Below are positions 1-64,000 of a DNA stretch of 64,000 bases, in pieces. Positions within the stretch are counted from its first letter, which is position 1; each line of letters begins with the position of its first letter. The notes under the pieces were generated by a model, which was not told the DNA's origin, did not search any database, and saw only the letters and a list, made by a program, of their open reading frames with translations. The translations under genes were made by a program, and so were the position numbers. The DNA comes from Streptomyces peucetius (lineage in GTDB: Bacteria > Actinomycetota > Actinomycetes > Streptomycetales > Streptomycetaceae), in assembly GCF_025854275.1 (NCBI RefSeq), contig NZ_CP107567.1, positions 6,448,001 through 6,512,000 on the forward strand, read 5' to 3'.

Positions 1-626
1 GGGCTGGCCGTCGCGGTCGCGGCGGCACCGTTGGCGATCTGGTCGAAGTCGACGCGGCCGGTCTGCTCCAGCATGGTGATGTGGTCGAGCACCGTCTGGT
101 TGGCGTCCGTGGCGAGCTGCCGGATCAGCGTGTTGCGGGTGGTGTGCCTGACCTCGGCGATCAGCGCGAACACCTTGCCGTGCGCGGTCCGCAGGATCTG
201 CGCGAACTTGCGCTCGTACTCCTCGCCCTGTGCCGCGGACAGCTCCCGCAGCCAGCCCTGCTGCTGCTCGGTGGGCTGGTTGGGCAGCTCGACGCCGAGT
301 TGCGCGGCGACGTTGCGCGCCCGCTCGTCCAGGTCCGTGTGGCCGACGACGAGGTGGTCGCCGGCTGCCTTGATGGCCTCCGTGGGCGCGCGTTCGATCG
401 CCTGCTGCCCGGCGGGCAGCTCCCACAGTCCGGCCAGCCGTACCTTGACCAAGAAGTCGCGGTCGGTGGCCGACAGCGGCCCCCACTGGGTTGCCACGCT
501 CGAGGCGTTGAGATTGTCCTGACCGGTGCCGGAACGGTCGGCGTAGGACCACACGGGGAAGGCGAGTGCGCCGACCGTGACGACCAGGGCCGCGATGATG
601 AGTGCTGTTCCGTTGATGCGCCGCAA
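1..626 (-). CDS. DUF4142 domain-containing protein (3' end cut by window)
   Basis: The minus strand reads without a stop from 626 to base 1, so the C-terminus lies outside the window. A TTG start at 626 (a second TTG sits at 629) is 7 bases from a GGAGG at 634-638. The N-terminus has one hydrophobic segment (about residues 5-25, rich in I, A, L, V) that would be a signal peptide or anchor. The rest is helical and contains the run TDRDFLVKVRLAGLWEL and a GHTDLDERARNVAAQLGV-like segment, as in DUF4142 ferritin-like four-helix proteins. DUF4142 proteins are exported or membrane-anchored and their role is poorly known. Family recognised by eye; function not inferred. Confidence 0.75.
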   Translation of the reverse strand, partial: MRRINGTALIIAALVVTVGALAFPVWSYADRSGTGQDNLNASSVATQWGPLSATDRDFLVKVRLAGLWELPAGQQAIERAPTEAIKAAGDHLVVGHTDLDERARNVAAQLGVELPNQPTEQQQGWLRELSAAQGEEYERKFAQILRTAHGKVFALIAEVRHTTRNTLIRQLATDANQTVLDHITMLEQTGRVDFDQIANGAAATATAS

Positions 627-984
627 CAATGTGCCTCCAGAGCCGATGCGTTACACGGCAACCAATCGCCCTGCTGAACGGCCGGTCAGCCCGCCGGCGA
701 CAGCCGGTTCGGCTCGCCGGCCCGGCCGCCGGTCGAACTTAGCCGGTCAAACTACTGGGCGATACCGGGGAGTACGCAACCGGGGCCCGGAACGTTCAAC
801 ACGGCGGATCGTGGTACCCCTACCCGCCGGTGGACCGTCAACCGCAGCCGGATGGCGACCGTTCCGTCGACCGGAGGGCACCGTTTCCACGGTCGTACGG
901 TCGAGTGTCCGGATCACAGCGCAGGGCCGAGGCTCTCGGGCGCCTGCCTCACGGTCGTTGTGCGTCGGCAGGTACGGTCTGGTC
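627..984. other. Intergenic region between divergent genes
   Basis: These 358 bases separate the DUF4142 gene (minus) from the TetR gene (plus). Open frames that cross it lack coding character and are continuations of shadow frames. I see no RNA gene or strong hairpin. It must hold both promoters, but no clear -35/-10 pair could be picked. Confidence 0.5.
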
Positions 985-1713
985 ATGGTTACTTCCGGAG
1001 CAAGCGACACCGATGAGAACACCGGGGCGCGGTCGGCCACCAAGGCCGCGGCGCGGCAACTGCTCGCGAAACTGGGGGCCGGGGGACTGTCCCTGGACGC
1101 CGTTGCCCGGAGCAGCGGTCTTGCCGTCACCGATGTGGAAGCCGTCTTCCCTCATCGGGACGACCTGCTGACCGCGCTGGTCATCGACGCCTACAACGAG
1201 TCCGGTGCCGCGATGGAGGCGGCCGATCAGGCCGCCTCGGACGCCCGGGCATCGGCGGGCGCACGGCTCCTCGCGGCTACTCGCGCCCTGCGGCAGTGGT
1301 CCTTCGACAACCCCGCCGAGTTCGCACTCATCTACGGCTCGCCCATTCCGGATTACCACGCCCCGCAGGACACGGTCCCGCCCGCCTCGCGCACCCCCGC
1401 GGTCCTTGCCGGCATTGTGCGTTCGGGTCTGGAGGCCGGGGAACTCACGCCACCGCGGCGGGCGGTGCCCGGACCTCCGTTGCTGCGGCCCGAGGCCGTG
1501 GAGCTCTTCGGCGGCCTGCCCGAGGCACCATTCTCGGACATCATCGAGCGCGGCATCGTGCTGTGGAGCAATCTGATCGGGCTCCTGGTCTTCCAGGTCT
1601 TCAGCCGTACGCACGACAGCGTCAGGGACGAGACCGCGTTCTTCGACTACGCCATCGCCGTGGCGGCCGAGAGCGTCGGACTCGTGGTTCCCCCGGGCGA
1701 GACCTCCGACTGA
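985..1713 (+). CDS. TetR/AcrR family transcriptional regulator
   Basis: A 242-residue protein starting at ATG 985; the open frame extends upstream but loses family character there. Residues about 10-60 form the TetR-type helix-turn-helix: a first helix ending AARQLLAKLGAGGLSL, then LDAVARSSGLAVTDVEAVFPHRDDLL, matching the usual recognition helix followed by F-x-x-(R/K)-x-x-L. The C-terminal half contains REFA-like NPAEFALIYGSPIPDY, typical of the WHG-type ligand-binding domain of actinobacterial TetR proteins. The gene is followed 70 bases later by the 7-TM protein gene on the same strand, so it could control that block, although separate transcription is also possible. Ligand unknown. Confidence 0.85.
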   Translation: MVTSGASDTDENTGARSATKAAARQLLAKLGAGGLSLDAVARSSGLAVTDVEAVFPHRDDLLTALVIDAYNESGAAMEAADQAASDARASAGARLLAATRALRQWSFDNPAEFALIYGSPIPDYHAPQDTVPPASRTPAVLAGIVRSGLEAGELTPPRRAVPGPPLLRPEAVELFGGLPEAPFSDIIERGIVLWSNLIGLLVFQVFSRTHDSVRDETAFFDYAIAVAAESVGLVVPPGETSD

Positions 1714-1783
1714 TCCATCCACCGTTGAACTGCCTTTCGCTGAACCGTCTTACGCGTGCGCGGCTCCTGCAGGGAATCAGGCT

Positions 1784-2938
1784 GTGAACACCACTAGAAC
1801 CCTCCTGTTCGTCATCTCGGCGCTCTCCTCGTACGCCGCGCTCGGCTACCGGCTGTCCCAAGTCCGGCGCAGCTGGCGGGACAGCGCCTACCGCGCACTG
1901 GTCGTCACGCTGGTGTTCCAGTGCCTCACGTTCACGATGGGGGCGGTGGCCATGGGAGGCGACAGCTTCCTGGGCGTCGGCAACCTCGCCATCCTGCTGA
2001 TGCACCTGTCGGCGGTCGCCTTCTGCGTCAGCGCGCAAATCATCCTGCTGCGCTGGGCCACCGCCGACGAGGTGGCGATACGCAGGACCCGCTACTGGGT
2101 GATCACCGGCATCGCCCTGAACGTACTCCTTGCGGCTCTGTTCCTTCTCGCCGACGGTCCCGGCCGGCCGGCTTCGGACTTCGACGGCACGGACCGGCCG
2201 CTGGTCCTCACCTACCTGCTGTTCTTCGTCGTGTCCCAGGCGGTTCCGTGCGTCACCATCTTCCGCCAGTGCGGCCCCTACGCCCGTATGACCGACAACG
2301 CCTCGCTGCGCCAGGCCCTGCGGCTGCTGTCCGTCGCCGCGGTGATCCTCTTCCTCTACTGCACGGCCAGGGCGGTCAACATCCTCACCGGTGCGGCAGG
2401 GATCGACATCGGAGTCTGGCGGGTCGCCGCTTCCGTCTTCAGTGCGGTGGGCATCGTCGTTCTCTCTCTCAGCCTGACCCTGCCCTCGTGGGGCCCTTCG
2501 GCGGCCAAGCTCCTGGCATGGGCGCGTAGTTACCGGTCGTACCGGGCGCTGTACCCGCTCTGGCGGGACCTGTACGAGGCCTCCCCGGACATCGTCCTGG
2601 AGCCGCCCGGGACTTCGGTCTCCGACCTCGACTACCGCCTGCACCGGCGGGTCGTCGAAATACGTGACGGATGGCGGGACCTGCGCCCCTATATCGACCG
2701 CAGCACCACCAACGGTGCTGCCCGACCGGGCTCGAGTGCGAGCGAGGAGGCCCGTCAGGCGTTCACCGAAGCAGCGCAGATCAGACAGGCGCTGCACGCC
2801 AAGCGAACCGGCACCGTGCCCGACGACAACGCGGACGCCGGCGACTTCGAAGACCGCGATACGGACAACTTCACCGCGGAAGTAGCCTGGCTCACCCAAG
2901 TCTCGGTCGCCTACAGTAAGCTCGGCGACGCGAGTTGA
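1784..2938 (+). CDS. MAB_1171c-family putative transporter, 7-TM membrane protein
   Basis: A 384-residue protein with a GTG start at 1784. Seven hydrophobic segments are visible at about residues 5-22, 38-58, 63-92, 104-124, 140-160, 181-201 and 210-233. They are followed by a soluble tail of about 150 residues containing YRSYRALYPLWRDLYEASP and LDYRLHRRVVEIRDGW, which are hallmarks of the actinobacterial family named after M. abscessus MAB_1171c. The family label says transporter, but the transport role is not proven; a 7-TM core with a cytosolic tail would also suit a receptor. It precedes the HTH/ImmA pair, which commonly accompanies this family in Streptomyces (from memory). A hairpin follows the stop codon. 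Confidence 0.8.
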   Translation: MNTTRTLLFVISALSSYAALGYRLSQVRRSWRDSAYRALVVTLVFQCLTFTMGAVAMGGDSFLGVGNLAILLMHLSAVAFCVSAQIILLRWATADEVAIRRTRYWVITGIALNVLLAALFLLADGPGRPASDFDGTDRPLVLTYLLFFVVSQAVPCVTIFRQCGPYARMTDNASLRQALRLLSVAAVILFLYCTARAVNILTGAAGIDIGVWRVAASVFSAVGIVVLSLSLTLPSWGPSAAKLLAWARSYRSYRALYPLWRDLYEASPDIVLEPPGTSVSDLDYRLHRRVVEIRDGWRDLRPYIDRSTTNGAARPGSSASEEARQAFTEAAQIRQALHAKRTGTVPDDNADAGDFEDRDTDNFTAEVAWLTQVSVAYSKLGDAS

Positions 2939-2943
2939 GAGCT

Positions 2944-2979
2944 CCCGCCCGGTCCGCATCCCCCGTCGGACCGGGCGGG
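2944..2979 (+). terminator. Hairpin downstream of the 7-TM gene
   Basis: Perfect 13-bp arms CCCGCCCGGTCCG (2944-2956) and CGGACCGGGCGGG (2967-2979) enclose a 10-base loop and lie 5 bases after the stop codon, followed by CTTGTT. It is likely a factor-independent terminator, which would separate the 7-TM gene from the HTH/ImmA pair. Confidence 0.7.
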
Positions 2980-3265
2980 CTTGTTCCCCCGATTTCCCCC
3001 GTTCCCCCGTTCCCCGTTTCTCCTCGGCCGGGGCGGGCGCGCCTCCACCCCGGCCGGCCTGGCCCACCACGTTCCCGAGAGCCGGACCGACATCGCCGAC
3101 CGGCCGGCCGCCAACTTGACCACCCCCGTAAGCCAAGTTAGCTGACAGCTATCGGCGGTTCCCAACGTTGGCGGACTCTCGGTCAATTGTCAACTGCTCG
3201 CTAATCTGCGAAACTTGGAAATAGCCGAGGGCTATGCCGAGGAGGTGACGGGAGGGAGATTCACC
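2980..3265 (+). promoter_or_regulatory. Control region of the HTH/ImmA pair with two short palindromes
   Basis: No gene is seen. After a pyrimidine-rich run (CCCCCG/TTCCCC repeats near 2985-3022), the sequence becomes unusually AT-rich at about 3130-3230. Two palindromes lie there: TAGCTG-A-CAGCTA at 3139-3151 and CCAACGTTGG at 3162-3171, followed by CAATTGTCAAC. These are candidate operators for the downstream HTH protein. Promoter hexamers could not be fixed with confidence. Confidence 0.4.
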
Positions 3266-3709
3266 ATGTCCGAGACCGAGGACCGGCCGCTGCTTGCGGT
3301 GCGTCTGGACGACCTCTTCAAGACGGTTCGCCCGAAGGGCCGGCACTGGACCAATGCCGAGGTGGCGGAGGAGCTGAAGCGGGCACACCCCGAACTCAAG
3401 GTCGGTGGTGTGTATCTGTCGCAGTTGCGGACGGGCAAGCGCTCCAACCCTTCCCCCGACCTACTGGCTGCCCTGGCCCGCTTCTTCGGTGTGTCGGTTG
3501 CCTACTTCTTCGACGAAGAGGTCGCCCAGTCGGTGCTCGGCGAGGTCGCCGCCATCGAGGCACTGCGGCAGGCCGGGGTCCGTTCCGTGGCCATGCGCGC
3601 GGCCGGGATGAAGAAGGAGAACCTCCAGGCCATCACGGCCATCATGGATCAGTACCGGCACATGCAGGGTCTTCCGCCCGTCGCCGACCCCCCGTCGGAG
3701 GCGGAGTGA
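3266..3709 (+). CDS. XRE-type helix-turn-helix transcriptional regulator
   Basis: A 147-residue protein starting at ATG 3266, chosen because GGAGGGAG (3251-3258) sits at proper distance. Residues about 12-80 form a Cro/CI-like HTH: WTNAEVAEELKR, then VYLSQLRTGKRSNPSPDLL and LAALARFFGVSVAYFF, the usual five-helix pattern in which residues near YLSQLRTGKR contact DNA. The C-terminal part (about 85-147) is helical and may be the dimer or partner interface. Its stop overlaps the next start (GTGA), so it is translationally coupled to the ImmA-like peptidase. In ICEBs1, an HTH repressor (ImmR) is cleaved by the adjacent ImmA; the same logic is plausible here but is inference. Confidence 0.85.
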   Translation: MSETEDRPLLAVRLDDLFKTVRPKGRHWTNAEVAEELKRAHPELKVGGVYLSQLRTGKRSNPSPDLLAALARFFGVSVAYFFDEEVAQSVLGEVAAIEALRQAGVRSVAMRAAGMKKENLQAITAIMDQYRHMQGLPPVADPPSEAE

Positions 3710-4287
3710 GAGGTACGAGGAAGGAACGGTCGGCCGAACAGGACCGCCACAGTCAGCTCAAGAGGCTCCGCAGGACCGGCGCGCAGCGACTCGCCGAACT
3801 CGAGCTGCCGGAGGTGGCCGATGTGGCCGAGCTGTGCCGCCATCTCGGAGAGATCCGCGACCGCCCGATCACGTTGGTCCCGATGCAGATGCCCGCGTCG
3901 CATCCGTGCGGGATGTGGGTCGCCGCACGCGACGAGGACCTCGTCTTCTACGACGCCAACACGACCAGCGCGCATCAGGAGCACATCATCTTGCATGAGC
4001 TGGGCCACATCATCTGCTGTCATCGGGGCGCGGGCCTGCTGGACGAGGCGACCGCCCGGCTCCTCTTCCCCAACCTCGACCCCGACCTCGTACGCGACAT
4101 GCTCCTGCGCGCGACCTACGACGACGTTCAGGAACAGGAGGCGGAGATCATCGCCTATCTGCTCTCCCAACGAGTGGGCGGCACCGGGCGACAGCCCGGC
4201 GACGCTCCCCCTGCCGAGGAAGCGGCGGGCCGCGCGGACTCCGGAAAGAACGCCATGCTCAGCCGGATCGAACGCACCCTGATCTGA
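3706..4287 (+). CDS. ImmA/IrrE-like zinc metallopeptidase
   Basis: A 193-residue protein whose GTG start at 3706 overlaps the HTH stop by four bases. The zinc motif HELGH is at residues 97-101, preceded by EHIIL, and the downstream EQEAEIIAYLL (about 143-153) supplies the likely third metal ligand, as in the ImmA/IrrE (COG2856) family. Such proteases cleave partner HTH repressors in response to a signal. Similar Streptomyces genes are often labelled toxin component, but nothing here indicates a toxin. The gene ends 10 bases before the converging PKS gene. The C-terminal tail after residue 155 looks disordered. Confidence 0.8.
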   Translation: MRGTRKERSAEQDRHSQLKRLRRTGAQRLAELELPEVADVAELCRHLGEIRDRPITLVPMQMPASHPCGMWVAARDEDLVFYDANTTSAHQEHIILHELGHIICCHRGAGLLDEATARLLFPNLDPDLVRDMLLRATYDDVQEQEAEIIAYLLSQRVGGTGRQPGDAPPAEEAAGRADSGKNAMLSRIERTLI

Positions 4288-4297
4288 CGTGAGTCAA

Positions 4298-7200
4298 TTA
4301 CTCCGTGGCGGATGCCACCTCCTCGGCCAGGATCGACACGGTCCTGCGGATGTCGTCCTCGCCGTGTTCGCTGGTGACGAAGAACCGCAGCCGCGCGAGG
4401 CCCTCCTCCACGGCGGGATGGAAGATCGGATCTGCGATGACGCCCCGGTCGAAAAGCCGGTCCGCGACACGCAAGGTCTTCGTCGAGCTGCCGAGAAGGC
4501 ACGGAACGATCGGTGTGTGGGCACTGGATCCCGTCGGCAGACCGGCCGAGGCGGCAAGGCCGAGGAAGAGCTCCGCGTTGCGCCGCAGAGCACGCACCCG
4601 GTGCGGTTCCGCGGCGATCAGCTCGGCGGCGGCCAGCGCCGCGGCCGCGTTGGCCGGGGTCAGGCCGACGCTGTAGACGAAGCCCGGCAGTGTGTGACGC
4701 AGCCACCGCACCATCCGGGCCGAGCCGCCGAGGTAGCCGCCGCAGCCGGCGAATGCCTTGGAGAGGGTGCCCATCCAGAGATCCACGTCGGACCGGACGA
4801 CGCCGTGGAACTCGCCGACGCCGCGGCCGCTTTCGCCCACGGTGCCGATGCTGTGCGCCTCGTCGACCATCAGCAAGGCGCCGTAGCGTTTCTTCAGTTC
4901 GATCAGGCCGGGCAGGTCGACGAGATCGCCGTCCATGCTGTAGGCACCCTCGACGGCGATCAGCACCCGCCTGAACCGGGACCGGTTGATCCGCAGCAGG
5001 TGCTCCAGGTGGCCGAGGTCGTTGTGGGCGAACGGGCGCCGCGCCGCGCCGGACAGAGCGCAGCCCTGCAGGATGCTGTCGTGGGCGAGCGCATCGTGGA
5101 CGACGAGGTCCCCCGCGCCGACCAGATGCCCTATCGCGGTGACGTTCGTGGCATGGCCGCTCACCAGCGTCAGGCAGTCCTCGACGCCGAGGAAGTCGGC
5201 GAGAGTCCGCTCGAGTCCTACCGTCAGGTCCCGTTCACCGGAGAGCACACGGCTCGCGGAGACCGAGGTCCCGTACCGGTCCACTGCCCGGTGCACGGCC
5301 TCGTTGACCGCCGGATGGCCGGAGAGCCCCAGGTAGTTGTAGCTGCCGAAGGAGACGTACGACCGGCCGCCGATCACCGTCGTGGCGCGGATGTTGCCCT
5401 CGTGGACCCGGAAGTACGGGAAGTCCGCACCACTGCCGGTGATCGCGCTCAAGCGCTCCTCGAACTGCCGCACCTCCGGGAAGTCATCGACGCATGCGGC
5501 GTCGGGGCCCCAAGCGGCCGGTGTCTCCTGCGGCAGGGGTTCACCGGGGATCGGTGCCTCCGTGAGCCAGGGGGTGGCCAGCGCGATCAGCCGCTCGATG
5601 GTGAGGCCCGGCGAGAACATCTCCTCGGTGCGGAAGCCCGGTATCCGCTTGCCGATGTTGACCTCCAGCTCCTGCAGCATCAGGGAGTCGAAGCCGAGAT
5701 CGGTGACCAGCGACATCCGCTCGCTCAGGTCGGAGAGGGGGAAGACTCCGGCCCGCGACACCTCTTCGAGCACGATGGATACGGCGGATGCGGCACCGTC
5801 TCGTGCCGCCGCGGGGACGGCCGCGGGCGCCGCCGCGGGCGACTCGACCGGAGCGGGCTCGTCCTCTCCCACCGCGTCAGGAGTGTGGGAGGTGTCCCCG
5901 CTCTCGCGAGCCGACTCGTCCACCGCCCAGTGGTGGCGGGGGGCGAGCGGACTCGGCGGCAGGGTGCACGGGGGTATTCGCTCCGTCACCGGACGCAGCC
6001 CCGGGCCGGTGACCGCGCGCCACGCGAGCTCGGTCAACGCGGCGGTGCGCGCCTCGACGGACAGCGCGTCCGGTGCGGGTACAGCGACCTCCGAGGGTTC
6101 CCCCGGGGACACCGTGCCGGCCACCTGCCCCGGCCCGAGCTCTCCCGTACGGCCCGCGGCCAGGCTCTCGGCCGCCGCGGTCAGCCTGGCGACCGCGTCA
6201 GCGGTGTCCTCCGCCACCAGCGCAAGGCGTTCGGCGAAGGGAGCCCGGTGCGCCAGGGTGGCCGCCACCTGGGCCGTCGGCAGCTGATCGGCGGCCATGG
6301 TGCGCGCCAGCTCCCCGGCGTAGCGGGCGAGGCCGGCCCGGTCACGGGCGCTGAGGACCAGGAGGTGCGGCCCCGCGTCCGGCGCGGGGATGCCCGGTGC
6401 CGTGGTGCATTCCTCCACCACCAGATGGACACCCGTGCCGCCGAAGCCGAACGCGCTCACTCCCGCCCGGCGCGGCTGTCCGGACTCCGGCCACGGGACC
6501 GCCTTGGTCGGGACGGTCAGGTGCGCGCTGTCGAGACCGGAGCTGTCGGCCAGATCGAACTCCGGCTGCGGCGGTATCACTCCCCGGTGCACCGCCAGGA
6601 CGGTCTTGATCAGTCCCGCCATCCCTGCGGCGTTGAGGGAGTGGCCGACCACCGCCTTGACCGCGCCGAAGAAGGCGGGTGCGCCGTGCTCGCCACGCAG
6701 CTCACGCAGCACACCGACCTCGACGGGATCGCCGACCGCGGTCCCGGTGCCATGGGCCTCCAGATACCCCGTCGCATCCGGGGCGAGGCCGGCATCCCGG
6801 TAGGCCCGGCGCAACGCCCGGAGCTGACCGGACGGCTGAGGATTCATGCCACCGTGCACGGTCCCGTCGTTGGCCGTTCCCACGCCCCGGATCACCGCAT
6901 AGACCCGGTCGCCTGCCGCCAGCGCGTCGGCCAGGGGGCGCAGGACCAGGACCCCGGCGCCCTCTCCCAGGACGAAGCCGTCGGCCTCCGCGCCGAACGG
7001 CAGGCACCTGCCGCTGCGCGAGATGGCGCCGACCCGGCACAGTCCCACCAACAGGTCCGGGGTCAGGATGAGTTGGGCGCCGCCCGCGAGTGCGATACGG
7101 CATCGTCCCGCGCGCACGGCGTGCACGGCGTTGGCCACGGCCATGAGTCCACCGGAGCATGCCGAGTCCAGCGCATAGCTCTCGCCGTGCAGATCGAACA

Positions 7201-7801
7201 CCGAACTGATCATGTTCGGACCCATGTTGAGCAGGAGCCCGGACACGGATGTGCCATGCAGTCCGTCGACCGCACGAACCGTCCGGGCCCACCGAGGGTC
7301 GGCCATCCGTGCCCCGAACTCCCCGCCGGCCAGCTGACGCATCCGGATCTGCACTGTGCTGATCTCGCGGTAGCCGCTCTCGGTGAGCGACGTGATCACC
7401 GAGGTCTCCTCGCGGTCGAAGCCCTCGGCCTCCCACCCCGCGTCCTGGATCGCCTCGCGGGCGAGGTCGACGAGAAGGCGGTGTTGCGGGTCCATCGACC
7501 GGGCCCGCCGTGGCGGGATGCCGTAGTGCGACGCGTCGAAGTGACCCACGTCCGGCAGCAGCGCCATGGTGTCCGTATAAGCCGCGGACGTGTCACGGAA
7601 GTTGTCGCTGAGGAAGGCGCCGCTGCGCCACCGCGAGTCCGGAACGGTGGCGAACTGCGCCTTCGGCGCCTCCAGGAGCCGCCAGTACTGGCTCACATTC
7701 CGCGCGCCGGGAAAGCGGCAGGCCATTCCCACGATCGCGACGTCATCACGCCGCGCTCCCGCTGAATCCGCCATGGAATCCGTCCCTGTCAGAGTTGTCA
7801 C
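4298..7801 (-). CDS. Ketosynthase-ACP-alpha-oxoamine synthase fusion (AT-less type I PKS)
   Basis: An 1167-residue enzyme. The ketosynthase (about 19-455) has its catalytic triad: C215 in DSACSGGL, H350 in EAHGTGT and H387 in VGHSLNAAG. Residues about 478-630 resemble KS-AT and post-AT linkers (LSARDRAGLARYA, PLAPRHHWAVDE), but no acyltransferase with its GxSxG core lies between them. An ACP follows (about 665-745) with Ser706 in DLGFDS for the phosphopantetheine arm. The C-terminal 390 residues are a PLP-dependent alpha-oxoamine synthase with DEAH (980-983) and the PLP lysine K1015 in TLSKAF. Such domains, as in RedL and RedN of prodiginine synthesis, condense an ACP thioester with an amino acid and release CO2. 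Start: GTG 7801, or ATG 7774, which has AGGGACGG upstream. It is co-directional with the SDR gene 19 bases upstream. Confidence 0.9.
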   Translation of the reverse strand: MTTLTGTDSMADSAGARRDDVAIVGMACRFPGARNVSQYWRLLEAPKAQFATVPDSRWRSGAFLSDNFRDTSAAYTDTMALLPDVGHFDASHYGIPPRRARSMDPQHRLLVDLAREAIQDAGWEAEGFDREETSVITSLTESGYREISTVQIRMRQLAGGEFGARMADPRWARTVRAVDGLHGTSVSGLLLNMGPNMISSVFDLHGESYALDSACSGGLMAVANAVHAVRAGRCRIALAGGAQLILTPDLLVGLCRVGAISRSGRCLPFGAEADGFVLGEGAGVLVLRPLADALAAGDRVYAVIRGVGTANDGTVHGGMNPQPSGQLRALRRAYRDAGLAPDATGYLEAHGTGTAVGDPVEVGVLRELRGEHGAPAFFGAVKAVVGHSLNAAGMAGLIKTVLAVHRGVIPPQPEFDLADSSGLDSAHLTVPTKAVPWPESGQPRRAGVSAFGFGGTGVHLVVEECTTAPGIPAPDAGPHLLVLSARDRAGLARYAGELARTMAADQLPTAQVAATLAHRAPFAERLALVAEDTADAVARLTAAAESLAAGRTGELGPGQVAGTVSPGEPSEVAVPAPDALSVEARTAALTELAWRAVTGPGLRPVTERIPPCTLPPSPLAPRHHWAVDESARESGDTSHTPDAVGEDEPAPVESPAAAPAAVPAAARDGAASAVSIVLEEVSRAGVFPLSDLSERMSLVTDLGFDSLMLQELEVNIGKRIPGFRTEEMFSPGLTIERLIALATPWLTEAPIPGEPLPQETPAAWGPDAACVDDFPEVRQFEERLSAITGSGADFPYFRVHEGNIRATTVIGGRSYVSFGSYNYLGLSGHPAVNEAVHRAVDRYGTSVSASRVLSGERDLTVGLERTLADFLGVEDCLTLVSGHATNVTAIGHLVGAGDLVVHDALAHDSILQGCALSGAARRPFAHNDLGHLEHLLRINRSRFRRVLIAVEGAYSMDGDLVDLPGLIELKKRYGALLMVDEAHSIGTVGESGRGVGEFHGVVRSDVDLWMGTLSKAFAGCGGYLGGSARMVRWLRHTLPGFVYSVGLTPANAAAALAAAELIAAEPHRVRALRRNAELFLGLAASAGLPTGSSAHTPIVPCLLGSSTKTLRVADRLFDRGVIADPIFHPAVEEGLARLRFFVTSEHGEDDIRRTVSILAEEVASATE

Positions 7802-7820
7802 CTGTCATCCGCAGCCGGTG

Positions 7821-8762
7821 TCACCCCGTGCCGGCCAGTCGCTCACGCCACCAGTCCACGGTCGCCCCGACCTGCTCGTCGACCGGGGTGGCCCGTACGG
7901 CGAACGCGGCCTCGTAAGCACTGGAGTCGATGATGAAAGGACGGTCGAACTGATAGCGGAGTTCCTTCAGCTCACGGAGCAACGGAGAGAAGAGTGACGC
8001 GGCGCCGAGCACGGCCGACGGCAGCCTTCGCACCGCGACCGGCTGTGTTCCCGACCGAGCGGCAAGGCGGTCGACCATCTCCCGGACGGACAGCGCGGGC
8101 GCCGTCGGTACATGCCAGGCCCGTCCCCAGGCCCGCTCCTCGACGGCGACCTCGACCAGGGCCCCGGCCACATCGGGGAGATAGGTCCAGCTGTGCGGGG
8201 CGTCAGGGTCCCCGAGCGTGGAGACCGGCTTGCCGCGCAGCAGGCGTGGCACGACCCGCGCGGCCAGATGCCCGCCGTCGGTGACGCCGGGCCCGAAGAA
8301 GTCCGAGGCCCGCACCTCCACCGCCCTGATGCGACCCTGCTCATGCAGTTTCCGCGCCTGCTCCCAAACGGCGGCGCGCACCCGCCCCTTGGAGCCGGTC
8401 GCCGCGAGCGGCAGCTGCTCGGTCATGGGGCCGTCCACCGGACCGTAGCCGTAGAGGTTGCTCAGCATGACCAGGACGGCCCCGGTCGCTTCGGCGGTCT
8501 CGCAGACCGACGTGGCGAGCGGCGGCCAGTCACTCGCCCATCGATGGTAGGGCGGTGCGGCACAGCAGTGGATCGAGGCCGCGCCTTGTGCGGACTCGAT
8601 CAGTCTCTTGCTGTCCGTCGCATCCAACGCGACGTGCTCGATGCCGGGTTCTGGGCTGCGACCCGACTTGGTGACGACTCGTACCGAATGGCCCTTTTCG
8701 ACCAGCTGCCGGGCAGTGGCTGCCCCGGCAGGACCGAAACCTACGACGACATGAAGACTCAC
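7821..8762 (-). CDS. NAD-dependent epimerase/dehydratase family protein (atypical extended SDR)
   Basis: A 313-residue Rossmann protein. The N-terminal GFGPAG (residues 8-13) is the GxGxxG dinucleotide motif. SNLYGYGP and a TEQLPLA segment follow the extended SDR layout, and WTYLPDVAGALVEVA matches the region of the family where the substrate pocket closes. The usual Y-x-x-x-K catalytic pair is not evident: the corresponding stretch reads AATGSKGRVRA, so reduction or epimerisation chemistry may differ or be lost. It is the first gene of a two-gene operon with the ketosynthase-oxoamine synthase and could act on its product, for example at the new ketone. That link is inferred from position. 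Confidence 0.75.
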   Translation of the reverse strand: MSLHVVVGFGPAGAATARQLVEKGHSVRVVTKSGRSPEPGIEHVALDATDSKRLIESAQGAASIHCCAAPPYHRWASDWPPLATSVCETAEATGAVLVMLSNLYGYGPVDGPMTEQLPLAATGSKGRVRAAVWEQARKLHEQGRIRAVEVRASDFFGPGVTDGGHLAARVVPRLLRGKPVSTLGDPDAPHSWTYLPDVAGALVEVAVEERAWGRAWHVPTAPALSVREMVDRLAARSGTQPVAVRRLPSAVLGAASLFSPLLRELKELRYQFDRPFIIDSSAYEAAFAVRATPVDEQVGATVDWWRERLAGTG

Positions 8763-8907
8763 GCTCGCACACTAGCGCGAGCCTGTGACGCTCTTGGGCC
8801 GGGCGCGTCCAGGCGCGGGTGGATCGCCGGATGGTTTCGGCCAAACTTCACGACGGTCCGGTGCCCACCGGTCGCCGGAGCGAGCGCGCGCGGCAGAAGA
8901 AGCCCGT

Positions 8908-9678
8908 CTACGGCCGTCGTTCGCGCGGGAGAGGACAGAAGCGCTGCCCTCCTTCGACTGCGACAGTTTTGCCGGGCGCGATCTCCGTGAACCCGGCGTC
9001 GCGCACGACCGGCAGTCCGCTCGTCGTCAGAGCGCGCCAGTCTGCCGGTTCCGCGGTGCGCACGGAAAGCGCGAAGCCCGATTCGCGCCATGCGTCGCGG
9101 TCGGCGTCCGACAGTTCCCACCAGGCGAGTTGGGCGCCGTGGCCGGCCTGCGCCATGGCCTTGCCCGCGGACATCTTCAGCTCCGGGTTCAGCCACAGCA
9201 CGGGACCGGCCGGGTCGGGCGCGGCGGGCGGCCGCGGGTCGTCCAGTTCGGTGCCGGACACCTGGAGCTTGGCCAGTTCCCTGGGCCAGCCGTCGAGCGG
9301 TACGGGCGGGAAGACCCGCACCTCCGCCGCCGTCCTGCCCTCCGTGCCGGCGCCGGTACCGGTCACCGTGACGCCCGGCAGCGTGCCGGCCTTGCGCCAC
9401 TCCGTGCCCCGCGCCCGCCGTACGACCTTGCGGATACGGGCGTCCTGCCAGTCCCGCACGGCCCGCGCCCACTCGCCCTCACCGCTGGAGCGCTCGTCGG
9501 CGAGCATCGCGAGCACGGCCCGCGCCGCGGTCTCCAGGGCGTCCGTACGGGCCGGGGGCGCGGTCCTCTCCAGGCGCACCACCAGCGGCAGGACGAACTG
9601 CGGCGCCGCGTCGCGGGACGAGTTCTCGTGCCTGAAGGGGCTGTCGGGCCGGATTTCACGTGTGTCTTCGCTGCTCAC
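8908..9678 (-). CDS. Peptidyl-tRNA hydrolase (PTH2-like domain)
   Basis: A 256-residue protein. The C-terminal half holds the PTH2-type segment LKMSAGKAMAQAGHGAQLA (about 165-185), followed by WWELSDADRDAWRESG and VVRDAGFTEIAPGKTV. In this family the conserved lysine/histidine region binds peptidyl-tRNA for recycling. The N-terminal 130 residues are a lineage-specific extension of unknown role. GTG 9678 is chosen (product begins with V-S-S-E-D-T); longer in-frame starts would run into the divergent AIM24 gene. Function in rescue of drop-off peptidyl-tRNA is inferred from family. Confidence 0.75.
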   Translation of the reverse strand: MSSEDTREIRPDSPFRHENSSRDAAPQFVLPLVVRLERTAPPARTDALETAARAVLAMLADERSSGEGEWARAVRDWQDARIRKVVRRARGTEWRKAGTLPGVTVTGTGAGTEGRTAAEVRVFPPVPLDGWPRELAKLQVSGTELDDPRPPAAPDPAGPVLWLNPELKMSAGKAMAQAGHGAQLAWWELSDADRDAWRESGFALSVRTAEPADWRALTTSGLPVVRDAGFTEIAPGKTVAVEGGQRFCPLPRERRP

Positions 9679-9741
9679 ACCCGTCAGTCTGCCAGCTTCC
9701 GTACGCACGGATGTTGGCGGAACGGGCGCCTCCGGGACACG

Positions 9742-10428
9742 ATGCATGTCATGAAGAGCGATCTTTTCTCCACAGAGAACATGGCGCAGCAGGCCACGGT
9801 GCCCGGCATGACGCTGCAGAACGCCAAGTCGGTCAAGTACGCGGTCAACGGTGAGATGCACGCGCGGCAGGGCTCGATGATCGCCTTCCGGGGCAATCTC
9901 CAGTTCGAACGCAAGGGCCAGGGGATCGGCGGCATGCTCAAGCGCGCCGTCACCGGTGAGGGCCTGCCGCTGATGGCCGTACGCGGCCAGGGCGAGGCGT
10001 GGTTCGCGCACGAGGCGGCCAACTGCTTCATCGTCGACATCGAGCAGGGCGACGCGCTGACCATAAACGGCCGCAACGTCCTGTGCTTCGACCCGACGCT
10101 GTCCTACGAGATCAAGACGGTCAAGGGCGCCGGCATGGCCGGCGGCGGTCTGTTCAACAGCGTCTTCACCGGGTACGGCAAGCTCGCCGTCATCTGCGAG
10201 GGCAGCCCCATCGTCATCCCCGTCACCCACCAGCAGCCGGTGTTCGTCGACACCGACGCGGTGGTCGGCTGGAGTGCCCAGCTGCACACGTCGCTGCACC
10301 GTTCCCAGTCCGTCGGCTCGATGATCCGCGGCGGCTCCGGCGAGGCGGTGCAGCTCAAGCTGGAGGGCGAGGGCTTCGTGATCGTCCGGCCCAGCGAGCT
10401 CACCCCGCAGAAGGCGTCACAGAACTGA
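9742..10428 (+). CDS. AIM24 family protein
   Basis: A 228-residue protein from ATG 9742 (ATG 9751 is an equally possible start). It shows the beta-rich AIM24/TIGR00266-like pattern: VNGEMHARQGSMIAFRGN, then MLKRAVTGEGLPLM, GLFNSVFTGYGKLAV and glycine-rich turns. AIM24 is a mitochondrial biogenesis factor in yeast; bacterial members have no settled function. There is no signal peptide or TM helix. It is divergent from the peptidyl-tRNA hydrolase gene and followed directly by the broken ABC transporter gene, whose reading frame begins at its stop. Confidence 0.8.
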   Translation: MHVMKSDLFSTENMAQQATVPGMTLQNAKSVKYAVNGEMHARQGSMIAFRGNLQFERKGQGIGGMLKRAVTGEGLPLMAVRGQGEAWFAHEAANCFIVDIEQGDALTINGRNVLCFDPTLSYEIKTVKGAGMAGGGLFNSVFTGYGKLAVICEGSPIVIPVTHQQPVFVDTDAVVGWSAQLHTSLHRSQSVGSMIRGGSGEAVQLKLEGEGFVIVRPSELTPQKASQN

Positions 10429-10439
10429 GGCTCCGGCCG

Positions 10440-11559
10440 GTGGGCCGTCGCTACGGCCCCGGCGGCCCATGGGTGCTGCGGGGGGTCGACCTCGACCTGC
10501 GCGCGGGCGCCCCGGTCCGGGTCGGGGCAGCAACGGCAGCGGCAAGTCGACGCTGCTGCGGCTGCTCGCCGGTATCGACGCGCCGACCGAGGGCCGGATC
10601 ACCGGCCGGCCGCGTACGGCCTACGTCCCCGAGCGCTTCCCCGCCGCCCTGCCGTTCACCGCGGCCGGCTATCTGACGCGTCTCGGCCGCGTCCACGGGC
10701 CGGGCAGGCGCGAGGCGGCCGCCGGTGCCGCCGAATGGCTCGAACGCTTCGGGGCCGCGGCGCACGCCCGTACACCGCTCGGCGAACTCTCCAGGGGCAC
10801 CAGTCAGAAGGTCGCCGTCGCCCAGGCGCTGCTCGCCGGAACGGAGCTGCTGCTGCTCGACGAGGCCTGGACCGGCCTGGACACCACGGCACGCGACCAG
10901 CTCGACCTGGCGGTCGTGGAACGGGTCGCGGCAGGGGCGACCGTCGTGTACGTCGATCACGACCCGCGCCGGCCGGCCGGGGTGGCCGACACCGTCCTCT
11001 CCGTACGGGACGGCCGGCTGGAGGAGCAGCGGGCGGACCGTCTCCCGCCCGGCGGGCGGCAGCCGGGGCACTCGGCCCGGATCGTGGCGGTCGGCCCGCC
11101 CGGCGCACCGGTGCCCGGCGGACTGCCGGGCAGCCCCGAACAGTTCACGGCCGAGGACGGCAGCACCGTGCTCACCGTCGTCGCGCTGATCGGCGATCCG
11201 TGGAGCGCCACCACCGGGTGGCGGTCCCGCGAACGGCCGCGGTGGCCGCGGGGCTTCTCGCGGGAGCGGTGTACGTGCTGCTGGGGACGGCGGTCGGTGT
11301 CCTGTGCACACGGCCGGTGCTGCACTCGCGCGGCTGGCCGACGGCGGCGAGCGCACTGCTCGTGCTGCTCGCCCTGGTCACCGGCGGTTCGCCCGCCAGG
11401 TACGCGGTGACGGGCCTGGTCACCGGCTCGCGGACGGGGACCGTGACGTGGCCGCTGCTGCCCCTGCTCTCGGCGGCGCTGATCGCCGCGGCGGCGGCCG
11501 GTCTCACGTGCGTACTGGCACCTCTGCGCGGCGCGGACGGCGGCAGACCCGCGAGCTAG
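10440..11559 (+). pseudogene. Collapsed ABC transporter: ATPase fused to a permease remnant, frameshifted
   Basis: Coding signal switches frame. From GTG 10440 the frame reads YGPGGPWVLRGVDLDLRAG, then at about 10525 it shifts by one base to give the Walker A SNGSGKSTLLRLLAG. Signature SRGTSQKVAVAQALLAG and Walker B LLLLDEAWTGLD follow. After EDGSTVLTV (near 11180) the sequence continues as a mid-permease segment, VALIGDPWSA, then shifts frame again near 11210 into VAVPRTAAVAAGLLAG and two or three TM helices. The best reading is a deletion that joined the ATPase C-terminus to the second half of the adjacent permease, plus two frameshifts. The permease assignment relies on memory of Streptomyces homologues. 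Confidence 0.6.
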
Positions 11560-11569
11560 AGTCGGATGT

Positions 11570-11764
11570 ATGGACGAGCACGAGCCGTACCGCGAGACCC
11601 TCGAGAGCCGGACCGCGGAGCCGGCCCAGGGCGCGGCCGGCGGTCCCTTCGCGGAGTGCGTCCTGTGCCGCGAGCCGACCGAGTACCCGGCGTCGGTCAA
11701 GGGCGCGCCGCTGTGTCCGGTCTGCGAATGGCGGGAGGCGGAACGGACCGCCTGCTCCGGCTGA
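11570..11764 (+). CDS. Small hypothetical protein with paired CxxC motifs
   Basis: A 64-residue protein starting at ATG 11570. The middle carries CVLC and CPVC separated by 17 residues, a spacing that fits a zinc ribbon or knuckle. The N-terminus is acidic and low in complexity. It lies right after the ABC remnant and before the AI-2E-type transporter. Coding is supported by G/C-ending codons and the cysteine pairs; no function is assigned. Confidence 0.6.
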   Translation: MDEHEPYRETLESRTAEPAQGAAGGPFAECVLCREPTEYPASVKGAPLCPVCEWREAERTACSG

Positions 11765-11792
11765 CCGCGTGAGCGCCTGACTGCCGTGACCG

Positions 11793-11838
11793 CCTGACCG
11801 CCGGGTCGGCCGCCCGCACCTGACCGCCCGGTCGGCCG
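11793..11838. repeat. Two 20-bp direct repeats
   Basis: CCTGACCGCCGGGTCGGCCG (11793-11812) and a copy differing at one base (11819-11838) lie upstream of the AI-2E transporter gene, next to shorter TGACCGCC echoes from 11761. They may be slippage products; no function is evident. Confidence 0.6.
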
Positions 11839-11912
11839 GTTCGCGCGTGCCTTCGGGCGAACGCCGCACCGGACGCGTGATGCGCGGGGTGCCCGGTGGT
11901 ACGCGGATCTGC

Positions 11913-13028
11913 ATGGCACCCAGGTCGTACGGCCCGCAGGAGCGCCCTTCGGGTGCGCCGTCCGCCGCTGAGAAACCACGGGTGCCGGACGCACTGCGGA
12001 CGGCCGCCGCGTACGCCTGGCGGATCCTCGTGGTGGCTGCCGCCGTCTACGGCGTCTTCGCGCTGCTCGGACGGTTCCACGAGATCGCAGTGGCCGTGTT
12101 CCTGGGCCTCGTCGTCACCGCGGTGCTCCGGCCGGTGGCCGACCTGGCCGCACGCCTCCTGCCGCGTCCGCTCGCCGTCGCCGCCTCGCTGCTGGGCGGC
12201 ATCCTGCTCGTGCTGGGGACGTTCGCCCTGGTCGGTGAGGCGGTTGCGGGCGAGCGGACCACCCTGGTACGGGAGTTCCGCACGGGGATCGAGAGGATCG
12301 AGAACTGGCTGGAGCGGCCCCCGTTCCGTGTCGATCCGGAAGCCCTGACCGATGTCCAGTCCCGCATCGGCCAGCTGCTGTCCAGCCACCGGTCCACTGT
12401 CATCAGCGAGGCGCTGAGCGGCGCCGGACGGCTGGTCGAGGTGCTGACCGTGTTCGCCCTGGCGCTGTTCTGCTCGGTGTTCTTCATCCACTCCGGCGAC
12501 CGTCAGTGGGGATGGTTCTGCGGCCAGTTGCCACCCGTCGCCCGGGGGCACGCGACGGTCGCCGGCCGGGCCGCCTGGCGTACGTTCACCGGGTACACCC
12601 GCGGCATTCTGCTGGTGGCCGGCACCAACGCGATCCTGGTGGGGGTCGCCCTCTTCGCCCTCGGGGTTCCCCTGGCGCTGCCGCTGGCCCTGCTGGAGTT
12701 CTTCGCCGCGTTCATCCCGCTCGTCGGTTCGCCCATCGCCCTGGCCGTGGCCGCGGTGGTCGCGCTCGCGGCCGAGGGGCCGTTGATCGCGGGCGTGGTC
12801 GTCGCCCTCATCGTCGTCATCGGGCAGATCGAGGGGCATCTGCTGCATCCGGTCGTGATGAGCTGGGCCGTCCGGCTGCATCCCGTGGTCGTTGCGCTGT
12901 CGGTGGTGGGCGGGGCGGTCGCCGCGGGTGTGGTGGGCGCGGTCGTCGCGGTGCCGCTGGTGGCCGTGGTCTGGTCGGTTCGTCAGGCGCTGCGCGGGGC
13001 GCGCACGTCCGGCGGGGAAATGGCTTAG
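11913..13028 (+). CDS. AI-2E family transporter
   Basis: A 371-residue membrane protein from ATG 11913; the longer frame adds a non-conserved N-terminus. It has two early TM helices (about residues 30-75 and 80-115), a soluble helical stretch (about 120-180), then a TM cluster. The late segment LLEFFAAFIPLVGSPIALAVAA and IGQIEGHLLHPVVM match the AI-2E family core. Despite the name, most members are not quorum-signal exporters; some are Na+/H+ or Li+ antiporters. It overlaps the converging DMT gene by 4 bases at the 3' end. Confidence 0.8.
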   Translation: MAPRSYGPQERPSGAPSAAEKPRVPDALRTAAAYAWRILVVAAAVYGVFALLGRFHEIAVAVFLGLVVTAVLRPVADLAARLLPRPLAVAASLLGGILLVLGTFALVGEAVAGERTTLVREFRTGIERIENWLERPPFRVDPEALTDVQSRIGQLLSSHRSTVISEALSGAGRLVEVLTVFALALFCSVFFIHSGDRQWGWFCGQLPPVARGHATVAGRAAWRTFTGYTRGILLVAGTNAILVGVALFALGVPLALPLALLEFFAAFIPLVGSPIALAVAAVVALAAEGPLIAGVVVALIVVIGQIEGHLLHPVVMSWAVRLHPVVVALSVVGGAVAAGVVGAVVAVPLVAVVWSVRQALRGARTSGGEMA

Positions 13029-13915
13029 GGCGCCGTGGTCCCCGCCTCCTCCGGGGCGACCAGGGACTGGGCGAGCGGCACTCTGGCCAGAGCGAGGACA
13101 CCGGCCACCACCAGCGCCACCCCGGCCGCCTGGGGCAGCAGCCACCAGCCGGTGCGGATGTCCTCTTCGAAGAGGAGGAGTCCGAGGGCCAGGCTCACGG
13201 CCGCGTCCCCGAGGGTGAGCGCGGGCTGGGAGGCGACCAGCGGGCCGGCCTGCATCGCGTGCACCAGCAGGAAGAGCGCCGCCCCGCCGCTCGCCGCGAA
13301 GGCGTAGGTCTGCCAGGTCGTGAGGAACGCCCCGAGGCCGTGGTCGTCGAGGATGTGCACCGCCTCCTTCATCAGGGCCGCGGTGAGCGCGTAACTGATC
13401 GCGGTGGCCGAGCCGAGGCAGGCCGCGCGGGCCCGGCCCTCCGGGCGGCGCAGGGCCGCGGCGGCGAGCGCGAGGACCACCGCTGCGCACACGGGGAGTG
13501 CGACGATCCAGCGGTCCGCCGGTACGTCTGTGCGGTCGCCCGACGGCGCGGCGGCGGCGAGGGCGATGCCGAGACCCACGACGACACCGGCCACAGCAAC
13601 CCAGCCGGCGCGCGGCAGGCTGCCGTGCAGCAGGAGCGTCGCCAGGATCAGGGCGAGCGGCAGTTCGAGGACGAAGAGCGGCTGCACGATCGTCAGCGGC
13701 CCGGTCCCGAGGGCCACCGCCTGGCAGACGCCCGCGACGACGACGGCGAGGATGCCGGCGAGCCAGACGGGCTGCCGCAACAGATCGAGCACGAGACCGG
13801 CTCGGAAGCCCTCCGAGCTCGGGACGACGAGAGCCGCCTTGCGCTGCAGCACTGTGGCGAACGCGTTGCTGAGCGCCGCGCAGAGCGCGAAGAGTACTGG
13901 CAGCAGCATGTGCAC
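13025..13915 (-). CDS. DMT (EamA-like) family membrane transporter
   Basis: A 296-residue protein with about nine or ten TM helices in two halves. The N-terminal half has ALSNAFATVLQRKAAL and a GPLTIVQPLFVLELPLAL motif; the second half has QAGPLVASQPALTLGDAAVSLALGLLLFEE, as in actinobacterial DMT permeases. The GTG start at 13915 is favoured because a GGAGG lies 8 bases upstream; ATG 13909 is the alternative. Substrate unknown. Confidence 0.75.
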   Translation of the reverse strand: MHMLLPVLFALCAALSNAFATVLQRKAALVVPSSEGFRAGLVLDLLRQPVWLAGILAVVVAGVCQAVALGTGPLTIVQPLFVLELPLALILATLLLHGSLPRAGWVAVAGVVVGLGIALAAAAPSGDRTDVPADRWIVALPVCAAVVLALAAAALRRPEGRARAACLGSATAISYALTAALMKEAVHILDDHGLGAFLTTWQTYAFAASGGAALFLLVHAMQAGPLVASQPALTLGDAAVSLALGLLLFEEDIRTGWWLLPQAAGVALVVAGVLALARVPLAQSLVAPEEAGTTAP

Positions 13916-14060
13916 GGGATCGGCCTCCGGCAGTCGACGGTTGAGCTGGTGGCGGGCGGGCGCTACGCGGTCGGCGGTGGTGGCGCGGCGGTACGCGGTC
14001 GGCGCCGGTGCGAAGGCCCACGACCCCGGACCGCGCGCACGGGAGGGTGGCCGCCGTCGT

Positions 14061-14963
14061 TCAGGAGCTGTCCGGCCCCGGTCCGCCGGACACGCCCTCG
14101 GCCCCGGCGGCGGCGGACTGCCGCATCAGGTCGGACACCTTGACGAACCGGTAGCCGCGCCGGCGCAGCTCCGGGACGATCCGGCGGACCGCCTCCTCGG
14201 TGACGGGCGCGGCGCTGCGAGTGCAGTGCAGGACGGCCAGCGACCCGGGCCTGACCCCGTCGAGTACCTGCTCCGCCACGGCGTCCGCGTCCGTGGCGAA
14301 CGCGTCACCGCTGACGACGTCCCACTGGACGGCGGTGACCTCGGCCTGGGCAACGGCCCGCAGGGCGGCGTCGTCGTAGCAGCCGCCGGGGAAGCGGAAG
14401 TACGGCACCACGTTGCGTGCCCCGGCCTTCTCGATCGCCGCGAACGCCCGCCGTACGTCGGCGAGCATGTCCTCGGCGGCGATCTGGGGGAGGCCGTAGC
14501 AGGGTGAGCTGAAGGCGTAGTGGCTGTAGGAGTGGTTCGCGACCTCGAAGAGGGGATCGGTGCCGATGGCCTTCGCCTGGGCCGGGTACTCCTCGGCCCA
14601 GCGACCCGTCATGAAGACGGTCGAGGGGACCTTCAGCGTGCGCAGGGCGTCGATCAGCGCCGGGTTGTCGAACCGTTCGCCGCCCGCGGCCCGCGGGCCC
14701 TGGTCGGCGGTCATGTCCGCGTCGAAGGTGAGGGCGACGGTCTTCGCCCCGGTGCTGCCGTCACCGGCGGCGCGCGTGAACACCGGTGCCAGACCGCCCG
14801 GCCCGGGAGCCATGGTGGGCGCCGCCGGAGCGGCGGGGGAGGGCGCGGCTTCCGCCGGAGAGGGCCGGGGAGCGGTGCCGGGACGGTGGCCGGAGGCGTC
14901 GCAGCCGGCAAGTGCCGCAGCCAGAACTGCCAAAGCGATCAAATTACGCGCATATCTGGTCAC
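14061..14963 (-). CDS. Polysaccharide deacetylase family lipoprotein
   Basis: A 300-residue protein. The signal peptide ends in the lipobox LAGC at about residues 18-21, followed by a Pro/Ala-rich linker. The NodB homology domain (CE4) begins near residue 72 with TFDAD (motif 1, metal-binding Asp), then NHSYSHY (motif 2, two metal His) and RFPGGCYDD (motif 3), ending near LAVLHCTRSAAPVTEEA. Members remove N-acetyl groups from cell-wall or chitin-type sugars. The protein should sit on the outer face of the membrane. It is divergent from the cupin gene. Confidence 0.85.
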   Translation of the reverse strand: MTRYARNLIALAVLAAALAGCDASGHRPGTAPRPSPAEAAPSPAAPAAPTMAPGPGGLAPVFTRAAGDGSTGAKTVALTFDADMTADQGPRAAGGERFDNPALIDALRTLKVPSTVFMTGRWAEEYPAQAKAIGTDPLFEVANHSYSHYAFSSPCYGLPQIAAEDMLADVRRAFAAIEKAGARNVVPYFRFPGGCYDDAALRAVAQAEVTAVQWDVVSGDAFATDADAVAEQVLDGVRPGSLAVLHCTRSAAPVTEEAVRRIVPELRRRGYRFVKVSDLMRQSAAAGAEGVSGGPGPDSS

Positions 14964-15122
14964 TCATGGAAAATATGTGATCATCTGGCCGGAAAAGAGT
15001 TGGAACGTTCCTGCGTCAGGGTTGTGTTTTCGGCACGGGTCCGTCGCCACGGCTCAGGCCAGTGGATTGCCCTGTGCAATGATGCGGTCGGTTCTGTGAT
15101 CCGCGTGCTCTGGAGGAACGGC

Positions 15123-15617
15123 ATGGCAGAGTCCCCGAGGGCCGGAGTGCTGGCGAGCAGGGCGGATCTGACCGCGGCTCCGGAGGACCGTGGCGGTGCC
15201 CTCTGGCGACTGGATCCGGTGGTCCGGCAGCTGGACGCCAACCTCGTCCGGCTCCTGCCCGGCACCCGGGGTGCCGCGCACGTCGAACCGGACCTCGACG
15301 TCCTGATCTGCGTGCTCGACGGCAGCGGCGAACTGACGGTCGGGGGAGAGCGTCAGCCTCTGGAGCCGGGCTGCGTGGCCTGGCTGCCGCACGGCATCGA
15401 ACGCGCCGTGTCCGCCGGACCGGGCGGCCTCGCCCACGTCACGGCACACCGCCGCCGCCCCGGCATGACCATCGGCAGCGCGTCCCCCGTCCGGGAGACC
15501 GCCCAGGGCGGTGAACCCGCCTGCATGCTCGGCCGCGTCTGCCCGGACTGCGACCACCCGGCGGCGGACGCCGGGGCGCGGTACTGCAGCCGGTGCGGCG
15601 CCCGGCTGCCCGAATGA
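15123..15617 (+). CDS. Cupin domain protein with C-terminal zinc ribbon
   Basis: A 164-residue protein starting at ATG 15123, preceded by GGAGGAAC. Residues about 40-115 form a compact cupin: DVLICVLDGSGELTVGGE, then LEPGCVAWLPHGIERAV, the usual second-motif region. The C-terminus has CPDC and CSRC separated by 14 residues, a zinc ribbon. The first cupin motif lacks the classical HxH pair, so metal binding in the cupin is doubtful; a sensing or regulatory role is possible. The combination is described, not functionally assigned. Confidence 0.7.
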   Translation: MAESPRAGVLASRADLTAAPEDRGGALWRLDPVVRQLDANLVRLLPGTRGAAHVEPDLDVLICVLDGSGELTVGGERQPLEPGCVAWLPHGIERAVSAGPGGLAHVTAHRRRPGMTIGSASPVRETAQGGEPACMLGRVCPDCDHPAADAGARYCSRCGARLPE

Positions 15618-15770
15618 ACCGTCCCGCGCAAGCCCGCTGACATCGCGTCAGGCAGGAAATCCCGCCGTCGCGATGAGTACAACTGCCCGCCTCTTCCGTA
15701 TCAACGGTCGGACGCGTCCCCCGGTCTGTCGTCGGCAACCGGATTCCGTATCCCCGCAGGAGGCGGCGAG

Positions 15771-16955
15771 TTGAGTCACAGGCGAATACCCAGGCGAAAG
15801 GCCGTGCTTGCAGGAGCGGGGGCGGTGGGCATCGCCGCGGCAGCCGTGCTGCTGCCCCACGCCAACGCATCGCAGTCCGGCTCCGGTTCCGAGCCGACGG
15901 CCGAAGCGAGAACGCTGAGCGCCGCTGCGGCCCAGGACCTGGTCTCGCAGCTCGGCCCCGAACTCGGTGACGCGTATGCGGGTGCGTACTACGACGCACA
16001 GAAGCAGCAGGTCATCGTCAACGTCAGCGGCGACAGCAACAGTGCGGTGGTTCAGGTCAACGAGGCCGGCGCCGTCGCGCGGCCCGTCGAGAACAGCATG
16101 CGCGAGCTGAAGTCCGCGGCGGACACGCTGGCCCGTGAAGCCACCGTCCCGGGCACGGCCTGGGCCGTCGACCCGAGGACCAACCGGCTGACGGTCACCG
16201 CGGACCGCACGGTCGACGGCGACAACTGGAGTCGGCTGGCGTCCGCCGTCACGTCGCTGGGCGCCGGCATGGCACGAGTTCAGAAGACGGCGGGCGAGTT
16301 CCGGCCCTTCCTGGAGGGCGGCGACGCCATCTTCGGCGGCGGCTCGCGCTGTTCCCTCGGCTTCAACGTCACCACCGGCGACGGGCAGCCCGGCTTCCTC
16401 ACCGCCGGACACTGCGGCGTCGCCGACGACCAGTGGTCCGAGGAGCCGAACGGCGCCCCGATCGGTACGGTCCGGGCGGCGACCTTCCCCGGCGAGGGCG
16501 ACTTCGCGCTCGTCACGTACGACGACCCCGCCACCGAGGCACCCGGCACGGTCGACCTCGGCAACGGCCAGACCCTGGACATCGTGGGCGCCGACAACGC
16601 GGCGGTCGGCCAGGAGGTGTTCCGCATGGGCAGCACCACCGGTCTGAACAGCGGCCGGGTCACCGGTCTGAACGCCACCGTGAACTATCCGGAAGGCACC
16701 GTCACGGGCCTGATCCAGACCGATGTGTGCGCGGAGCCGGGCGACAGCGGCGGTGCCCTGTTCACCCGTGACGGCAGCGCGATCGGTCTGACCTCGGGCG
16801 GCAGCGGCGACTGCACGTCGGGCGGCGAGACGTTCTTCCAGCCGGTGACCACGGCACTGGCGTCGGTCGGTGCGCAGATCGGCGCGGGCGACGGCGGCGG
16901 CCGGAACGAAGACCAGGGCCAGGGCCAGGACCAGGGCGGCTTCGACGGCAGCTGA
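15771..16955 (+). CDS. Secreted S1 family serine protease (streptogrisin-like)
   Basis: A 394-residue preproprotein with a TTG start at 15771, supported by an AGGAGG near 15758-15763. A basic N-terminus (HRRIPRRK) and hydrophobic core form the signal peptide. Residues about 45-185 are the alpha-lytic-type prodomain. The mature chymotrypsin-fold part begins near residue 187 and carries H214 (TAGHCG), D244 (GDFALV) and S326 (GDSGG), with paired cysteines. A short Gln/Asp/Gly-rich tail (DQGQGQDQGG) ends the protein. It should be an extracellular protease; the prodomain acts as a folding chaperone in the family. A strong hairpin follows. Confidence 0.92.
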   Translation: MSHRRIPRRKAVLAGAGAVGIAAAAVLLPHANASQSGSGSEPTAEARTLSAAAAQDLVSQLGPELGDAYAGAYYDAQKQQVIVNVSGDSNSAVVQVNEAGAVARPVENSMRELKSAADTLAREATVPGTAWAVDPRTNRLTVTADRTVDGDNWSRLASAVTSLGAGMARVQKTAGEFRPFLEGGDAIFGGGSRCSLGFNVTTGDGQPGFLTAGHCGVADDQWSEEPNGAPIGTVRAATFPGEGDFALVTYDDPATEAPGTVDLGNGQTLDIVGADNAAVGQEVFRMGSTTGLNSGRVTGLNATVNYPEGTVTGLIQTDVCAEPGDSGGALFTRDGSAIGLTSGGSGDCTSGGETFFQPVTTALASVGAQIGAGDGGGRNEDQGQGQDQGGFDGS

Positions 16956-16977
16956 GTCGCATCCCTTCCCCCACGCA

Positions 16978-17011
16978 TCCGGGGGCGTGCGGCCCCCCGC
17001 ACGCCCCCGGA
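16978..17011. terminator. Bidirectional terminator between protease and ABC permease genes
   Basis: Perfect 15-bp arms TCCGGGGGCGTGCGG (16978-16992) and CCGCACGCCCCCGGA (16997-17011) with a 4-base loop lie between two convergent genes. Either strand could form the hairpin, so it can serve both. Confidence 0.8.
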
Positions 17012-17018
17012 CGCGTGT

Positions 17019-19349
17019 TCAGAGCGTCTCGCTCAGCGAATCCGCCAGCCGCCGCCGCGCCGTCCGCGTCGCCGGCAGCGAGGCCGCAGCCACCGCCCCC
17101 ACCACGGCGCCGGCCACGACGCCCACCAGCACGGGCCACGGCGGCAGATGGGCGATCCCCGCTCCCATTCCGCTCGAGCTGCCCTGGACGTCCACCAGCC
17201 ACATCCCGGAGAGCGCGCCGAGCGCCGTCCCCGCCACGGCAGCCACCAGCGCCGTCAGCCCGGCGCCGATCACGATGACCGAGCCGATCTGGCGGGGCGT
17301 CAGCCCGATCGCCTTCAGCGCGAGCAGGTCCCGGCCCCGGTCGCGCACCCCGGTGCCGATCAGCGTCAGCAGCTCGGTCAGCCCGATCAGGGCCAGTACG
17401 GCGATCAGGGCCGCGATCACTCCGCGCGCCGGTTCCAGCCGGTCCGCGGGGTTGGGTGTCTCACGGATCTCCAGCGTGCCGCCCGCCGCCTCGTCGAGCG
17501 CGGTCCGTACCGCCCGCGGGTCCGAGCCCTCGGCCAGGACCAGGGCGTGGAAGTCGGGCCGCAGCCGCGGGTCACGGTCCCTCAGGGCGTCGAGGGTCGT
17601 GGAGACGATCCGTCCGCCGGACTCGGGTTCGACGCTGCGGCCCACGATGTGCAGGATCTGCGGCCGCCCCTCGACCGTCATCCGCACCCAGTCCCCGACC
17701 CGTACGCCCAGCAGATCGAGCAGCCCCTGGCCGGCGACCGCCTCGTCGGCGCCGCGGGCGGCCCGGCCCTCCGCCACCGCCGACGGATACGGGTCCGCCG
17801 CGGTGCCCAGCCCGCGCAGTGTGATGGTGCCGGTCTGTCCGGGGACGAGGGCGGCCATCTCGGCGCCGGGATGGACGGCGGCCACCTCCGGGACCCCGGC
17901 CAGGGTCCGCCGCAGCTCCTCCTCCGTGGGCCCGCCGGGCTGCTGCGCCCGTACGGTCAGTGCCGCGGGCAGCCCCATCTCGGCGGGCCTGCTGCGGAAC
18001 TGGTCCAGCGTGGACCAGGCCACCAGCGCGACCGTGATCAGGACCAGCGGCAGCGCGAGGCGCCCGACGGCGACGGCCGTGCGGCCCCGGCGCGGGAAGG
18101 CCGAGCGCCAGCCGAGTACCAGCGCCGGCGGTACGCGCATACCGAGCGCCCGCCGCCCGAGCGGGGTCATCGGCGCGGCCGACGGCTGTGCGGCGCGGGC
18201 GACGGGAACGGGCGGGACCCGCCCGGCGCGCCAGGCGGCGAGCCCGGTCGCGGCCGCGATCAGCAGGACCGCGCCGCACGGCACGCCGATCATGAGCGCC
18301 GCGTATCCGGGCAGGTCCTGCCAGAGGGCGGCCGCGTCGCCGATCCGGCCCGGTATCCGCGCCCCGAGGAGGGCGATCGCCGCCGTCCCGAGAGCGACGC
18401 CGAGCAGGGCGAACGCCAGATGCTGCACGAGGAAGCCCCGTACGACCTGTCCCGGGGTGAAACCCACGGCCTTGAGCACGGCGATGTCCCGCAGCTGGCC
18501 GCGTACCCGGGCGCCGATCGCCCCGGACGCGGCGAGCGCGGCCGCCAGCAGCGCACCGAGCCCGAAGACGGCGAACAGCTGGCCGAGCAGTCGGTCGTCG
18601 CCGCCGGCCTCGGCACGCGCCTGCTGCCACTTGGTGACCTGGTCGACCCGGTCGGCGCCGAGCAGGGTCACCGCCCGCTGGACCATGAAGTCGGTGTCGC
18701 CGGCGTCGTCCAGCCGCAGCCCCACGCTCCGCCCGGTGTCGCCGGGCGCGACGGCGTCGAGCGTGTCCGGCAGCACCCAGCCGGTGCCCGGCCCGCCGCC
18801 CGGCCGGTAGGTGGGCTCCGCCGCCTCGGCGACGCCGGTCACACGCAGGGTGCGCGGCGTGCCGTCCTGTCCGGTGACCCGTACCGTGTCGCCGGGCTCG
18901 GCCCACAGCGCCCGGGCGACCGAGCTCTCCAGTACGACGGTGCCCGCCGCGCCGCCGCCGTCGGGCGGCGCGAGCCAGCTCCCGGCGGTCAGGAGCGGCC
19001 GTGCCACCTCCGGCGGCCGGGTCTCCGCGGCGCGCAGCGCCACCGCCGCCCGCGCGCCCTGCGATTCGACGGTGGTGGCGGCGGTCCGGAAGGGGCCGGA
19101 GAGCCCGGCGACGCCGTCGAGCCCGGCCAGGGCCGCCGTGTCGGCGCCGGCCCGGGTCTGGAGCCAGATGTGCGCGCCCTGGGACTGGTTGAAGATCCGC
19201 TGCCACGGGTTGGCGGCGTAGCTGAACAACGCGCCCGCGAGCAGCAGCGAGGCGATGACCCCGGCGCTGGCGAGGACGACGAAGAGGGCCTCGCCCCGGT
19301 GTGCGCGGAAGTCGGCGTGCGCCCAGCGCAGAGTGGCCCGCACGGTCAC
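17019..19349 (-). CDS. FtsX-like ABC transporter permease
   Basis: A 776-residue membrane protein. GTG 19349 overlaps the stop of the ATPase gene (GTGA), fixing the start. It has one TM helix at the N-terminus, a large extracytoplasmic domain, then an FtsX-type block (RGQLRDIAVLKAVGFTPGQVVRGF), a second external domain, and a second FtsX block (RGRDLLALKAIGLTPRQIGSV) near the C-terminus. This duplicated MacB/FtsX architecture is usual in Gram-positive export or lipoprotein/antimicrobial-peptide systems. It is the last gene of a PadR-ATPase-permease operon. Substrate unknown. Confidence 0.85.
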   Translation of the reverse strand: MTVRATLRWAHADFRAHRGEALFVVLASAGVIASLLLAGALFSYAANPWQRIFNQSQGAHIWLQTRAGADTAALAGLDGVAGLSGPFRTAATTVESQGARAAVALRAAETRPPEVARPLLTAGSWLAPPDGGGAAGTVVLESSVARALWAEPGDTVRVTGQDGTPRTLRVTGVAEAAEPTYRPGGGPGTGWVLPDTLDAVAPGDTGRSVGLRLDDAGDTDFMVQRAVTLLGADRVDQVTKWQQARAEAGGDDRLLGQLFAVFGLGALLAAALAASGAIGARVRGQLRDIAVLKAVGFTPGQVVRGFLVQHLAFALLGVALGTAAIALLGARIPGRIGDAAALWQDLPGYAALMIGVPCGAVLLIAAATGLAAWRAGRVPPVPVARAAQPSAAPMTPLGRRALGMRVPPALVLGWRSAFPRRGRTAVAVGRLALPLVLITVALVAWSTLDQFRSRPAEMGLPAALTVRAQQPGGPTEEELRRTLAGVPEVAAVHPGAEMAALVPGQTGTITLRGLGTAADPYPSAVAEGRAARGADEAVAGQGLLDLLGVRVGDWVRMTVEGRPQILHIVGRSVEPESGGRIVSTTLDALRDRDPRLRPDFHALVLAEGSDPRAVRTALDEAAGGTLEIRETPNPADRLEPARGVIAALIAVLALIGLTELLTLIGTGVRDRGRDLLALKAIGLTPRQIGSVIVIGAGLTALVAAVAGTALGALSGMWLVDVQGSSSGMGAGIAHLPPWPVLVGVVAGAVVGAVAAASLPATRTARRRLADSLSETL

Positions 19350-20122
19350 TCCTTCAGTTCGAGCACGCCGGACACTCCGCCGCCCGGGCCGCGGCGACCG
19401 GCGCCGAGCTCGGCGTCGTCCGCGATCCGGCCGTCGAAGAAGCTGATGACACGGTCGGCGGCGCTGGCCATCCGGGCGTCGTGGGTGACCATCAGGATCG
19501 TCTGGCCGCGCTGGTGGAAACGGGAGAGCAGCCGGAGCACCTCCCGGGTCCCCTTGCTGTCGAGGCTGCCGGCCGGTTCGTCGGCGAGCAGCAGGGCGGG
19601 GTGGTTGACCAGGGCCCGGGCGAGCGCGACCCGCTGCTGCTCGCCTCCGGAGAGTTCGCCGGGCATGGACTTCTCGCGGCCTTCGAGGCCGAGCTCGGCG
19701 AGGAGTTCGGCGCGGGAGTCGCGGGCGGTCCTGGGGGAGGCGCCGGCGAGCAGCGCGGGCAGTTCGACGTTGTCCGCGACGGTGAGGTTGGAGACCAGGT
19801 TGAAGAACTGGAAGACGACACCGATGCTGCGCCGCCGCAGCACGGCCCAGCGGGCCTCGCGGTACTCGTCGACCCGCCGGCCGTCGATCCACAGCTTCCC
19901 GCTGTCGGGCCGCTGGAGACCGCCGACGAGATGCAGCAGCGTCGACTTGCCCGCGCCGGAGGGCCCGGTGACCGCCACGAATTCGCCGGGCCGCACGGTC
20001 AGGTCCACACCGCGCACGGCGTGCACCGGTGCGCCTTCGCCGTGGTGGGTCTTGGTCAGGCCCTCGGCACGTACGATCGGCGCGCCGCCGGGTGTGCCCG
20101 AAGGCGCTGCGGTGTCGCTCAT
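19346..20122 (-). CDS. ABC transporter ATP-binding protein (MacB/LolD type)
   Basis: A 258-residue ATPase. Walker A is GPSGAGKST (about residues 54-62), the Q-loop lies in VVFQFFNL, the signature is LSGGEQQRVALARAL, Walker B is LLLADEPAGSLD, and the H-loop is VTHD. The sequence matches ATPases paired with FtsX-like permeases. Both ends overlap their neighbours by 4 bases (PadR upstream, permease downstream), so the three form one translationally coupled operon. Confidence 0.92.
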   Translation of the reverse strand: MSDTAAPSGTPGGAPIVRAEGLTKTHHGEGAPVHAVRGVDLTVRPGEFVAVTGPSGAGKSTLLHLVGGLQRPDSGKLWIDGRRVDEYREARWAVLRRRSIGVVFQFFNLVSNLTVADNVELPALLAGASPRTARDSRAELLAELGLEGREKSMPGELSGGEQQRVALARALVNHPALLLADEPAGSLDSKGTREVLRLLSRFHQRGQTILMVTHDARMASAADRVISFFDGRIADDAELGAGRRGPGGGVSGVLELKE

Positions 20123-20625
20123 TCCAGCTCCTCCTGGCAGCGCTCCAGCCAGTCGAGGTCGGCCTGCAGATGCAGCATGGCGCCCTCGATCAGCAGCTGG
20201 GAGATCCTGTTGTCACGGTCCTCCGCGGCGGCCAGTCTGGACAAGTCCCGCATGGTGTTGAGGTACTGCCGCCGCTGTTTGTTGATCAGGACGACCGGGT
20301 CGGCGAGTCCTGACTGCGGTGCGAGCGCGAGCTTCATGAAGAACTCGTCCCGCACCCGGGGCTCGTCCGTGGTCTCCTCGAACCAGGCCTGCACCGCCTC
20401 GCGGCCGGCGTCGGTGAGCCGGTACGTGCGCTTGTTGGGCCGGCCCGACTGCTCGACGTCCTCGCCGTCGATCAGACCGCTCTTCTCCAGCCGGCCGAGG
20501 GTGACGTAGATCTGGCCGACGTTCGGCTGAGGGTACGCGGCGCCGAGGAGCTGTTCAAGGTCCTGCTTCAGCTCGTAGCCGTGCGCGGGACCACGGGTCA
20601 GGAGTGCCAGGAGCGGCAGCCGCAC
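20119..20625 (-). CDS. PadR family transcriptional regulator
   Basis: A 168-residue protein. GTG 20625 is chosen over an upstream GTG (20691) because GGGAGGGGAGCGC directly precedes it and the product begins RLPLLALLTRGPAHGYELK, the normal N-terminus of PadR proteins. The winged HTH continues with VGQIYVTLGRLEKSGLI and PNKRTYRLTDAGREAV; the C-terminal Vir-like helical domain (about 95-168) would dimerise. PadR proteins usually repress an adjacent transporter operon and respond to small phenolic or drug-like ligands, which fits its place as first gene before the ABC pair. Confidence 0.9.
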   Translation of the reverse strand: MRLPLLALLTRGPAHGYELKQDLEQLLGAAYPQPNVGQIYVTLGRLEKSGLIDGEDVEQSGRPNKRTYRLTDAGREAVQAWFEETTDEPRVRDEFFMKLALAPQSGLADPVVLINKQRRQYLNTMRDLSRLAAAEDRDNRISQLLIEGAMLHLQADLDWLERCQEELE

Positions 20626-20726
20626 GCGCTCCCCTCCCTCCCGCTGACGTGGTTTCCTGTTGCCCGGGCCGCGGCGTGTGTTCTGTGGCACTCGCCCCGT
20701 CTGCCTGGACGTCTAGTATCGCCCAT

Positions 20727-20747
20727 GCCTAACGGGTATATATAGGC
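20727..20747. promoter_or_regulatory. AT-rich inverted repeat, candidate PadR operator
   Basis: Arms GCCTA (20727-20731) and TAGGC (20743-20747) flank a TATATATA core, a rare AT-rich stretch in this DNA. It sits between the divergent PadR operon and the solute-binding protein gene, where autoregulation would be expected. Assignment to PadR is inferred from position. Confidence 0.45.
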
Positions 20748-20792
20748 CACGATGCTCGGCAGCGCAGCCGGATCGTGCACTGGGAGGAATCC

Positions 20793-22064
20793 ATGCGGTG
20801 GATGCGTGCCGCGGGTAGAGGACTCCTGGTCGCGGCGGTACTGCTGGTCGGCTACGCCGGTTCCGGCGTCGGTGCCCGGCCCGCCGACCCCCAGGGGCGC
20901 GGGCCCATGACGCTGGTGACGGCGGGCGATCTGACCGACTATCTCTCGCCGCTGCTCGACGACTGGAACAGCGCCCACCCCGACGAGCGGGTGACCCTGG
21001 TCGAACTGCCGGACTCGGCGGACGAGACCCGGGCGCAGATGATCAGCGAGCTGCGCTCCGGCAGCGACCGCTTCGACGTGCTGAACATCGACGTGGCGTG
21101 GACGTCCGAGTTCGCCGCGGCGGGCTGGATCTCCCCGCTGCACCGCGACCGCTTCCCGCTGAAGAGCTTCCTGCGGCCGGTTGTCGACACCGCCACCTTC
21201 GACGGGCGGCTCTACGCGGTCCCGTACGTCACCAACGCCGGCCTGCTCTACTACCGCAAGGACGTCCTCGAGCAGGAGGGTGAGAAGCCGCCGCGGACCT
21301 GGGCCGAGCTGGCCCGCCAGGCCCGTACGATCGCTCCCCGCCACGGCCTCGACGGGTACGCCGGTCAGTTCCTGCCCTACGAAGGGCTGACCGTCAACGT
21401 CGCGGAGGCCGTGCACTCGGCGGGCGGGTCGATCCTGCGGGACGACGGCGAGCGGGTCACCGTGGACTCCGCCGCCGCCAGGGAGGCGCTGACGTTCCTG
21501 GCGGACGGCGTGCGGGAGGGCTGGATCCCCCGGGAGGCGCTCCACTACAAGGAGGAGGAGTCCCGGCAGGCGTTCCAGGACGGCAGGCTGCTCTTCCTCC
21601 GTAACTGGCCGTACGTCTACTCCGACGCGAGCGCCGGGGACTCGAAGGTTGCCGGGAAGTTCGGCGTGGTGCCGCTGCCCGGTCCGGACGGGCCGGGCAC
21701 CAGCGTGCTGGGCGGCTCCAACCTCGCTGTCAGCAGCCACTCCCGCCATCCGGCCTCCGCCGCCGACCTGATCGCCTACCTCACCAGTGAGCGCGTCCAG
21801 CGGCAGGTGCTCACCGAGGGCGCCCTGCCGCCGGTCCGTGCCTCGCTGTACGAGGACCCGGAGCTGGTGCGGGCCCATCCGTATCTGCCGACGCTGCGCC
21901 AGAGCGTGCTGTCGGCGGTGCCGCGTCCCAAGAGCCCGCACTACGACCAGGTGAGCCTGGCGGTGCAGGCGGTGGCGCAGGACGTCATGGCGCTGCGGCA
22001 GACACCCGACGAGGCGGTGGCGCGGCTCGCGCGCGAGCTCGCGGCGATCTCCCGCAGCGGCTGA
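20793..22064 (+). CDS. Extracellular solute-binding protein, orphan
   Basis: A 423-residue protein from ATG 20793, with GGGAGGA at 20782-20788. It has an N-terminal hydrophobic segment but no lipobox cysteine, so it is either released or held by an uncleaved signal. The mature part resembles family-1 sugar-binding proteins: LTLVTAGDLTDYLSPLLDDW-like start, FDVLNIDVAWTSEFAAAGWI, YAVPYVTNAGLLYYRKDVL and GGSNLAVSSHSRHP. No permease or ATPase gene adjoins it: PadR-ABC genes diverge on one side and the alpha-glucosidase operon, which has its own binding protein, lies on the other. It might feed that importer or another. Confidence 0.85.
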   Translation: MRWMRAAGRGLLVAAVLLVGYAGSGVGARPADPQGRGPMTLVTAGDLTDYLSPLLDDWNSAHPDERVTLVELPDSADETRAQMISELRSGSDRFDVLNIDVAWTSEFAAAGWISPLHRDRFPLKSFLRPVVDTATFDGRLYAVPYVTNAGLLYYRKDVLEQEGEKPPRTWAELARQARTIAPRHGLDGYAGQFLPYEGLTVNVAEAVHSAGGSILRDDGERVTVDSAAAREALTFLADGVREGWIPREALHYKEEESRQAFQDGRLLFLRNWPYVYSDASAGDSKVAGKFGVVPLPGPDGPGTSVLGGSNLAVSSHSRHPASAADLIAYLTSERVQRQVLTEGALPPVRASLYEDPELVRAHPYLPTLRQSVLSAVPRPKSPHYDQVSLAVQAVAQDVMALRQTPDEAVARLARELAAISRSG

Positions 22065-22090
22065 CCTCCGGCACCCTGTTCTCCCAAGAG

Positions 22091-22119
22091 GGCTCCTACT
22101 TACATGTTAAGTAGGAGCC
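22091..22119. terminator. Hairpin terminator that shares a 12-mer with the next promoter
   Basis: Perfect 12-bp arms GGCTCCTACTTA (22091-22102) and TAAGTAGGAGCC (22108-22119) with loop CATGT are followed by CTCTCTCTTTT, a good factor-independent terminator for the solute-binding protein gene. The bottom strand contains CTACTTAACATG, which recurs on the top strand at 22205-22216, so the hairpin may also be a protein-binding site. Confidence 0.7.
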
Positions 22120-22184
22120 TCTCTCTTTTGATCCCCGATTATGGGGCAAATCACCCCAGCTTTGCGCAGTTTCCGGACACACCG

Positions 22185-22216
22185 TTGACACCTTCCAGTC
22201 GCTGCTACTTAACATG
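22185..22216 (+). promoter_or_regulatory. Candidate promoter and operator of the alpha-glucoside operon
   Basis: TTGACA at 22185-22190 is a perfect -35 box. The region 18 bases downstream reads TTAACA within CTACTTAACATGCATGCAT (22205-22223). This AT-rich element overlaps the expected -10 and repeats the 12-mer found in the terminator upstream. A repressor bound here would block transcription. The -10 match is poor and the regulator is unknown; no LacI or GntR gene lies in the window. Confidence 0.45.
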
Positions 22217-22279
22217 CATGCATAACAGCGCACCCGATCCGGGGCGCCCTCGCATCCAGCAGAAACAGGTCGACGCGAG

Positions 22280-23962
22280 ATGCTCAGCACGCTTCCGGCC
22301 GCCATCGGCGACCCCTCCCGCTCCGCCACCGCCCCCGACCCCTGGTGGCGCGACGCGGTGATCTACCAGGTCTACGTCCGCAGCTTCCTCGACAGCACCG
22401 GGGACGGCATCGGCGACCTGGCAGGCGTACGGGCCGGGCTTCCCTACCTCAGGAAGCTCGGCGTCGACGGCATCTGGCTCAGCCCCTTCTATCCCTCCCC
22501 GCAGCACGACCACGGCTACGACGTCGCCGACTACACCGGCGTCGACCCCGTCTACGGCGACCTCGCGGAATTCGACCGGCTGGTGGCCGACGCCCGCCGC
22601 CTCGGCCTGAGGCTGCTGCTCGACATCGTCCCCAACCACTGCTCCAGCGAGCACCCGTGGTTCCGCGAGGCCCTCGCCGCCGGCCCCGGCGGCGCCGCAC
22701 GCTCCCGCTTCCACTTCGCACCCGGCCGCGGCCCCGGTGGCGACGAGCCGCCCAACAACTGGCGCGCCATGTTCGGCGGCCCCGCCTGGAGCCGCGTCAC
22801 CGAGCCCGACGGCACCCCCGGAGAGTGGTACCTCCACCTCTTCACCCCTCAGCAGCCGGACCTCAACTGGCGCGACCCGGCCGTGGGCGACGACTTCGAG
22901 CAGGTGCTGCGCTTCTGGCTGGACCGCGGCGTCGACGGCTTCCGCATCGACGTCGCCGCCGGGCTCTTCAAGCACCCCGAGCTGCCCGACTCCGACGACC
23001 CGGACGCCGACGAGCGGGCCCGCGACTCGGTCAACCCCCTGGCCTGGAACCAGCCCGAGGTCCACGACGTGTGGCGCCGCTGGCGCTCGGTGTGCGACGA
23101 GTACGCCGACCGGGACGGCAGGGACCGCCTCCTCGTCGGCGAGGTCTCCGTACCGACCGCACGGGAGCACGCCGAGTACGTCCGCCCCGACGAACTGCAC
23201 CAGGCCTTCTTCTTCGACCTGCTCTCCGCACCCTGGGACGCGGACGCCTTCCGCTCGACGATCGAGACGGCGATACGCGACATCGCCGGCACCGGCTCGA
23301 CCGTCACCTGGGTGCTCAACAACCACGACCAGGTCCGCACCGTCACCCGGTACGCGGGCGAGCCCGGCGTGGAGGGCAGCGGCCTCGGCGCCGCCCGCGC
23401 CCGCGCAGCGGCCCTCCTCATGCTCGCCCTGCCCGGCGCCGCCTACGTCTACCAGGGAGAGGAGCTGGGCCTCCCCGAGGTCCTCGACCTGCCGGACGAG
23501 GTGCTCACCGACCCGATCTTCCACCGCACCGGCAGCCGCAAGCGCATCCGCGACGGCTGCCGCGTCCCGCTGCCCTGGTCCGGCCACGCTTCCCCGTTCG
23601 GCTTCAGCCAGGGCGCGGCCGGGGCCCGGCCGTGGCTTCCGCAGCCCGAGTGGTTCGCGGAACACGCCACCGACCGGGCCCTGGCCGACACCCGCTCCTT
23701 CTGGCACCTCTACCGGGACGGTCTGCAACTGCGCCACAGCCTGCCGCAACTGGGCGAAGGCACCCTGCGCTGGCTGGAATCGCCTCCGCAGGTGCTGGCC
23801 ATGGCCCGCGGCGACGGACTGATCTGCGCCGTCAACTTCGGAACCGAGCCGGTACCCGCCCCCGTGACCGGAACCCCTCTGCTCGCCAGCGGCCCCTGCC
23901 CCGACGGTGTGCTCCCCGGAGCGACCGCCGCCTGGTGGACCGGCGACCACCCCGCCTCGTAA
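22280..23962 (+). CDS. Alpha-glucosidase, glycoside hydrolase family 13
   Basis: A 560-residue enzyme. The start is VIYQVYVRSFLDSTGDGIGD (about residues 27-46), typical of oligo-1,6-glucosidase/alpha-glucosidase GH13. Catalytic residues are visible: nucleophile D224 in GFRIDVA, acid/base E288 in LVGEVS, and D350 in NNHDQ; LLLDIVPNHCS is conserved region I. There is no signal peptide, so it acts in the cytoplasm on sugars brought in by the importer encoded directly downstream. The likely substrates are maltose/isomaltose-type alpha-glucosides; exact specificity cannot be read. Confidence 0.9.
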   Translation: MLSTLPAAIGDPSRSATAPDPWWRDAVIYQVYVRSFLDSTGDGIGDLAGVRAGLPYLRKLGVDGIWLSPFYPSPQHDHGYDVADYTGVDPVYGDLAEFDRLVADARRLGLRLLLDIVPNHCSSEHPWFREALAAGPGGAARSRFHFAPGRGPGGDEPPNNWRAMFGGPAWSRVTEPDGTPGEWYLHLFTPQQPDLNWRDPAVGDDFEQVLRFWLDRGVDGFRIDVAAGLFKHPELPDSDDPDADERARDSVNPLAWNQPEVHDVWRRWRSVCDEYADRDGRDRLLVGEVSVPTAREHAEYVRPDELHQAFFFDLLSAPWDADAFRSTIETAIRDIAGTGSTVTWVLNNHDQVRTVTRYAGEPGVEGSGLGAARARAAALLMLALPGAAYVYQGEELGLPEVLDLPDEVLTDPIFHRTGSRKRIRDGCRVPLPWSGHASPFGFSQGAAGARPWLPQPEWFAEHATDRALADTRSFWHLYRDGLQLRHSLPQLGEGTLRWLESPPQVLAMARGDGLICAVNFGTEPVPAPVTGTPLLASGPCPDGVLPGATAAWWTGDHPAS

Positions 23963-23989
23963 AACACCCACCCCGGAAGGACCCTCACC

Positions 23990-25324
23990 ATGCGACGAAC
24001 CGCGAGAAGGACCACCCTGCGCACAACGGCCGCGGCGACCGCCGTACTCGGCCTCACCCTCGGCGCCACCGCTTGCGGCGGCACGACCGGCCCCGCGAGC
24101 GGCGGCGAACTCAGCGGCAAGACCGTCACCGTCGCCGGCGTCTGGACCGGCAGCGAGCAGAAGAACTTCAAGAAGGTGCTCGACGCCTTCAGCGAGAAGA
24201 CCGGCGCCAAGACCGTCTTCGTCCCCTCCGGCGACAACGTCTCCACCTTCGTCGGCAGCAAGATCGAGGGCGGCAACGCCCCCGACGTCGTGATGGTGCC
24301 CCAGGTCGGCGTCCTCCAGCAGTTCGCGAAGGAGGGCTGGCTGAAGCCGCTGTCCGACAAGACCGCCAAGACGGCCACCGCCGGGCTCGCCCCCGTGTGG
24401 AAGAACTACGGCACCGTCGACGACACGTACTACGGCCTCTACTTCAAGGCCGCCCACAAGTCCACCGTCTGGTACAGCCCCGAGGCGTTCACCCAGGCCG
24501 GCGTCAGCGCGCCGAAGACCTACGACGACCTCCTCAAGGCCGGCCGTACGCTCGCCGACTCCGGCCGTCCGGCATTCGCGGTGGCCGGCGAGGACGGCTG
24601 GACCCTCACCGACTGGTTCGAGAACATCTACCTCTCCCAGGCCGGCCCCGAGAAGTACGACCGGCTCGCCAAGCACGAACTCAAGTGGACCGACGAGAGC
24701 GTCGTCACGGCACTGACCACACTGGGTGAACTGTTCAAGGACGACCAGCTCGTCGCGGGCGGCGCGAAGACCGCGCTGCAGACCGACTTCCCGTCCTCCG
24801 TCGAAAAGGTCTTCGGCCCCGAGCCCCAGGCCGGCATGGTCTACGAAGGGGACTTCGTCGGCGGCATAGCCAAGGACGAGTTCGGCCGCAAGCTCGGCGA
24901 GGACGCCGACTTCTTCCCGTTCCCCGCCGTCGACGGCGGCGAGGCCCCCGTGGTCAGCGGCGGAGACGCGGCCGTGGTCCTCAAGGACGGCAAGAACAGC
25001 GAGGCCGGCATGAAGCTCCTCGAGTTCCTCGCCACCCCTGAGGCGGCCGAGATCTGGGCCGGCGCCGGCGGTTTCCTGTCGCCCAACAAGGACGTCAGCC
25101 TCGACGCGTACGGCGACGACACCACCCGCTCCACCGCCAAGTCCCTCGTCGAGGCGGGCGACTCCGTCCGCTTCGACATGTCCGACCAGGCGCCGGCGGC
25201 GTTCGGCGGCACCAAGGGCGCGGGCGAGTGGAAGCTCCTCCAGGACTTCCTGCGCGACCCGTCCGACCCGAAGGCGACCGCCGCGAAGCTCGAGGCCGCG
25301 GCCGCCAAGGCGTACGGGAACTGA
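23990..25324 (+). CDS. Sugar ABC transporter substrate-binding lipoprotein
   Basis: A 444-residue protein, ATG 23990 preceded by GGAAGGACC. An arginine-rich N-terminus (RRTARRTTLRTT) and hydrophobic core end at C29 in GATACGG, a lipobox. The mature protein follows the family-1 extracellular binding protein pattern: VTVAGVWTGSEQKNFKKVLDAF, SKIEGGNAPDVVMVPQ, YYGLYFKAAHKSTVWYSPEA, FLATPEAAEIWA. Anchored outside the membrane, it should deliver an alpha-glucoside to the two permeases encoded next. Confidence 0.92.
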   Translation: MRRTARRTTLRTTAAATAVLGLTLGATACGGTTGPASGGELSGKTVTVAGVWTGSEQKNFKKVLDAFSEKTGAKTVFVPSGDNVSTFVGSKIEGGNAPDVVMVPQVGVLQQFAKEGWLKPLSDKTAKTATAGLAPVWKNYGTVDDTYYGLYFKAAHKSTVWYSPEAFTQAGVSAPKTYDDLLKAGRTLADSGRPAFAVAGEDGWTLTDWFENIYLSQAGPEKYDRLAKHELKWTDESVVTALTTLGELFKDDQLVAGGAKTALQTDFPSSVEKVFGPEPQAGMVYEGDFVGGIAKDEFGRKLGEDADFFPFPAVDGGEAPVVSGGDAAVVLKDGKNSEAGMKLLEFLATPEAAEIWAGAGGFLSPNKDVSLDAYGDDTTRSTAKSLVEAGDSVRFDMSDQAPAAFGGTKGAGEWKLLQDFLRDPSDPKATAAKLEAAAAKAYGN

Positions 25325-25335
25325 GGCCGACCGCC

Positions 25336-26697
25336 ATGGCCGACACTCTCAAGGAGCGGGCCCCCGGGGCCCGCACCCCCCGGACCGGTGCCGCGCCCGA
25401 CACGCGGCGCCGGGCCCAGCGCAGAAAACGCCGCCTCGCGGTCCTCTTCGTCCTGCCGGCCCTGCTGCTCCTCGGGGCACTCGTCGTCTACCCCGTCGTC
25501 TTCTCCGTCGGGCGCAGCCTGTTCGACGCGAGCGGCGAGCAGTTCGTCGGCGCGGCGAACTACACCGAGATCTTCCAGGACCCCGCCACCCTCAAGGCCA
25601 TCCGCAACAGCACCATCTGGGTCGTCGTCGCACCGGTCCTGCTCACCGGACTCGGCCTGATGCTGGCCGTGCTCACGGAGAAGGTGCGCTGGGCGACCGC
25701 CTTCAAACTGGTGCTCTTCCTGCCCATGGCGGTCTCCTTCCTCGCCGCGGGCATCATCTTCCGCCTCGCCTACGAACAGGACCCCGACCGCGGTGTGATC
25801 AACGCGGCCGTGGTCGCCGCCCACGACACCTTCGAGGACCCGGCCGCCTACCCCACGGCCCGCGCCCGCGAGAACCAGGGCCTCGCCGGAACGGACGGCG
25901 GTCCGTACACCACGACGGAAACCGTCCGCCCCGGCGGCTCCGTGACCCTCGGCTTCGTCGGCGTGGCACCCGACGCCGTTCCTTCGCAGGCACGGCCCGC
26001 CGCCGTCCCCGGCCCCGGCGCGGACGGGATCGGTGGCGTCGCCTACCTCGACTTCGCACCGGGCGGCGGCGGCACCCAGGGCAAGGTCGACCCGGCGGAG
26101 AAGGGCCTGCCCGGCATGACCGTCGAGGCGTTGCGCGACGGTGAGGTGGCCGCGCGTGCGACCACCGCCGCCGACGGCTCGTTCCGCTTCGAGGGCCTCT
26201 CCGACGGCGAGTACACCGTCCGGCTGCCTGCCGCGAACTTCGCCGCGCCCTATCAGGGCGTGAACTGGCTGGGGCCCGCGCTCGTCACGCCGGCCATCAT
26301 CGGCGCCTATCTGTGGGTGTGGACCGGCTTCGCGATGGTGCTCATCGGCGCCGGCCTCGCCGCCATCCCGCGCGACGCGCTGGAGGCGGCCCGGATGGAC
26401 GGCGCCTCCGAGGGCCAGATCTTCCGGAAGATCACCGTGCCGCTGCTGGCGCCCGTGCTCACGGTCGTCTTCGTGACGCTGGTCATCAACGTGATGAAGG
26501 TCTTCGACCTCGTCTACATCATCGCGCCGGGACCGGTCCAGGAAGAGGCCAACGTACTGGCCACCCGGATGTGGCTGGTGTCCTTCGGCGGCGGCAACGA
26601 CCAGGGGCTCGGCAGCGCCCTGAGCGTGCTGCTGCTCCTGCTGGTCGTCCCGGCCATGATCTTCAACGTCCGGCGCTTCCGAAGGAGCCGATCATGA
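25336..26697 (+). CDS. Sugar ABC transporter permease with a CnaB-like extracytoplasmic insertion
   Basis: A 453-residue MalF-type permease from ATG 25336, longer than the usual 290-330. TM helices occupy about residues 33-58, 92-115 and 122-146, then resume from about 310. The EAA loop EAARMDGASEGQIFRKITVPLL is at about 350-371. Between residues 150 and 305 lies a polar insertion; its part about 234-298 reads GVAYLDFAPG, then GLPGMTVEALRDGE, DGSFRFEGLSDGEYTVRLPA, the pattern of a prealbumin-like/CnaB beta-sandwich. By topology it is extracytoplasmic and could contact the binding protein, as the unrelated MalF P2 loop does in E. coli. It overlaps the next gene by 4 bases. Confidence 0.88.
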   Translation: MADTLKERAPGARTPRTGAAPDTRRRAQRRKRRLAVLFVLPALLLLGALVVYPVVFSVGRSLFDASGEQFVGAANYTEIFQDPATLKAIRNSTIWVVVAPVLLTGLGLMLAVLTEKVRWATAFKLVLFLPMAVSFLAAGIIFRLAYEQDPDRGVINAAVVAAHDTFEDPAAYPTARARENQGLAGTDGGPYTTTETVRPGGSVTLGFVGVAPDAVPSQARPAAVPGPGADGIGGVAYLDFAPGGGGTQGKVDPAEKGLPGMTVEALRDGEVAARATTAADGSFRFEGLSDGEYTVRLPAANFAAPYQGVNWLGPALVTPAIIGAYLWVWTGFAMVLIGAGLAAIPRDALEAARMDGASEGQIFRKITVPLLAPVLTVVFVTLVINVMKVFDLVYIIAPGPVQEEANVLATRMWLVSFGGGNDQGLGSALSVLLLLLVVPAMIFNVRRFRRSRS

Positions 26698-27626
26698 GCG
26701 GCCGTACCACCGTCGAGCGCCGGCCGGCCGAGCGGGCTGCCGCCGTCCGGCCCGTCCCCCTCGCGCGGCCCGCCCGTCCGCGGCGCAAGAGCCGGCTCAC
26801 CGGCTGGCTCGGCAGCGGAGCCGTCCAGGCCGTGCTGATCGTGGTCGCGCTCGTCTGGATCACCCCGCTCGCGGGTCTGTTCCTCTCCTCCATGCGCTCC
26901 GAGCGGGACAACGCGTCCGACGGCTGGTGGACGGCGCTGACCGACCCCTCGCAGCTGTCGCTGGACAACTACACCGCGCTCTTCGAGGACTCCGGCATCG
27001 GAGAGGCGTTCTGGAACACGGTCCTCATCTCGGTGCCCACGACCCTGCTGGTCGTCGGCATCGCGGCGCTCGCCGGATACGCCTTCGCGTGGCTGGAGTT
27101 CCCCGGCCGCGACGCGATCTTCCTGGTGGTCGTCGGCCTGCTGGTCGTCCCCGTCCAGATCGGGCTGCTGCCGGTGGCGAAGCTCTTCGGCGCGGTGGGC
27201 CTGTTCGGCACGGTCGCGGGCGTCGTGCTCTTCCACGTGGCCTACGGGCTGCCGTTCGCCGTCTTCCTGCTGCGGAACTACTTCGCGGAGATCCCGAGGG
27301 AGATGCTGGAGGCGGCACGGATGGACGGCGGGTCGGAGTGGCGGATCTTCTCCCGCCTCGTCCTGCCGCTGGGGCGGCCGGCCATCGCGAGCCTGGCGAT
27401 CTTCCAGTTCCTGTGGGTGTGGAACGACATGCTCGTCGCGCTGCTCTTCGCGGACAGCGAGTCCCAGCCGCTGACGGTGGCGCTCCAGTCCGAGATGCGG
27501 CAGTTCGGCAGCAACATCGGCGTGCTGGCGCCGGGGGCGTTCCTGTCGCTCGTCGTACCGCTGGTGGTCTTCTTCGCCTTCCAGCGGCACTTTGTGCAGG
27601 GCGTGATGGCGGGGTCCGTGAAGTAG
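26694..27626 (+). CDS. Sugar ABC transporter permease (MalG type)
   Basis: A 310-residue permease. ATG 26694 overlaps the previous stop (ATGA) and follows GAAGGAG. Six TM helices are seen, and the EAA motif EMLEAARMDGGSEWRIF is near residues 200-217. VPVQIGLLPVAKLFG and VWNDMLVALLFA are typical of carbohydrate uptake permease 2 proteins. No ATPase gene follows; in Streptomyces the shared MsiK ATPase, encoded elsewhere, energises such importers. Confidence 0.92.
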   Translation: MSGRTTVERRPAERAAAVRPVPLARPARPRRKSRLTGWLGSGAVQAVLIVVALVWITPLAGLFLSSMRSERDNASDGWWTALTDPSQLSLDNYTALFEDSGIGEAFWNTVLISVPTTLLVVGIAALAGYAFAWLEFPGRDAIFLVVVGLLVVPVQIGLLPVAKLFGAVGLFGTVAGVVLFHVAYGLPFAVFLLRNYFAEIPREMLEAARMDGGSEWRIFSRLVLPLGRPAIASLAIFQFLWVWNDMLVALLFADSESQPLTVALQSEMRQFGSNIGVLAPGAFLSLVVPLVVFFAFQRHFVQGVMAGSVK

Positions 27627-27755
27627 GGGGCGCGGCGGGGTCAGGTGGCCGCTGCGCGGAGCCGTTCCCCTCCCCGCCCCTGCCCGCTGTACCGATGTGC
27701 GGCTCCGCCGCGTGGCGGGCTCCTCCCGGACCCGGTACCGCGCTTCGCGCGGTGA

Positions 27756-27817
27756 CCTCAGACGTCGGCCGGGCTGAATGGCCGCGCAGCGGCATTCAGC
27801 CCGGCCGACGTCTGAGG
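27756..27817. terminator. Perfect 25-bp stem hairpin downstream of the sugar operon
   Basis: The arms at 27756-27780 and 27793-27817 are exact reverse complements over 25 bases (outer end CCTCAGACGTCGG, inner end GGCTGAATG) with a 12-base loop that is itself partly self-complementary. It lies between the permease gene and the converging ohrR gene and would terminate both. A smaller hairpin, ACCGCGC-TTC-GCGCGGT, lies just upstream near 27737. Confidence 0.8.
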
Positions 27818-27910
27818 CGCGGGGTTCGGGGCGGAGCCCCGACGAGACGGGCAAGTTCAAGCCCCGTCGGCGTTTGAGGCGCGGCGGTCCGGGGGCGGAG
27901 CCCCCGAGGC
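27803..27910. repeat. Two imperfect copies of a GC-rich intergenic element
   Basis: Copy 1 (about 27803-27843) and copy 2 (about 27862-27909) share the order CGT-TGAGGCGCGG, then a short hairpin: TCGGGGC-GGA-GCCCCGA in copy 1 and CGGGGGC-GGA-GCCCCCG in copy 2. Such GTTTGAGG...GGGGGCGGAGCCCCC elements recur between Streptomyces genes. No gene is present at 27627-27927. Confidence 0.65.
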
Positions 27911-27927
27911 ACCGACGCCCACAGGCG

Positions 27928-28392
27928 TTACGCGTACGCGTCGAGCGTCGTCGTCAGGGCGTCCAGTTCCTCCCGCAGCGCGCGGATCCGGTCCAGCGTG
28001 AGCCCCGTCGCCTCGGCGATCCGGCGCGGCATGCCGAGCGCCTGCTCCCGCAGGGCACGGCCCGCCGCGGTCGGACGGGCGGTGACCGAGCGTTCGTCCT
28101 CCGCGCTGCGGCGGCGCTCCACGAAGCCCGCCGCCTCCAGGCGTTTCAGGAGCGGCGACAGCGTTCCCGAGTCCAGCCGCAGGTGTTCGCCTATCTGCTT
28201 GACCGGCAGTTCGCCGTGCTCCCAGAGGACCAGCATCACCAGGTACTGGGGGTACGTGAGCCCCAGCTCCTTCAGTGCCGTGCGGTAGACGCCGTTGAAG
28301 GCGCGCGACGCGGCGTGCAGCGAGAAGCAGATCTGGTGCTCGAGGCGGAGGAAGTCCTCGTCCGGTACGTCCCGCAGCGTCTTCTTCTCCAT
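27928..28392 (-). CDS. ohrR: MarR family regulator OhrR, organic peroxide sensor
   Basis: A 154-residue protein from ATG 28392. The N-terminal LEHQICFSLHAASRAF holds the single conserved cysteine (about residue 22) that OhrR proteins use to sense organic hydroperoxides. The winged HTH includes LTYPQYLVMLVLWEHG, LPVKQIGEHLRLDSGTLSPLLKRLEAAGFV and the wing RRRSAEDERSV. It is divergent from ohr with a palindromic operator between, the standard arrangement. Oxidation of the cysteine would release ohr repression. Confidence 0.92.
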   Translation of the reverse strand: MEKKTLRDVPDEDFLRLEHQICFSLHAASRAFNGVYRTALKELGLTYPQYLVMLVLWEHGELPVKQIGEHLRLDSGTLSPLLKRLEAAGFVERRRSAEDERSVTARPTAAGRALREQALGMPRRIAEATGLTLDRIRALREELDALTTTLDAYA

Positions 28393-28422
28393 GACTCCAC
28401 CATACCAAGCCGCGCCCCATTG

Positions 28423-28436
28423 AGTTGTGCACAACT
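28423..28436. promoter_or_regulatory. OhrR operator palindrome
   Basis: AGTTGTGCACAACT is a perfect 14-bp palindrome in the ohrR-ohr intergenic region. Extended to 22 bases (28419-28440) it stays symmetric at 20 positions. A further half-like AATTGTG follows at 28438-28444. Position and symmetry fit autoregulation plus control of ohr. Confidence 0.75.
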
Positions 28437-28518
28437 TAATTGTGTGCTTCTATTCATGGCGTCGGTTCGGACCCCCGATCCCGGCCCCACCCCGATCGAG
28501 ACGAAGAGGGATTCACCC

Positions 28519-28935
<417 letters not shown>

Positions 28936-29108
28936 TCGAGTAGTCGAGCAGCGCGGTGGCCGGAGACAGGCCCCTTGCCGGGTGGCACCGTTCCGACCGG
29001 GCCACCCGGCAAAAAGGTGCTCCCGGCGGTGAAAGCCCTTAGCTTGGCCGGGAGCCGGACTCGCACGGCAGCCCGCTTCGGCGAGCGGAGTCTGAAGGGT
29101 GGTGACAC

Positions 29109-31199
29109 GTGGCGGACACCGGCCTCCCGAACCACGTCCCACCATTGGCGGGCGCCCTCGGCGACGCCCTTCTGAAGGTGTTGCTGGCCCGGTCCCCGGC
29201 CGATCTCCACGTGCTCGACGAGCACCTCCGGGTGCTCCGCTCCGACACCGCCGGTACGACGGAGCAGGTGGCCGGCGCCTTTCTGGGGCAGCGGTTCAGC
29301 GACGTCTACCGGCTCGACGAGCCGCAGGCGGCCGAGCTGCTGCTGCGGGAGGTGCTGAGCAACGGCAGATCCCTCTCCGAACGGGCGTTCAGAGGCCACC
29401 GCGCCGACCACCCCGGCCAGGGGCGCCGTTTCCTGCTCTCCGCCCACCGGCTGAACGACTCCCGTGGCCGCTCGCTCGGCCGCGTCCTCGCCTCGGTGGC
29501 CGATGTCACCGAGGGGGAGAAGGCGCGCCGGCGCAAGGCCGCCCTGGCGGCGGTACGGGAGGCCGTCGGGCGGACGCTCGACGTGACGGCGACGTCGGAG
29601 GCGTTCGTCGCGGCCGTCGTACCCGGCTTCGCCGACATCGCCGTGGTCGACGTGCTGGACGACGTCCTGCGCGGCACCGTCCCCCTCGCCGGGCCGGCGG
29701 TGTCGGACGTCCCCCTGCGGCGTGCCGCCTTCCGTGGCCGTGAGGGGTGCGCCGTCCCGGTGCACCCGCTGGGCGGTGTGCGCCGGCTGCCGGACCTCAC
29801 CCCGTACGGCCGGGTGCTCTCGGACTTCGAGCCGCGACTCGTCACGCTGGGCCCGGACACCCCCTGGCTGAAGTCGGACCCCGACCTCGCCCGCGCGATC
29901 CGGACGTCCGGCGCCGCGTCCGTGATCGTGGCGCCGCTCTCGGTGGGCGGCGCGCCGCTGGGGCTGGTCAGCCTCTACCGGTGCGACGAGTCCGAGCCGT
30001 ACGAGGAGGCCGACCGCAAGCTGGTGCTCTCGTTGACCGCTCACACCGCGCTCAGCCTCGACAACGCCCGCAGGTTCGAGTACGACCACGCGCTCGCCTC
30101 GACGGTCCAGCGCCGCCTGCTGCCCCCGCGTACCACCGCCGGAGCCGCCATCGAGACCGCGCATCTGCTGCTGGCCGGTCACAGCAGCGGCTGCTGGTTC
30201 GACACGATCGGCCTGTCCGGGGCCCGGACCGCACTGGTCGCGGGAGGTGTCAACGGGCAGGGCATCCAGACGGCGGCCGCGATGGGCCAGCTGCGAACCG
30301 TCATCAACGCGCTCGCCGACCTGGACCTCGAGCCGGACGAGTTGCTGGCCCGCCTCAACAACACCGCCAACCGGCTGGCCCGTGAGCGCGCCGCGCTGCC
30401 GCCGGGGGACCCGCTGCACCGGCAGCCGCTGACGGCCACCTGCGTCTACGGCGTGTACGACCCGTTCACCCGGACCTGTACCGTCGCCTGCGCCGGGCAC
30501 CCGCCGCCGCTCGTCGTCCACCCGGACGGCAGCACCTCGACACCCGATGTGGTCGAGGGGCCGGAACTGGGCTCGTTCGACACGGCGCCGTGCGCGGTCG
30601 CGGCCGTCACGCTCGAAGAGGGCAGTCTGCTCGCCTTCTTCACCGGCGCCCTCCGGCGCGACGGGGAGCTCGCCGGGCCCGCCAGAGAGGCCCTCGCCCA
30701 ACCGGGCCGCCCGCTCCAGGAACTGTGCGACGCCGTGGTCTACACACTGGCCGAGGACGACGGTGCCGAAGGGGTCGCGCTGCTGCTCGCCCGCACGGGC
30801 AGCGTGCTCGAGGGCCAGGTCGCCGAGCTGGAGCTCCCGCACGATCCGACGGCCCCCGCCCTCGCCAGGAACTTCGCCCGCGAGCTCCTCTCCGCCTGGG
30901 CCCTCGAGGACGACACGGCGTACGGGGCCGAACTGATCGTCAGCGAGCTGGTGACCAACGCCGTCCGCTACGGCACCCCGCCGCTGCGGCTGCGGCTGAT
31001 CCGCGGCGAGACCCTCACCTGCGAGGTCCACGACACCAGCGCGTTGGCGCCGCATCTGCGCCACGCCCGGACGGCCGACGAGGGCGGACGGGGGCTGTTC
31101 ATCGTCTCCCAGCTCGCCGACCAGTGGGGCACCCGCTACGCCGAGGGCGGCAAGGTCCTGTGGACCGAGCAGCCCCTGGAGCCGTCGGACCGGTCGTGA
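29109..31199 (+). CDS. SpoIIE-type PP2C-like protein with PAS/GAF-like and ATPase domains, phosphatase probably inactive
   Basis: A 696-residue protein with a GTG start at 29109. The order is a PAS-like region (about 30-135), a GAF-like region (about 145-325), a SpoIIE/PP2C domain (about 335-555) and a HATPase_c anti-sigma-like domain (about 565-690; ELIVSELVTNAVRYG and GGRGLFIVSQLADQWG). In the PP2C domain the two metal-binding aspartates are missing: canonical GGDWYD reads SGCWFD (C362) and canonical GDVxGHG reads GGVNGQG (380). The late DD-x-ALL motif is also altered (DDGAEGVALL). The fold is clear, but catalysis is doubtful. It could bind an anti-sigma factor antagonist without dephosphorylating it. 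Confidence 0.85.
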   Translation: MADTGLPNHVPPLAGALGDALLKVLLARSPADLHVLDEHLRVLRSDTAGTTEQVAGAFLGQRFSDVYRLDEPQAAELLLREVLSNGRSLSERAFRGHRADHPGQGRRFLLSAHRLNDSRGRSLGRVLASVADVTEGEKARRRKAALAAVREAVGRTLDVTATSEAFVAAVVPGFADIAVVDVLDDVLRGTVPLAGPAVSDVPLRRAAFRGREGCAVPVHPLGGVRRLPDLTPYGRVLSDFEPRLVTLGPDTPWLKSDPDLARAIRTSGAASVIVAPLSVGGAPLGLVSLYRCDESEPYEEADRKLVLSLTAHTALSLDNARRFEYDHALASTVQRRLLPPRTTAGAAIETAHLLLAGHSSGCWFDTIGLSGARTALVAGGVNGQGIQTAAAMGQLRTVINALADLDLEPDELLARLNNTANRLARERAALPPGDPLHRQPLTATCVYGVYDPFTRTCTVACAGHPPPLVVHPDGSTSTPDVVEGPELGSFDTAPCAVAAVTLEEGSLLAFFTGALRRDGELAGPAREALAQPGRPLQELCDAVVYTLAEDDGAEGVALLLARTGSVLEGQVAELELPHDPTAPALARNFARELLSAWALEDDTAYGAELIVSELVTNAVRYGTPPLRLRLIRGETLTCEVHDTSALAPHLRHARTADEGGRGLFIVSQLADQWGTRYAEGGKVLWTEQPLEPSDRS

Positions 31200-31211
31200 C
31201 GGCCCCGTTCC

Positions 31212-31237
31212 CCTGCCGTCGCGGCGGCGACGGCAGG
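31212..31237. terminator. Hairpin between convergent genes
   Basis: Arms CCTGCCGTCGC (31212-31222) and GCGACGGCAGG (31227-31237) with loop GGCG lie between the SpoIIE-type and PhoX-type genes, able to terminate both. Confidence 0.7.
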
Positions 31238-31266
31238 AGGCGGTCAGCTCATGGCCGCGGAGCCGC

Positions 31267-32625
31267 TCAGCACCACGGTCCGGTCACCGCGAACGTCGTG
31301 CCGGGCGTATAGCAGTTAACGTACATGGTGTCGCCGTCCGGCGAGAACGTGACGCCGGCGAACTCGCCCCACTCCGGCTCCTCGGGCGTGCCGATGTTCT
31401 GTGCGTTCCTCGCCGCCGGATAGACCTCGCCGCGTTTGGTCAGCCCGTACACGTGCTGGGCGCCGCCGCCGTCCTCGCAGACCATCAGACCGCCGCTGGG
31501 CGCCAGGCAGATGTTGTCCGGGGACTCGCCGGGCAGCTGGATGTCCGTGCTCGGCCCGAAGACGATCACGAGGGTGAGCCGGCGACGGTGCGGCTCGTAC
31601 TTCCACACCTGGCCGTAGTGGTCGCCGGCGGAACCCTCCGAGCTGCGGGCGTAGCTGGAGACGAAGTACACCGACCTTCCGCCCCAGTAGCAGCCCTCCA
31701 GCTTCTGGGCGTGGGTGACGCCCTTCGGCCCGAAGTCCTGGAGCCTGATCGGGGTCTCCTTCGCCTGGCTGTCCGGTACGGGCACCCATTCGACCCGGTC
31801 GAACGACGCGCCGATCTCCTGGATCTCCGACAGGTCCGGCACGCCCGGCACCCGCATCGCCTCCAGCGCGCCGCCCGCGCGGAGCGAACCCGTGCCGCCC
31901 AGCGGCTTGTCCGGCAGGAAGCGGTAGAAGAGACCGAAGGGCCGGTCGAACGCGTCCTCCGTCTCGTAGACGATCCCGCTCCTGGGGTCGACGGCGATCG
32001 CCTCGTGCTGGAAGCGGCCCATCGCGGTGAGCGGTACGGCTCCGGTGCGGTGCGGATCGGCGCCGTCGACCTCGAAGATGAAGCCGTGGTCCTTGGTATA
32101 GCCGTTGGTACCGGCCCGGTCCTCGTTCTCCTCGCAGGTCAGCCAGGTGTTCCAAGGGGTGGGGCCGCCCGCGCAGTTGACGGCGGTGCCGGCGATGGCG
32201 ACCCGTTCCCCGACGACGTTGCCGCGGCCGTCGAGTTCGAGGGCCGTGCAGCCGCCCTTGGCCGCCGGGTCGTAGGTCAGGCCCTCGACGGTCGGTACGC
32301 CGATTCTGGCGGTATGGCGGTTCTCGTGGTTGCGGACGAGGTGGATCCGCCCGCGGCGGCCGACGAAGGCGGCCATGCCGTCGTGGTTGGACGGGACCGG
32401 CCCCTCGCCGGAGCGCAGCGGCTCGCCCTCGCGGGACAGGACCCGGTAGCGGAAACCTTTCGGCAGGTCGAGCAGACCGTCGGGGTCCGGGACGAGCGGG
32501 CCGTACCCGGCGTGTCCACGGGCGGCCGCGGTGCCGGCGAAGAGTTCGGAGAAGGCGCCGGTGAAGGCGATTCCCGCGCCGAGCGCGCCGGTACGGGCCA
32601 GAACTTCACGTCGTGATGCGGGCAT
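31267..32625 (-). CDS. PhoX family phosphatase, Tat-exported
   Basis: A 452-residue protein. The N-terminus SRREVLARTGALGAGIAFTG is a twin-arginine signal. The body shows the DUF839/PhoX signature: GFRYRVLSREGEPL, VPSNHDGMAAF, LVRNHE, GTAVNCAGGPTPWNTWLTCEE and GRFQHEAIAVDP, ending with SPDNICLAPSGGLMVCED and FSPDGDTMYVNCYTPG. PhoX enzymes are calcium/iron phosphatases that free phosphate outside the cell. GGGAG precedes the ATG at 32625. No clear PHO box could be read upstream. Confidence 0.88.
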   Translation of the reverse strand: MPASRREVLARTGALGAGIAFTGAFSELFAGTAAARGHAGYGPLVPDPDGLLDLPKGFRYRVLSREGEPLRSGEGPVPSNHDGMAAFVGRRGRIHLVRNHENRHTARIGVPTVEGLTYDPAAKGGCTALELDGRGNVVGERVAIAGTAVNCAGGPTPWNTWLTCEENEDRAGTNGYTKDHGFIFEVDGADPHRTGAVPLTAMGRFQHEAIAVDPRSGIVYETEDAFDRPFGLFYRFLPDKPLGGTGSLRAGGALEAMRVPGVPDLSEIQEIGASFDRVEWVPVPDSQAKETPIRLQDFGPKGVTHAQKLEGCYWGGRSVYFVSSYARSSEGSAGDHYGQVWKYEPHRRRLTLVIVFGPSTDIQLPGESPDNICLAPSGGLMVCEDGGGAQHVYGLTKRGEVYPAARNAQNIGTPEEPEWGEFAGVTFSPDGDTMYVNCYTPGTTFAVTGPWC

Positions 32626-32739
32626 AAGGCAACTCCCTGCTGGCGGACAGGAGATGTGACCCGCACGTGTGTATCACGCAGACAATGCGAGACGTAACCG
32701 TGCGGGCCACTGTGCCTCAAGGTGCCACTGTGCTAGGTG

Positions 32740-33168
32740 CTAGGCGAGCGACGCGCTGAGGGTGATGTTCGTGGCCTTCAGCGCCTGGCTGACCGGGCAG
32801 TTGACCTTGGCCTCCTCGGCGGCCTTCACGAAGCCGGCCTCGTCGAGGCCGGGGACCTCGCCGACCACGGTGAGGTGGATGCCGGTGATGCCCTCACCCG
32901 GCTGGAACGTGACCTCGGCCTTGGTCTCCAGGCGGGCCGGCGGGTTGCCCGCACCTGCGAGAGCGTGCGAGAACGCCATGTTGAAGCAGCTGGAGTGCGC
33001 GGCCGCGATCAGTTCCTCCGGGCTGGTCCTGCCGCTCTGGGCGGGCTCGGTCCGGGCCGCCCAGGTGACCGGGTACTCGCCGATGCCGGAGGAGTCGAGG
33101 GTGACGACACCCTTGCCCTCGAGCAGGCTGCCTTCCCAGACGTTGTGGGCCTGACGCGTGGTGGCCAT
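32740..33168 (-). CDS. OsmC family peroxiredoxin
   Basis: A 142-residue protein from ATG 33168, with AAGGGAGC just upstream. Conserved cysteines are in AAAHSSCFNMAFSHAL (about residue 60) and VNCPVSQAL (about 125), the OsmC arrangement (CPVS, not CPYS as in Ohr). Start MATTRQAHNVWEGSLLEG is typical of OsmC. It reduces peroxides in the cytoplasm. It lies 35 bases downstream of zapE on the same strand. Confidence 0.9.
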   Translation of the reverse strand: MATTRQAHNVWEGSLLEGKGVVTLDSSGIGEYPVTWAARTEPAQSGRTSPEELIAAAHSSCFNMAFSHALAGAGNPPARLETKAEVTFQPGEGITGIHLTVVGEVPGLDEAGFVKAAEEAKVNCPVSQALKATNITLSASLA

Positions 33169-33203
33169 GATGGCTCCCTTCAGATGGGGTGTGCGCCCCA
33201 AAC

Positions 33204-34280
33204 CTACTGCGCCACCAGGGCCTTCGCGTCGCGTGCCAGTGCGGTGAGCCGGGAGATCGCCCGGAAGTACTTCTTCCGGTAGCCGCCGTTCAGCATCTCG
33301 TCACTGAACAGCCGGTCGAACGGGAGGCCGGAGGCGAGCACCGGGACCTCGCGGTCGTACAGCCGGTCGGCGAGCACGACCAGCCGCAGTGCGGTCGACT
33401 GGTCGGGCACCGGCCGGACGTCGGTGAGGCAGACGGCCCGCACCCCGTCCGTCAGCGCCCCGTAGCGGCTGGGGTGCACCTTGGCCAGGTGTTCCAGCAG
33501 GTGCGGGAAGTCGTCGAGGGACGCCCCCTCGGTGGCGTACGCGGCCTTGGTGACCTGCTCGTCGGAGTACGGGGGAGGGGCCTCGGGCAGCCCGCGGTGA
33601 CGGTAGTCCTCGCCGTCGATCCGCAGCGGGCGGAAGTGTGCGGCCAGCCCCTGGATCTCGCGCAGGAAGTCGGCAGAGGCGAAGCGGCCCTCACCGAGTT
33701 TGCCGGGCAGGGTGTTGGAGGTGGCCGCGAGCGCCACGCCGGCGTCGACCAGCCGGCCGAGCAGCGTGGAGACGAGGACGGTGTCGCCCGGGTCGTCCAG
33801 CTCGAACTCGTCGATGCACAGCAGCCGGTGCCCGCTCAGCGTCTGCACCGTCTGCTGGAAGCCCAGCGCGCCGACCAGGTTCGTCAGCTCGACGAAAGTG
33901 CCGAACGCCTTGAGGGACGGGGCCGCGGGGGTGGCGTGCCACAGGGACGCGAGCAGGTGGGTCTTGCCGACGCCGTAGCCGCCGTCGAGGTAGACGCCGC
34001 GCGGGCCGGTGGGGGCCGTGTTCTTGGGGGTCCTGGCGAACCAGCGCCGCTTCCCGCTGCCGGTGGCGTGCGCGCCGCCGAGACCGGAGGCGAAGTCGCT
34101 CAGCACCGCGACCGCCTCGACCTGGCTGGGCTGGTGGGGGTCGGGCACGTAGGTGTCGAAGCGGACCGAGTCGAAACGCGGCGGCGGCACCATCTCCGCG
34201 ACCAGGCGGTCGGCGGGGACGTGCGGCTCGCGGGCGCAGAGCGACAGGGGAGCGGCTTCGGTTATCGGGCTGGTCGGCAC
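33204..34280 (-). CDS. zapE: Cell division protein ZapE (AFG1-like ATPase)
   Basis: A 358-residue P-loop ATPase. Walker A is GGYGVGKTHLL (about residues 99-109) and Walker B is LLCIDEFELDD (about 153-163); LYDREVPVLASG and GGYRKKYFRAISRL at the C-terminus are family features. In E. coli ZapE interacts with FtsZ late in division; mitochondrial AFG1 has quality-control roles. The actinobacterial function is inferred. Divergent from the reductase gene with only 37 bases between starts. Confidence 0.88.
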   Translation of the reverse strand: MPTSPITEAAPLSLCAREPHVPADRLVAEMVPPPRFDSVRFDTYVPDPHQPSQVEAVAVLSDFASGLGGAHATGSGKRRWFARTPKNTAPTGPRGVYLDGGYGVGKTHLLASLWHATPAAPSLKAFGTFVELTNLVGALGFQQTVQTLSGHRLLCIDEFELDDPGDTVLVSTLLGRLVDAGVALAATSNTLPGKLGEGRFASADFLREIQGLAAHFRPLRIDGEDYRHRGLPEAPPPYSDEQVTKAAYATEGASLDDFPHLLEHLAKVHPSRYGALTDGVRAVCLTDVRPVPDQSTALRLVVLADRLYDREVPVLASGLPFDRLFSDEMLNGGYRKKYFRAISRLTALARDAKALVAQ

Positions 34281-34317
34281 AGTACTCCACTGTAAGGGTC
34301 GTGCCAGACTGCACCGT

Positions 34318-35157
34318 ATGCGACGCCTGTTCCCTGTGACCGACCAGACAACGGCAGCCGACGACCGGGAGTGGTCGCTGGACGAGCTCGCCGACGCCTA
34401 CGCGTACCCCGCCGGGGGCACGGCCGCGGGCGGCGGGGCGGGTGCCGGCGGCAGCCCGGGCCATGGGCCGGCCGAGGCCCGCAGCGCGGGCGGCGGCGTC
34501 TGGCTGCGCGCCAACATGGTCTCCTCCCTCGACGGGGCGGCCCAGCACGACGGCCGCTCGCAGCCGATCTCCTCCGACGCCGACATGCGGATCTTCGGCA
34601 CCCTGCGGGGCCTGGCCGACGCCGTCGTGGTGGGGGCTCAGACGGTCCGGCTGGAGGGCTACCGGCCCGCCCGCGCCCGCGACGCCTTCGCGGCGCGCAG
34701 GGCCGCCGCCGATCAGGGCCCCGCGCCCGCGATCGCCGTGGTCAGCGCCTCCCTGAACCTGGACTTCTCGCTCCCGCTGTTCACCGAGCCGCTGGTGCCG
34801 ACCCTGGTGCTGACCGGTGCGGCCGCCTCACCGGAGCGGATCAAGGAGGCGGAGAAGGCCGGGGCGGTGGTGATCGTCGCAGGTGACGGTCCCGGTGTGG
34901 AGCCCGCCAGGGCGGTGCACGCGCTCGCGGAGCGCGGCCTGGTGCGGCTGCTGACCGAAGGCGGTCCGAGGATGCTGGGTCAATTCGCGGCCGCCGGGGT
35001 ACTGGATGAGCTGTGTCTGACCGTGTCACCGACGATGACGGTCGGTGACGCGCAACGCATCGCGGGCGGGCCAGGACTGCCGGATCCCGCCCGGTTCGCC
35101 CTGGATTCCGTACTGGAGGAGGCCGGATTCCTGTTCACGCGCTACCGGCGCGTCTGA
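34318..35157 (+). CDS. Pyrimidine reductase family protein (RibD C-terminal domain)
   Basis: A 279-residue protein from ATG 34318. After an Ala/Gly-rich spacer (about 32-58) the dihydrofolate-reductase-like fold starts with VWLRANMVSSLDGAAQHDG; GLADAVVVGAQTVRLEGY and LVRLLTEGGPRMLGQF are the RibD-C/HTP reductase signatures. It probably reduces a pyrimidine or flavin-related compound with NADPH; there is no deaminase domain and no riboflavin genes nearby, so the substrate is open. Confidence 0.85.
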   Translation: MRRLFPVTDQTTAADDREWSLDELADAYAYPAGGTAAGGGAGAGGSPGHGPAEARSAGGGVWLRANMVSSLDGAAQHDGRSQPISSDADMRIFGTLRGLADAVVVGAQTVRLEGYRPARARDAFAARRAAADQGPAPAIAVVSASLNLDFSLPLFTEPLVPTLVLTGAAASPERIKEAEKAGAVVIVAGDGPGVEPARAVHALAERGLVRLLTEGGPRMLGQFAAAGVLDELCLTVSPTMTVGDAQRIAGGPGLPDPARFALDSVLEEAGFLFTRYRRV

Positions 35158-35288
35158 CGATGACTTCCGGCAATCAGCGGAATTTATCGTTCCGCTTAGC
35201 CTGTGCCGGGCACACTTGATTGCGCACACTCCCCCGTGCGTGCACGGGGAAGGATGGTTTCCGCAGTTTCCGCAGAAGGGCTCCTGAG

Positions 35289-35759
35289 GTGTTCACAAGC
35301 GTATTGATGATCGAGAAGCCCCTGACCTCGGAGGACGTGGAGTTCGTCACCACCCTGCACGGTGAGGAGGGCGTCGCCTTCGTCGTTCTCATGCAGCCGC
35401 GAGGGGACCAGGCCGATGTACTGCTGCGCGCCATCGACGACGTGGCGGTCGGGGAGCTGAAGGAAGCGGTCCGCGAGGGCGAGGAGCCCGAGGGCGCGGA
35501 GGCCAAGGCGCCCGCCCAGCGCGCACTGGAACACTCACTGGCCGCCCTGCGCGCGGCGGGCTGCGAAGCGGTCGGCCATCTCGTCGAGGACCATCCGCTG
35601 AACAAGCTGAAGTCGGTCGTCGACGAGGCGGACGCCGACGAGGTGATCGTCCTGACGGAGCCGCACTACGTCGAGGAGTTCTTCCACCGCGACTGGGCCT
35701 CCAGAGCCCGCCACAAGGTCGGCGTCCCGGTCCTGAAGCTCTTCGCGCACAGCGAGTAG
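35289..35759 (+). CDS. Conserved hypothetical protein
   Basis: A 156-residue soluble protein, GTG 35289. The sequence alternates short strands (SVLMIEKPL, VAFVVLMQP, EVIVLTEPHYV, VPVLKLF) with acidic helices, which would suit a Rossmann-like or USP-like alpha/beta fold. Similar actinobacterial proteins are sometimes labelled indole-3-glycerol phosphate synthase, but at this length and without the TIM-barrel motifs that name is unsupported. It sits 72 bases before murC on the same strand. Confidence 0.7.
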   Translation: MFTSVLMIEKPLTSEDVEFVTTLHGEEGVAFVVLMQPRGDQADVLLRAIDDVAVGELKEAVREGEEPEGAEAKAPAQRALEHSLAALRAAGCEAVGHLVEDHPLNKLKSVVDEADADEVIVLTEPHYVEEFFHRDWASRARHKVGVPVLKLFAHSE

Positions 35760-35831
35760 ACCCGCAGGCAATAGGGTGGGCAGCCGCACGCAGTCGTGCA
35801 GCACGTAGTCGTACAGCTTGGGGAGAAAACC

Positions 35832-37250
35832 ATGGCACCCGCCGTTCCCGGCGCCGTTCCCGGCGCCGTTCCCGGCGCGATGGAGCGCCCGCACTTCATC
35901 GGCATCGGCGGAGCCGGCATGTCGGGCATCGCGAAGATCCTCGCCCAGCGCGGCGCCAAGGTCGCGGGCAGCGACGCCAGGGACTCGGCGACCGCCGAGT
36001 CCCTGCGGGCCCTCGGCGCCACGGTGCACATCGGCCACGCGGCCGAGCACCTGGCCCAGGACGCCACCGGTGTCGTCGTCTCCAGCGCCATCCGCGCCGA
36101 CAACCCGGAGCTCGTGCGCGCCGCGGAACTGGGCGTCCCGGTCGTCCACCGCTCCGACGCGCTGGCCTCCCTGATGACCGGGCTGCGCTCCATCGCCGTC
36201 GCGGGCACGCACGGCAAGACCACGACGACCTCGATGCTGGCCGTCGCACTGACCGAGCTGGGCCTCGACCCCTCGTACGCCATCGGCGGCGACCTCGAGG
36301 GGCCGGGCACGAACGCGCGGCACGGCGACGGCGACATCTTCGTCGCGGAGGCGGACGAGAGCGACCGCAGCTTCCAGAAGTACGACCCCGAGGTCGCGAT
36401 CGTCCTCAACGTGGAGCTGGACCACCACGCCAACTACGCCTCGATGGACGAGATCTACGAATCCTTCCAGACCTTCGTCGGCAAGGTCGTGCCCGGCGGC
36501 ACGCTGGTGATCTCCGCCGACCAGGCGGGTGCCGCCGAGCTCACCCGCCGCGTCCGCGACGTGTCCTCGGTGAAGGTCGTCACCTACGGCGAGTCGGAGG
36601 GGGCCGACGTCCGTGTCCACAAGATCACCCCGCGCGGCCTGACCAGCGAGGTCACCGTCCTGCTGAACGGCAGGCTGCTGACCTTCACGGTGTCCGTGCC
36701 AGGCCGCCACTACGCCCTGAACGCGGTCGCCGCCCTGGCCGCCGGCGTCGCCCTCGGCATCCCCGCGCACAACCTGGCCTCCGCCATCGGCACGTACACG
36801 GGCGTCAAGCGCCGTCTCCAGCTCAAGGGCGAGGCCGCGGGCGTCCAGGTCATCGACTCCTACGCCCACCACCCGACCGAGATGACCGCCGACCTGGAGG
36901 CCATGCGCGGCGCGGCCGGCGACTCACGGCTGCTGGTCGTCTTCCAGCCGCACCTCTTCTCCCGCACCCGGGAACTGGGCACCGAGATGGGCCAGGCACT
37001 GGCCTTCGCCGACGCCTCGGTCGTCCTCGACATCTACCCGGCCCGCGAGGACCCGGTCCCGGGCATCACCAGCGCACTGGTCATCGACGCGGCGCAGGCC
37101 GCCGGCGCGGAGGTCACGGCCGTGCACGACAAGGCGGCGGTGCCGGACGTCGTCGCGGGAATGGCCAAGCCCGGCGATCTCGTTCTCACCATGGGCGCGG
37201 GAGACGTCACGGACCTCGGTCCGGCCATCCTCGCCCGCCTGTCGAACTGA
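35832..37250 (+). CDS. murC: UDP-N-acetylmuramate--L-alanine ligase MurC
   Basis: A 472-residue cytoplasmic ligase that adds L-Ala to UDP-MurNAc in peptidoglycan synthesis. ATG 35832 follows GGGGAGAAAA. The N-terminal UDP-binding motif is FIGIGGAGMSGIAK (about 22-35), the ATP loop AGTHGKTTT (about 124-132), then ADESDRSF and LDHHANY, and the MurC-specific VIDSYAHHPTEM. The first 16 residues contain a triple AVPG repeat not needed for the fold. In S. coelicolor murC also precedes an msrB gene (from memory), matching the gene 13 bases downstream. Confidence 0.95.
   Translation: MAPAVPGAVPGAVPGAMERPHFIGIGGAGMSGIAKILAQRGAKVAGSDARDSATAESLRALGATVHIGHAAEHLAQDATGVVVSSAIRADNPELVRAAELGVPVVHRSDALASLMTGLRSIAVAGTHGKTTTTSMLAVALTELGLDPSYAIGGDLEGPGTNARHGDGDIFVAEADESDRSFQKYDPEVAIVLNVELDHHANYASMDEIYESFQTFVGKVVPGGTLVISADQAGAAELTRRVRDVSSVKVVTYGESEGADVRVHKITPRGLTSEVTVLLNGRLLTFTVSVPGRHYALNAVAALAAGVALGIPAHNLASAIGTYTGVKRRLQLKGEAAGVQVIDSYAHHPTEMTADLEAMRGAAGDSRLLVVFQPHLFSRTRELGTEMGQALAFADASVVLDIYPAREDPVPGITSALVIDAAQAAGAEVTAVHDKAAVPDVVAGMAKPGDLVLTMGAGDVTDLGPAILARLSN
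35841..35876 (+). repeat. Three perfect 12-bp tandem repeats inside murC
   Basis: GCCGTTCCCGGC occurs three times without change at 35841-35852, 35853-35864 and 35865-35876, in frame, encoding AVPG each time in the N-terminal tail of MurC. Copy-number change would not shift the frame. Confidence 0.95.
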
Positions 37251-37263
37251 AGGAGGCGCACCG

Positions 37264-37671
37264 ATGGCGTACGACGTGGAGAAGCCGGACGAGCAGTGGC
37301 GGGCGGAGCTGACCCCCGCCGAGTACGCGGTCCTGCGCCAGGCCGGCACGGAACCCGCCTTCGTCGGCGAGTACACGGACACCAAGACGGCCGGCGTCTA
37401 CTCGTGCCGGGCGTGCGGGGCCGAGCTGTTCCGCTCCGACACCAAGTTCGAGTCGCACTGCGGCTGGCCGTCCTTCTACGACCCGAAGGACACGGACGCG
37501 GTCGAACTGATCGCGGACACCTCCCACGGCATGGTCCGCACCGAGGTGCGCTGCGCGCGGTGCGGCTCCCACCTGGGCCATGTCTTCGAGGGCGAGGGCT
37601 ACCCGACGCCCACGGACCAGCGGTACTGCATCAACTCGATCTCGCTGCGGCTGGAGCCGGACGAGACGTGA
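37264..37671 (+). CDS. msrB: Peptide-methionine (R)-S-oxide reductase MsrB
   Basis: A 135-residue enzyme. Two zinc CxxC pairs (CRACG near residue 45, CARCG near 98), the HCGWPSFYDP motif and the catalytic cysteine in RYCINS (about 123) are present, as in selenium-free MsrB. It repairs oxidised methionine R-sulfoxide. GAAGGAGG precedes the ATG 13 bases after murC, suggesting cotranscription. Confidence 0.95.
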   Translation: MAYDVEKPDEQWRAELTPAEYAVLRQAGTEPAFVGEYTDTKTAGVYSCRACGAELFRSDTKFESHCGWPSFYDPKDTDAVELIADTSHGMVRTEVRCARCGSHLGHVFEGEGYPTPTDQRYCINSISLRLEPDET

Positions 37672-37681
37672 CGTGAACGGC

Positions 37682-37715
37682 CGAGGGCCCGTCGGCGTGC
37701 GCCGACGGGCCCTCG
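37682..37715. terminator. Bidirectional terminator between msrB and cyclophilin genes
   Basis: Arms CGAGGGCCCGTCGGCG (37682-37697) and CGCCGACGGGCCCTCG (37700-37715) are perfect 16-bp complements separated by two bases, so the real loop opens a few pairs. It lies between convergent genes. Confidence 0.85.
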
Positions 37716-37733
37716 TGCGTGTGCGGGGGCGGA

Positions 37734-38231
37734 TCAGCCCTCGACGACGCCCGACTTGGCGATGGTGATCTTCGCCGACGGGGTGCCGGAGCGCGAGCCC
37801 AGACCCTCGATCTTCTTCACGACGTCCATGCCCTCGACGACCTCGCCGAAGACGACGTGCTTGTTGTCGAGCCAGTCGGTGACGATGGTCGTGATGAAGA
37901 ACTGCGAGCCGTTGGTGTTCGGTCCCGCGTTGGCCATGGAGAGCTGACCCGGCTTGGTGTGCTTGAGCTGGAAGTTCTCGTCGGCGAACTTCTCACCGTA
38001 GATGCTGCGGCCGCCCGTGCCGTTGCCGGCGGTGAAGTCGCCGCCCTGGAGCATGAAGTCGGGGATGACACGGTGGAACGAGGAGCCCTCGTAGCCGAAG
38101 CCGTGCTCGCCGGTGGCCAGCTCGCGGAAGTTCTTCGCGGTCTGGGGGACCACGTCGTCGAAGAGCGTGAAGACGATCCGGCCGGCGGGCTCGTCGTTGA
38201 TGGTGATGTCGAAGAAGACGTTGTTACTCAT
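37734..38231 (-). CDS. Cyclophilin-type peptidyl-prolyl cis-trans isomerase
   Basis: A 165-residue cytoplasmic isomerase from ATG 38231. It shows [15 protein letters not shown] (about 52-66), [14 protein letters not shown] and [18 protein letters not shown], the catalytic Arg/Phe/Gln and binding-pocket residues of cyclophilin A. It accelerates proline isomerisation during folding. Single gene, between a terminator and the two-component operon. Confidence 0.95.
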
Positions 38232-38296
38232 TGCTTCATCCTGACATCCGAGGGCTCCCGGACGCACATCCGCCCCACCGGTTCCGGCAGCCGGAC

Positions 38297-38986
38297 TCAC
38301 CCCGGTGCCGACACCAGACCCGTCTCGTACGCGATGATGACGAGCCGGACCCGGTCCCGGGCGTCGAGCTTGGAGAGCAGACGGGTCACGTAGGTCTTGG
38401 CCGTGGCGACGCTGATGAACAGGGTCTCGGCGATCTCCGTGTTCGACAACCCGCTCCCCACCAGCGTCAGCACCTCGCGTTCACGGTCGGTGACACCGGT
38501 GAGCTCGCGCCTGCGGCCGGTCGCCGTCGGGCGGCCCGCGAACTCGCGGAGCAGCCGACGGGTCACGGCCGGCGCGATGAGACCGTCGCCGGCGGCCACC
38601 ACCCGCAGGGCCGCGAGGATGTCGTCCAGGGCCATGTCCTTGACCAGGAAGCCGGCCGCACCGGCGCGCAGCGCGCCGTAGACGTAGTCGTCGTCGTCGA
38701 ACGTCGTCAGGACGATCACCTGCGTACCGTCGAGCCGCTCGGTGATCCGCCGTGTCGCCTCGATGCCGTCCATGCCGGGCATACGGAGGTCCATGACCAC
38801 CACGTCGGGGTGCAGCTCCTCGGCCAGGGCGAGCGCCTGTGCGCCGTCGCCGGCCTCGCCGACCACCTCGATGCCCTCCGCCTCGGTGATCACCATCTGC
38901 AGCGCCGCGCGGACCAGGGGCTGATCGTCGGCGAGGACGACCCGCACCGTGGTCGGGCCCGTACCCCCCTCGGGCCGCGCCGTCAT
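38297..38986 (-). CDS. NarL/FixJ family response regulator
   Basis: A 229-residue regulator. The receiver domain has [14 protein letters not shown], phospho-acceptor Asp in [14 protein letters not shown] (about residue 66), and the conserved Thr/Lys (VLTTFD, FLVKDM). The LuxR-type HTH is at the C-terminus: [13 protein letters not shown] [31 protein letters not shown] 38986 overlaps the kinase stop by 4 bases, so the pair is coupled. Confidence 0.95.
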
Positions 38987-40260
38987 CGGACTCCCGCCGG
39001 GAGAGGGAGCCGTGCGGCGACGCGGAACCCGCCGCCGGGGCGCGGACCGGCGGAGAACTCGCCGTGCAGCAGACCCACCCGCTCCCGCATCCCGACGAGG
39101 CCGTACCCGGTGTCCGCCGAAGCACCGTGGCTCCGGCCGTCGTCGACGACCTCGATCGCCAACTCGTCCTCCCGGTGCTCGACCGTCACCCGGCAGGAAC
39201 GGGTGCCCGCGTGGCGCACCACATTGGTCACCGACTCCTGGACGATGCGGTACGCGGACAGGTCGACCTCCGGCGGCAACGGCCGGGGAGCGCCGACCGT
39301 GCGCACCTCGACCTTGACGCCCGCCGCCGTCGTCGCGACTGCCAGACCGTCCAGGTCCGCCAGCCCTGGCGTCCCGGCCGGCCCGTCCTGTCGGCCGCCG
39401 TCGACGAGGTCCGCCGCACGGAGCACGCCGAGCATCCGCCGCAGCCCCGCCAGCGTCTCCCGGCTGGTGTTCTCCACCTCGCCCAGCGCCTCCCGCGCCC
39501 GCGCGGGCCGGCTGTCGATGACCCGCCGAGCCGCGCCCGCCTGGAGGGCGATGATGCCGATGCTGTGGGCGACCATGTCGTGCAACTCGCGGGCGATGCG
39601 CAGCCGTTCGTCGGTGACGGCCTGGGCCGTGGCCCGGTCGCGCAACTGCTCCGCATGGGCCCGTGACTGGTGCGCCGACGTGCCCATGAGCCAGGCGACG
39701 ACGGCCGTGAGTGCCACGGCCAGCTCAGCGGAGGTGCCCGTGTTCCAGCCGCTCAACCACCGCGTGGCCAGAAAGCCGGCCAGCACCCCCAGGGCCATGG
39801 TGACGGCGATCCGGCCGGTGCGGCGCGGGTGGGCGGCGGCGATGGCGTAGAGCGCGACATCGACGGCCAGGAACTGCGCCAGCGGGATCTCGCCCACACT
39901 CAACGGCAGCGTCCCCAGTACGGCCGCGGCCAGCAGCCGGCCGACCGCGGCGAGCGGCCGGCGGCTCAGCAGACGGCTGCCGTCCAGCGCCAGAGCCGTC
40001 GCCAGCGCGAGGAAGGTGAGGCCGTCCCACCGGTGGAACAGCACCCCGGCGAGCACCGGCGGCTCCTCCTCGCCGGGCAGCCCGACCCGGATCAGGAACG
40101 TGAAGACCAGGCCCCCGCACCAGGCCAGGGCCGTCCAGACGCCGGGCGGTGCGCTCCACCACGGCTTCGCGGACGAAGTGCCCTCCAAAGCAGCGCCCTC
40201 GAACGAACTGCCCTCGAATGAACTGCCCCCGGACAAGGGGCGAAGCGGTGTCGCGGACAT
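38983..40260 (-). CDS. Sensor histidine kinase (HisKA_3 type)
   Basis: A 425-residue kinase from ATG 40260. The N-terminus has a repetitive tail (residues about 9-30), then five or six TM helices (about 45-195), the HisKA_3 motif RIARELHDMVAHSIGIIALQAG with the phosphorylated His, and a HATPase with YRIVQESVTNVVRHAG and GYGLVGMRERV. It pairs with the NarL-type regulator. The ABC exporter genes lie divergently 134 bases away and are the likely target, as is common for this kinase class in Streptomyces. Signal unknown. Confidence 0.92.
   Translation of the reverse strand: MSATPLRPLSGGSSFEGSSFEGAALEGTSSAKPWWSAPPGVWTALAWCGGLVFTFLIRVGLPGEEEPPVLAGVLFHRWDGLTFLALATALALDGSRLLSRRPLAAVGRLLAAAVLGTLPLSVGEIPLAQFLAVDVALYAIAAAHPRRTGRIAVTMALGVLAGFLATRWLSGWNTGTSAELAVALTAVVAWLMGTSAHQSRAHAEQLRDRATAQAVTDERLRIARELHDMVAHSIGIIALQAGAARRVIDSRPARAREALGEVENTSRETLAGLRRMLGVLRAADLVDGGRQDGPAGTPGLADLDGLAVATTAAGVKVEVRTVGAPRPLPPEVDLSAYRIVQESVTNVVRHAGTRSCRVTVEHREDELAIEVVDDGRSHGASADTGYGLVGMRERVGLLHGEFSAGPRPGGGFRVAARLPLPAGVR
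40175..40234 (-). repeat. Four degenerate 15-bp tandem repeats in the kinase N-terminus
   Basis: Units at 40175-40189, 40190-40204, 40205-40219 and 40220-40234 follow the pattern GAACTGCCCTCGAAY; the third and fourth differ at few positions. On the coding strand they give repeated (S/G)-S-F-E-G-like pentapeptides in the non-conserved tail. In-frame slippage is the simple explanation. Confidence 0.85.
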
Positions 40261-40394
40261 GGCGTGATCGTAGACGTCGGCAGCCGCGCCCGGAATCGGA
40301 CGGCGGTTGTACAACCACGGTCGACGCCCTGTGGTGGTGAGTGTCCGCCCCGGCCCGATGCCGGACACGGTCCCGCGGGGAGAGCGTTGGCCAC

Positions 40395-41303
40395 ATGATC
40401 GAGGTCAACGAACTGACGAAGCGTTACGGCGGGACGACGGCCGTGAAGGACCTGACGTTCACCGTGCGCCCGGGGCTGGTCACCGGGTTTCTCGGCCCCA
40501 ACGGCTCGGGTAAGAGCACCACTTTGCGGATGGTGCTGGGCCTGCACGCCCCCACCACCGGCACGGTCACCGTCGACGGTCGGCCCTTCCGGTCCCGCCC
40601 GAGAGGTCTGCGGCATGTCGGCGCGCTGCTCGACGCGAGCCATGTGCACGGCGGACGCAGCGCCACCGCACACCTGGCGGCGCTCGCCCGCTCCAACCGC
40701 ATCCCCCGCGGCCGGGTCGACCAGGTGCTGGATCAGGTGGGCCTGGCCGGCGCGGCGCGCCGCCGGATCGGCGGCTACTCCCTCGGCATGCGCCAACGGC
40801 TCGGCATCGCGGGCGCGCTGCTGGGCGATCCGCCGGTGCTGCTGTTCGACGAGCCGCTCAACGGGCTCGACCCGGAAGGTGTGAAGTGGGTGCGCGAGCT
40901 GTTCCGGTCGCTGGCCGCCGAAGGCCGCACGGTGTTCGTCTCCAGCCACCTGATGTCGGAGATGGAGCACACCGCCGACGAACTGGTGGTCATCGGCCGG
41001 GGCGAGCTGATCGCCGCCGAGAGCATCACGGACTTCGCCGGGCGGGGGAGCGGCGCCGGCGTCTGCGTCCGCACTCCGCACGGCGACCGGCTGGCGGCCC
41101 TGCTGACCGTCGAGGGCGCGACCGTCCGCGCGGACGGCGACCTGCTGACCGCCACCGGGGTGAGCGCGCAGCGCGTCGGCGAACTGGCCCTGGACCACCG
41201 GATCCTGCTGCACGAGGTCACCACCCGCAACCCATCACTGGAGGACGCCTTCATGGAACTCACCGCCGACAGCGTCGAGTACGCGGCAGGAGAGACCCGA
41301 TGA
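40395..41303 (+). CDS. ABC exporter ATP-binding protein
   Basis: A 302-residue ATPase from ATG 40395. Walker A is GPNGSGKST (about 34-42), signature YSLGMRQRLGIAGALLG, Walker B VLLFDEPLNGLD, and H-loop VSSHLMSEMEH. The C-terminal extension after 220 is typical of DrrA/CcmA-type drug or lipid exporters. It overlaps the permease gene by 4 bases and is divergent from the two-component system. Confidence 0.93.
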   Translation: MIEVNELTKRYGGTTAVKDLTFTVRPGLVTGFLGPNGSGKSTTLRMVLGLHAPTTGTVTVDGRPFRSRPRGLRHVGALLDASHVHGGRSATAHLAALARSNRIPRGRVDQVLDQVGLAGAARRRIGGYSLGMRQRLGIAGALLGDPPVLLFDEPLNGLDPEGVKWVRELFRSLAAEGRTVFVSSHLMSEMEHTADELVVIGRGELIAAESITDFAGRGSGAGVCVRTPHGDRLAALLTVEGATVRADGDLLTATGVSAQRVGELALDHRILLHEVTTRNPSLEDAFMELTADSVEYAAGETR

Positions 41304-42139
41304 CGACGACCCGCGCACCGCGCGTGGCGGAACCCCGCGCCCGTTTCGTCGACCTCGTCGCCGCCGAGTGGCTCAAACTGTGGTCGCTGCGTTCCACCGG
41401 CTGGAGCCTGCTGGTCGCCGCGCTGGCGGTCGTCGCGTTCAACGTGGGCAAGGCATGGGACAACCACCGGTACTGGCCGGACGGCGACCCCGGGTACGCG
41501 GACCGGTTCATCGCCGACGGCATCCCGCTGATACACGCCTTCACCACCGACGCGGGCACGGTGATGATGCTGGCGGCCGGAGCGTTCGGCGCGCTCGCCG
41601 TCACCGGCGAATACAGCGCCTGGCTCGTCCGCACCACGTTCGCGGCCGTCCCCGTCCGCCGCTCGGTCATGGCGGCCAAGGCGGGCGTCGTGGCCGTGAC
41701 CATGACCGTCTTCGGCGCGGTTGTCGCGGCGGCGTCGTTCGCCTCCACCCAGGCGATCCTGTCCACCAAGGACGCCGGCGTCTCCCTCGACCACCCGGGC
41801 GCCCTGCGCGTGATCGTCGCCTCGGCGCTGCTCGCCCCGGTCGCGGCACTCGTCGGCGCCGCGCTCGGCAGCCTGATCCGGCACGGCGCGGGCGCGGTGG
41901 TGGGCAGCGTCGTACTCCTCCTGCTGCTCCCACTGGTCCTCAGCGACGACCGCCACTGGTCGGCCGTCCTCGCGCACGCCCTGCCGTACGAGGCGTGGCT
42001 CCGCCTCGTCGACATCCCGTACGGCGGTCCCGGAGTGCTCCACCCGTGGTCCGTCGGCGGGGCGTGGACGGTCTACGCGGTGTGGGCACTCATGTCGGCG
42101 GCCGTGACGGTGACGGCGGTGCACCGCCGGGACCAGTGA
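41300..42139 (+). CDS. ABC-2 type exporter permease
   Basis: A 279-residue membrane protein. ATG 41300 overlaps the ATPase stop (ATGA). Six TM segments are visible, with EYSAWLVRTTFAAVPVRRSVMAAK in the cytosolic loop, the usual ABC-2 signature for Streptomyces permeases controlled by NarL-type systems. Likely exports a hydrophobic or antibiotic-like compound with the preceding ATPase. Confidence 0.9.
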   Translation: MTTTRAPRVAEPRARFVDLVAAEWLKLWSLRSTGWSLLVAALAVVAFNVGKAWDNHRYWPDGDPGYADRFIADGIPLIHAFTTDAGTVMMLAAGAFGALAVTGEYSAWLVRTTFAAVPVRRSVMAAKAGVVAVTMTVFGAVVAAASFASTQAILSTKDAGVSLDHPGALRVIVASALLAPVAALVGAALGSLIRHGAGAVVGSVVLLLLLPLVLSDDRHWSAVLAHALPYEAWLRLVDIPYGGPGVLHPWSVGGAWTVYAVWALMSAAVTVTAVHRRDQ

Positions 42140-42175
42140 GCCGGGCTATCGGAGACCGTGTGCGAAGCTGCGGCC

Positions 42176-42778
42176 ATGACTGTCGAACCGAGCGAGTACG
42201 TCAGGCGGTTGCCCATCGGGAAGCGGATACCGTTCCCGTCCGACGGCATCCCGTTCTGGGAGGTCTTCCCTTACGAAGGAGACCTCCGCATCAAGGTCCT
42301 GGACGAGCCGACCCTGCCGGAGCCCGCGCGGCACGGCGAGGCCGGACCCGCGGACTGCGGGGCCTGCGGCAGCCCGGACGCGGACTTCCTGTGGACGGAC
42401 GACCACTGGAGGCTCAGCGCCGACCCGGAACCGGGTGCGCTCCCCGCCACCGTCCTCCTCCAGCCGCGCGGGCACTACGACCTGCACGAACTGCCACCGG
42501 AGCGCGCCGCCGAACTCGGCGGAATGCTCCAGCGCGTGGAGCGTGCGATCAAGTCGCTGGGGGGTGTCGCCCGGGTCCACGTCAACAAGTGGGGCGACGG
42601 CGGCGCGCACCTGCACATGTTCCTGATCGCCCGGCCGGAAGGCATGACCCAGATGCGCGGCAGCTGCCTGCCGCTCTGGGACGACGTGTTGCCGAAGGTC
42701 CCCAAGGACGTCTGGCAGGCCACCAACCGCCGGATCGCCGAGGCGATGGCGAAGGACGGCGGCACCGCCCACGTCTGA
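42176..42778 (+). CDS. HIT-like (histidine triad) protein
   Basis: A 200-residue protein from ATG 42176. The segment VHVNKWGDGGAHLHMFLIAR (about 139-158) carries the H-x-H-x pattern of histidine-triad nucleotide hydrolases, preceded by LQPRGHYDLHELPPERAAEL, as in HIT proteins. The upstream CGACGS might bind zinc, as in some HIT enzymes. Substrate cannot be read. It lies 36 bases after the ABC permease gene. Confidence 0.7.
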   Translation: MTVEPSEYVRRLPIGKRIPFPSDGIPFWEVFPYEGDLRIKVLDEPTLPEPARHGEAGPADCGACGSPDADFLWTDDHWRLSADPEPGALPATVLLQPRGHYDLHELPPERAAELGGMLQRVERAIKSLGGVARVHVNKWGDGGAHLHMFLIARPEGMTQMRGSCLPLWDDVLPKVPKDVWQATNRRIAEAMAKDGGTAHV

Positions 42779-42790
42779 CCTCGCGCCGGC

Positions 42791-43000
42791 ACGGCGTCCC
42801 TCAAGGGCGTCGAGGAAGGTCGCGAGGAGGGCCGGGAGGCGGGCCGGGCGGAGGAGCGGGCGCAGGTGATCCTGCGGGTTCTGGAGAAGCGCCAGGTCCC
42901 GACTTTGCTGTCGGGAACCGAGGGCTGCGGCAGTGAGCAGGTCCGGCTCAGCGAACGCTGCTCCCGCAGCTGCTTCTTGAGCGTGGGTCGGGACGCGTCA
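42791..43000 (+). pseudogene. Remnant of a Rpn/PD-(D/E)XK nuclease C-terminus
   Basis: An open frame without a proper start reads GVEEGREEGREAGRAEERAQ and then VILRVLEKRQVP, the E/G/R-rich repeat and following helix that end many actinobacterial Rpn-family recombination-promoting nuclease (putative transposase) proteins. The conserved nuclease domain is absent and the C-terminus drifts out of pattern after about 42960. It is best read as a leftover fragment. Confidence 0.5.
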
Positions 43001-43063
43001 GGGCGGGTCCTCGGACGCCGCATCGGTGAAGTCCTTGCAGAGGGGCGGGGATAGCCTCCGGGG

Positions 43064-43537
43064 ATGGATCTGCGACTGGCGGCGTACGCCGTGTGCATCG
43101 AGGACGAACGGGTGCTGCTCGCACACGCCGTGAAGCCGGACGGTGAGAAGACCTGGACGCTTCCGGGCGGCAGGGTCGAGCACGCGGAGGATCCGTTCGA
43201 CGCGGTGATCCGGGAGGTCACCGAGGAGACCGGCCTGGACGCTGTGGTCGAACGCCTGCTGGGTGTGGACTCAAGGGTGATCCCTGCGGCCGAGCGCCGC
43301 CTGCCCGGTCGGCCCGAGCTCCACAATGTCGGGATCTTCTACCAGGTTCGCATCACCGGCGGCCGACTTCGGCCCGAACCGAGCGGCGAGACCGCCGAAT
43401 CGGCCTGGACCCCGATCCCCGAGGTCGCTCGCCTCGGCCGGTCGTCACTGCTCGACATCGGCCTCGCCCTGGCACGGTCCGTTCCGGCAACGGGCCACGT
43501 AGCCCCCGTCCCGGTCGGCGGCCTGATCCGGCACTGA
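43064..43537 (+). CDS. NUDIX hydrolase
   Basis: A 157-residue protein. The Nudix box GRVEHAEDPFDAVIREVTEETGL (Gx5Ex7REUxEExGU) at about residues 37-59 is complete. AYAVCIEDERVLLAHA and WTLPGG lead into it. It would hydrolyse a nucleoside-diphosphate-linked compound; substrate unknown. Confidence 0.9.
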   Translation: MDLRLAAYAVCIEDERVLLAHAVKPDGEKTWTLPGGRVEHAEDPFDAVIREVTEETGLDAVVERLLGVDSRVIPAAERRLPGRPELHNVGIFYQVRITGGRLRPEPSGETAESAWTPIPEVARLGRSSLLDIGLALARSVPATGHVAPVPVGGLIRH

Positions 43538-43559
43538 GGCGCTCGCCTGATCCTGCGAG

Positions 43560-43626
43560 TGTTGAAAATTTGTCAACACGCCTATGGGCAGCACGGTTAA
43601 CCTCCGGTAACTTACCCCCGAGTAAG
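43560..43626 (+). promoter_or_regulatory. Cluster of palindromes upstream of the lipase gene
   Basis: Three inverted repeats lie in 67 bases: TGTTGA-N7-TCAACA (43560-43578), GGTTAACC (43595-43602) and GGTAA-C-TTACC (43606-43616); CTTAC...GTAAG overlaps the last one. The region is AT-rich compared with its surroundings and sits 34 or more bases before the lipase start, where operators would be expected. The binding proteins are unknown. Confidence 0.45.
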
Positions 43627-43659
43627 GGTGCGTGTCCCACTTCACATACCAGGGGAGCC

Positions 43660-45012
43660 ATGAACCGGAGAGCCGCCGGCCTGCTGGCCACCGCCGTCGT
43701 CGCTGCACTTACCGTCGGCACCGCGCCGGCCGCGACCGCCGCGCCCACCGCAGCCACCGCGTACGCACAGACCAACACCACGTCGCCCGACCCGTTCTAC
43801 CGTTACGACGGCAGCAAGCCGCTGTCCTCTTACAAGCCGGGCGACGTCCTGAAGAAGCGCACGCTGGACTACCACATCGTCGGAATCCCCACACCGATGA
43901 AGGCGACCCAGCTGCTCTACCGCTCGACCGATGCCCAGGGCCGTCCCTCGGCCAACGTGACCACCGTGGTCCGCAGCCATGTCGGCGACGGCACCAAGGC
44001 CGTGTCGTACCAGTCGTTCTACGACTCCCTCGACCCGGAGCACGGCCCCTCCCGAGCCATTGCCGGTGACGTCTCCCTCGGCGGAATGATCGCCAACGTC
44101 GAGGCCGTCGTCATGGCGCCGATGCTGCTCAAGGGGTACGACCTTGTCATCCCTGACACCGAGGGCCAGACCGCCGAGTTCGCCGCCGGTCCGGCGTACG
44201 GGACGAACACGCTGGACTCGATCCGGGCGAGTCTCCGCGCCGAGGGGTCCCGCCTGCACGGCGGAACCGAGTTCGGCCTGTTCGGTTACTCCGGCGGGTC
44301 CATCGCCACCAACTGGGCGGTGGCTCTGGCCCCGGCGTACGCGCCCGAGGTCAACGAGCAGCTGGTCGGCTTCGCCGAGGGAGGGGTGCTCGTCGCCCCG
44401 GCGCACAACCTGAAGTACGTCGACGCCTCCCTCGCGTGGAACGGCGTGATCCCGATGGCGGTCATCGGCGTCGCCCGCGCGTACGGCATCGACCTCGAGC
44501 CCTACCTGAGCGAGAAGGGCCGTGAGGTCTTCGGCGAGCTCGAGCACGCGTCGATCACCGACGCGCTGGGCCGCTACCCGGGGATGACCTGGAAGGAGCT
44601 GGTGAAGCCGGGGTACGAGGACCCGAACGCCATTCCCGCCTTCACCGAGGCGGTCAACAAGGTCAACCTCGGTCAGGCCCCCACCCCGACGGTCCCCGGG
44701 TTCATCGGGCAGGGCAACGCGGGCTGGCTGGAGGGGACGTTCAACAACCCGCCGGGCATCGGCACGGGCGACGGCGTCATGGTCGCCGGCGACGTGCGGG
44801 CGCTGGCCCGCCAGTACTGCGCCACGGGCAACGAGGCGATCACGTACGAGCAGTACAACCTGCTCAGCCACGTCGGCGCCATGCTGCACTGGACGCCGCG
44901 CGCGATGGCCTGGCTGGACGACCGCTTCGAAGGTGAGGCCGCCCCGAGCAGTTGCGGCCGTATCCCCGCCGGCAACTCGCTGGAGCCGGAGCAGCCGGCC
45001 GTCACGAGCTGA
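43660..45012 (+). CDS. Secreted lipase (secretory lipase/LIP family alpha/beta hydrolase)
   Basis: A 450-residue protein from ATG 43660, AGGGGAGC upstream. A Sec signal peptide ends near ATAAP (about residue 28). The hydrolase has the nucleophile elbow GYSGGS (about 208-213) and the preceding DTEGQTAEFAAGPAYG; the layout matches fungal/actinobacterial LIP-type lipases. Paired cysteines near the C-terminus (residues about 389 and 432) suggest a disulphide. It should hydrolyse acyl esters outside the cell. Confidence 0.88.
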   Translation: MNRRAAGLLATAVVAALTVGTAPAATAAPTAATAYAQTNTTSPDPFYRYDGSKPLSSYKPGDVLKKRTLDYHIVGIPTPMKATQLLYRSTDAQGRPSANVTTVVRSHVGDGTKAVSYQSFYDSLDPEHGPSRAIAGDVSLGGMIANVEAVVMAPMLLKGYDLVIPDTEGQTAEFAAGPAYGTNTLDSIRASLRAEGSRLHGGTEFGLFGYSGGSIATNWAVALAPAYAPEVNEQLVGFAEGGVLVAPAHNLKYVDASLAWNGVIPMAVIGVARAYGIDLEPYLSEKGREVFGELEHASITDALGRYPGMTWKELVKPGYEDPNAIPAFTEAVNKVNLGQAPTPTVPGFIGQGNAGWLEGTFNNPPGIGTGDGVMVAGDVRALARQYCATGNEAITYEQYNLLSHVGAMLHWTPRAMAWLDDRFEGEAAPSSCGRIPAGNSLEPEQPAVTS

Positions 45013-45030
45013 CCGCGCCGGAACGCCGCC

Positions 45031-45060
45031 GTGCGGCCCCGCATGTGGGGGGGGCCGCAC
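45031..45060. terminator. Hairpin between lipase and DUF397 genes
   Basis: Arms GTGCGGCCCC (45031-45040) and GGGGCCGCAC (45051-45060) with a G-rich 10-base loop lie between convergent genes. Confidence 0.7.
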
Positions 45061-45065
45061 CGCTG

Positions 45066-45320
45066 TCAGACCGCGTCGGCCGAGGCGTGGCGGACGAAGT
45101 CCGTCCAGGGGCCCGGGGTGAGGGCGAGCCGGGGGCCGTCGGTGAGCTTGGAGTCGCGGACGTGGACGGTGGTGGGGCAGGCGGCGACCTCGACGCAGTC
45201 GTCGCCCGAGCCGCTGCTGTAGCTGGACTTGTGCCAGGACAGAACGATCTCCACGCAGGAGTCGCCGTCGCCGCTGCTGTAGCTGCTCTTGAACCAGGCC
45301 AGTTCGGTGGTGCCGCTCAT
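45066..45320 (-). CDS. DUF397 protein with internally duplicated motif
   Basis: An 84-residue protein from ATG 45320, which overlaps the stop of the HTH gene (ATGA). Two DUF397 openings are seen in tandem: WFKSSYSSGDGDSCVEI and WHKSSYSSGSGDDCVEV; the rest, VHVRDSKLTDGPRLAL and WTDFVRHA, is a single domain. DUF397 proteins accompany WhiJ-like regulators in Streptomyces and are thought to modulate them. Here the N-terminal part appears duplicated, which is unusual for a protein normally about 60-70 residues long. Confidence 0.85.
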   Translation of the reverse strand: MSGTTELAWFKSSYSSGDGDSCVEIVLSWHKSSYSSGSGDDCVEVAACPTTVHVRDSKLTDGPRLALTPGPWTDFVRHASADAV

Positions 45321-46162
45321 GCCGCTCCTCGCATCTGCCGTAGCAGGCCCAGGGAGTCCGGAAGCGTGAGAGCCTGCGATCGCATCCTGGCATACCGCAT
45401 CTGGAGCACGCTGACCACTTTCCGGTCGGTGATGAGCTGCCCACTCTCCTGCCCCTCGCAGTAGGCCAGCCACCGGTTGTCCGGGGTCTCAAGGAGCCGC
45501 ATGGGGCCGTGCAGCCCCGCGTGGCTCTCCCGTACCACCGGCATGATCTGGAGCTCGATGTTGCGGCGCTCCGCGAGGCCGATGAGGTGGCCGACCAGCT
45601 CCCGGGTCGTCCGCTCGCCGTCCAGCTCCCTGCGCAGCAGATGCTCCTCGACGATGAAGCTGTACGCGGTGTTGGACCGCTCCGTCAGCAGCCGCTGCCG
45701 TTCCTGCCGGGCCGTCATCTGTGCCGCGACCTGCTGGTCGCCGAGCGGCGGCAACTGGTCCCGGAACAGCCGCAGCGCGTACGCCTCCGTCTGCAACAGG
45801 CCCGGAATCAACCGGCATTCGTACGTGCAGAGGCTGACCGCCTCCGCCTCCAGCCGCGCCCACTGGCGGAACCAGCTCGCCAGGCCCGGTGTGCGCGACA
45901 GATGCTTCGCCGCGCCCCTCAGCACGCCGAAGCCGTCCAGTACCTCCTCCGCCCGGTCCACGAAGTCCGGCGGCGGGAACCGCCTGCCCTGCTCGATGGA
46001 GGCCACCGTGGGAAGCGAGTACCGTACCAGCGGCGCGAACTCCTCCTGCGTCAGCCGCGCCCGTTTGCGGAAGGCCTTGACGACCTCCCCGAACGACTTC
46101 AGGCTCTCCGACACCTCGGGTTCCCCGCCCCCCGATGCGCCCGCTGTCTCCGTCTCCGTCAT
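45317..46162 (-). CDS. WhiJ-like XRE regulator (HTH plus DUF5753)
   Basis: A 281-residue protein from ATG 46162, preceded by GGGAGGGGCC. Residues about 22-80 are an XRE HTH (VVKAFRKRARLTQEEFAPLVRYSLPTVASIEQGRRFPP). The remainder is the DUF5753 domain: YECRLIPGLLQTEAYA, AQMTARQERQRLL, FIVEEHLLRREL, ESHAGLHGPMRLLE. This is the Scr1/WhiJ class that controls development and antibiotic genes in Streptomyces together with a DUF397 partner and an AbaA-type ATPase, both of which adjoin here. Confidence 0.9.
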   Translation of the reverse strand: MTETETAGASGGGEPEVSESLKSFGEVVKAFRKRARLTQEEFAPLVRYSLPTVASIEQGRRFPPPDFVDRAEEVLDGFGVLRGAAKHLSRTPGLASWFRQWARLEAEAVSLCTYECRLIPGLLQTEAYALRLFRDQLPPLGDQQVAAQMTARQERQRLLTERSNTAYSFIVEEHLLRRELDGERTTRELVGHLIGLAERRNIELQIMPVVRESHAGLHGPMRLLETPDNRWLAYCEGQESGQLITDRKVVSVLQMRYARMRSQALTLPDSLGLLRQMRGAA

Positions 46163-46326
46163 CTGCGGCCCCTCCCGCGTGTCCCGGCGGCCCTGTACAA
46201 CTGCGGCAACCCGCCCATGGGCACGCTGGGTTACCCGTACTGTCCACCCTGCGTACCCGTACGCTGGCGATGCGTACGAGCGCCTGATCTGGGGGAACGC
46301 TGCCGCAGGCCGCCACGGTGGCCGGT

Positions 46327-46764
46327 ATGCAACCACCGATCACGCCTCAACAGGCCGGTACCGTACGCGTGTTCACCCAGCGCTTCAGCTCCACTCGCCT
46401 CGGGGCCCGGCTCGCCCGGCATCTCGCCCTGCACCAGCTCCACGCCTGGGGCGTCCCGCACGGCTCGGACGTCTCCGACACCGTTGGGCTCCTGGTGGCC
46501 GAACTCGCCGCGAACGCCGTGACGCACGGGCGCGTACCGGGACGGGACTTCGAGCTGCGCCTCACCCGTACGTCACCGACGCTGCGCATCGAGGTCTCCG
46601 ACACGCGCGGCGAGCGCCGGCCGCCGTCGCACACCGCCCCGCCGCCACCGCTCGCCGACGGCGGTCGCGGGCTCCTGCTGGTCGAGGCGCTCGCGGACCG
46701 GTGGGCCGTGCTCGACCGCGTACCGGTGGGGAAGACGGTGCGCGTGGAGCTGGACCTGCCGTGA
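46327..46764 (+). CDS. ATP-binding protein, anti-sigma/AbaA-like HATPase
   Basis: A 145-residue single-domain GHKL ATPase from ATG 46327. The N-box LLVAELAANAVTHG and the G-box GGRGLLLVEALADRW are clear. It resembles RsbW-type anti-sigma or AbaA ATPases that occur beside WhiJ-type genes. Divergent from the WhiJ-like gene with 164 bases between. Confidence 0.88.
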   Translation: MQPPITPQQAGTVRVFTQRFSSTRLGARLARHLALHQLHAWGVPHGSDVSDTVGLLVAELAANAVTHGRVPGRDFELRLTRTSPTLRIEVSDTRGERRPPSHTAPPPPLADGGRGLLLVEALADRWAVLDRVPVGKTVRVELDLP

Positions 46765-46776
46765 CGGCGGGCGGGC

Positions 46777-46887
46777 GCGGTAGCCGAGCCTCTTGCGGCC
46801 GACAAGCGCGAACTCCCACATGGCCGCCGCGACAGGGATGGCCAGACCCAGGACCGCGATCAGTGACTCCCAGGGAAAACCGTCCAC
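46777..46887 (-). pseudogene. Truncated N-terminus of a membrane-anchored protein
   Basis: From ATG 46887 the minus strand reads DGFPWESLIAVLGLAIPV, then WEFALVGRKRLGYR, one TM helix and the GRKRLGYR segment that opens a family of larger Streptomyces membrane-anchored proteins. After residue 37 the frame continues only antisense to the HATPase gene with no family character. I read it as a 5' fragment; a genuine short membrane peptide is the alternative. Confidence 0.45.
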
Positions 46888-47297
46888 CGCCGACTCCTGA
46901 TGCTCCGAAGCTCTCGATGCAGATGTGGCGCCAAAACTAGGAGCGCAGGCACGCGTCCGCCACGGCCGTCGCGAGACTTTCGAACACGTTCATCCGCGAG
47001 ATGCCTGGGACGTTCGGAGTTCACCCCTCCGAGACCTGCCCGTGCCGAACTCCGCCCCGGTCCGACGGGCCGGCGCAACAGACCGGGACAACCGCTCCGG
47101 CTCGGTGCAGATGTGGCCGGGGCAACGGAAAGCGGCGCCGCTGTAACGCCAGCTTTCCGGGTGGCGCAGTTTTTCATGCGGGCGTGAAATGCGACCGCAC
47201 GCGACCGCGGCCGGCCGGCGCCTTCTCGGAGGAGTTCGAATTGCCGTGTCGCCGACACATTGCCGAGACGACCGACGCGTCAGGATTGGGATTTCCC
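46888..47297. other. Intergenic region with a stable hairpin
   Basis: These 410 bases carry no gene I can support. GCAGATGTGGC occurs twice (near 46919 and 47108). A 12-bp bulged hairpin lies at 47126-47159 and a TTTTT run follows at 47170. The divergent truncated gene and the membrane protein gene would both be driven from here. Confidence 0.5.
47126..47159 (+). terminator. Bulged hairpin followed by a T-tract (terminator or attenuator)
   Basis: CGGAAAGC-GGCG (47126-47137) pairs with CGCC-A-GCTTTCCG (47147-47159), leaving a 9-base loop and one bulged A. About ten bases later comes GTTTTTC. As no gene ends just upstream on this strand, it may end a short leader transcript before the membrane protein gene at 47298. 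I could not match it to a known riboswitch class. Confidence 0.5.
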
Positions 47298-47666
47298 ATG
47301 AGCAACCCGCAGCCCATGCCGCAGAATCAGCGTTACGACCACGATCCCGCAGGCGGCGGCCCCCAGCCCTACGGGCGCGGCGGTGACGGCTCCGCCGTGC
47401 GGCGCACGGCGCTGATCATCCACACCGTCGCCGACATCGCCGCCGCGTTCCTGGGCCTGTGGATCCTGCTCTACCTGCTCGAAGCCAACCAGGGAAACGT
47501 CTTCGTCGGTTTCGTCGAAGGAGTCGCGGACGGACTGGCCTGGTGGTCACAGGATATTTTCACCATGGACACGGACGGCCTCCGAGTTCTTCTCAATTAC
47601 GGCCTGCCCGCCGTGATCTATCTGCTGATCGGTCACGGTATCGCCGCGCGTGTGCGCCGTGTCTGA
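47298..47666 (+). CDS. Small integral membrane protein, hypothetical
   Basis: A 122-residue protein from ATG 47298. A Pro/Gln/Gly-rich N-terminus of about 34 residues is followed by TM helices at about 40-65 and 95-116. The loop between reads GNVFVGFVEGVADGLAWWSQDIF, present in small Streptomyces membrane proteins of unknown role. No function is assigned. Confidence 0.75.
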   Translation: MSNPQPMPQNQRYDHDPAGGGPQPYGRGGDGSAVRRTALIIHTVADIAAAFLGLWILLYLLEANQGNVFVGFVEGVADGLAWWSQDIFTMDTDGLRVLLNYGLPAVIYLLIGHGIAARVRRV

Positions 47667-47674
47667 ACGGAAAT

Positions 47675-48853
47675 TCACCGCGCATCCGCCCTGTGAAGAA
47701 GGTGCGAATCTTCTCCGTGTGCTGCGGTGAGGAAGCCGGCGAATCGCGACCCCATCCGGAGATAAGCAGCCGCATTCGGATGCAGTCCGTCGTGCAGGTC
47801 CGCCGTCTCCTCCGGCTTCAGGAGCATCCGCCCGTCGAGGTGGAGCAGGGCGGGATCCGAGTGCTGCCGCTCCTGGACGATCCGGGCGAGGTGGTCCCTC
47901 GCGGCGGACAGGGTGAGCGCACCGAGGGGCGCGTCCCGCGGGTCGCCCACGGCGCGGACCCGGCCCGTGGCCGGATCGACGGCGAGCGGGCCGGGCCGGT
48001 CCTCCAGGGCCGGGCACGGCACGGGGGAGACGACCACCATCGGCACCTCGGGGTGCTTCTCCCTGATCGTGTCGAGGAAACCGTGGACGGCGGGCCGGAA
48101 GGTCCGCAGCCGCATCGCCGCCGCGCCGACGATGTTGACGCCGAGCTCGAGGCTGATCAGATCGGCGGGCAGGTCCCGGATGACGCGTGCCACGCACGGG
48201 TCGAGCATGGCGTTGGCCGCGAAGCCGAGGTTCGTGAGGCCCAGGCCGCGGGCCCTGGCCGCGACGGCGGGCCACATGCCGGTGGGGCCCGCGGCCTCGG
48301 CGCAGTGGCTGATGGACGAGCCGTGGTGGACCCAGCGCGGCCGGGACGCCGCCTGCCGGGACGGTCGCACCGGGCGGTCGGCGCGCAGGGAGAGCAGATC
48401 GCAGACGGCGGTGTGCGGCAGCCAGAGCCGGATCTCCTTCTCCCCGGCGGGAAGGTCCGGGAAGCGGACGGTCTGCGGCCGTCCCGCGACGAGTGACGCC
48501 TCGCCCTCCGCCGTCGCGGGCAGCATCAGGTCCCCGCCGGTGAGCGGCTCCCTGCGCAGAAGGCGGTCGTCGACCTCCAGATCCACCGCCGCCGGTGCCG
48601 GACCCCCGCCGGGGCCGGGCACCCGCACGGCGTGCAGGGCGAGTTCCAGGTGGGTGGCCTCGGTGCGCAGCGCGAGCCGGGCTCCGGCGGAGAGTTCTGC
48701 CTCCAGGTCGAAGAACGGGTCGAGCACCTGCCGCCGGGCCCAGTCGGGCAGCCGTGCGGGCCGCAGCCCGCGCTCGGTCCTCCGCAGCCCGGGGGCGCCC
48801 TCGACGAGATCACCGGCGCCGGGGAAGGCTCTCTCGTGACGCAGCATGGTCAT
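47675..48853 (-). CDS. SGNH/GDSL-type esterase
   Basis: A 392-residue protein. The N-terminal half (about 1-170) is a beta-rich accessory domain. The SGNH hydrolase follows: nucleophile in WVHHGSSISHC (about 176-186), the Gly/Asn blocks LTNLGFAANAML and LELGVNIVG, and the Asp-His pair in DGLHPNAAAY. There is no signal peptide. Likely a carbohydrate or acyl esterase. Start ATG 48853 (or 48847). Confidence 0.85.
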   Translation of the reverse strand: MTMLRHERAFPGAGDLVEGAPGLRRTERGLRPARLPDWARRQVLDPFFDLEAELSAGARLALRTEATHLELALHAVRVPGPGGGPAPAAVDLEVDDRLLRREPLTGGDLMLPATAEGEASLVAGRPQTVRFPDLPAGEKEIRLWLPHTAVCDLLSLRADRPVRPSRQAASRPRWVHHGSSISHCAEAAGPTGMWPAVAARARGLGLTNLGFAANAMLDPCVARVIRDLPADLISLELGVNIVGAAAMRLRTFRPAVHGFLDTIREKHPEVPMVVVSPVPCPALEDRPGPLAVDPATGRVRAVGDPRDAPLGALTLSAARDHLARIVQERQHSDPALLHLDGRMLLKPEETADLHDGLHPNAAAYLRMGSRFAGFLTAAHGEDSHLLHRADAR

Positions 48854-48950
48854 AGGGGCCCGGCCTTTCCTGTCCGTGTCGTCGATACCACGTACCCGGC
48901 CGGGCGCCGCCGCAGTCGGCGACGCGGCCGGTGCCGGCCGTCGGCGGCGG

Positions 48951-49169
48951 TCAGTCGTCGGGCGGCAGCAGGGTTCCCAGCGGGCCGAGGTCGAGGTTGA
49001 GGTCGCTCATGCTCAACCCGTCGGCGCACAGGCCGGCCATGCGGTCGTGCAGCAGGAGCAGCGTCGCCCCCAGCCGCTCCTCCTCGTCCTCCGTGAGGTC
49101 GCCCCGGTCGACGCGGTGCAGCGCCTGGCGCTCCATGAGCTGGCGCAGCAGCTCGACGAGCGTGACCCG
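48951..49169 (-). pseudogene. gvpK: Gas vesicle protein GvpK, 5'-truncated
   Basis: The frame encodes VTLVELLRQLMERQALHR, then GDLTEDEEERLGATLLLLHDRM and LNLDLGPLGTLL to a stop at 48951, the C-terminal two-thirds of GvpK. The N-terminal part is missing: the frame upstream (49170 on) is Pro/Arg-rich and belongs to another reading of the gvpL remnant. The first ATG in frame is at 49136. A short protein could still be made, but the gene looks broken by a deletion joining it to gvpL. Confidence 0.75.
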
Positions 49170-49548
49170 GGGAGGAGGTGGCGGGCTCGGACGGCGGCGG
49201 CCGCACGGCTTCGTCCGAGGACTCGACGTAGATCTTCACACCCCTTCGACGTGCCCCTCGAGTCTCGCGAGCAGTCGTTCGAAGACCGCGCGGCCCTCGT
49301 CGAGCGCCTCACGGGCGCGGTCGTCGTCCAGGTACACGGTCGCGAGCCGCAGCGGCAGCACGGTCGTCGCGGCGCCGAGCGCCTCGATCACCGCGTGGTG
49401 GGCCCAGGCGACCCCCTCCAGCCACTCCAGGTCCTCCAGGTGCCGACGCAGCGCCGCCTCGTCGAAGTCCCGCGAGTGCACCGAACTCGCCACGAAGGCC
49501 GGGGCCCCGTCGCCCGTCCCCGGGACGATCCGTACCGGCGACCCGCCA
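49170..49548 (-). pseudogene. gvpL: Gas vesicle protein GvpL/GvpF, truncated and frameshifted
   Basis: From about 49548 the frame reads SPVRIVPGTGDGAPAFVASSV, then DFDEAALRRHLEDLEWLEGVAWAHHAV and TTVLPLRLATVYLDD, matching the N-terminal domain of GvpL/F. At about 49238 one base is missing: the frame reads GHVEGV-stop while the next frame continues VKIYVESSDE, the expected continuation of the family's VEWGVKVY. The real start is lost at about 49548, and the C-terminal domain is gone. The assignment is from the family pattern known from Streptomyces gvp clusters. Confidence 0.7.
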
Positions 49549-49550
49549 AG

Positions 49551-49739
49551 CAGGCATCGGCGAAGAAGGCACGCGCCGAGAAGGCGGTCGGGCAGAAGAC
49601 GGCCGGCGCCGCGAAGGCCGCCGCGAAGGGCGGCGGGCGGAAGACGGCCGGACAGCAGACCGCTGCCAAGAAGACGGCCGGCCGGACGGGCCCCGCCGGG
49701 AAGAGCCCGTCGTCCGGCTCCGACTCACGGCGGAGGTAG
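49551..49739 (+). pseudogene. Lysine/alanine-rich tail of a lost gene
   Basis: The plus strand encodes KQASAKKARAEKAVGQKTAG and more K/A/G-rich repeats up to SSGSDSRRR and TAG at 49737-49739. This resembles the basic tails found in gvp-cluster proteins. It has no start and begins abruptly where the minus-strand gvpL remnant ends, so both seem cut by the same rearrangement. Confidence 0.5.
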
Positions 49740-49743
49740 CGCC

Positions 49744-50698
49744 ATGACCGGCACAGGCACGCGACGTGCTGCGGGCAAGAAGGGCTCCGGCATGGACCAG
49801 CTGCGTGAGGAGGTCGTCGACTATCTCGGCGTCCGGGCCGAACGCCTGGCGGACTCGGCGGGGGACAGGATGGCCGACCTCACGGACAGGCTTCTCGACG
49901 TGGCCGAGGGCGGGGAGGGAACCCGGGCGGCGGCCTGGTGAAGGCTCTGGTCGGAGCGAAGGCGAAGAGCGCCAAGGACAACGTCGTGGGCAAGGTGAAG
50001 GACATGGTGGGCGGCGGAGGCGGCGGGCGCAAGTCCGGTGACACCAAGGTCATGAACATCGTCGAGACGCTCGACGTGGGGGTGCCCGTCCGCACCCGCG
50101 TACGACCACTGGACCCAGTACGCAGCCTTCAGCGGTTTCACCAAGGGTGTACGAAGCGTCTCGCAGAAGGACGAGATCTCCAGCGACTGGAAGGTCAAGG
50201 TGGGGCCCTCCACGCGCGGCTGGTCGGCGACTGTCCAGGAACAGATTCCCGACGACCGGATCGTCTGGACGTCGGAGGGCGCAAAGGGAAGTACCCGGGG
50301 ATGCGTCAGTTTCCACGAACTGGCTCCGTCCCTCACCCGCATCGTGCTCGTCGTCGAGTACTACCCCTCCGGTTTTTTCGAGAAGACGGGCAACCTGTGG
50401 CGTGCCCAAGGACGTCGGCTGCGGCTGGACTTCAAGAACTTCCAGCGCCACGTGTCCCTGACGGAAGAGCAGCCCGACGGCTGGCGCGGTGAGATCCGCG
50501 ACGGCGAGGTCGTGGTCAGCCACGAGGACGCGCTCGAGGAGGAGGAAGCGTCACGGGAGGACGAGGGGGACGAGGAGGACAGCGCCGAGTACGAGGACGA
50601 GGAAGGCGAGGAAGGCGAGGAGGACGAGGAGGGGGGACGGGGAGGACGAGGAAGCCGACGAGGACTACGACGACGAAGAGGCCGAACCGCGAAGGTGA
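49744..50698 (+). pseudogene. SRPBCC family protein of the gas vesicle cluster, three frameshifts
   Basis: ATG 49744 follows GGAGGTAGC and begins MTGTGTRRAAGKK, then DQLREEVVDYLGVRAERLAD. The frame changes near 49935 (to KALVGAKAKSAKDNVVGKVKDM and VMNIVETLDVGVPVRT), near 50098 (to YDHWTQYAAFSGFTKGVRSV and DRIVWTSEGAKGSTRG, EYYPSGFFEKTGNLWRAQG) and at a G-run near 50634 (to the acidic ending EDEEADEDYDDEEAEPRR). Together these restore a complete protein of about 315 residues: Lys/Gly linker, SRPBCC domain, acidic tail, as in gvp clusters. Three one-base shifts make it a decayed gene unless sequencing errors cluster here. Confidence 0.75.
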
Positions 50699-50728
50699 CG
50701 CCGCCGCGCCCGGGCTGCCCTACGCTGC

Positions 50729-51964
50729 ATGGGCATGGACAAGGGCACGAGTACGGACCAGGCCACGCGGCGCAGGGCAGCGGCCCCCGGCCGGCGCCGG
50801 TTCGTCACCGGACTGGCGGCCGTGGCCGCGACCGCCGCGCTGCCCGGCTGCGGCCAGGCGGACGAGTCGGCCACCCACTCACGGTCACGGATGGCTCCCG
50901 GTCCCACGTCGTCCGCACCTCGGCAGCGGTCCCGCCCCCTGTTCCTGGGCACCTACACCTCGGCAGACGGCGGCGGGTCCGGCATCGGACTGGCGACGTA
51001 CGACGAACGGACCGGAAGGATCACCGGCACCGGTGTCCTCGAAGGTGTCCCCGACCCGTCGTACCTCGCGGTGCACCCGTCCGGGCACGCCCTGTACGCA
51101 GTCAACGAGCGTGAGACCGGCTCGGTGACCGCCGTACGGCTCGTCGACGGCGGTACGCCCGAGGTCCTCGGCAGCCGCCCCACGGGCGGGGCCTCGCCCT
51201 GCCACCTCTCCGTGCACCCGTCCGGGCGCTGGCTGCTCAGCGCCGACTACGGCTCCGGCACCGTGGCCGTGCACCCGATCGAGGCGTCCGGCGCGCTCGG
51301 CGAGCGCACGGACCGGGTCACCCACGACAGCCCGCCGCCCGGACCGGGGCAGGAGGGCCCGCACGCCCACCAGTTCGTCACGGGCCCGGACGGGCGCCAT
51401 GTGCTCGCCGTCGATCTCGGCACCGACACCGTCTACACCTACCGCCTCGACACCGGGGCCGGGACACTCGCGGAGGTCTCCCGTGCGACCGTGCGGGCCG
51501 GGGCCGGGCCGCGGCACCTCACCTTCCACCCGTCGGGCCGCCACGCGTACCTCGCCAACGAACTCGACAACACCGTCCAGGTCTGCGCCTATGACCGTGG
51601 GACCGGCCGGCTCCGCCCCGCCGCTCCCCAGCCCACCGGCACCGGGTCCGGCACCAGCTACCCCGCCCAGCTCGTCGTGACGGGCGACGGCAGGTACGCG
51701 TACCTCGCCAACCGCGGCCACAACAGCCTGACCCGTTACGCCGTCGAAGCCGGCGGCTCCCGGCTGCGGCTGCTGGACACCGTGCCCGTCGGCGGGGACT
51801 TCCCCCGCCACATCGCTCTCTCGCCCTCCGGCGGGCTCCTCTTCGCGGCGAACCAGCGCTCCGGCACGGTCACCGTCTTCCACGTCGACCGCCGGACCGG
51901 TGAACTCCGCCCGGCCGGACGGGCGTTCAGGTCACCGGTCGCCGTGTGCGCGCTGCCGCTGTAG
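50729..51964 (+). CDS. Lactonase-like beta-propeller lipoprotein (6-phosphogluconolactonase YbhE type)
   Basis: A 411-residue protein from ATG 50729 (ATG 50735 possible). A twin-arginine-like RRRF and a hydrophobic stretch end in the lipobox LPGC (about residue 41), so it is anchored outside the membrane. The seven-bladed propeller is visible as repeats such as PSYLAVHPSGHALYAVNE, CHLSVHPSGRWLLSADYG, RHLTFHPSGRHAYLANE and RHIALSPSGGLLFAANQ. The family includes cytosolic 6-phosphogluconolactonase and muconate-cyclising enzymes; an exported form may act on other lactones or none. Confidence 0.85.
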   Translation: MGMDKGTSTDQATRRRAAAPGRRRFVTGLAAVAATAALPGCGQADESATHSRSRMAPGPTSSAPRQRSRPLFLGTYTSADGGGSGIGLATYDERTGRITGTGVLEGVPDPSYLAVHPSGHALYAVNERETGSVTAVRLVDGGTPEVLGSRPTGGASPCHLSVHPSGRWLLSADYGSGTVAVHPIEASGALGERTDRVTHDSPPPGPGQEGPHAHQFVTGPDGRHVLAVDLGTDTVYTYRLDTGAGTLAEVSRATVRAGAGPRHLTFHPSGRHAYLANELDNTVQVCAYDRGTGRLRPAAPQPTGTGSGTSYPAQLVVTGDGRYAYLANRGHNSLTRYAVEAGGSRLRLLDTVPVGGDFPRHIALSPSGGLLFAANQRSGTVTVFHVDRRTGELRPAGRAFRSPVAVCALPL

Positions 51965-52164
51965 CGCGGCCCGATCCGCCGAGCGCCGTCGCTCCGGCGG
52001 CGGTCGTCGCAAGGCGGCCCGGTCGCCTCTCCGCTGCTCGACCAGCCCGGCCGCACGGTCACTCCGTGATCAGCTTCTCCGTCCGGGCCCCGCGGCGGTG
52101 CAGAGGACCGGGCCGTGAGGCCGACCGGGCAGGGCCCGCCGGGAGGCGGGTTAGGCTCGCGCCC

Positions 52165-52569
52165 ATGTGGCCACGTATCGGCGGACTGCGCACGCTCGAC
52201 CTGGGAACTCCTGGTGAGATGCGCCACCGGCTCAACGCCCTGGTGCTCTCCGGGCAGAAGCGGGCGACCGCCGGGCTCCTGGAGCACGACTACCGGGCCG
52301 AGGGTGAGGAGCCGGAGTTCGCGGGCGAGCGCCTGGTGCTCATCGACAACGACGACGAGCGCGTCGCCGAAGTGGTCGTCGAGGCGGTCGAGATCGTGCC
52401 GTTCGGGTCGGTGACATGGAAGTTCGCGCAGGCCGAGGGCGAGGGCTGCACGAGCCTCGCGCACTGGCGCGCGGTGCACACCGGCTTCTGGGAGAACGCC
52501 GGGCACAAGGTGGCCGACGACACGGCCGTCGTCTGCGTCCGCTTCCGCCTCGCGCATCCGGCTGAGTGA
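52165..52569 (+). CDS. ASCH domain protein
   Basis: A 134-residue protein from ATG 52165. RHRLNALVLSGQKRATAGLL, GERLVLIDNDD, VEIVPFGSVTWKFAQAEGEG and WRAVHTGFW fit the ASCH (PUA-like) fold that binds RNA or hydrolyses acetylcytidine in some members. The 200 bases upstream (51965-52164) show no gene. Confidence 0.85.
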   Translation: MWPRIGGLRTLDLGTPGEMRHRLNALVLSGQKRATAGLLEHDYRAEGEEPEFAGERLVLIDNDDERVAEVVVEAVEIVPFGSVTWKFAQAEGEGCTSLAHWRAVHTGFWENAGHKVADDTAVVCVRFRLAHPAE

Positions 52570-52587
52570 GCACCGGCCCCACCCCTG

Positions 52588-54135
52588 TCAGCCTGTGCCT
52601 GCTTGGGCCGGTCCGGCGTCGTTAGGAAGCGCCGCGACCGCCCACTTGGCCTGCGCGGGGAGCTCGCCCAGGGACCGGCGGAACTGCTTGTCGATCGTCC
52701 TGAGAAGCACCTTGCCGTGGGACATCGCCTCCCTGGCCAGCTCCGGGCGGCCGGCCTCGATCGCCGCGAGCACAAGCTCGAGATGCTGCTCGGTGATCAC
52801 CCTCCCGAGCCCACGGCGGTGCCACTGGGCCGCGCAGGCGTCCGGCGCGGGCGGTTCGGATGCCGGACCGAGGTCGAGAGCGAGCTGCCGGTCGCCGGGC
52901 CGTGACACGGGCCCGTCCAGGCCGATGGCCGTACGCACCCGGCCGAGCGTCCGCCACGCCGCGTTCAGGTCTCCGGTCCTGCGTTCGAGGCGGGCCAGTA
53001 CGGAGCCCGTCACGGCGCGGTCCCAGGCGGTGTCCTGCAGCGCCACGACATTGCGCTGGGACCGGGCCGCCTGGGCGTGGTCGCCGAGCGCCTCGAACTC
53101 GCGGGCCAGGGAGGTGAGCCGTTTCGCGTCCGGCCCCGTGTCGTCGAGCATGCGGATCAGTGCGGCGCGGGCGAGTTCGGTACGGCCCTGGCGGCGGGCC
53201 AGCCCGGTCCAGATGAACTCGTCCTCCGTCGCCGGGTCCTGGCCGTGGTGCGCGGCGTCCTCCGCCGCGGCCCAAGCGGCCGGCTTCGCGGCCTCCTCGT
53301 CGCGCAGGGCTCCGCCACGGGCCTCGCGGATCAGGGGTACGTCCTCCTCCCGGCCGTGCAGGCCGACCAGCACCGCCGCGAGCCACCGCTCACGGAACAG
53401 TTCTCCGTCCGCGGCGGCGGTCTCGCACCGCAGCAGGAACCGGAGGAGCGGCAGATCGGTCTCCCGGCGGTCGTACTGGGCCGCACGCAGTACGCCCGCA
53501 CGCAGAACCGGGTCGGTGGCAACGCTGTCCCGGGCATCGGTCCCGCCCGACCGCAGGCGACCCAGGGCGGCCCGCCCCGGAGCGAGGACCACGTCCCACA
53601 GCGGGGTGCGCGGCAGCGTGCCGAGCAGTTCGTAGGCCGACAACTCATGCGCGTTCAACAGCACATGGTCGGGGTCGGTGCGCGACAGAGCGGTGTGCAA
53701 CCGGGCGAGCAGTTCGGCGCAGGAGCGCTCCGGCAGGCCCAGTTCGGCGCGCAGACGCTTCCGCCTGTCGTCCAGATCGGGGGCGTAGGACGAGCGCATG
53801 TCGTCCTCCAGCTCCCGGGCCAGGGCGGGGCCGGCCGCCGGGTGGACCAGGTCGCGCCAGGCGGGCAGGCCGACGACGATCTCCAGGGCATCGCTCACGG
53901 TGTCGCCGAGCAGCCCGGCCTCGCCCTCGGACGAGGCGTAGAGCACCGGTCCGCCTGCGCACACGAAGAACGTGCCGCCGGTGTCGTCGCCCGCGACCGG
54001 CTCCAGGGCGGCGCCGGAGGCGAGGAGGACATCCTCTCCGTGCTCCGCGCGCCCGAGGTCGAAGTCGAAGGGGAACGCGGCCTGTTGTGCGAGTCCGGGC
54101 CGCTGCCTGAGCAGTTCGAGGACACGATCTGCCAT
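52588..54135 (-). CDS. Conserved hypothetical protein with TPR-like C-terminal half
   Basis: A 515-residue soluble protein. The N-terminal part (about 20-110) reads FDFDLGRAEHGEDVLL, LEPVAGDDTGGTFFVCAGGPVLYAS and EGEAGLLGDTVSDALEIVVGLP, like SMI1/KNR4 (SUKH)-type domains. Residues about 290-480 are helical pairs with ALIRMLDDTGPDAKRLTSLAREFEALGDHAQAAR that suggest TPR-like repeats. SUKH-type proteins often serve as immunity or scaffold proteins, but no toxin gene lies nearby. It is 10 bases downstream of the VOC gene on the same strand. Confidence 0.75.
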   Translation of the reverse strand: MADRVLELLRQRPGLAQQAAFPFDFDLGRAEHGEDVLLASGAALEPVAGDDTGGTFFVCAGGPVLYASSEGEAGLLGDTVSDALEIVVGLPAWRDLVHPAAGPALARELEDDMRSSYAPDLDDRRKRLRAELGLPERSCAELLARLHTALSRTDPDHVLLNAHELSAYELLGTLPRTPLWDVVLAPGRAALGRLRSGGTDARDSVATDPVLRAGVLRAAQYDRRETDLPLLRFLLRCETAAADGELFRERWLAAVLVGLHGREEDVPLIREARGGALRDEEAAKPAAWAAAEDAAHHGQDPATEDEFIWTGLARRQGRTELARAALIRMLDDTGPDAKRLTSLAREFEALGDHAQAARSQRNVVALQDTAWDRAVTGSVLARLERRTGDLNAAWRTLGRVRTAIGLDGPVSRPGDRQLALDLGPASEPPAPDACAAQWHRRGLGRVITEQHLELVLAAIEAGRPELAREAMSHGKVLLRTIDKQFRRSLGELPAQAKWAVAALPNDAGPAQAGTG

Positions 54136-54145
54136 GCGCCGGATG

Positions 54146-54535
54146 CTACTTGGGCTCCAGCAGGTCCCACCGGTTGCCGTAGAGGTCCTCGAAGACCGCG
54201 ACCGAGCCGTACGTCTCGTGCCTCGGCTCCTCCAGGAAGCGGACGCCCGCCGCCGTCATACGGGCGTGGTCGCGGGCGAAGTCGTCGGTGTGGAGGAAGA
54301 AGCCGACCCGTCCGCCGGTCTGCGCGCCCACGCATCCGCGCTGCTCCGCGTCCTTGGCGCGGGCGAGCAGCAGGCCAGTCCCCGGGGCGGAACCGGGCGG
54401 GCGGACCACCACCCAGCGGCTGCTGTCGCCGCGATCGGTGTCCTCGACCAGTTCGAAGCCGAGGGCGTCGGTGTAGAAGGCGATGGCCTCGTCGTAGTCG
54501 CGGACGACGAGAGTGACCAGGGCGATGAAGGGCAT
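54146..54535 (-). CDS. VOC family (glyoxalase-like) protein
   Basis: A 129-residue protein from ATG 54535. Two beta-alpha-beta modules are seen: ALVTLVVRDYDEAIAFYTDALGFELV and VGFFLHTDDFARDHARMTAAGVRFL, ending FEDLYGNRWDLLEP. Metal ligands expected of glyoxalases are only partly visible. A resistance or isomerase-type role is possible. Confidence 0.88.
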   Translation of the reverse strand: MPFIALVTLVVRDYDEAIAFYTDALGFELVEDTDRGDSSRWVVVRPPGSAPGTGLLLARAKDAEQRGCVGAQTGGRVGFFLHTDDFARDHARMTAAGVRFLEEPRHETYGSVAVFEDLYGNRWDLLEPK

Positions 54536-54570
54536 ACGCGGCACGTTATACGTAGCACGTGGGTGCGACA

Positions 54571-55200
54571 ATGCTCGGCATGTCCGTACCCGGCCACCTG
54601 CTCGAGCGCGCCCGCCGTCTCGCCCTGCCCCGCCACCGCCGCATCCTCGGGATCGCCGGCGCCCCCGGAGCGGGGAAGTCCACCCTCGCCGAGCGTCTCG
54701 TCGAAGCGCTGGACGGCCTTGCCGTCCTCGTCCCCATGGACGGTTTCCACCTCGCCCAGCAGGAGCTGGCGCGCCTCGGGCGCGCCGGGCGCAAAGGGGC
54801 GCCCGACACCTTCGACGCCGCCGGGTACGCAGCCCTGCTGGCCCGGCTGCGCGACCAGGACCCGGCGGGCACCGTCTACGCGCCCGCGTTCGACCGGGTG
54901 CTGGAGGAGCCGGTCGCCGGGAGCGTCCCGGTCACGGCCGGCGTGCCGCTGGTCGTCACCGAGGGGAACTACCTGCTCCACGACGAGGGGGACTGGGCCC
55001 GCGTACGGCCGCTCCTCGACGAGGCGTGGTTCCTGGAGCTCGACGAGCAGGTGCGGGTGCGCCGGCTCGTCGACCGGCATGTGCGTTTCGGGAAGGAACG
55101 GCCCTTCGCCGAACGCTGGGTCCGCGACTCCGACGAGGCCAACGCGCGACTGGTCCGACGTGGCCGGGACCGGGCCGACCTCGTGGTCGAGCTGACCTGA
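54571..55200 (+). CDS. Nucleoside/nucleotide kinase family protein (uridine kinase-like)
   Basis: A 209-residue P-loop kinase from ATG 54571 (54580 also possible). Walker A GAPGAGKST (about residues 28-36), VPMDGFHLA, then TEGNYLL and the lid/arginine part RHVRFGKERPFAERWVRDSDEANARLV match the YggC/uridine kinase/pantothenate kinase-like group. It is divergent from the VOC gene with 35 bases between. Substrate unknown. Confidence 0.85.
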   Translation: MLGMSVPGHLLERARRLALPRHRRILGIAGAPGAGKSTLAERLVEALDGLAVLVPMDGFHLAQQELARLGRAGRKGAPDTFDAAGYAALLARLRDQDPAGTVYAPAFDRVLEEPVAGSVPVTAGVPLVVTEGNYLLHDEGDWARVRPLLDEAWFLELDEQVRVRRLVDRHVRFGKERPFAERWVRDSDEANARLVRRGRDRADLVVELT

Positions 55201-55359
55201 CCGGGGCCTCGACCGAGGGGCGAGCGGGGCGGCGGGCCCGTGTCCAGACGGCGGGCCCGGTCGAGGGGGAGTGGTGGGCCCTCGCAGGCGGCGGCCCCGC
55301 CGTTCACCTCGGATCGGTAGGCTCGAATCACTGGTACGTTCGAGCGGAGGGCGGTTGAC

Positions 55360-56334
55360 GTGGGGTTGTTCCGACGAGGGCCGAAGCGTGACGGACGCGA
55401 TGCGCCCCGGGACCCCGAGTTCTCCTTCTTCTCCGCCGACGAGGGCACACGGTTCCGTTCCCAGGTCCGTGAGGCGTTCGCCGAGCGGGGCCTCGAGGTG
55501 ACCGTCTACGCCGACATGGTCTCCGACGACGCGGGCCGGCAGTTCGGGCTCGGCAACCTCGCCGCCGTGCTCCACAACGACGAACGCGGACCCCGGGTCT
55601 GGTCCGAACTGGTCCGCCAGCACGTCGCGATGGTGCTGCGCACCATGGACGCGCCGTCCGCCCTGGAGACCCTTCCCGCCGAACAGATCCGTGCCCAGCT
55701 CTACCCCCGCGTCGTCGGCGCCGAGGGCCTCGACCCCCGCAACTTCGGCTACGCCCGCACCATCGCCCCCGGCCTGTACGAGATCCTCGCGCTCGACCTT
55801 CCGGAGAGCGTCATGATGCTCACGGACGAGGCCCTTGAACCGCTCGGAGACCTGCCGTACCTGCGTGACCAGGCGCTCTACAACCTCCGTGGCCTGCCGG
55901 TCGAGGCGCACGAGACCGTCAAGGACTCCGAGGGCATGCGCTTCGAGGTGGTGCTCGGCGACTCGTTCTACACCGCCAGCCGGGTCCTGGCGCTGGAGAC
56001 CCTCGTACGGCAGGTCACCGGCGAGGAGTTGACCGCCGACGGCGCGCTGGTGGCGATGCCCTTCCGGCACCAGATCGCGTTCCACGCCATCCACGACACC
56101 GGCATGCTCCCCGCTCTCAACGCGATGGCGGCCTTCGCGGCCACCGGCTACGAGGACACGCCCGGGGCCATCAGCCCCTACGTCTACTGGTGGCACGACG
56201 GCACGCTCACCCAGCTCAGCGAGCGCGCCGGGGACGGCGACGGTCTGCAGATCATGATCGGCGAGGAGTTCCAGGCGCTGCTGGAACGGCTGGTCGCCGA
56301 GGACGACCGGCGACCCGGCGACGACGAGGGTTGA
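55360..56334 (+). CDS. Conserved hypothetical cytosolic protein
   Basis: A 324-residue protein with a GTG start at 55360, GGAGGG upstream. The N-terminus is basic (GLFRRGPKRDGRD), then the protein is mostly mixed alpha/beta: FFSADEGTRFRSQVREAFAE, YGLGNLAAVLHNDERG-like FGLGNLAAVLHN and DGALVAMPFRHQIAFHAI. Streptomyces homologues are common, but I know no function for them. It is single-copy between intergenic spacers. Confidence 0.75.
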   Translation: MGLFRRGPKRDGRDAPRDPEFSFFSADEGTRFRSQVREAFAERGLEVTVYADMVSDDAGRQFGLGNLAAVLHNDERGPRVWSELVRQHVAMVLRTMDAPSALETLPAEQIRAQLYPRVVGAEGLDPRNFGYARTIAPGLYEILALDLPESVMMLTDEALEPLGDLPYLRDQALYNLRGLPVEAHETVKDSEGMRFEVVLGDSFYTASRVLALETLVRQVTGEELTADGALVAMPFRHQIAFHAIHDTGMLPALNAMAAFAATGYEDTPGAISPYVYWWHDGTLTQLSERAGDGDGLQIMIGEEFQALLERLVAEDDRRPGDDEG

Positions 56335-56513
56335 GCGGCCGGCGCTGAGCGGTTCGGGGGTGTGCGGTTCGGCTCGACCGCCCGTGTCGAGCGCCCTGCG
56401 TCGCCGGGCGCTCCGGGGGCTCCGGGGGCGCGCGGTTGACCCGGGTCACCCGTGCCGGTGATTGCGGGATCGTCCGTGCAGGTCGGAGGCTTCTTCTGCG
56501 GCAGGCTGGAGGG

Positions 56514-57026
56514 ATGCGCGCTTCCCGGACCACGGCTCTCGCCGCTCTGTTCCTGATCGGTGCGACCGGATGCGTGTCCGTCCCCTCGCCACCACGACCC
56601 GCCCCGGCAGCCAGCCTGGCCCCCGCCGGGGACCGCTCGCCGTCACCCGTCGAGCCGGGGCCCGCCGTCCAGTCGCCGCCGCGTCAGACGCTGGCACCCA
56701 CAGACCCGAGGAAACAGCCCAGGGGGAAGGAGGCGGCGAAGGAGAAGGCGGTCAGGGAGGGGCCCGGGACGAACGGGAACAGCAGGCCGGTCCGGCAGCG
56801 GCGCCCCGCGGCGGCCCCACCCGCCCCCCGGGCTGTCCCGGAACCCGAGCGCCGGGCCCAGCGGCCTCGCTCCCTGCCGCGCCCCCGTCCGCAGCCCCCG
56901 CAGCCGCGCCCGCCGCAGCCGCCCGGGCATCACGGCATGCGCGGCCTGTGCGAGGCGTCCGAGGGACTGACGAATCCGGACATCACCGCGATGTGCCGCG
57001 CCACGTACGGCTCCGGGCGGCACTAG
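56514..57026 (+). CDS. Proline-rich lipoprotein, hypothetical
   Basis: A 170-residue protein from ATG 56514, GGAGGG immediately upstream. The signal ends in ATGC (about 18-21), a lipobox. The body is a disordered Pro/Arg/Lys-rich spacer of about 115 residues. The last 30 residues, MRGLCEASEGLTNPDITAMC, contain two cysteines and look folded; the same ending occurs in other Streptomyces exported proteins. Likely a cell-surface protein. Confidence 0.7.
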   Translation: MRASRTTALAALFLIGATGCVSVPSPPRPAPAASLAPAGDRSPSPVEPGPAVQSPPRQTLAPTDPRKQPRGKEAAKEKAVREGPGTNGNSRPVRQRRPAAAPPAPRAVPEPERRAQRPRSLPRPRPQPPQPRPPQPPGHHGMRGLCEASEGLTNPDITAMCRATYGSGRH

Positions 57027-57054
57027 CCCCGGGACGGCGCCGACCGCGGAGGGG

Positions 57055-58803
57055 TCAGGAATCGGCGAGCACCGCACAACTCTGCGGCGGCAGCCGCAGC
57101 ACCCCGTCACGGTCCGGCGGTGACACCTCGCCCCACGCCGCCGCGACGCGCCCGCCGCCGCCCAGCGCGATCGCGGCCGGCTCCTTGGCGAGGTTGACCG
57201 CCACCCGCAGATCGCCGCGCCGGTACGCCAGCCAGCGGGCCTGCTCGTCGAAGGCGACCTTCACGGCCGCCAGGTCGGGGTCCGTCAGGTCCGGCAGTGC
57301 GCGGCGCAGCGCGATCAGTTCGCGGTGCCACGCCAGGAGCCCGGCGTGCGGCTCGCGTTCCCGCTCCGATCTGTCCAGGCACGAACGCTCCCTGGTCGCC
57401 GGGTCCTGCGGGTCGGGCACCTGCTCCTCGGGCCAGCCGTGCGCGGCGAACTCCCGGCGCCGGCCCACCCGTACCGCCTCGGCGAGCTCCGGGTCGGTGT
57501 GGTCGGTGAAGTACTGCCAGGGTGTGGCGGCGCCCCATTCCTCGCCCATGAACAGCATCGGCGTGTACGGGCCGGTGAGGACGAGCGCCGCGGCGCACGC
57601 CAGCAGGCCGGGGGAGAGGGTGGCGGAGAGCCGGTCGCCGAGCGCCCGGTTGCCGATCTGGTCGTGGGTCTGCGCGTAGCCGAGAAACCGGTGCGCCGGG
57701 GTGTTCGCCACGTCGAGCGGACGCCCGTGGGTGCGGCCGCGGAAGGCCGAGTACGTGCCGTCGTGGAAGAAGCCGCGGGTCAGCGTCTTGGCCAGTGCCG
57801 CCATCGGGGCGCGGGCGAAATCCCCGTAGTAACCCTGCGACTCGCCGGTCAGGGCGGTGTGCAGGGCATGATGGAAGTCGTCGTTCCACTGGGCGTGCAG
57901 CCCGAGACCGCCCTGTGACCGGGGTGTCGTCGTCCGCGGGTCGCACTGGTCCGACTCGGCGATCAGGAACAGCGGGCGGCCCAGATCGCCGGCGAGGGAG
58001 TCGACGGCGGCCGCCAGCTCCTCCAGAAACGTCAGTGCCCGGTTGTCCACCAGCGCGTGCACGGCGTCCAGCCGCAGCCCGTCGAGCCGGTAGTCGCGCA
58101 GCCAGGCCAGAGCGCTGCCGATCAGACAGGCGCGCACCTCGTCGGAGCCCGGAGCGTCCAGATTGATCGCGGTGCCCCACGGGGTGTGGTGCGTGTCGGT
58201 GAAGTACGGGCCGTAGGCGGGCAGGTGGTTGCCGGAGGGGCCCAGATGGTTGTGGACCACGTCGAGCACCACGCCCAGGCCGTGCCCGTGCGCCGAGTCG
58301 ACAAAGCGTTTCAGCGCCGTCGGCCCGCCGTACGGCTCGTGGACCGACCAGGGGGACACCCCGTCGTACCCCCAGCCGTGCACACCCGGGAACGAGCACA
58401 GCGGCATCAGCTCCACATGGGTGATGCCGAGCTCCGCCAGCTCGCCCAGCCGCGCCGCCGCCGCGTCGAGCGTGCCCTCCGGGGTGTACGTGCCGATGTG
58501 GAGCTCGTACAGCACGGCGCCCTTCAGGCCGCGGCCCGGCCAGTCCTTCCGCCAGGCGTAGGCGTCCTGATCGACGACGGCACTGGTGCCGTCGGGGCCG
58601 TCCGGCTGGCGGCGCGAACGCGGGTCCGGCCGTACCGGGCCGCCGTCCAGGGCGAAGCCGTACCGCGCGCCGTCGTCGGCCGCCGCCTCGGTGACCCACC
58701 AGCCGTCCCGGCCCTGGGCCCGCTCCATCGGGTGCTCGGCACCCTCGAGCCACAGGGTGACCCGCTCCTCGGCGTTCGGTGCCCACACCTCGAACAGCAG
58801 CAC
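57055..58803 (-). CDS. treZ: Malto-oligosyltrehalose trehalohydrolase TreZ
   Basis: A 582-residue GH13 enzyme that releases trehalose from maltooligosyl-trehalose made by TreY. An N-terminal E-set domain starts FEVWAPNAEERVTLWLEG. The catalytic domain has LYELHIGTYTPEGTLDAAAARL, HVELMPLCSFPGVHGWGYDG, nucleophile Asp in LDGLRLDAVHAL, acid/base Glu in LIAESD and TLSP-TGPYTPMLFMGEEW, all TreZ features. treY is not in the window. Confidence 0.93.
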   Translation of the reverse strand: MLLFEVWAPNAEERVTLWLEGAEHPMERAQGRDGWWVTEAAADDGARYGFALDGGPVRPDPRSRRQPDGPDGTSAVVDQDAYAWRKDWPGRGLKGAVLYELHIGTYTPEGTLDAAAARLGELAELGITHVELMPLCSFPGVHGWGYDGVSPWSVHEPYGGPTALKRFVDSAHGHGLGVVLDVVHNHLGPSGNHLPAYGPYFTDTHHTPWGTAINLDAPGSDEVRACLIGSALAWLRDYRLDGLRLDAVHALVDNRALTFLEELAAAVDSLAGDLGRPLFLIAESDQCDPRTTTPRSQGGLGLHAQWNDDFHHALHTALTGESQGYYGDFARAPMAALAKTLTRGFFHDGTYSAFRGRTHGRPLDVANTPAHRFLGYAQTHDQIGNRALGDRLSATLSPGLLACAAALVLTGPYTPMLFMGEEWGAATPWQYFTDHTDPELAEAVRVGRRREFAAHGWPEEQVPDPQDPATRERSCLDRSEREREPHAGLLAWHRELIALRRALPDLTDPDLAAVKVAFDEQARWLAYRRGDLRVAVNLAKEPAAIALGGGGRVAAAWGEVSPPDRDGVLRLPPQSCAVLADS

Positions 58804-58923
58804 TGGCGTCCCCTCGTGGTCGATGCCCTATCCATCCATGTCCTGTCCACCATGTTCTGTCCACACATCCTGGCAACAACGCGGTCTTCAGGCGGTGCGC
58901 TTGCGCCATTAAGGTCACGGAGC

Positions 58924-60291
58924 ATGTCGACGCCGCCGGCTCCGCTGCCCGCCTTCCCGCCCGGCTTCCTGTGGGGAGCGTCCGCCTCCGCCTTCCAGAC
59001 CGAGGGAGCCGCCGACACTGACGGCAAGGGGCCGTCAGGCTGGGACGCCTTCGCCGCCCAGGGCCGTATCAAGGACGGGGCGGACGCCGCGCGCGGCACC
59101 GGCTTCCACGAGCGCTACCGCGAGGACGTCGCCCTGCTCGCGGGCCTCGGCGCGGACGCGTTCCGCTTCTCCGTGAGCTGGCCGCGGGTCGTGCCCGGTG
59201 GCAGCGGTCCGGTCAACGCCCGCGGTCTCGACTTCTACGACCGGCTCGTCGACGAACTGTGCGCGCACGGCATCACACCGGCGCCGACCCTCTACCACTG
59301 GGACACCCCGCTCCCGCTTGACGAGGCCGGCGGCTGGCTGCGCCGCGAGACGCCACTGCGGTTCGCCGAGTACGTCTCGGTCGTCGCCCGGCGGCTCGCC
59401 GACCGGGTCCCGATGTGGATGACCGTCAACGAGCCGGCCGAGGTCACCCTCCTCGGCTACGCGCTCGGTGAGCACGCGCCCGGCCGGCGGCTGCTCTTCG
59501 ACGCGCTGCCGGCCGCCCACCACCAGCTGCTCGCCCACGGCCTCGCCGTCCAAGCCCTGCGCGCGGCCGGCGCGGAGCGGGTGGGGATCGCCGTCTCCCA
59601 CTCGCCGGTGTGGACGGCCGGGGACAGCGACGAGGACCGGTTCGCGGCGGAGCTGTACGACACGCTCACCAGCCGGCTGTTCGCCGATCCGCTCCTCACC
59701 GGCGCCTACCCGGACGAGAACTTCGCCGCCCTCATGCCCGGACCCGTCGCAGACGACCTGGCCGTCATCGCCCAGCCGCTCGACTTCTACGGCGTGAACT
59801 ACTACCACCCCATGCTCGTCGGCGCCCCCGCCGAGGAAGCCCTCGACGGCTTCGCCGGGGTGGGCATGCCCGACGGGCTGCCGTTCGGCCTGCGGGACAT
59901 CGACGCGGCCGAACGCACCGACTTCGGCTGGCCCGTCGTCCCCGACGGGCTGCGGGAACTGCTCGTCTCGCTCGGACAGCGGTACGGCGACCGGCTGCCG
60001 CCGGTCGTGATCACCGAGAACGGCTGCTCGTACGACGGCCTCGACGACCGGCGCCGTATCGCCTTCCTCGACTCACATCTGCGCTCGCTGCACCGGGCGA
60101 TGGACGAAGGCGCCGACGTCCGCGGCTACTTCACCTGGTCGCTCACCGACAACATCGAGTGGGCGGAGGGCGCCTCCCAGCGTTTCGGTCTCGTCCACAT
60201 CGACTACGACACGCTCCGGCGCACGCCCAAGGCGTCGTACGCCTGGTACCGGGACATGATCGCCGCGCAGAAGCGCGCTGCTGGGACCTGA
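58924..60291 (+). CDS. Beta-glucosidase, glycoside hydrolase family 1
   Basis: A 455-residue enzyme from ATG 58924. FLWGASASAFQTEGA begins the barrel; acid/base E170 is in TVNEPAE and nucleophile E365 in VVITENGCSYDG. RFSVSWPRVVPGG and FTWSLTDNIEWAEG complete the GH1 signature. No signal peptide, so it works on imported cellobiose-like or aryl-beta-glucosides. Upstream, TGTCC is repeated several times at 58838-58866 in the presumed promoter region. Confidence 0.93.
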   Translation: MSTPPAPLPAFPPGFLWGASASAFQTEGAADTDGKGPSGWDAFAAQGRIKDGADAARGTGFHERYREDVALLAGLGADAFRFSVSWPRVVPGGSGPVNARGLDFYDRLVDELCAHGITPAPTLYHWDTPLPLDEAGGWLRRETPLRFAEYVSVVARRLADRVPMWMTVNEPAEVTLLGYALGEHAPGRRLLFDALPAAHHQLLAHGLAVQALRAAGAERVGIAVSHSPVWTAGDSDEDRFAAELYDTLTSRLFADPLLTGAYPDENFAALMPGPVADDLAVIAQPLDFYGVNYYHPMLVGAPAEEALDGFAGVGMPDGLPFGLRDIDAAERTDFGWPVVPDGLRELLVSLGQRYGDRLPPVVITENGCSYDGLDDRRRIAFLDSHLRSLHRAMDEGADVRGYFTWSLTDNIEWAEGASQRFGLVHIDYDTLRRTPKASYAWYRDMIAAQKRAAGT

Positions 60292-60353
60292 CCTGACCGG
60301 AGCAGGACCGGGAGCGCCCGGCGCTGCGGACGCCCCCGGATGCCGTGTCCGCG

Positions 60354-61250
60354 TCAGTGCTGCGACGCCGGCAGGAAGTGGATCCGCTCCTGGACGACCG
60401 GGTGACCGGCCTTGGCGAAGTTCGCGGCCATGGGGAAGTTCCCCTGGTCGGTGGCGCCCGCAATGAACTCGGCGCCCCGCTCCGCCAGTTGGTGCGTGCA
60501 CTCCACCAGCAGGTCGTACGCGTACCCCCGGCCGCGCTGCTCCGGGACGACGCCGATGAAGCCGACGCACGGGCCCGACGGATTGTGCGCCGGGACATGG
60601 ATGCCGACCAGCTCACCGTCCGGCGTGTACGCGAGCTGCCACCATGCGCGGGGCGAAGGGCACCAGTGGAAGAAGTCCAGCTCCTCCTGCGCGGCCCGGT
60701 CGACGCCGTCCTCCGCGATGGCGCGCAGGGCGTGCGCGTCCAGCGTCGCGGAGTGGATGCGGCGCAGCGCGTCGAAGAACACGGCATCGTCCGGCTCCGG
60801 GCGGAACACCAGCCGCCCGGGCCGCTCGGGCAGCCCGCAATCGGGCGTCCACCGGTACTGGTACCGCTCGACCAGCACCTCCATGCCGGCCGCCTTCGCC
60901 GCCCGGATCCGCGCCTCTCCGGCCGCTCGCGTGCGGGGGTCGTCCCGCCAGCCGGCGGGCAGGATCAGCTCGTACTCGACCTGGAACGGCGACGTGCGCA
61001 GCAGTTCGGCGCCCGCGTCCTCCTCGCCGTCCGCGATGTCGAACCAGTTGATGTTGACGGGAGTCTCGTCGTCGGGACCGCCCCACCAGGCGGCCCGGGC
61101 GACGACCCTGCCGTCGCGCAGCACCACGCGCTTCCAGTCGGGGCGATGCGTGGCACGGGCCAGTGCGCGGCCCACGCCGAGCGGGTCGGGCAGAGTGTCG
61201 AACAGGTGCGCGTCGTTCTCGTCGAGCGCGCGGATGACCAGATCGGTCAT
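60354..61250 (-). CDS. GNAT family N-acetyltransferase
   Basis: A 298-residue protein with a C-terminal GNAT domain: motif A VPEQRGRGYAYDLL (about 235-248) binds acetyl-CoA, followed by ATDQGNFPMAANFAKAGH. The N-terminal half (about 1-150) is a second, degenerate acetyltransferase-like fold. It probably acetylates a small molecule or peptide. ATG 61250. Confidence 0.88.
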   Translation of the reverse strand: MTDLVIRALDENDAHLFDTLPDPLGVGRALARATHRPDWKRVVLRDGRVVARAAWWGGPDDETPVNINWFDIADGEEDAGAELLRTSPFQVEYELILPAGWRDDPRTRAAGEARIRAAKAAGMEVLVERYQYRWTPDCGLPERPGRLVFRPEPDDAVFFDALRRIHSATLDAHALRAIAEDGVDRAAQEELDFFHWCPSPRAWWQLAYTPDGELVGIHVPAHNPSGPCVGFIGVVPEQRGRGYAYDLLVECTHQLAERGAEFIAGATDQGNFPMAANFAKAGHPVVQERIHFLPASQH

Positions 61251-61592
61251 GAGGATGTCCTCCGGGAAGAATGCGTGATGCGCTCCCGGTCAGACTGCTG
61301 ACGCCGGGCGGACAGGGCGGGAGCGCTGGAACGATGTGGTGAACACGGCACTCGCCCCCTTCCGTCGTCTCAGGCGTGGCGCTCACACTAGACGGCCGGG
61401 CGGTGGGCCGTCCATCGGAATCCCGGCGACTTGCGGACCTTCTTGCGGGACCTTGTGGGCCAGGGGGTGCGCCGCAACAGGCGGTGCCCTGCGGCCGGGT
61501 GCGGCGGAATCGGTGCTTCCGTGCAGGTCAGCGCAGGCACCGGAGCCGCCCCTTCTGGACACCTCGGCCCCTCCGGGCCGACAATCTGGAAC
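61251..61592. other. Intergenic region between divergent GNAT and FHA genes
   Basis: 342 bases without a supportable gene. It holds two divergent promoters; none could be pinned down. No hairpin or repeat stands out. Confidence 0.5.
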
Positions 61593-62141
61593 GTGACGTC
61601 CTCCTACGAGTTCAACACGTACCCCGCGCGGCTCTCCGACGCCGAGCGCGAACGTGTCCTCGACCTGCTCAAAGAGGGCGCGGCCCAGGGCAAGCTGTCG
61701 CACGAGACCTTCGTGCACCGGATGGAACTGGTCCTCGCCGCACGCCGCTCGGAGGAACTGGCGGCGCTCACCGCCGACCTCGTCGACGAGAGCCGCTGGT
61801 CACGCCGGTTCTACGGAGCGGTCGGCCGGATCTCCGCCTTCTCGGTCCGGCTGCGCAGGGCCTGGCAGGCGGAGAAGCTGCCGCCGCTGCTCCTGCCCGA
61901 GCCCGGCCCGCACCCCCTCCGCATCGGCCGCGACCCGGCCAACGGCCTGCGGCTCAGCCACGACACGGTCTCCCGTATGCACGCCGAGCTGAGCCACCAC
62001 GGCCGGCTGTGGGTGCTGTGCGACCTCGGCTCCACCAACGGCACCACGGTCAACGGCCGCAGGGTGACCGGCTCCATCGTCGTCAACGACGGCGACATGG
62101 TCGGCTTCGGCAGCATGAGCTTCCGTCTCACCGCCCGCTGA
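61593..62141 (+). CDS. DUF1707 and FHA domain protein
   Basis: A 182-residue protein with a GTG start at 61593. The N-terminal DUF1707 motif covers YPARLSDAERERVLDLLKEGAAQGKLSHETF and SEELAALTADL. The C-terminal FHA domain (about 105-182) has IGRDPANGLRLSHDTVSRMHAEL and LGSTNGTTVNGRRV with the phosphothreonine-binding Arg, Ser and Asn. Such proteins read Ser/Thr-kinase phosphorylation; no kinase gene is nearby. Confidence 0.9.
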   Translation: MTSSYEFNTYPARLSDAERERVLDLLKEGAAQGKLSHETFVHRMELVLAARRSEELAALTADLVDESRWSRRFYGAVGRISAFSVRLRRAWQAEKLPPLLLPEPGPHPLRIGRDPANGLRLSHDTVSRMHAELSHHGRLWVLCDLGSTNGTTVNGRRVTGSIVVNDGDMVGFGSMSFRLTAR

Positions 62142-62165
62142 CACCACCGAGTTCGCCGGCACGCT

Positions 62166-63599
62166 TCACTGCTGGTGCAGCCCGCGACCGGCCAGCGTCA
62201 GGAACGCCTCGCCGACCGCCTCCGACAGTGTCGGATGCGGATGGACATGACCGGCGACGTCCGCCGGCTCCGCGTCCCAGCCGACGATCAGCTGGCTCTC
62301 GGCGATCATCTCCGAGACGTGCGGCCCCACCAGATGGACGCCGAGCACCCTGCCGTCCCGCTCCGCGACGACCTTCACCATCCCGCCCTGTCCGTGGACC
62401 ATGCCCTTGGCGACCGCCGTCAGCGGCATCGTGTTGACCCGCACGTCCACGCCGCGGGCCCGTGCCTCCGCCTCGTTCAGACCCACCGAAGCGGTCTGCG
62501 GCGAGGAGTACGTGACGCGGGGGACCGCCGCGTAGTCGACCGGCCGCGGAGCGAGCCCGGCCAGGGTCTCCGCCACCAACAGGCCCTCCGCGAACGACGC
62601 GTGGGCCAGTCCGAGCGACGGCGGGGGCAGCAGGTCCCCGACGACGTGGATGCCCGGGACCGTCGTCTCCAGACGTGACCAGTCGGCGGGCACGACATGA
62701 CCCCGCTCGCCGGTGGCCGGCCCCGTCCGGTCCAGGCCCAGGCCGTCCGTCACCGGGACGCGGCCGACCGCCACCAGCAGCCGCTGCGCCTCGACGGCGC
62801 GGACCTCGCCGCGCGCCGTGCGGACCGTGGCCCGTACCCCGTCGTCCAGCACGGCCGTCTCCAGCAGCCGGGCGCCCGTCCACACGTCGATGCCGCGCTT
62901 CTTCAGCCCGCGGGTCAGATGACGCGACACATCAGCGTCCTCCAGCGGTACGAGACGGTCGGCCGTCTCGACCAGCGTCACCGACGCACCCATGGACCGG
63001 TGGAACGAGGCGTACTCGACCCCGATCGCACCGCCGCCGAGCACCAGTACCGACTCCGGCAGGCCCGGCGCGAACAAGGCGTCGTCGCTGGTCACCACCC
63101 GCAGGCCGTCCGGTGCGAGACCCGGCAGGGTACGGGGCCGGGAGCCGGTGGCGAGCACGACACCACGGTACGCCCGCACCTCGCCGTGGCCCTCGACCCG
63201 TACGGTCCGCGGGCCCGTCAACTCCGCCCTGCCTTGCAGCACTTCGACTCCGGCGTGGGCCAGGTGCCCTTCGACGCCCTTGTGGTTGCGGGAGACGATG
63301 TCGTCCCTGGTCGCGACCAGAGCGGTCCAGTCGACGGAATCGAGACCGGCCTTGACGCCCCAGCGCTCCCTGGCCTCCGTGATGCCGTCGACCAGTTCCG
63401 CGGCGTGCAGCATCGCCTTGCTGGGGATGCAGCCGCGATGCAGACATGTGCCACCGACCTTGTCGCGCTCCGCGAGCACGACCCTCAGACCGAGGGCCGC
63501 GGCGCGCAGGGCGGTCGAGTAGCCGCCGGTGCCTCCACCGATCACGATCACATCGGTCTCACGGGTGTCCGTGCGTGCCGTTCCTGCGGTGTGTGTCAT
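62166..63599 (-). CDS. Dihydrolipoyl dehydrogenase (class I pyridine nucleotide-disulphide oxidoreductase)
   Basis: A 477-residue flavoprotein from ATG 63599. FAD motif VIGGGTGGY (about 19-27), redox cysteines C52 and C57 in GGTCLHRGCIPSK, NAD motif LVLGGGAIGVEYAS, and the C-terminal HPHPTLSEAVGEA with the catalytic His-Glu pair. It would oxidise the dihydrolipoyl groups of a 2-oxoacid dehydrogenase or glycine system. No other complex subunit is encoded nearby. Divergent from the LysR gene. Confidence 0.9.
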   Translation of the reverse strand: MTHTAGTARTDTRETDVIVIGGGTGGYSTALRAAALGLRVVLAERDKVGGTCLHRGCIPSKAMLHAAELVDGITEARERWGVKAGLDSVDWTALVATRDDIVSRNHKGVEGHLAHAGVEVLQGRAELTGPRTVRVEGHGEVRAYRGVVLATGSRPRTLPGLAPDGLRVVTSDDALFAPGLPESVLVLGGGAIGVEYASFHRSMGASVTLVETADRLVPLEDADVSRHLTRGLKKRGIDVWTGARLLETAVLDDGVRATVRTARGEVRAVEAQRLLVAVGRVPVTDGLGLDRTGPATGERGHVVPADWSRLETTVPGIHVVGDLLPPPSLGLAHASFAEGLLVAETLAGLAPRPVDYAAVPRVTYSSPQTASVGLNEAEARARGVDVRVNTMPLTAVAKGMVHGQGGMVKVVAERDGRVLGVHLVGPHVSEMIAESQLIVGWDAEPADVAGHVHPHPTLSEAVGEAFLTLAGRGLHQQ

Positions 63600-63687
63600 G
63601 GCTCCCACCCTCCGTCCGGGCCTTGCCATGAGTCCAAGGCAATGTTCTTGTGACCTCGATGCACAGCGTCTATGGGAGGAGGCCGGT

Positions 63688-64000
63688 GTGAGTCTGCGGC
63701 AGATGGAGTACTTCCTCACCGTCGTCGAGGAGTCCTCTTTCACCCGCGCCGCCGAACTGCTGCACGTCAGCCAGCCGGCGCTCTCCCACCAGGTCAAGGC
63801 GCTCGAACGCTCGGTGGGTGGCGAGCTGCTGGAGCGCCTGCCACGGGGAGTGCGCCTGACCCAGATGGGCCGGGCGTACCTGCCGCACGCCGAACTCGCC
63901 GTCCGCAGCGCCGAACAGGCGCGGCGCGCGGCCCGCGCCGCGGCCGGGGCGGAGGGCGGCGAACTGCACATCGCGGCGATCCACGCCGTCGCGGTGGGTG
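63688..64000 (+). CDS. LysR family transcriptional regulator (3' end cut by window)
   Basis: GTG 63688 with GGGAGGAGG at 63674-63682. The N-terminal HTH SLRQMEYFLTVVEESSFT and LLHVSQPALSHQVKALE, then GGELLERLPRGVRLTQMG, is the LysR signature. Only about 104 residues are in the window; the effector domain begins GGELHIAAIHAVAVG. It may regulate the divergent oxidoreductase gene, as LysR proteins often do. Confidence 0.9.
   Translation, partial: MSLRQMEYFLTVVEESSFTRAAELLHVSQPALSHQVKALERSVGGELLERLPRGVRLTQMGRAYLPHAELAVRSAEQARRAARAAAGAEGGELHIAAIHAVAVG

Follow-up and report, generated by a model that had tools for sequence, protein, structure and literature searches.

A co-inherited Streptomyces gene cassette that may couple an AT-less aminoketone synthase to a membrane-signalled switch

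In this article, we describe a gene block of Streptomyces peucetius, of a kind that occurs in many soil bacteria, that looks, from sequence comparison across genomes, to be a real and stable cassette inherited as a unit, and that we read, with a confidence slightly better than even, as an AT-less aminoketone synthase travelling together with a membrane-signalled switch. The window analysed is the 64,000-nucleotide stretch from 6,448,001 to 6,512,000 on the forward strand of contig NZ_CP107567.1 (GCF_025854275.1), in which an SDR gene and a ketosynthase (KS)-ACP-alpha-oxoamine synthase (AOS) fusion form a two-gene operon convergent to the genes for a MAB_1171c protein, an HTH regulator and an ImmA-type metallopeptidase (1784-8762). 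The first-pass annotation had described there a fusion with its key residues, facing a 7-TM protein and a coupled HTH/metallopeptidase pair, and all of these parts were confirmed. A TetR gene (985-1713), absent from its list of parts, is a further member of the cassette. The features are as follows.

985 to 1713, plus strand: TetR-family regulator (PF13305 C-terminal domain, 61.6 bits), co-linear with MAB_1171c
1784 to 2938, plus strand: MAB_1171c/DUF6545 protein with seven TM helices and a cytosolic helical domain, a GPCR-like bundle in the model
3138 to 3152, strandless: putative operator O1, TTAGCTGACAGCTAT, proposed from conservation
3187 to 3206, strandless: putative operator-like site O2, overlapping a -35-like TTGTCA
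3221 to 3235, strandless: putative operator-like site O3, ATAGCCGAGGGCTAT
3266 to 3709, plus strand: XRE-family HTH regulator, probable autorepressor (HTH_3; 53 homologues aligned)
3706 to 4287, plus strand: IrrE/ImmA-type metallopeptidase (HELGH and EAE), overlapping the HTH gene by 4 bp
4298 to 7801, minus strand: KS-ACP-AOS fusion, 1167 aa, AT-less, its end 10 bp from the ImmA stop
6407 to 7747, minus strand: ketosynthase domain, about aa 19-465 (PF00109/PF02801; C215, H350, H387)
5912 to 6106, minus strand: scar of the lost AT, with KS-AT and post-AT linkers kept and the AT core gone (alignment with eight KS-AT-ACP-AOS relatives)
5684 to 5686, minus strand: codon of the ACP phosphopantetheine serine S706 (GFDSLM)
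4322 to 5422, minus strand: AOS domain, about aa 794-1160, Lys1015 (PF00155, 128 bits; PDB matches KBL, SPT, AONS)
7821 to 8762, minus strand: atypical extended SDR upstream of the fusion, 19-bp gap (PF01370, 56.8 bits; KGRxR replacing YxxxK)
8763 to 8781, minus strand: conserved element CGCGCTAGTGTGCG directly before the SDR start, interpreted as a leaderless promoter

A simple scan of 1600-9000 gave one terminator-like site, inside the fusion gene (shuffles gave a mean of 1.9), and none at the 10-bp junction between the convergent ImmA and fusion genes; scanning for sigma-70-like promoters returned 0.

When we asked whether homologues of the fusion occur without these neighbours, the neighbours were present at nearly every AT-less locus examined, and the same was found on searching from ImmA. 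Among 59 AT-less loci, HTH and ImmA were each found at 56, SDR at 54, MAB_1171c at 53 and TetR at 45, and the only three loci missing HTH and ImmA lie on contigs that end inside the fusion; wherever the contig continues (56/56), the ImmA and HTH genes point towards the end of the fusion gene, a convergent arrangement spanning Streptomyces, Kitasatospora, Amycolatopsis and Catenulispora. The reverse search also indicates that the cassette is not rare: of 101 genomes from the genus, 9 (our own included) have a close orthologue of ImmA, and all eight orthologues fetched adjoin a fusion, seven with the SDR and the eighth on a contig ending in the fusion. The flanks differ from locus to locus, with no other gene family exceeding 9 of 58 loci by rough ORF clustering. 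At two loci, L064 of Catenulispora and L119, MAB_1171c stands in line with the SDR and fusion genes, which speaks for the unity of the block. The block has its exceptions: L009 and L061 have no local MAB_1171c, L032 and L049 no local SDR, and at L048 and L154 a distance of about 1.8-2 kb separates ImmA from the fusion.

The fusion has its catalytic residues in place: the KS cysteine is kept in 47 of 48 aligned fusions and both histidines in 48/48, and the AOS residues K1015, D980 and H983 (the PLP-site Lys, Asp and His of fold-type I) are invariant in 48/48. With KS and ACP motifs intact and the AT absent from the same protein, it shows one trait of a trans-AT type I PKS but not the other, a discrete acyltransferase encoded in the cluster: the gene families conserved over about 10 kb around AT-less fusions include none. 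The AOS domain falls below the curated NCBIfam cut-off of each of five named equivalogs (BioF, 323.7 bits against 426.45; KBL, 280.6 against 460; SPT, 290.4 against 640; ALAS, 220.3 against 338.55; CqsA/LqsA type NF005526, 167.1 against 428) and its best PDB matches are KBL, AONS and SPT. CqsA/LqsA autoinducer synthases belong to the same AOS superfamily, but they are free-standing, CoA-dependent and paired with histidine-kinase sensors, and the conserved neighbours here (TetR, MAB_1171c, HTH, ImmA and SDR) include no sensor kinase and response regulator of that kind; a place for the fusion in the stand-alone quorum-sensing synthase family was rejected on its scores. Judging from the family chemistry of the AOS domain, the fusion probably makes aminoketones, as the first-pass annotation had suggested. 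It is quite unlikely that the KS does not elongate at all and transfers an acyl group made beforehand to the ACP, for the AOS to form a simple alpha-aminoketone, CqsA-like but carrier-bound: the absence of an AT from both the protein and its conserved neighbours would suit such a transferase, which would, however, need neither the cysteine nor the histidines that are so well conserved.

As judged from aligned sequences, the AT-less fusion descends from KS-AT-ACP-AOS enzymes through deletion of the AT, since AT-less fusions form one group (12/12 sampled rows, support 100/99) and the linkers of the lost domain can still be aligned with those relatives, which have the same domain order and 48-55% identity in the best segment but retain the AT. 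These AT-bearing relatives (nine loci, L065-L074 except L067, from Kibdelosporangium, Rhodococcus and Streptomyces) gave no match to HTH, ImmA, MAB_1171c or SDR at any of the nine loci. A gene belonging to one and the same cluster of ORFs occurs in 8/9 of them, its L072 member (the only one scanned) being an MMPL protein, and 4/9 have further clusters in common, represented in L072 by FabA-like, SDR/KR-like and HMG-CoA-synthase-like proteins. Considering that these are the nearest outside relatives of the fusion, that serine palmitoyltransferase is among the PDB matches of its AOS domain and that Pseudomonas sphingolipids are made by a PKS with a separate oxoamine synthase, in the part of the report describing them (PMC12134224), the product could be a long-chain, lipid-like (sphingoid-like) aminoketone built on a fatty-acyl chain from primary metabolism in place of a short signal or pigment precursor. 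We consider this possible if on the unlikely side, as the conserved genes of the AT-less cassette include none of MMPL, acyltransferase or ceramide type and the AOS scores lie far under the SPT equivalog cut-offs. The short chain proposed in the first-pass annotation is not supported either, chain length being unreadable from sequence and the MMPL-cluster gene leaning towards lipid-like products in the AT-bearing relatives.

Turning to the other side of the junction, ImmA has the HExxH motif (HELGH), the third Glu ligand (EAE) and the IrrE fold of the IrrE/ImmA (M78) peptidases, and the order and overlap of the HTH and ImmA genes fit an ImmR-ImmA switch with putative repressor cleavage. The MAB_1171c protein reaches 333.2 bits against NF042915 (cut-off 100 bits), has an N-out/C-in charge pattern and, as modelled, is shaped like a 7-TM, GPCR-like receptor, its predicted seven-helix bundle resembling a GPCR in Foldseek at E 0.0065 at best, a similarity that bundles of seven helices may show from their overall shape. 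Profiles built from the ImmA and MAB_1171c alignments found nothing in the PDB at E 1, and the folds were compared afterwards. A coupled HTH/metallopeptidase pair beside a 7-TM protein at a probable aminoketone locus is borne out, but the idea that the set is special to the fusion is not supported: an ImmA-like ORF lies near 28/31 MAB_1171c loci (our own genome included), and among 21 wider MAB_1171c regions only L119 contains a fusion. Because MAB_1171c-ImmA pairs recur elsewhere, the switch is best seen as a general module. In a phylum-wide survey, 13 of 149 genomes gave MAB_1171c matches, four of them above cut-off and all four in the same genus; 14 loci were examined (L164 and three already known being left out), with an ImmA-like ORF at six (L159, L161, L163 and L170-L172) and none at L160 (above cut-off but partial), L173 (partial and below) or L162 and L165-L169 (weak and below).

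Could the HTH, ImmA and MAB_1171c genes then be an independent module (for stress, toxin-antitoxin-like or other) that sits beside the fusion without serving it? The module does adjoin P450, amidohydrolase, aldo/keto reductase and FAD-enzyme genes elsewhere, it accompanies the SDR without the fusion in L156 and L157, its operators were found only before the HTH gene, and XRE-COG2856 pairs have been proposed as toxin-antitoxin systems, in the relevant portion of PMC2701414. We nevertheless hold this to be unlikely, given the invariant convergence of ImmA/HTH on the fusion across four genera with varying flanks, and the placement of MAB_1171c in line with the SDR and fusion at L064 and L119. The L156 and L157 loci also mean that the SDR may belong to the switch and not to the pathway. 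In place of the catalytic YxxxK of classical SDR reductases this protein has KGRxR, conserved at 95% or above in 37 aligned homologues (54 loci having an SDR), at a position set by a weak 6kv9 alignment.

Three palindromes are spaced along the promoter of the HTH gene, and O1, the first of them, is unique in the genome (one site genome-wide at no more than one mismatch). The best O1 site scores at least 13/15 in 54/54 HTH promoters, and a stricter pattern is present in 52/54; the O2 pattern is found in 53/54, at 51-52 bp from O1 in 43/54, and O3 lies 82-83 bp from O1 in 43/48, its strict pattern matching only 31/54. Some sites are weak (O2 score of 8 or less in 10/54 loci, O3 in 3/48). Before the SDR-fusion operon no O1-type site was found, the best scores in 52 SDR promoters being 8-12/15 (a single 12) versus 13-15 for O1, nor was any found in MAB_1171c promoters, with best scores of 8-10/15 in 52. 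These conserved putative sites make it probable that the HTH protein regulates its own gene, whereas direct HTH control of SDR-fusion through a shared operator is unsupported at the sensitivity used, so that repressor cleavage as a direct switch of biosynthesis, as first envisaged, finds no backing and control of synthesis by the switch is only a possibility. We saw no TetR operator common to the TetR and SDR promoters. The TetR start codon was placed by homologues, and a conserved TACGGT immediately precedes it.

The sequence itself tells us which genes are present, that the catalytic residues are intact, that the block is inherited together, that the AT was lost and that the putative operator sites are conserved, and from this we infer how a co-inherited synthase and switch might work. 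The ACP of the fusion would receive malonate from an acyltransferase elsewhere in the cell, FabD being the natural candidate, the KS, with its intact C-H-H, would couple an acyl starter to this malonate, and the PLP domain would condense the chain with an amino acid, with loss of CO2, and so release it to give, by family chemistry, an alpha-aminoketone or a beta-diketo amine that may cyclise, while the SDR may finish the product or sense NAD(P)H. The XRE protein would repress its own operon from three operators whose conservation and spacing suggest one face of the DNA, ImmA would remove this repressor by cleavage as it does ImmR, and MAB_1171c is the leading candidate for an input sensor, perhaps of the product or of another ligand. 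Candidate routes from switch to biosynthetic operon are TetR, product feedback and transcription across the 10-bp convergent junction. A bolder and rather improbable extension is that MAB_1171c proteins are a class of bacterial GPCR-shaped receptors whose signal passes to an IrrE-type protease and XRE repressor, in a membrane-to-gene pathway that Streptomyces and its actinomycete relatives commonly have, and that the receptor here reads the aminoketone of the neighbouring fusion, so that maker and receiver of the signal travel together. If true, this would give actinomycetes a pathway from membrane receptor to protease to repressor, and would account for a family that at present goes under the label 'putative transporter' or 'DUF6545'.

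The first-pass annotation named no known cluster of this composition and, similarly, our searches of the open PMC literature gave no described cluster or switch with the make-up of the cassette. SgaA/SgaB of Pseudomonas fluorescens MYb115 also join the work of a PKS, in their case an iterative type I enzyme, to a PLP oxoamine synthase, yielding a sphingolipid, but in the account consulted they are two separate proteins, in contrast to one AT-less KS-ACP-AOS protein with switch genes (PMC12134224). Table 2 of PMC3870968 lists the S. griseoviridis prodiginine proteins A-CP-KS-AT-PLP and CP-CP-PLP, the KR-CP-PLP protein D6B3S9 of Streptomyces albus J1074 and the CP-PLP entry B3EYK4. D6B3S9 also has an ACP directly before its AOS, in a Streptomyces, and is set apart by its domain description, with a KR where the fusion has the KS. 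The prodiginine entries, which we take to be RedL/RedN-type, likewise combine carrier protein and AOS within a single polypeptide, in one case together with a KS, but have an A domain, AT or second ACP, none of which the fusion has. B3EYK4, presumably SxtA, shares the order of ACP then AOS, and SxtA carries MT/GNAT loading parts where the fusion has its KS. As for the switch, the ImmR-ImmA pair of ICEBs1 and XRE-COG2856 modules also place an XRE repressor next to an HExxH peptidase, as far as the consulted part of PMC2701414 describes them, but in the cassette such a pair comes with a 7-TM protein and with biosynthetic genes, and no mobile-element genes are conserved around it.

Since the two-gene operon can be expressed whole, the question of the product is directly testable. 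The cassette may also be easily overlooked, because a fusion without an AT does not resemble a full PKS module. Streptomyces hygroscopicus NBRC 13472, which carries the fusion (L058), was scored in a survey of PKS/NRPS clusters that followed those of another strain, and the pages consulted list no KS-ACP-AOS cluster (PMC8880029).

The genome holding the window is one contig of 8,050,611 bases, and the closest named homologues, among the matches listed, belong to Streptomyces, which makes a Streptomyces host very probable. The gene content at the left end is as the first-pass annotation had described it, with a TetR gene in addition:

985-1713, plus strand: TetR-family regulator
1784-2938, plus strand: MAB_1171c (DUF6545) 7-TM protein, MAB
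3266-3709, plus strand: XRE-family HTH regulator
3706-4287, plus strand: ImmA-type metallopeptidase with HELGH
8762-7821, minus strand: SDR
7801-4298, minus strand: fusion of ketosynthase (KS), ACP and alpha-oxoamine synthase (AOS) without an acyltransferase (AT), 1167 aa

With 19 bp between them, the SDR and fusion look like an operon, and the fusion and peptidase stop codons lie 10 bp apart.

That these six genes form a functional unit can be stated with high confidence. A genome-collection scan with the fusion yielded 73 distinct loci from the best 80 of 324 relatives, a sample that therefore favors close relatives; 57 of these loci, the window and L119, a locus found through MAB, make up an AT-less set of 59, in which two genomes are each represented by a pair of contig pieces. 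The neighbors travel with the fusion (fusion 59, HTH 56, ImmA 56, SDR 54, MAB 53, TetR 45), and the three loci missing HTH and ImmA sit on contigs that end within the fusion. At each of the remaining 56 loci HTH and ImmA converge on the fusion, with a gap of exactly 10 bp in 21/56 and a range of -137 to 1775 bp, the extremes of which may be annotation or assembly effects. The position of MAB varies: seven Amycolatopsis loci have it on the side of the SDR, and in L020 and L032 it is displaced and inverted. In L119 and in the Catenulispora locus L064, TetR, MAB, SDR and fusion share one orientation. By rough ORF clustering no non-cassette family reaches more than 9/58 loci, although some flanks are common to six Amycolatopsis loci, so the pattern as a whole is not accounted for by flanks held in common. 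HTH, ImmA, MAB and SDR had no match at E 1e-5 in the loci of nine AT-bearing relatives or in seven distant ACP-AOS loci. As far as searchable papers go, no described cluster matches, again as first noted.

To escape the close-relative bias, 101 evenly drawn genus genomes were searched with ImmA at 1e-40, giving matches in 11, nine of which (own genome included) carry one at least 68% identical to the window ImmA. The eight non-own close loci all hold TetR, MAB, HTH, ImmA, an O1-like site (O1 being the putative HTH operator) and the fusion, about 2 kb from ImmA in L154; seven hold the SDR, and the eighth contig stops inside the fusion. Three weaker matches (45-54%) have HTH, ImmA and MAB without fusion. 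Two of them, L156 and L157, belong to paralogous SDR-HTH-ImmA-MAB blocks, whose SDRs are 72-74% identical to that of the window and which lie near genes that I take, from the look of their sequences, to be one chaplin-like and one peptidase-like.

The fusion itself is laid out as follows:

about aa 19-465: KS
between KS and ACP: linker of KS-AT type
S706: ACP
about aa 794-1160: AOS

Across 48 aligned homologues no variation is seen at the ACP serine, the KS histidines or the AOS residues that were checked (D980, H983 and K1015), and 47 have the KS cysteine. An aminoketone is, with fairly high confidence, the product; in specifying a short chain the annotation was too quick. KS, AT and AOS motifs occur together in proteins of nine loci (L065-L074 except L067). 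An alignment of eight of these nine, five AT-less relatives and the fusion of the window shows that the AT-less proteins still have the sequence on either side of the AT, post-AT motif LPPSPLAPRHHW included, but lack the AT core (GHSVGEF, FHS); in an AOS-domain tree of 28 rows, all 12 that represent proteins without an AT fall into a single group (support 100/99). Together these features suggest that the AT was probably lost one time only, and malonate would then come from elsewhere, or the KS would use none. One gene is common to 8/9 AT-bearing loci, its L072 member being an MMPL protein; SDR/KR-like, HMG-CoA-synthase-like and FabA-like genes (scanned as L072 members) are also common to the Kibdelosporangium and Rhodococcus loci. 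The ACP-AOS proteins L075-L081, from planctomycete, myxococcal and other metagenome bins, are a well-separated group within the AOS tree.

In the HTH promoter the best O1 palindrome site scores 13-15 of 15 consensus positions in 54/54 promoters, with weaker copies, O2 and O3, offset by 51-52 bp (43/54) and 82-83 bp (43/48), or about 5 and 8 helical turns; DNA repeats every 10.4 bp. Some loci have weak O2 and O3 sites, and a strict O3 pattern matches in 31/54. Best O1-like scores are 8-12 at 52 SDR promoters and 8-10 at 52 MAB promoters, against a 99th percentile of 10 for single background windows, and a whole-genome O1 search allowing at most one mismatch returned one site, as did a reversed-pattern control. 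High scores at HTH and low ones at SDR and MAB argue for autoregulation and against a common operator; the direct repression of biosynthesis first proposed was premature. Control of SDR and MAB through other sites or indirectly is compatible with these scores. I hold with moderate confidence that HTH is an autorepressor under ImmA control. The SDR promoter instead carries a conserved CGCGCTAGTGTGCG element immediately 5' of the start codon, where a leaderless start would place it. In distant HTH-ImmA-MAB sets (L122-L126 and others) a GTCAAC box resembling a common -35 element recurs 5' of HTH genes.

MAB, ImmA and HTH also recur as a set elsewhere. At 7.13 Mb in the own genome a second set adjoins an FAD-dependent enzyme (L086, 6133-10112), and MAB occurs in 27/31 genomes (own and relatives; 75 matches). 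Where loci were available, an ImmA-like ORF lies within about 1.5 kb in 28/31 MAB matches and a profile-detectable HTH in 18/31; the ImmA misses are two loci cut short (L103 and L111) and L090, the fusion locus of genome G023, where ImmA is some 5 kb from MAB. Among 21 wider MAB regions (20 fetched plus L086) only L119 contains the fusion, and ten scanned neighbor proteins include P450, amidohydrolase, aldo/keto reductase and FAD enzymes. MAB might be the membrane input of the HTH/ImmA switch, a reading given low to moderate confidence, and that the fusion product is its ligand is a tentative suggestion at best. Outside the host's taxonomic family but within its class, two MAB matches (L161 and L163), both below the MAB_1171c cut-off, likewise have adjoining ImmA and HTH.
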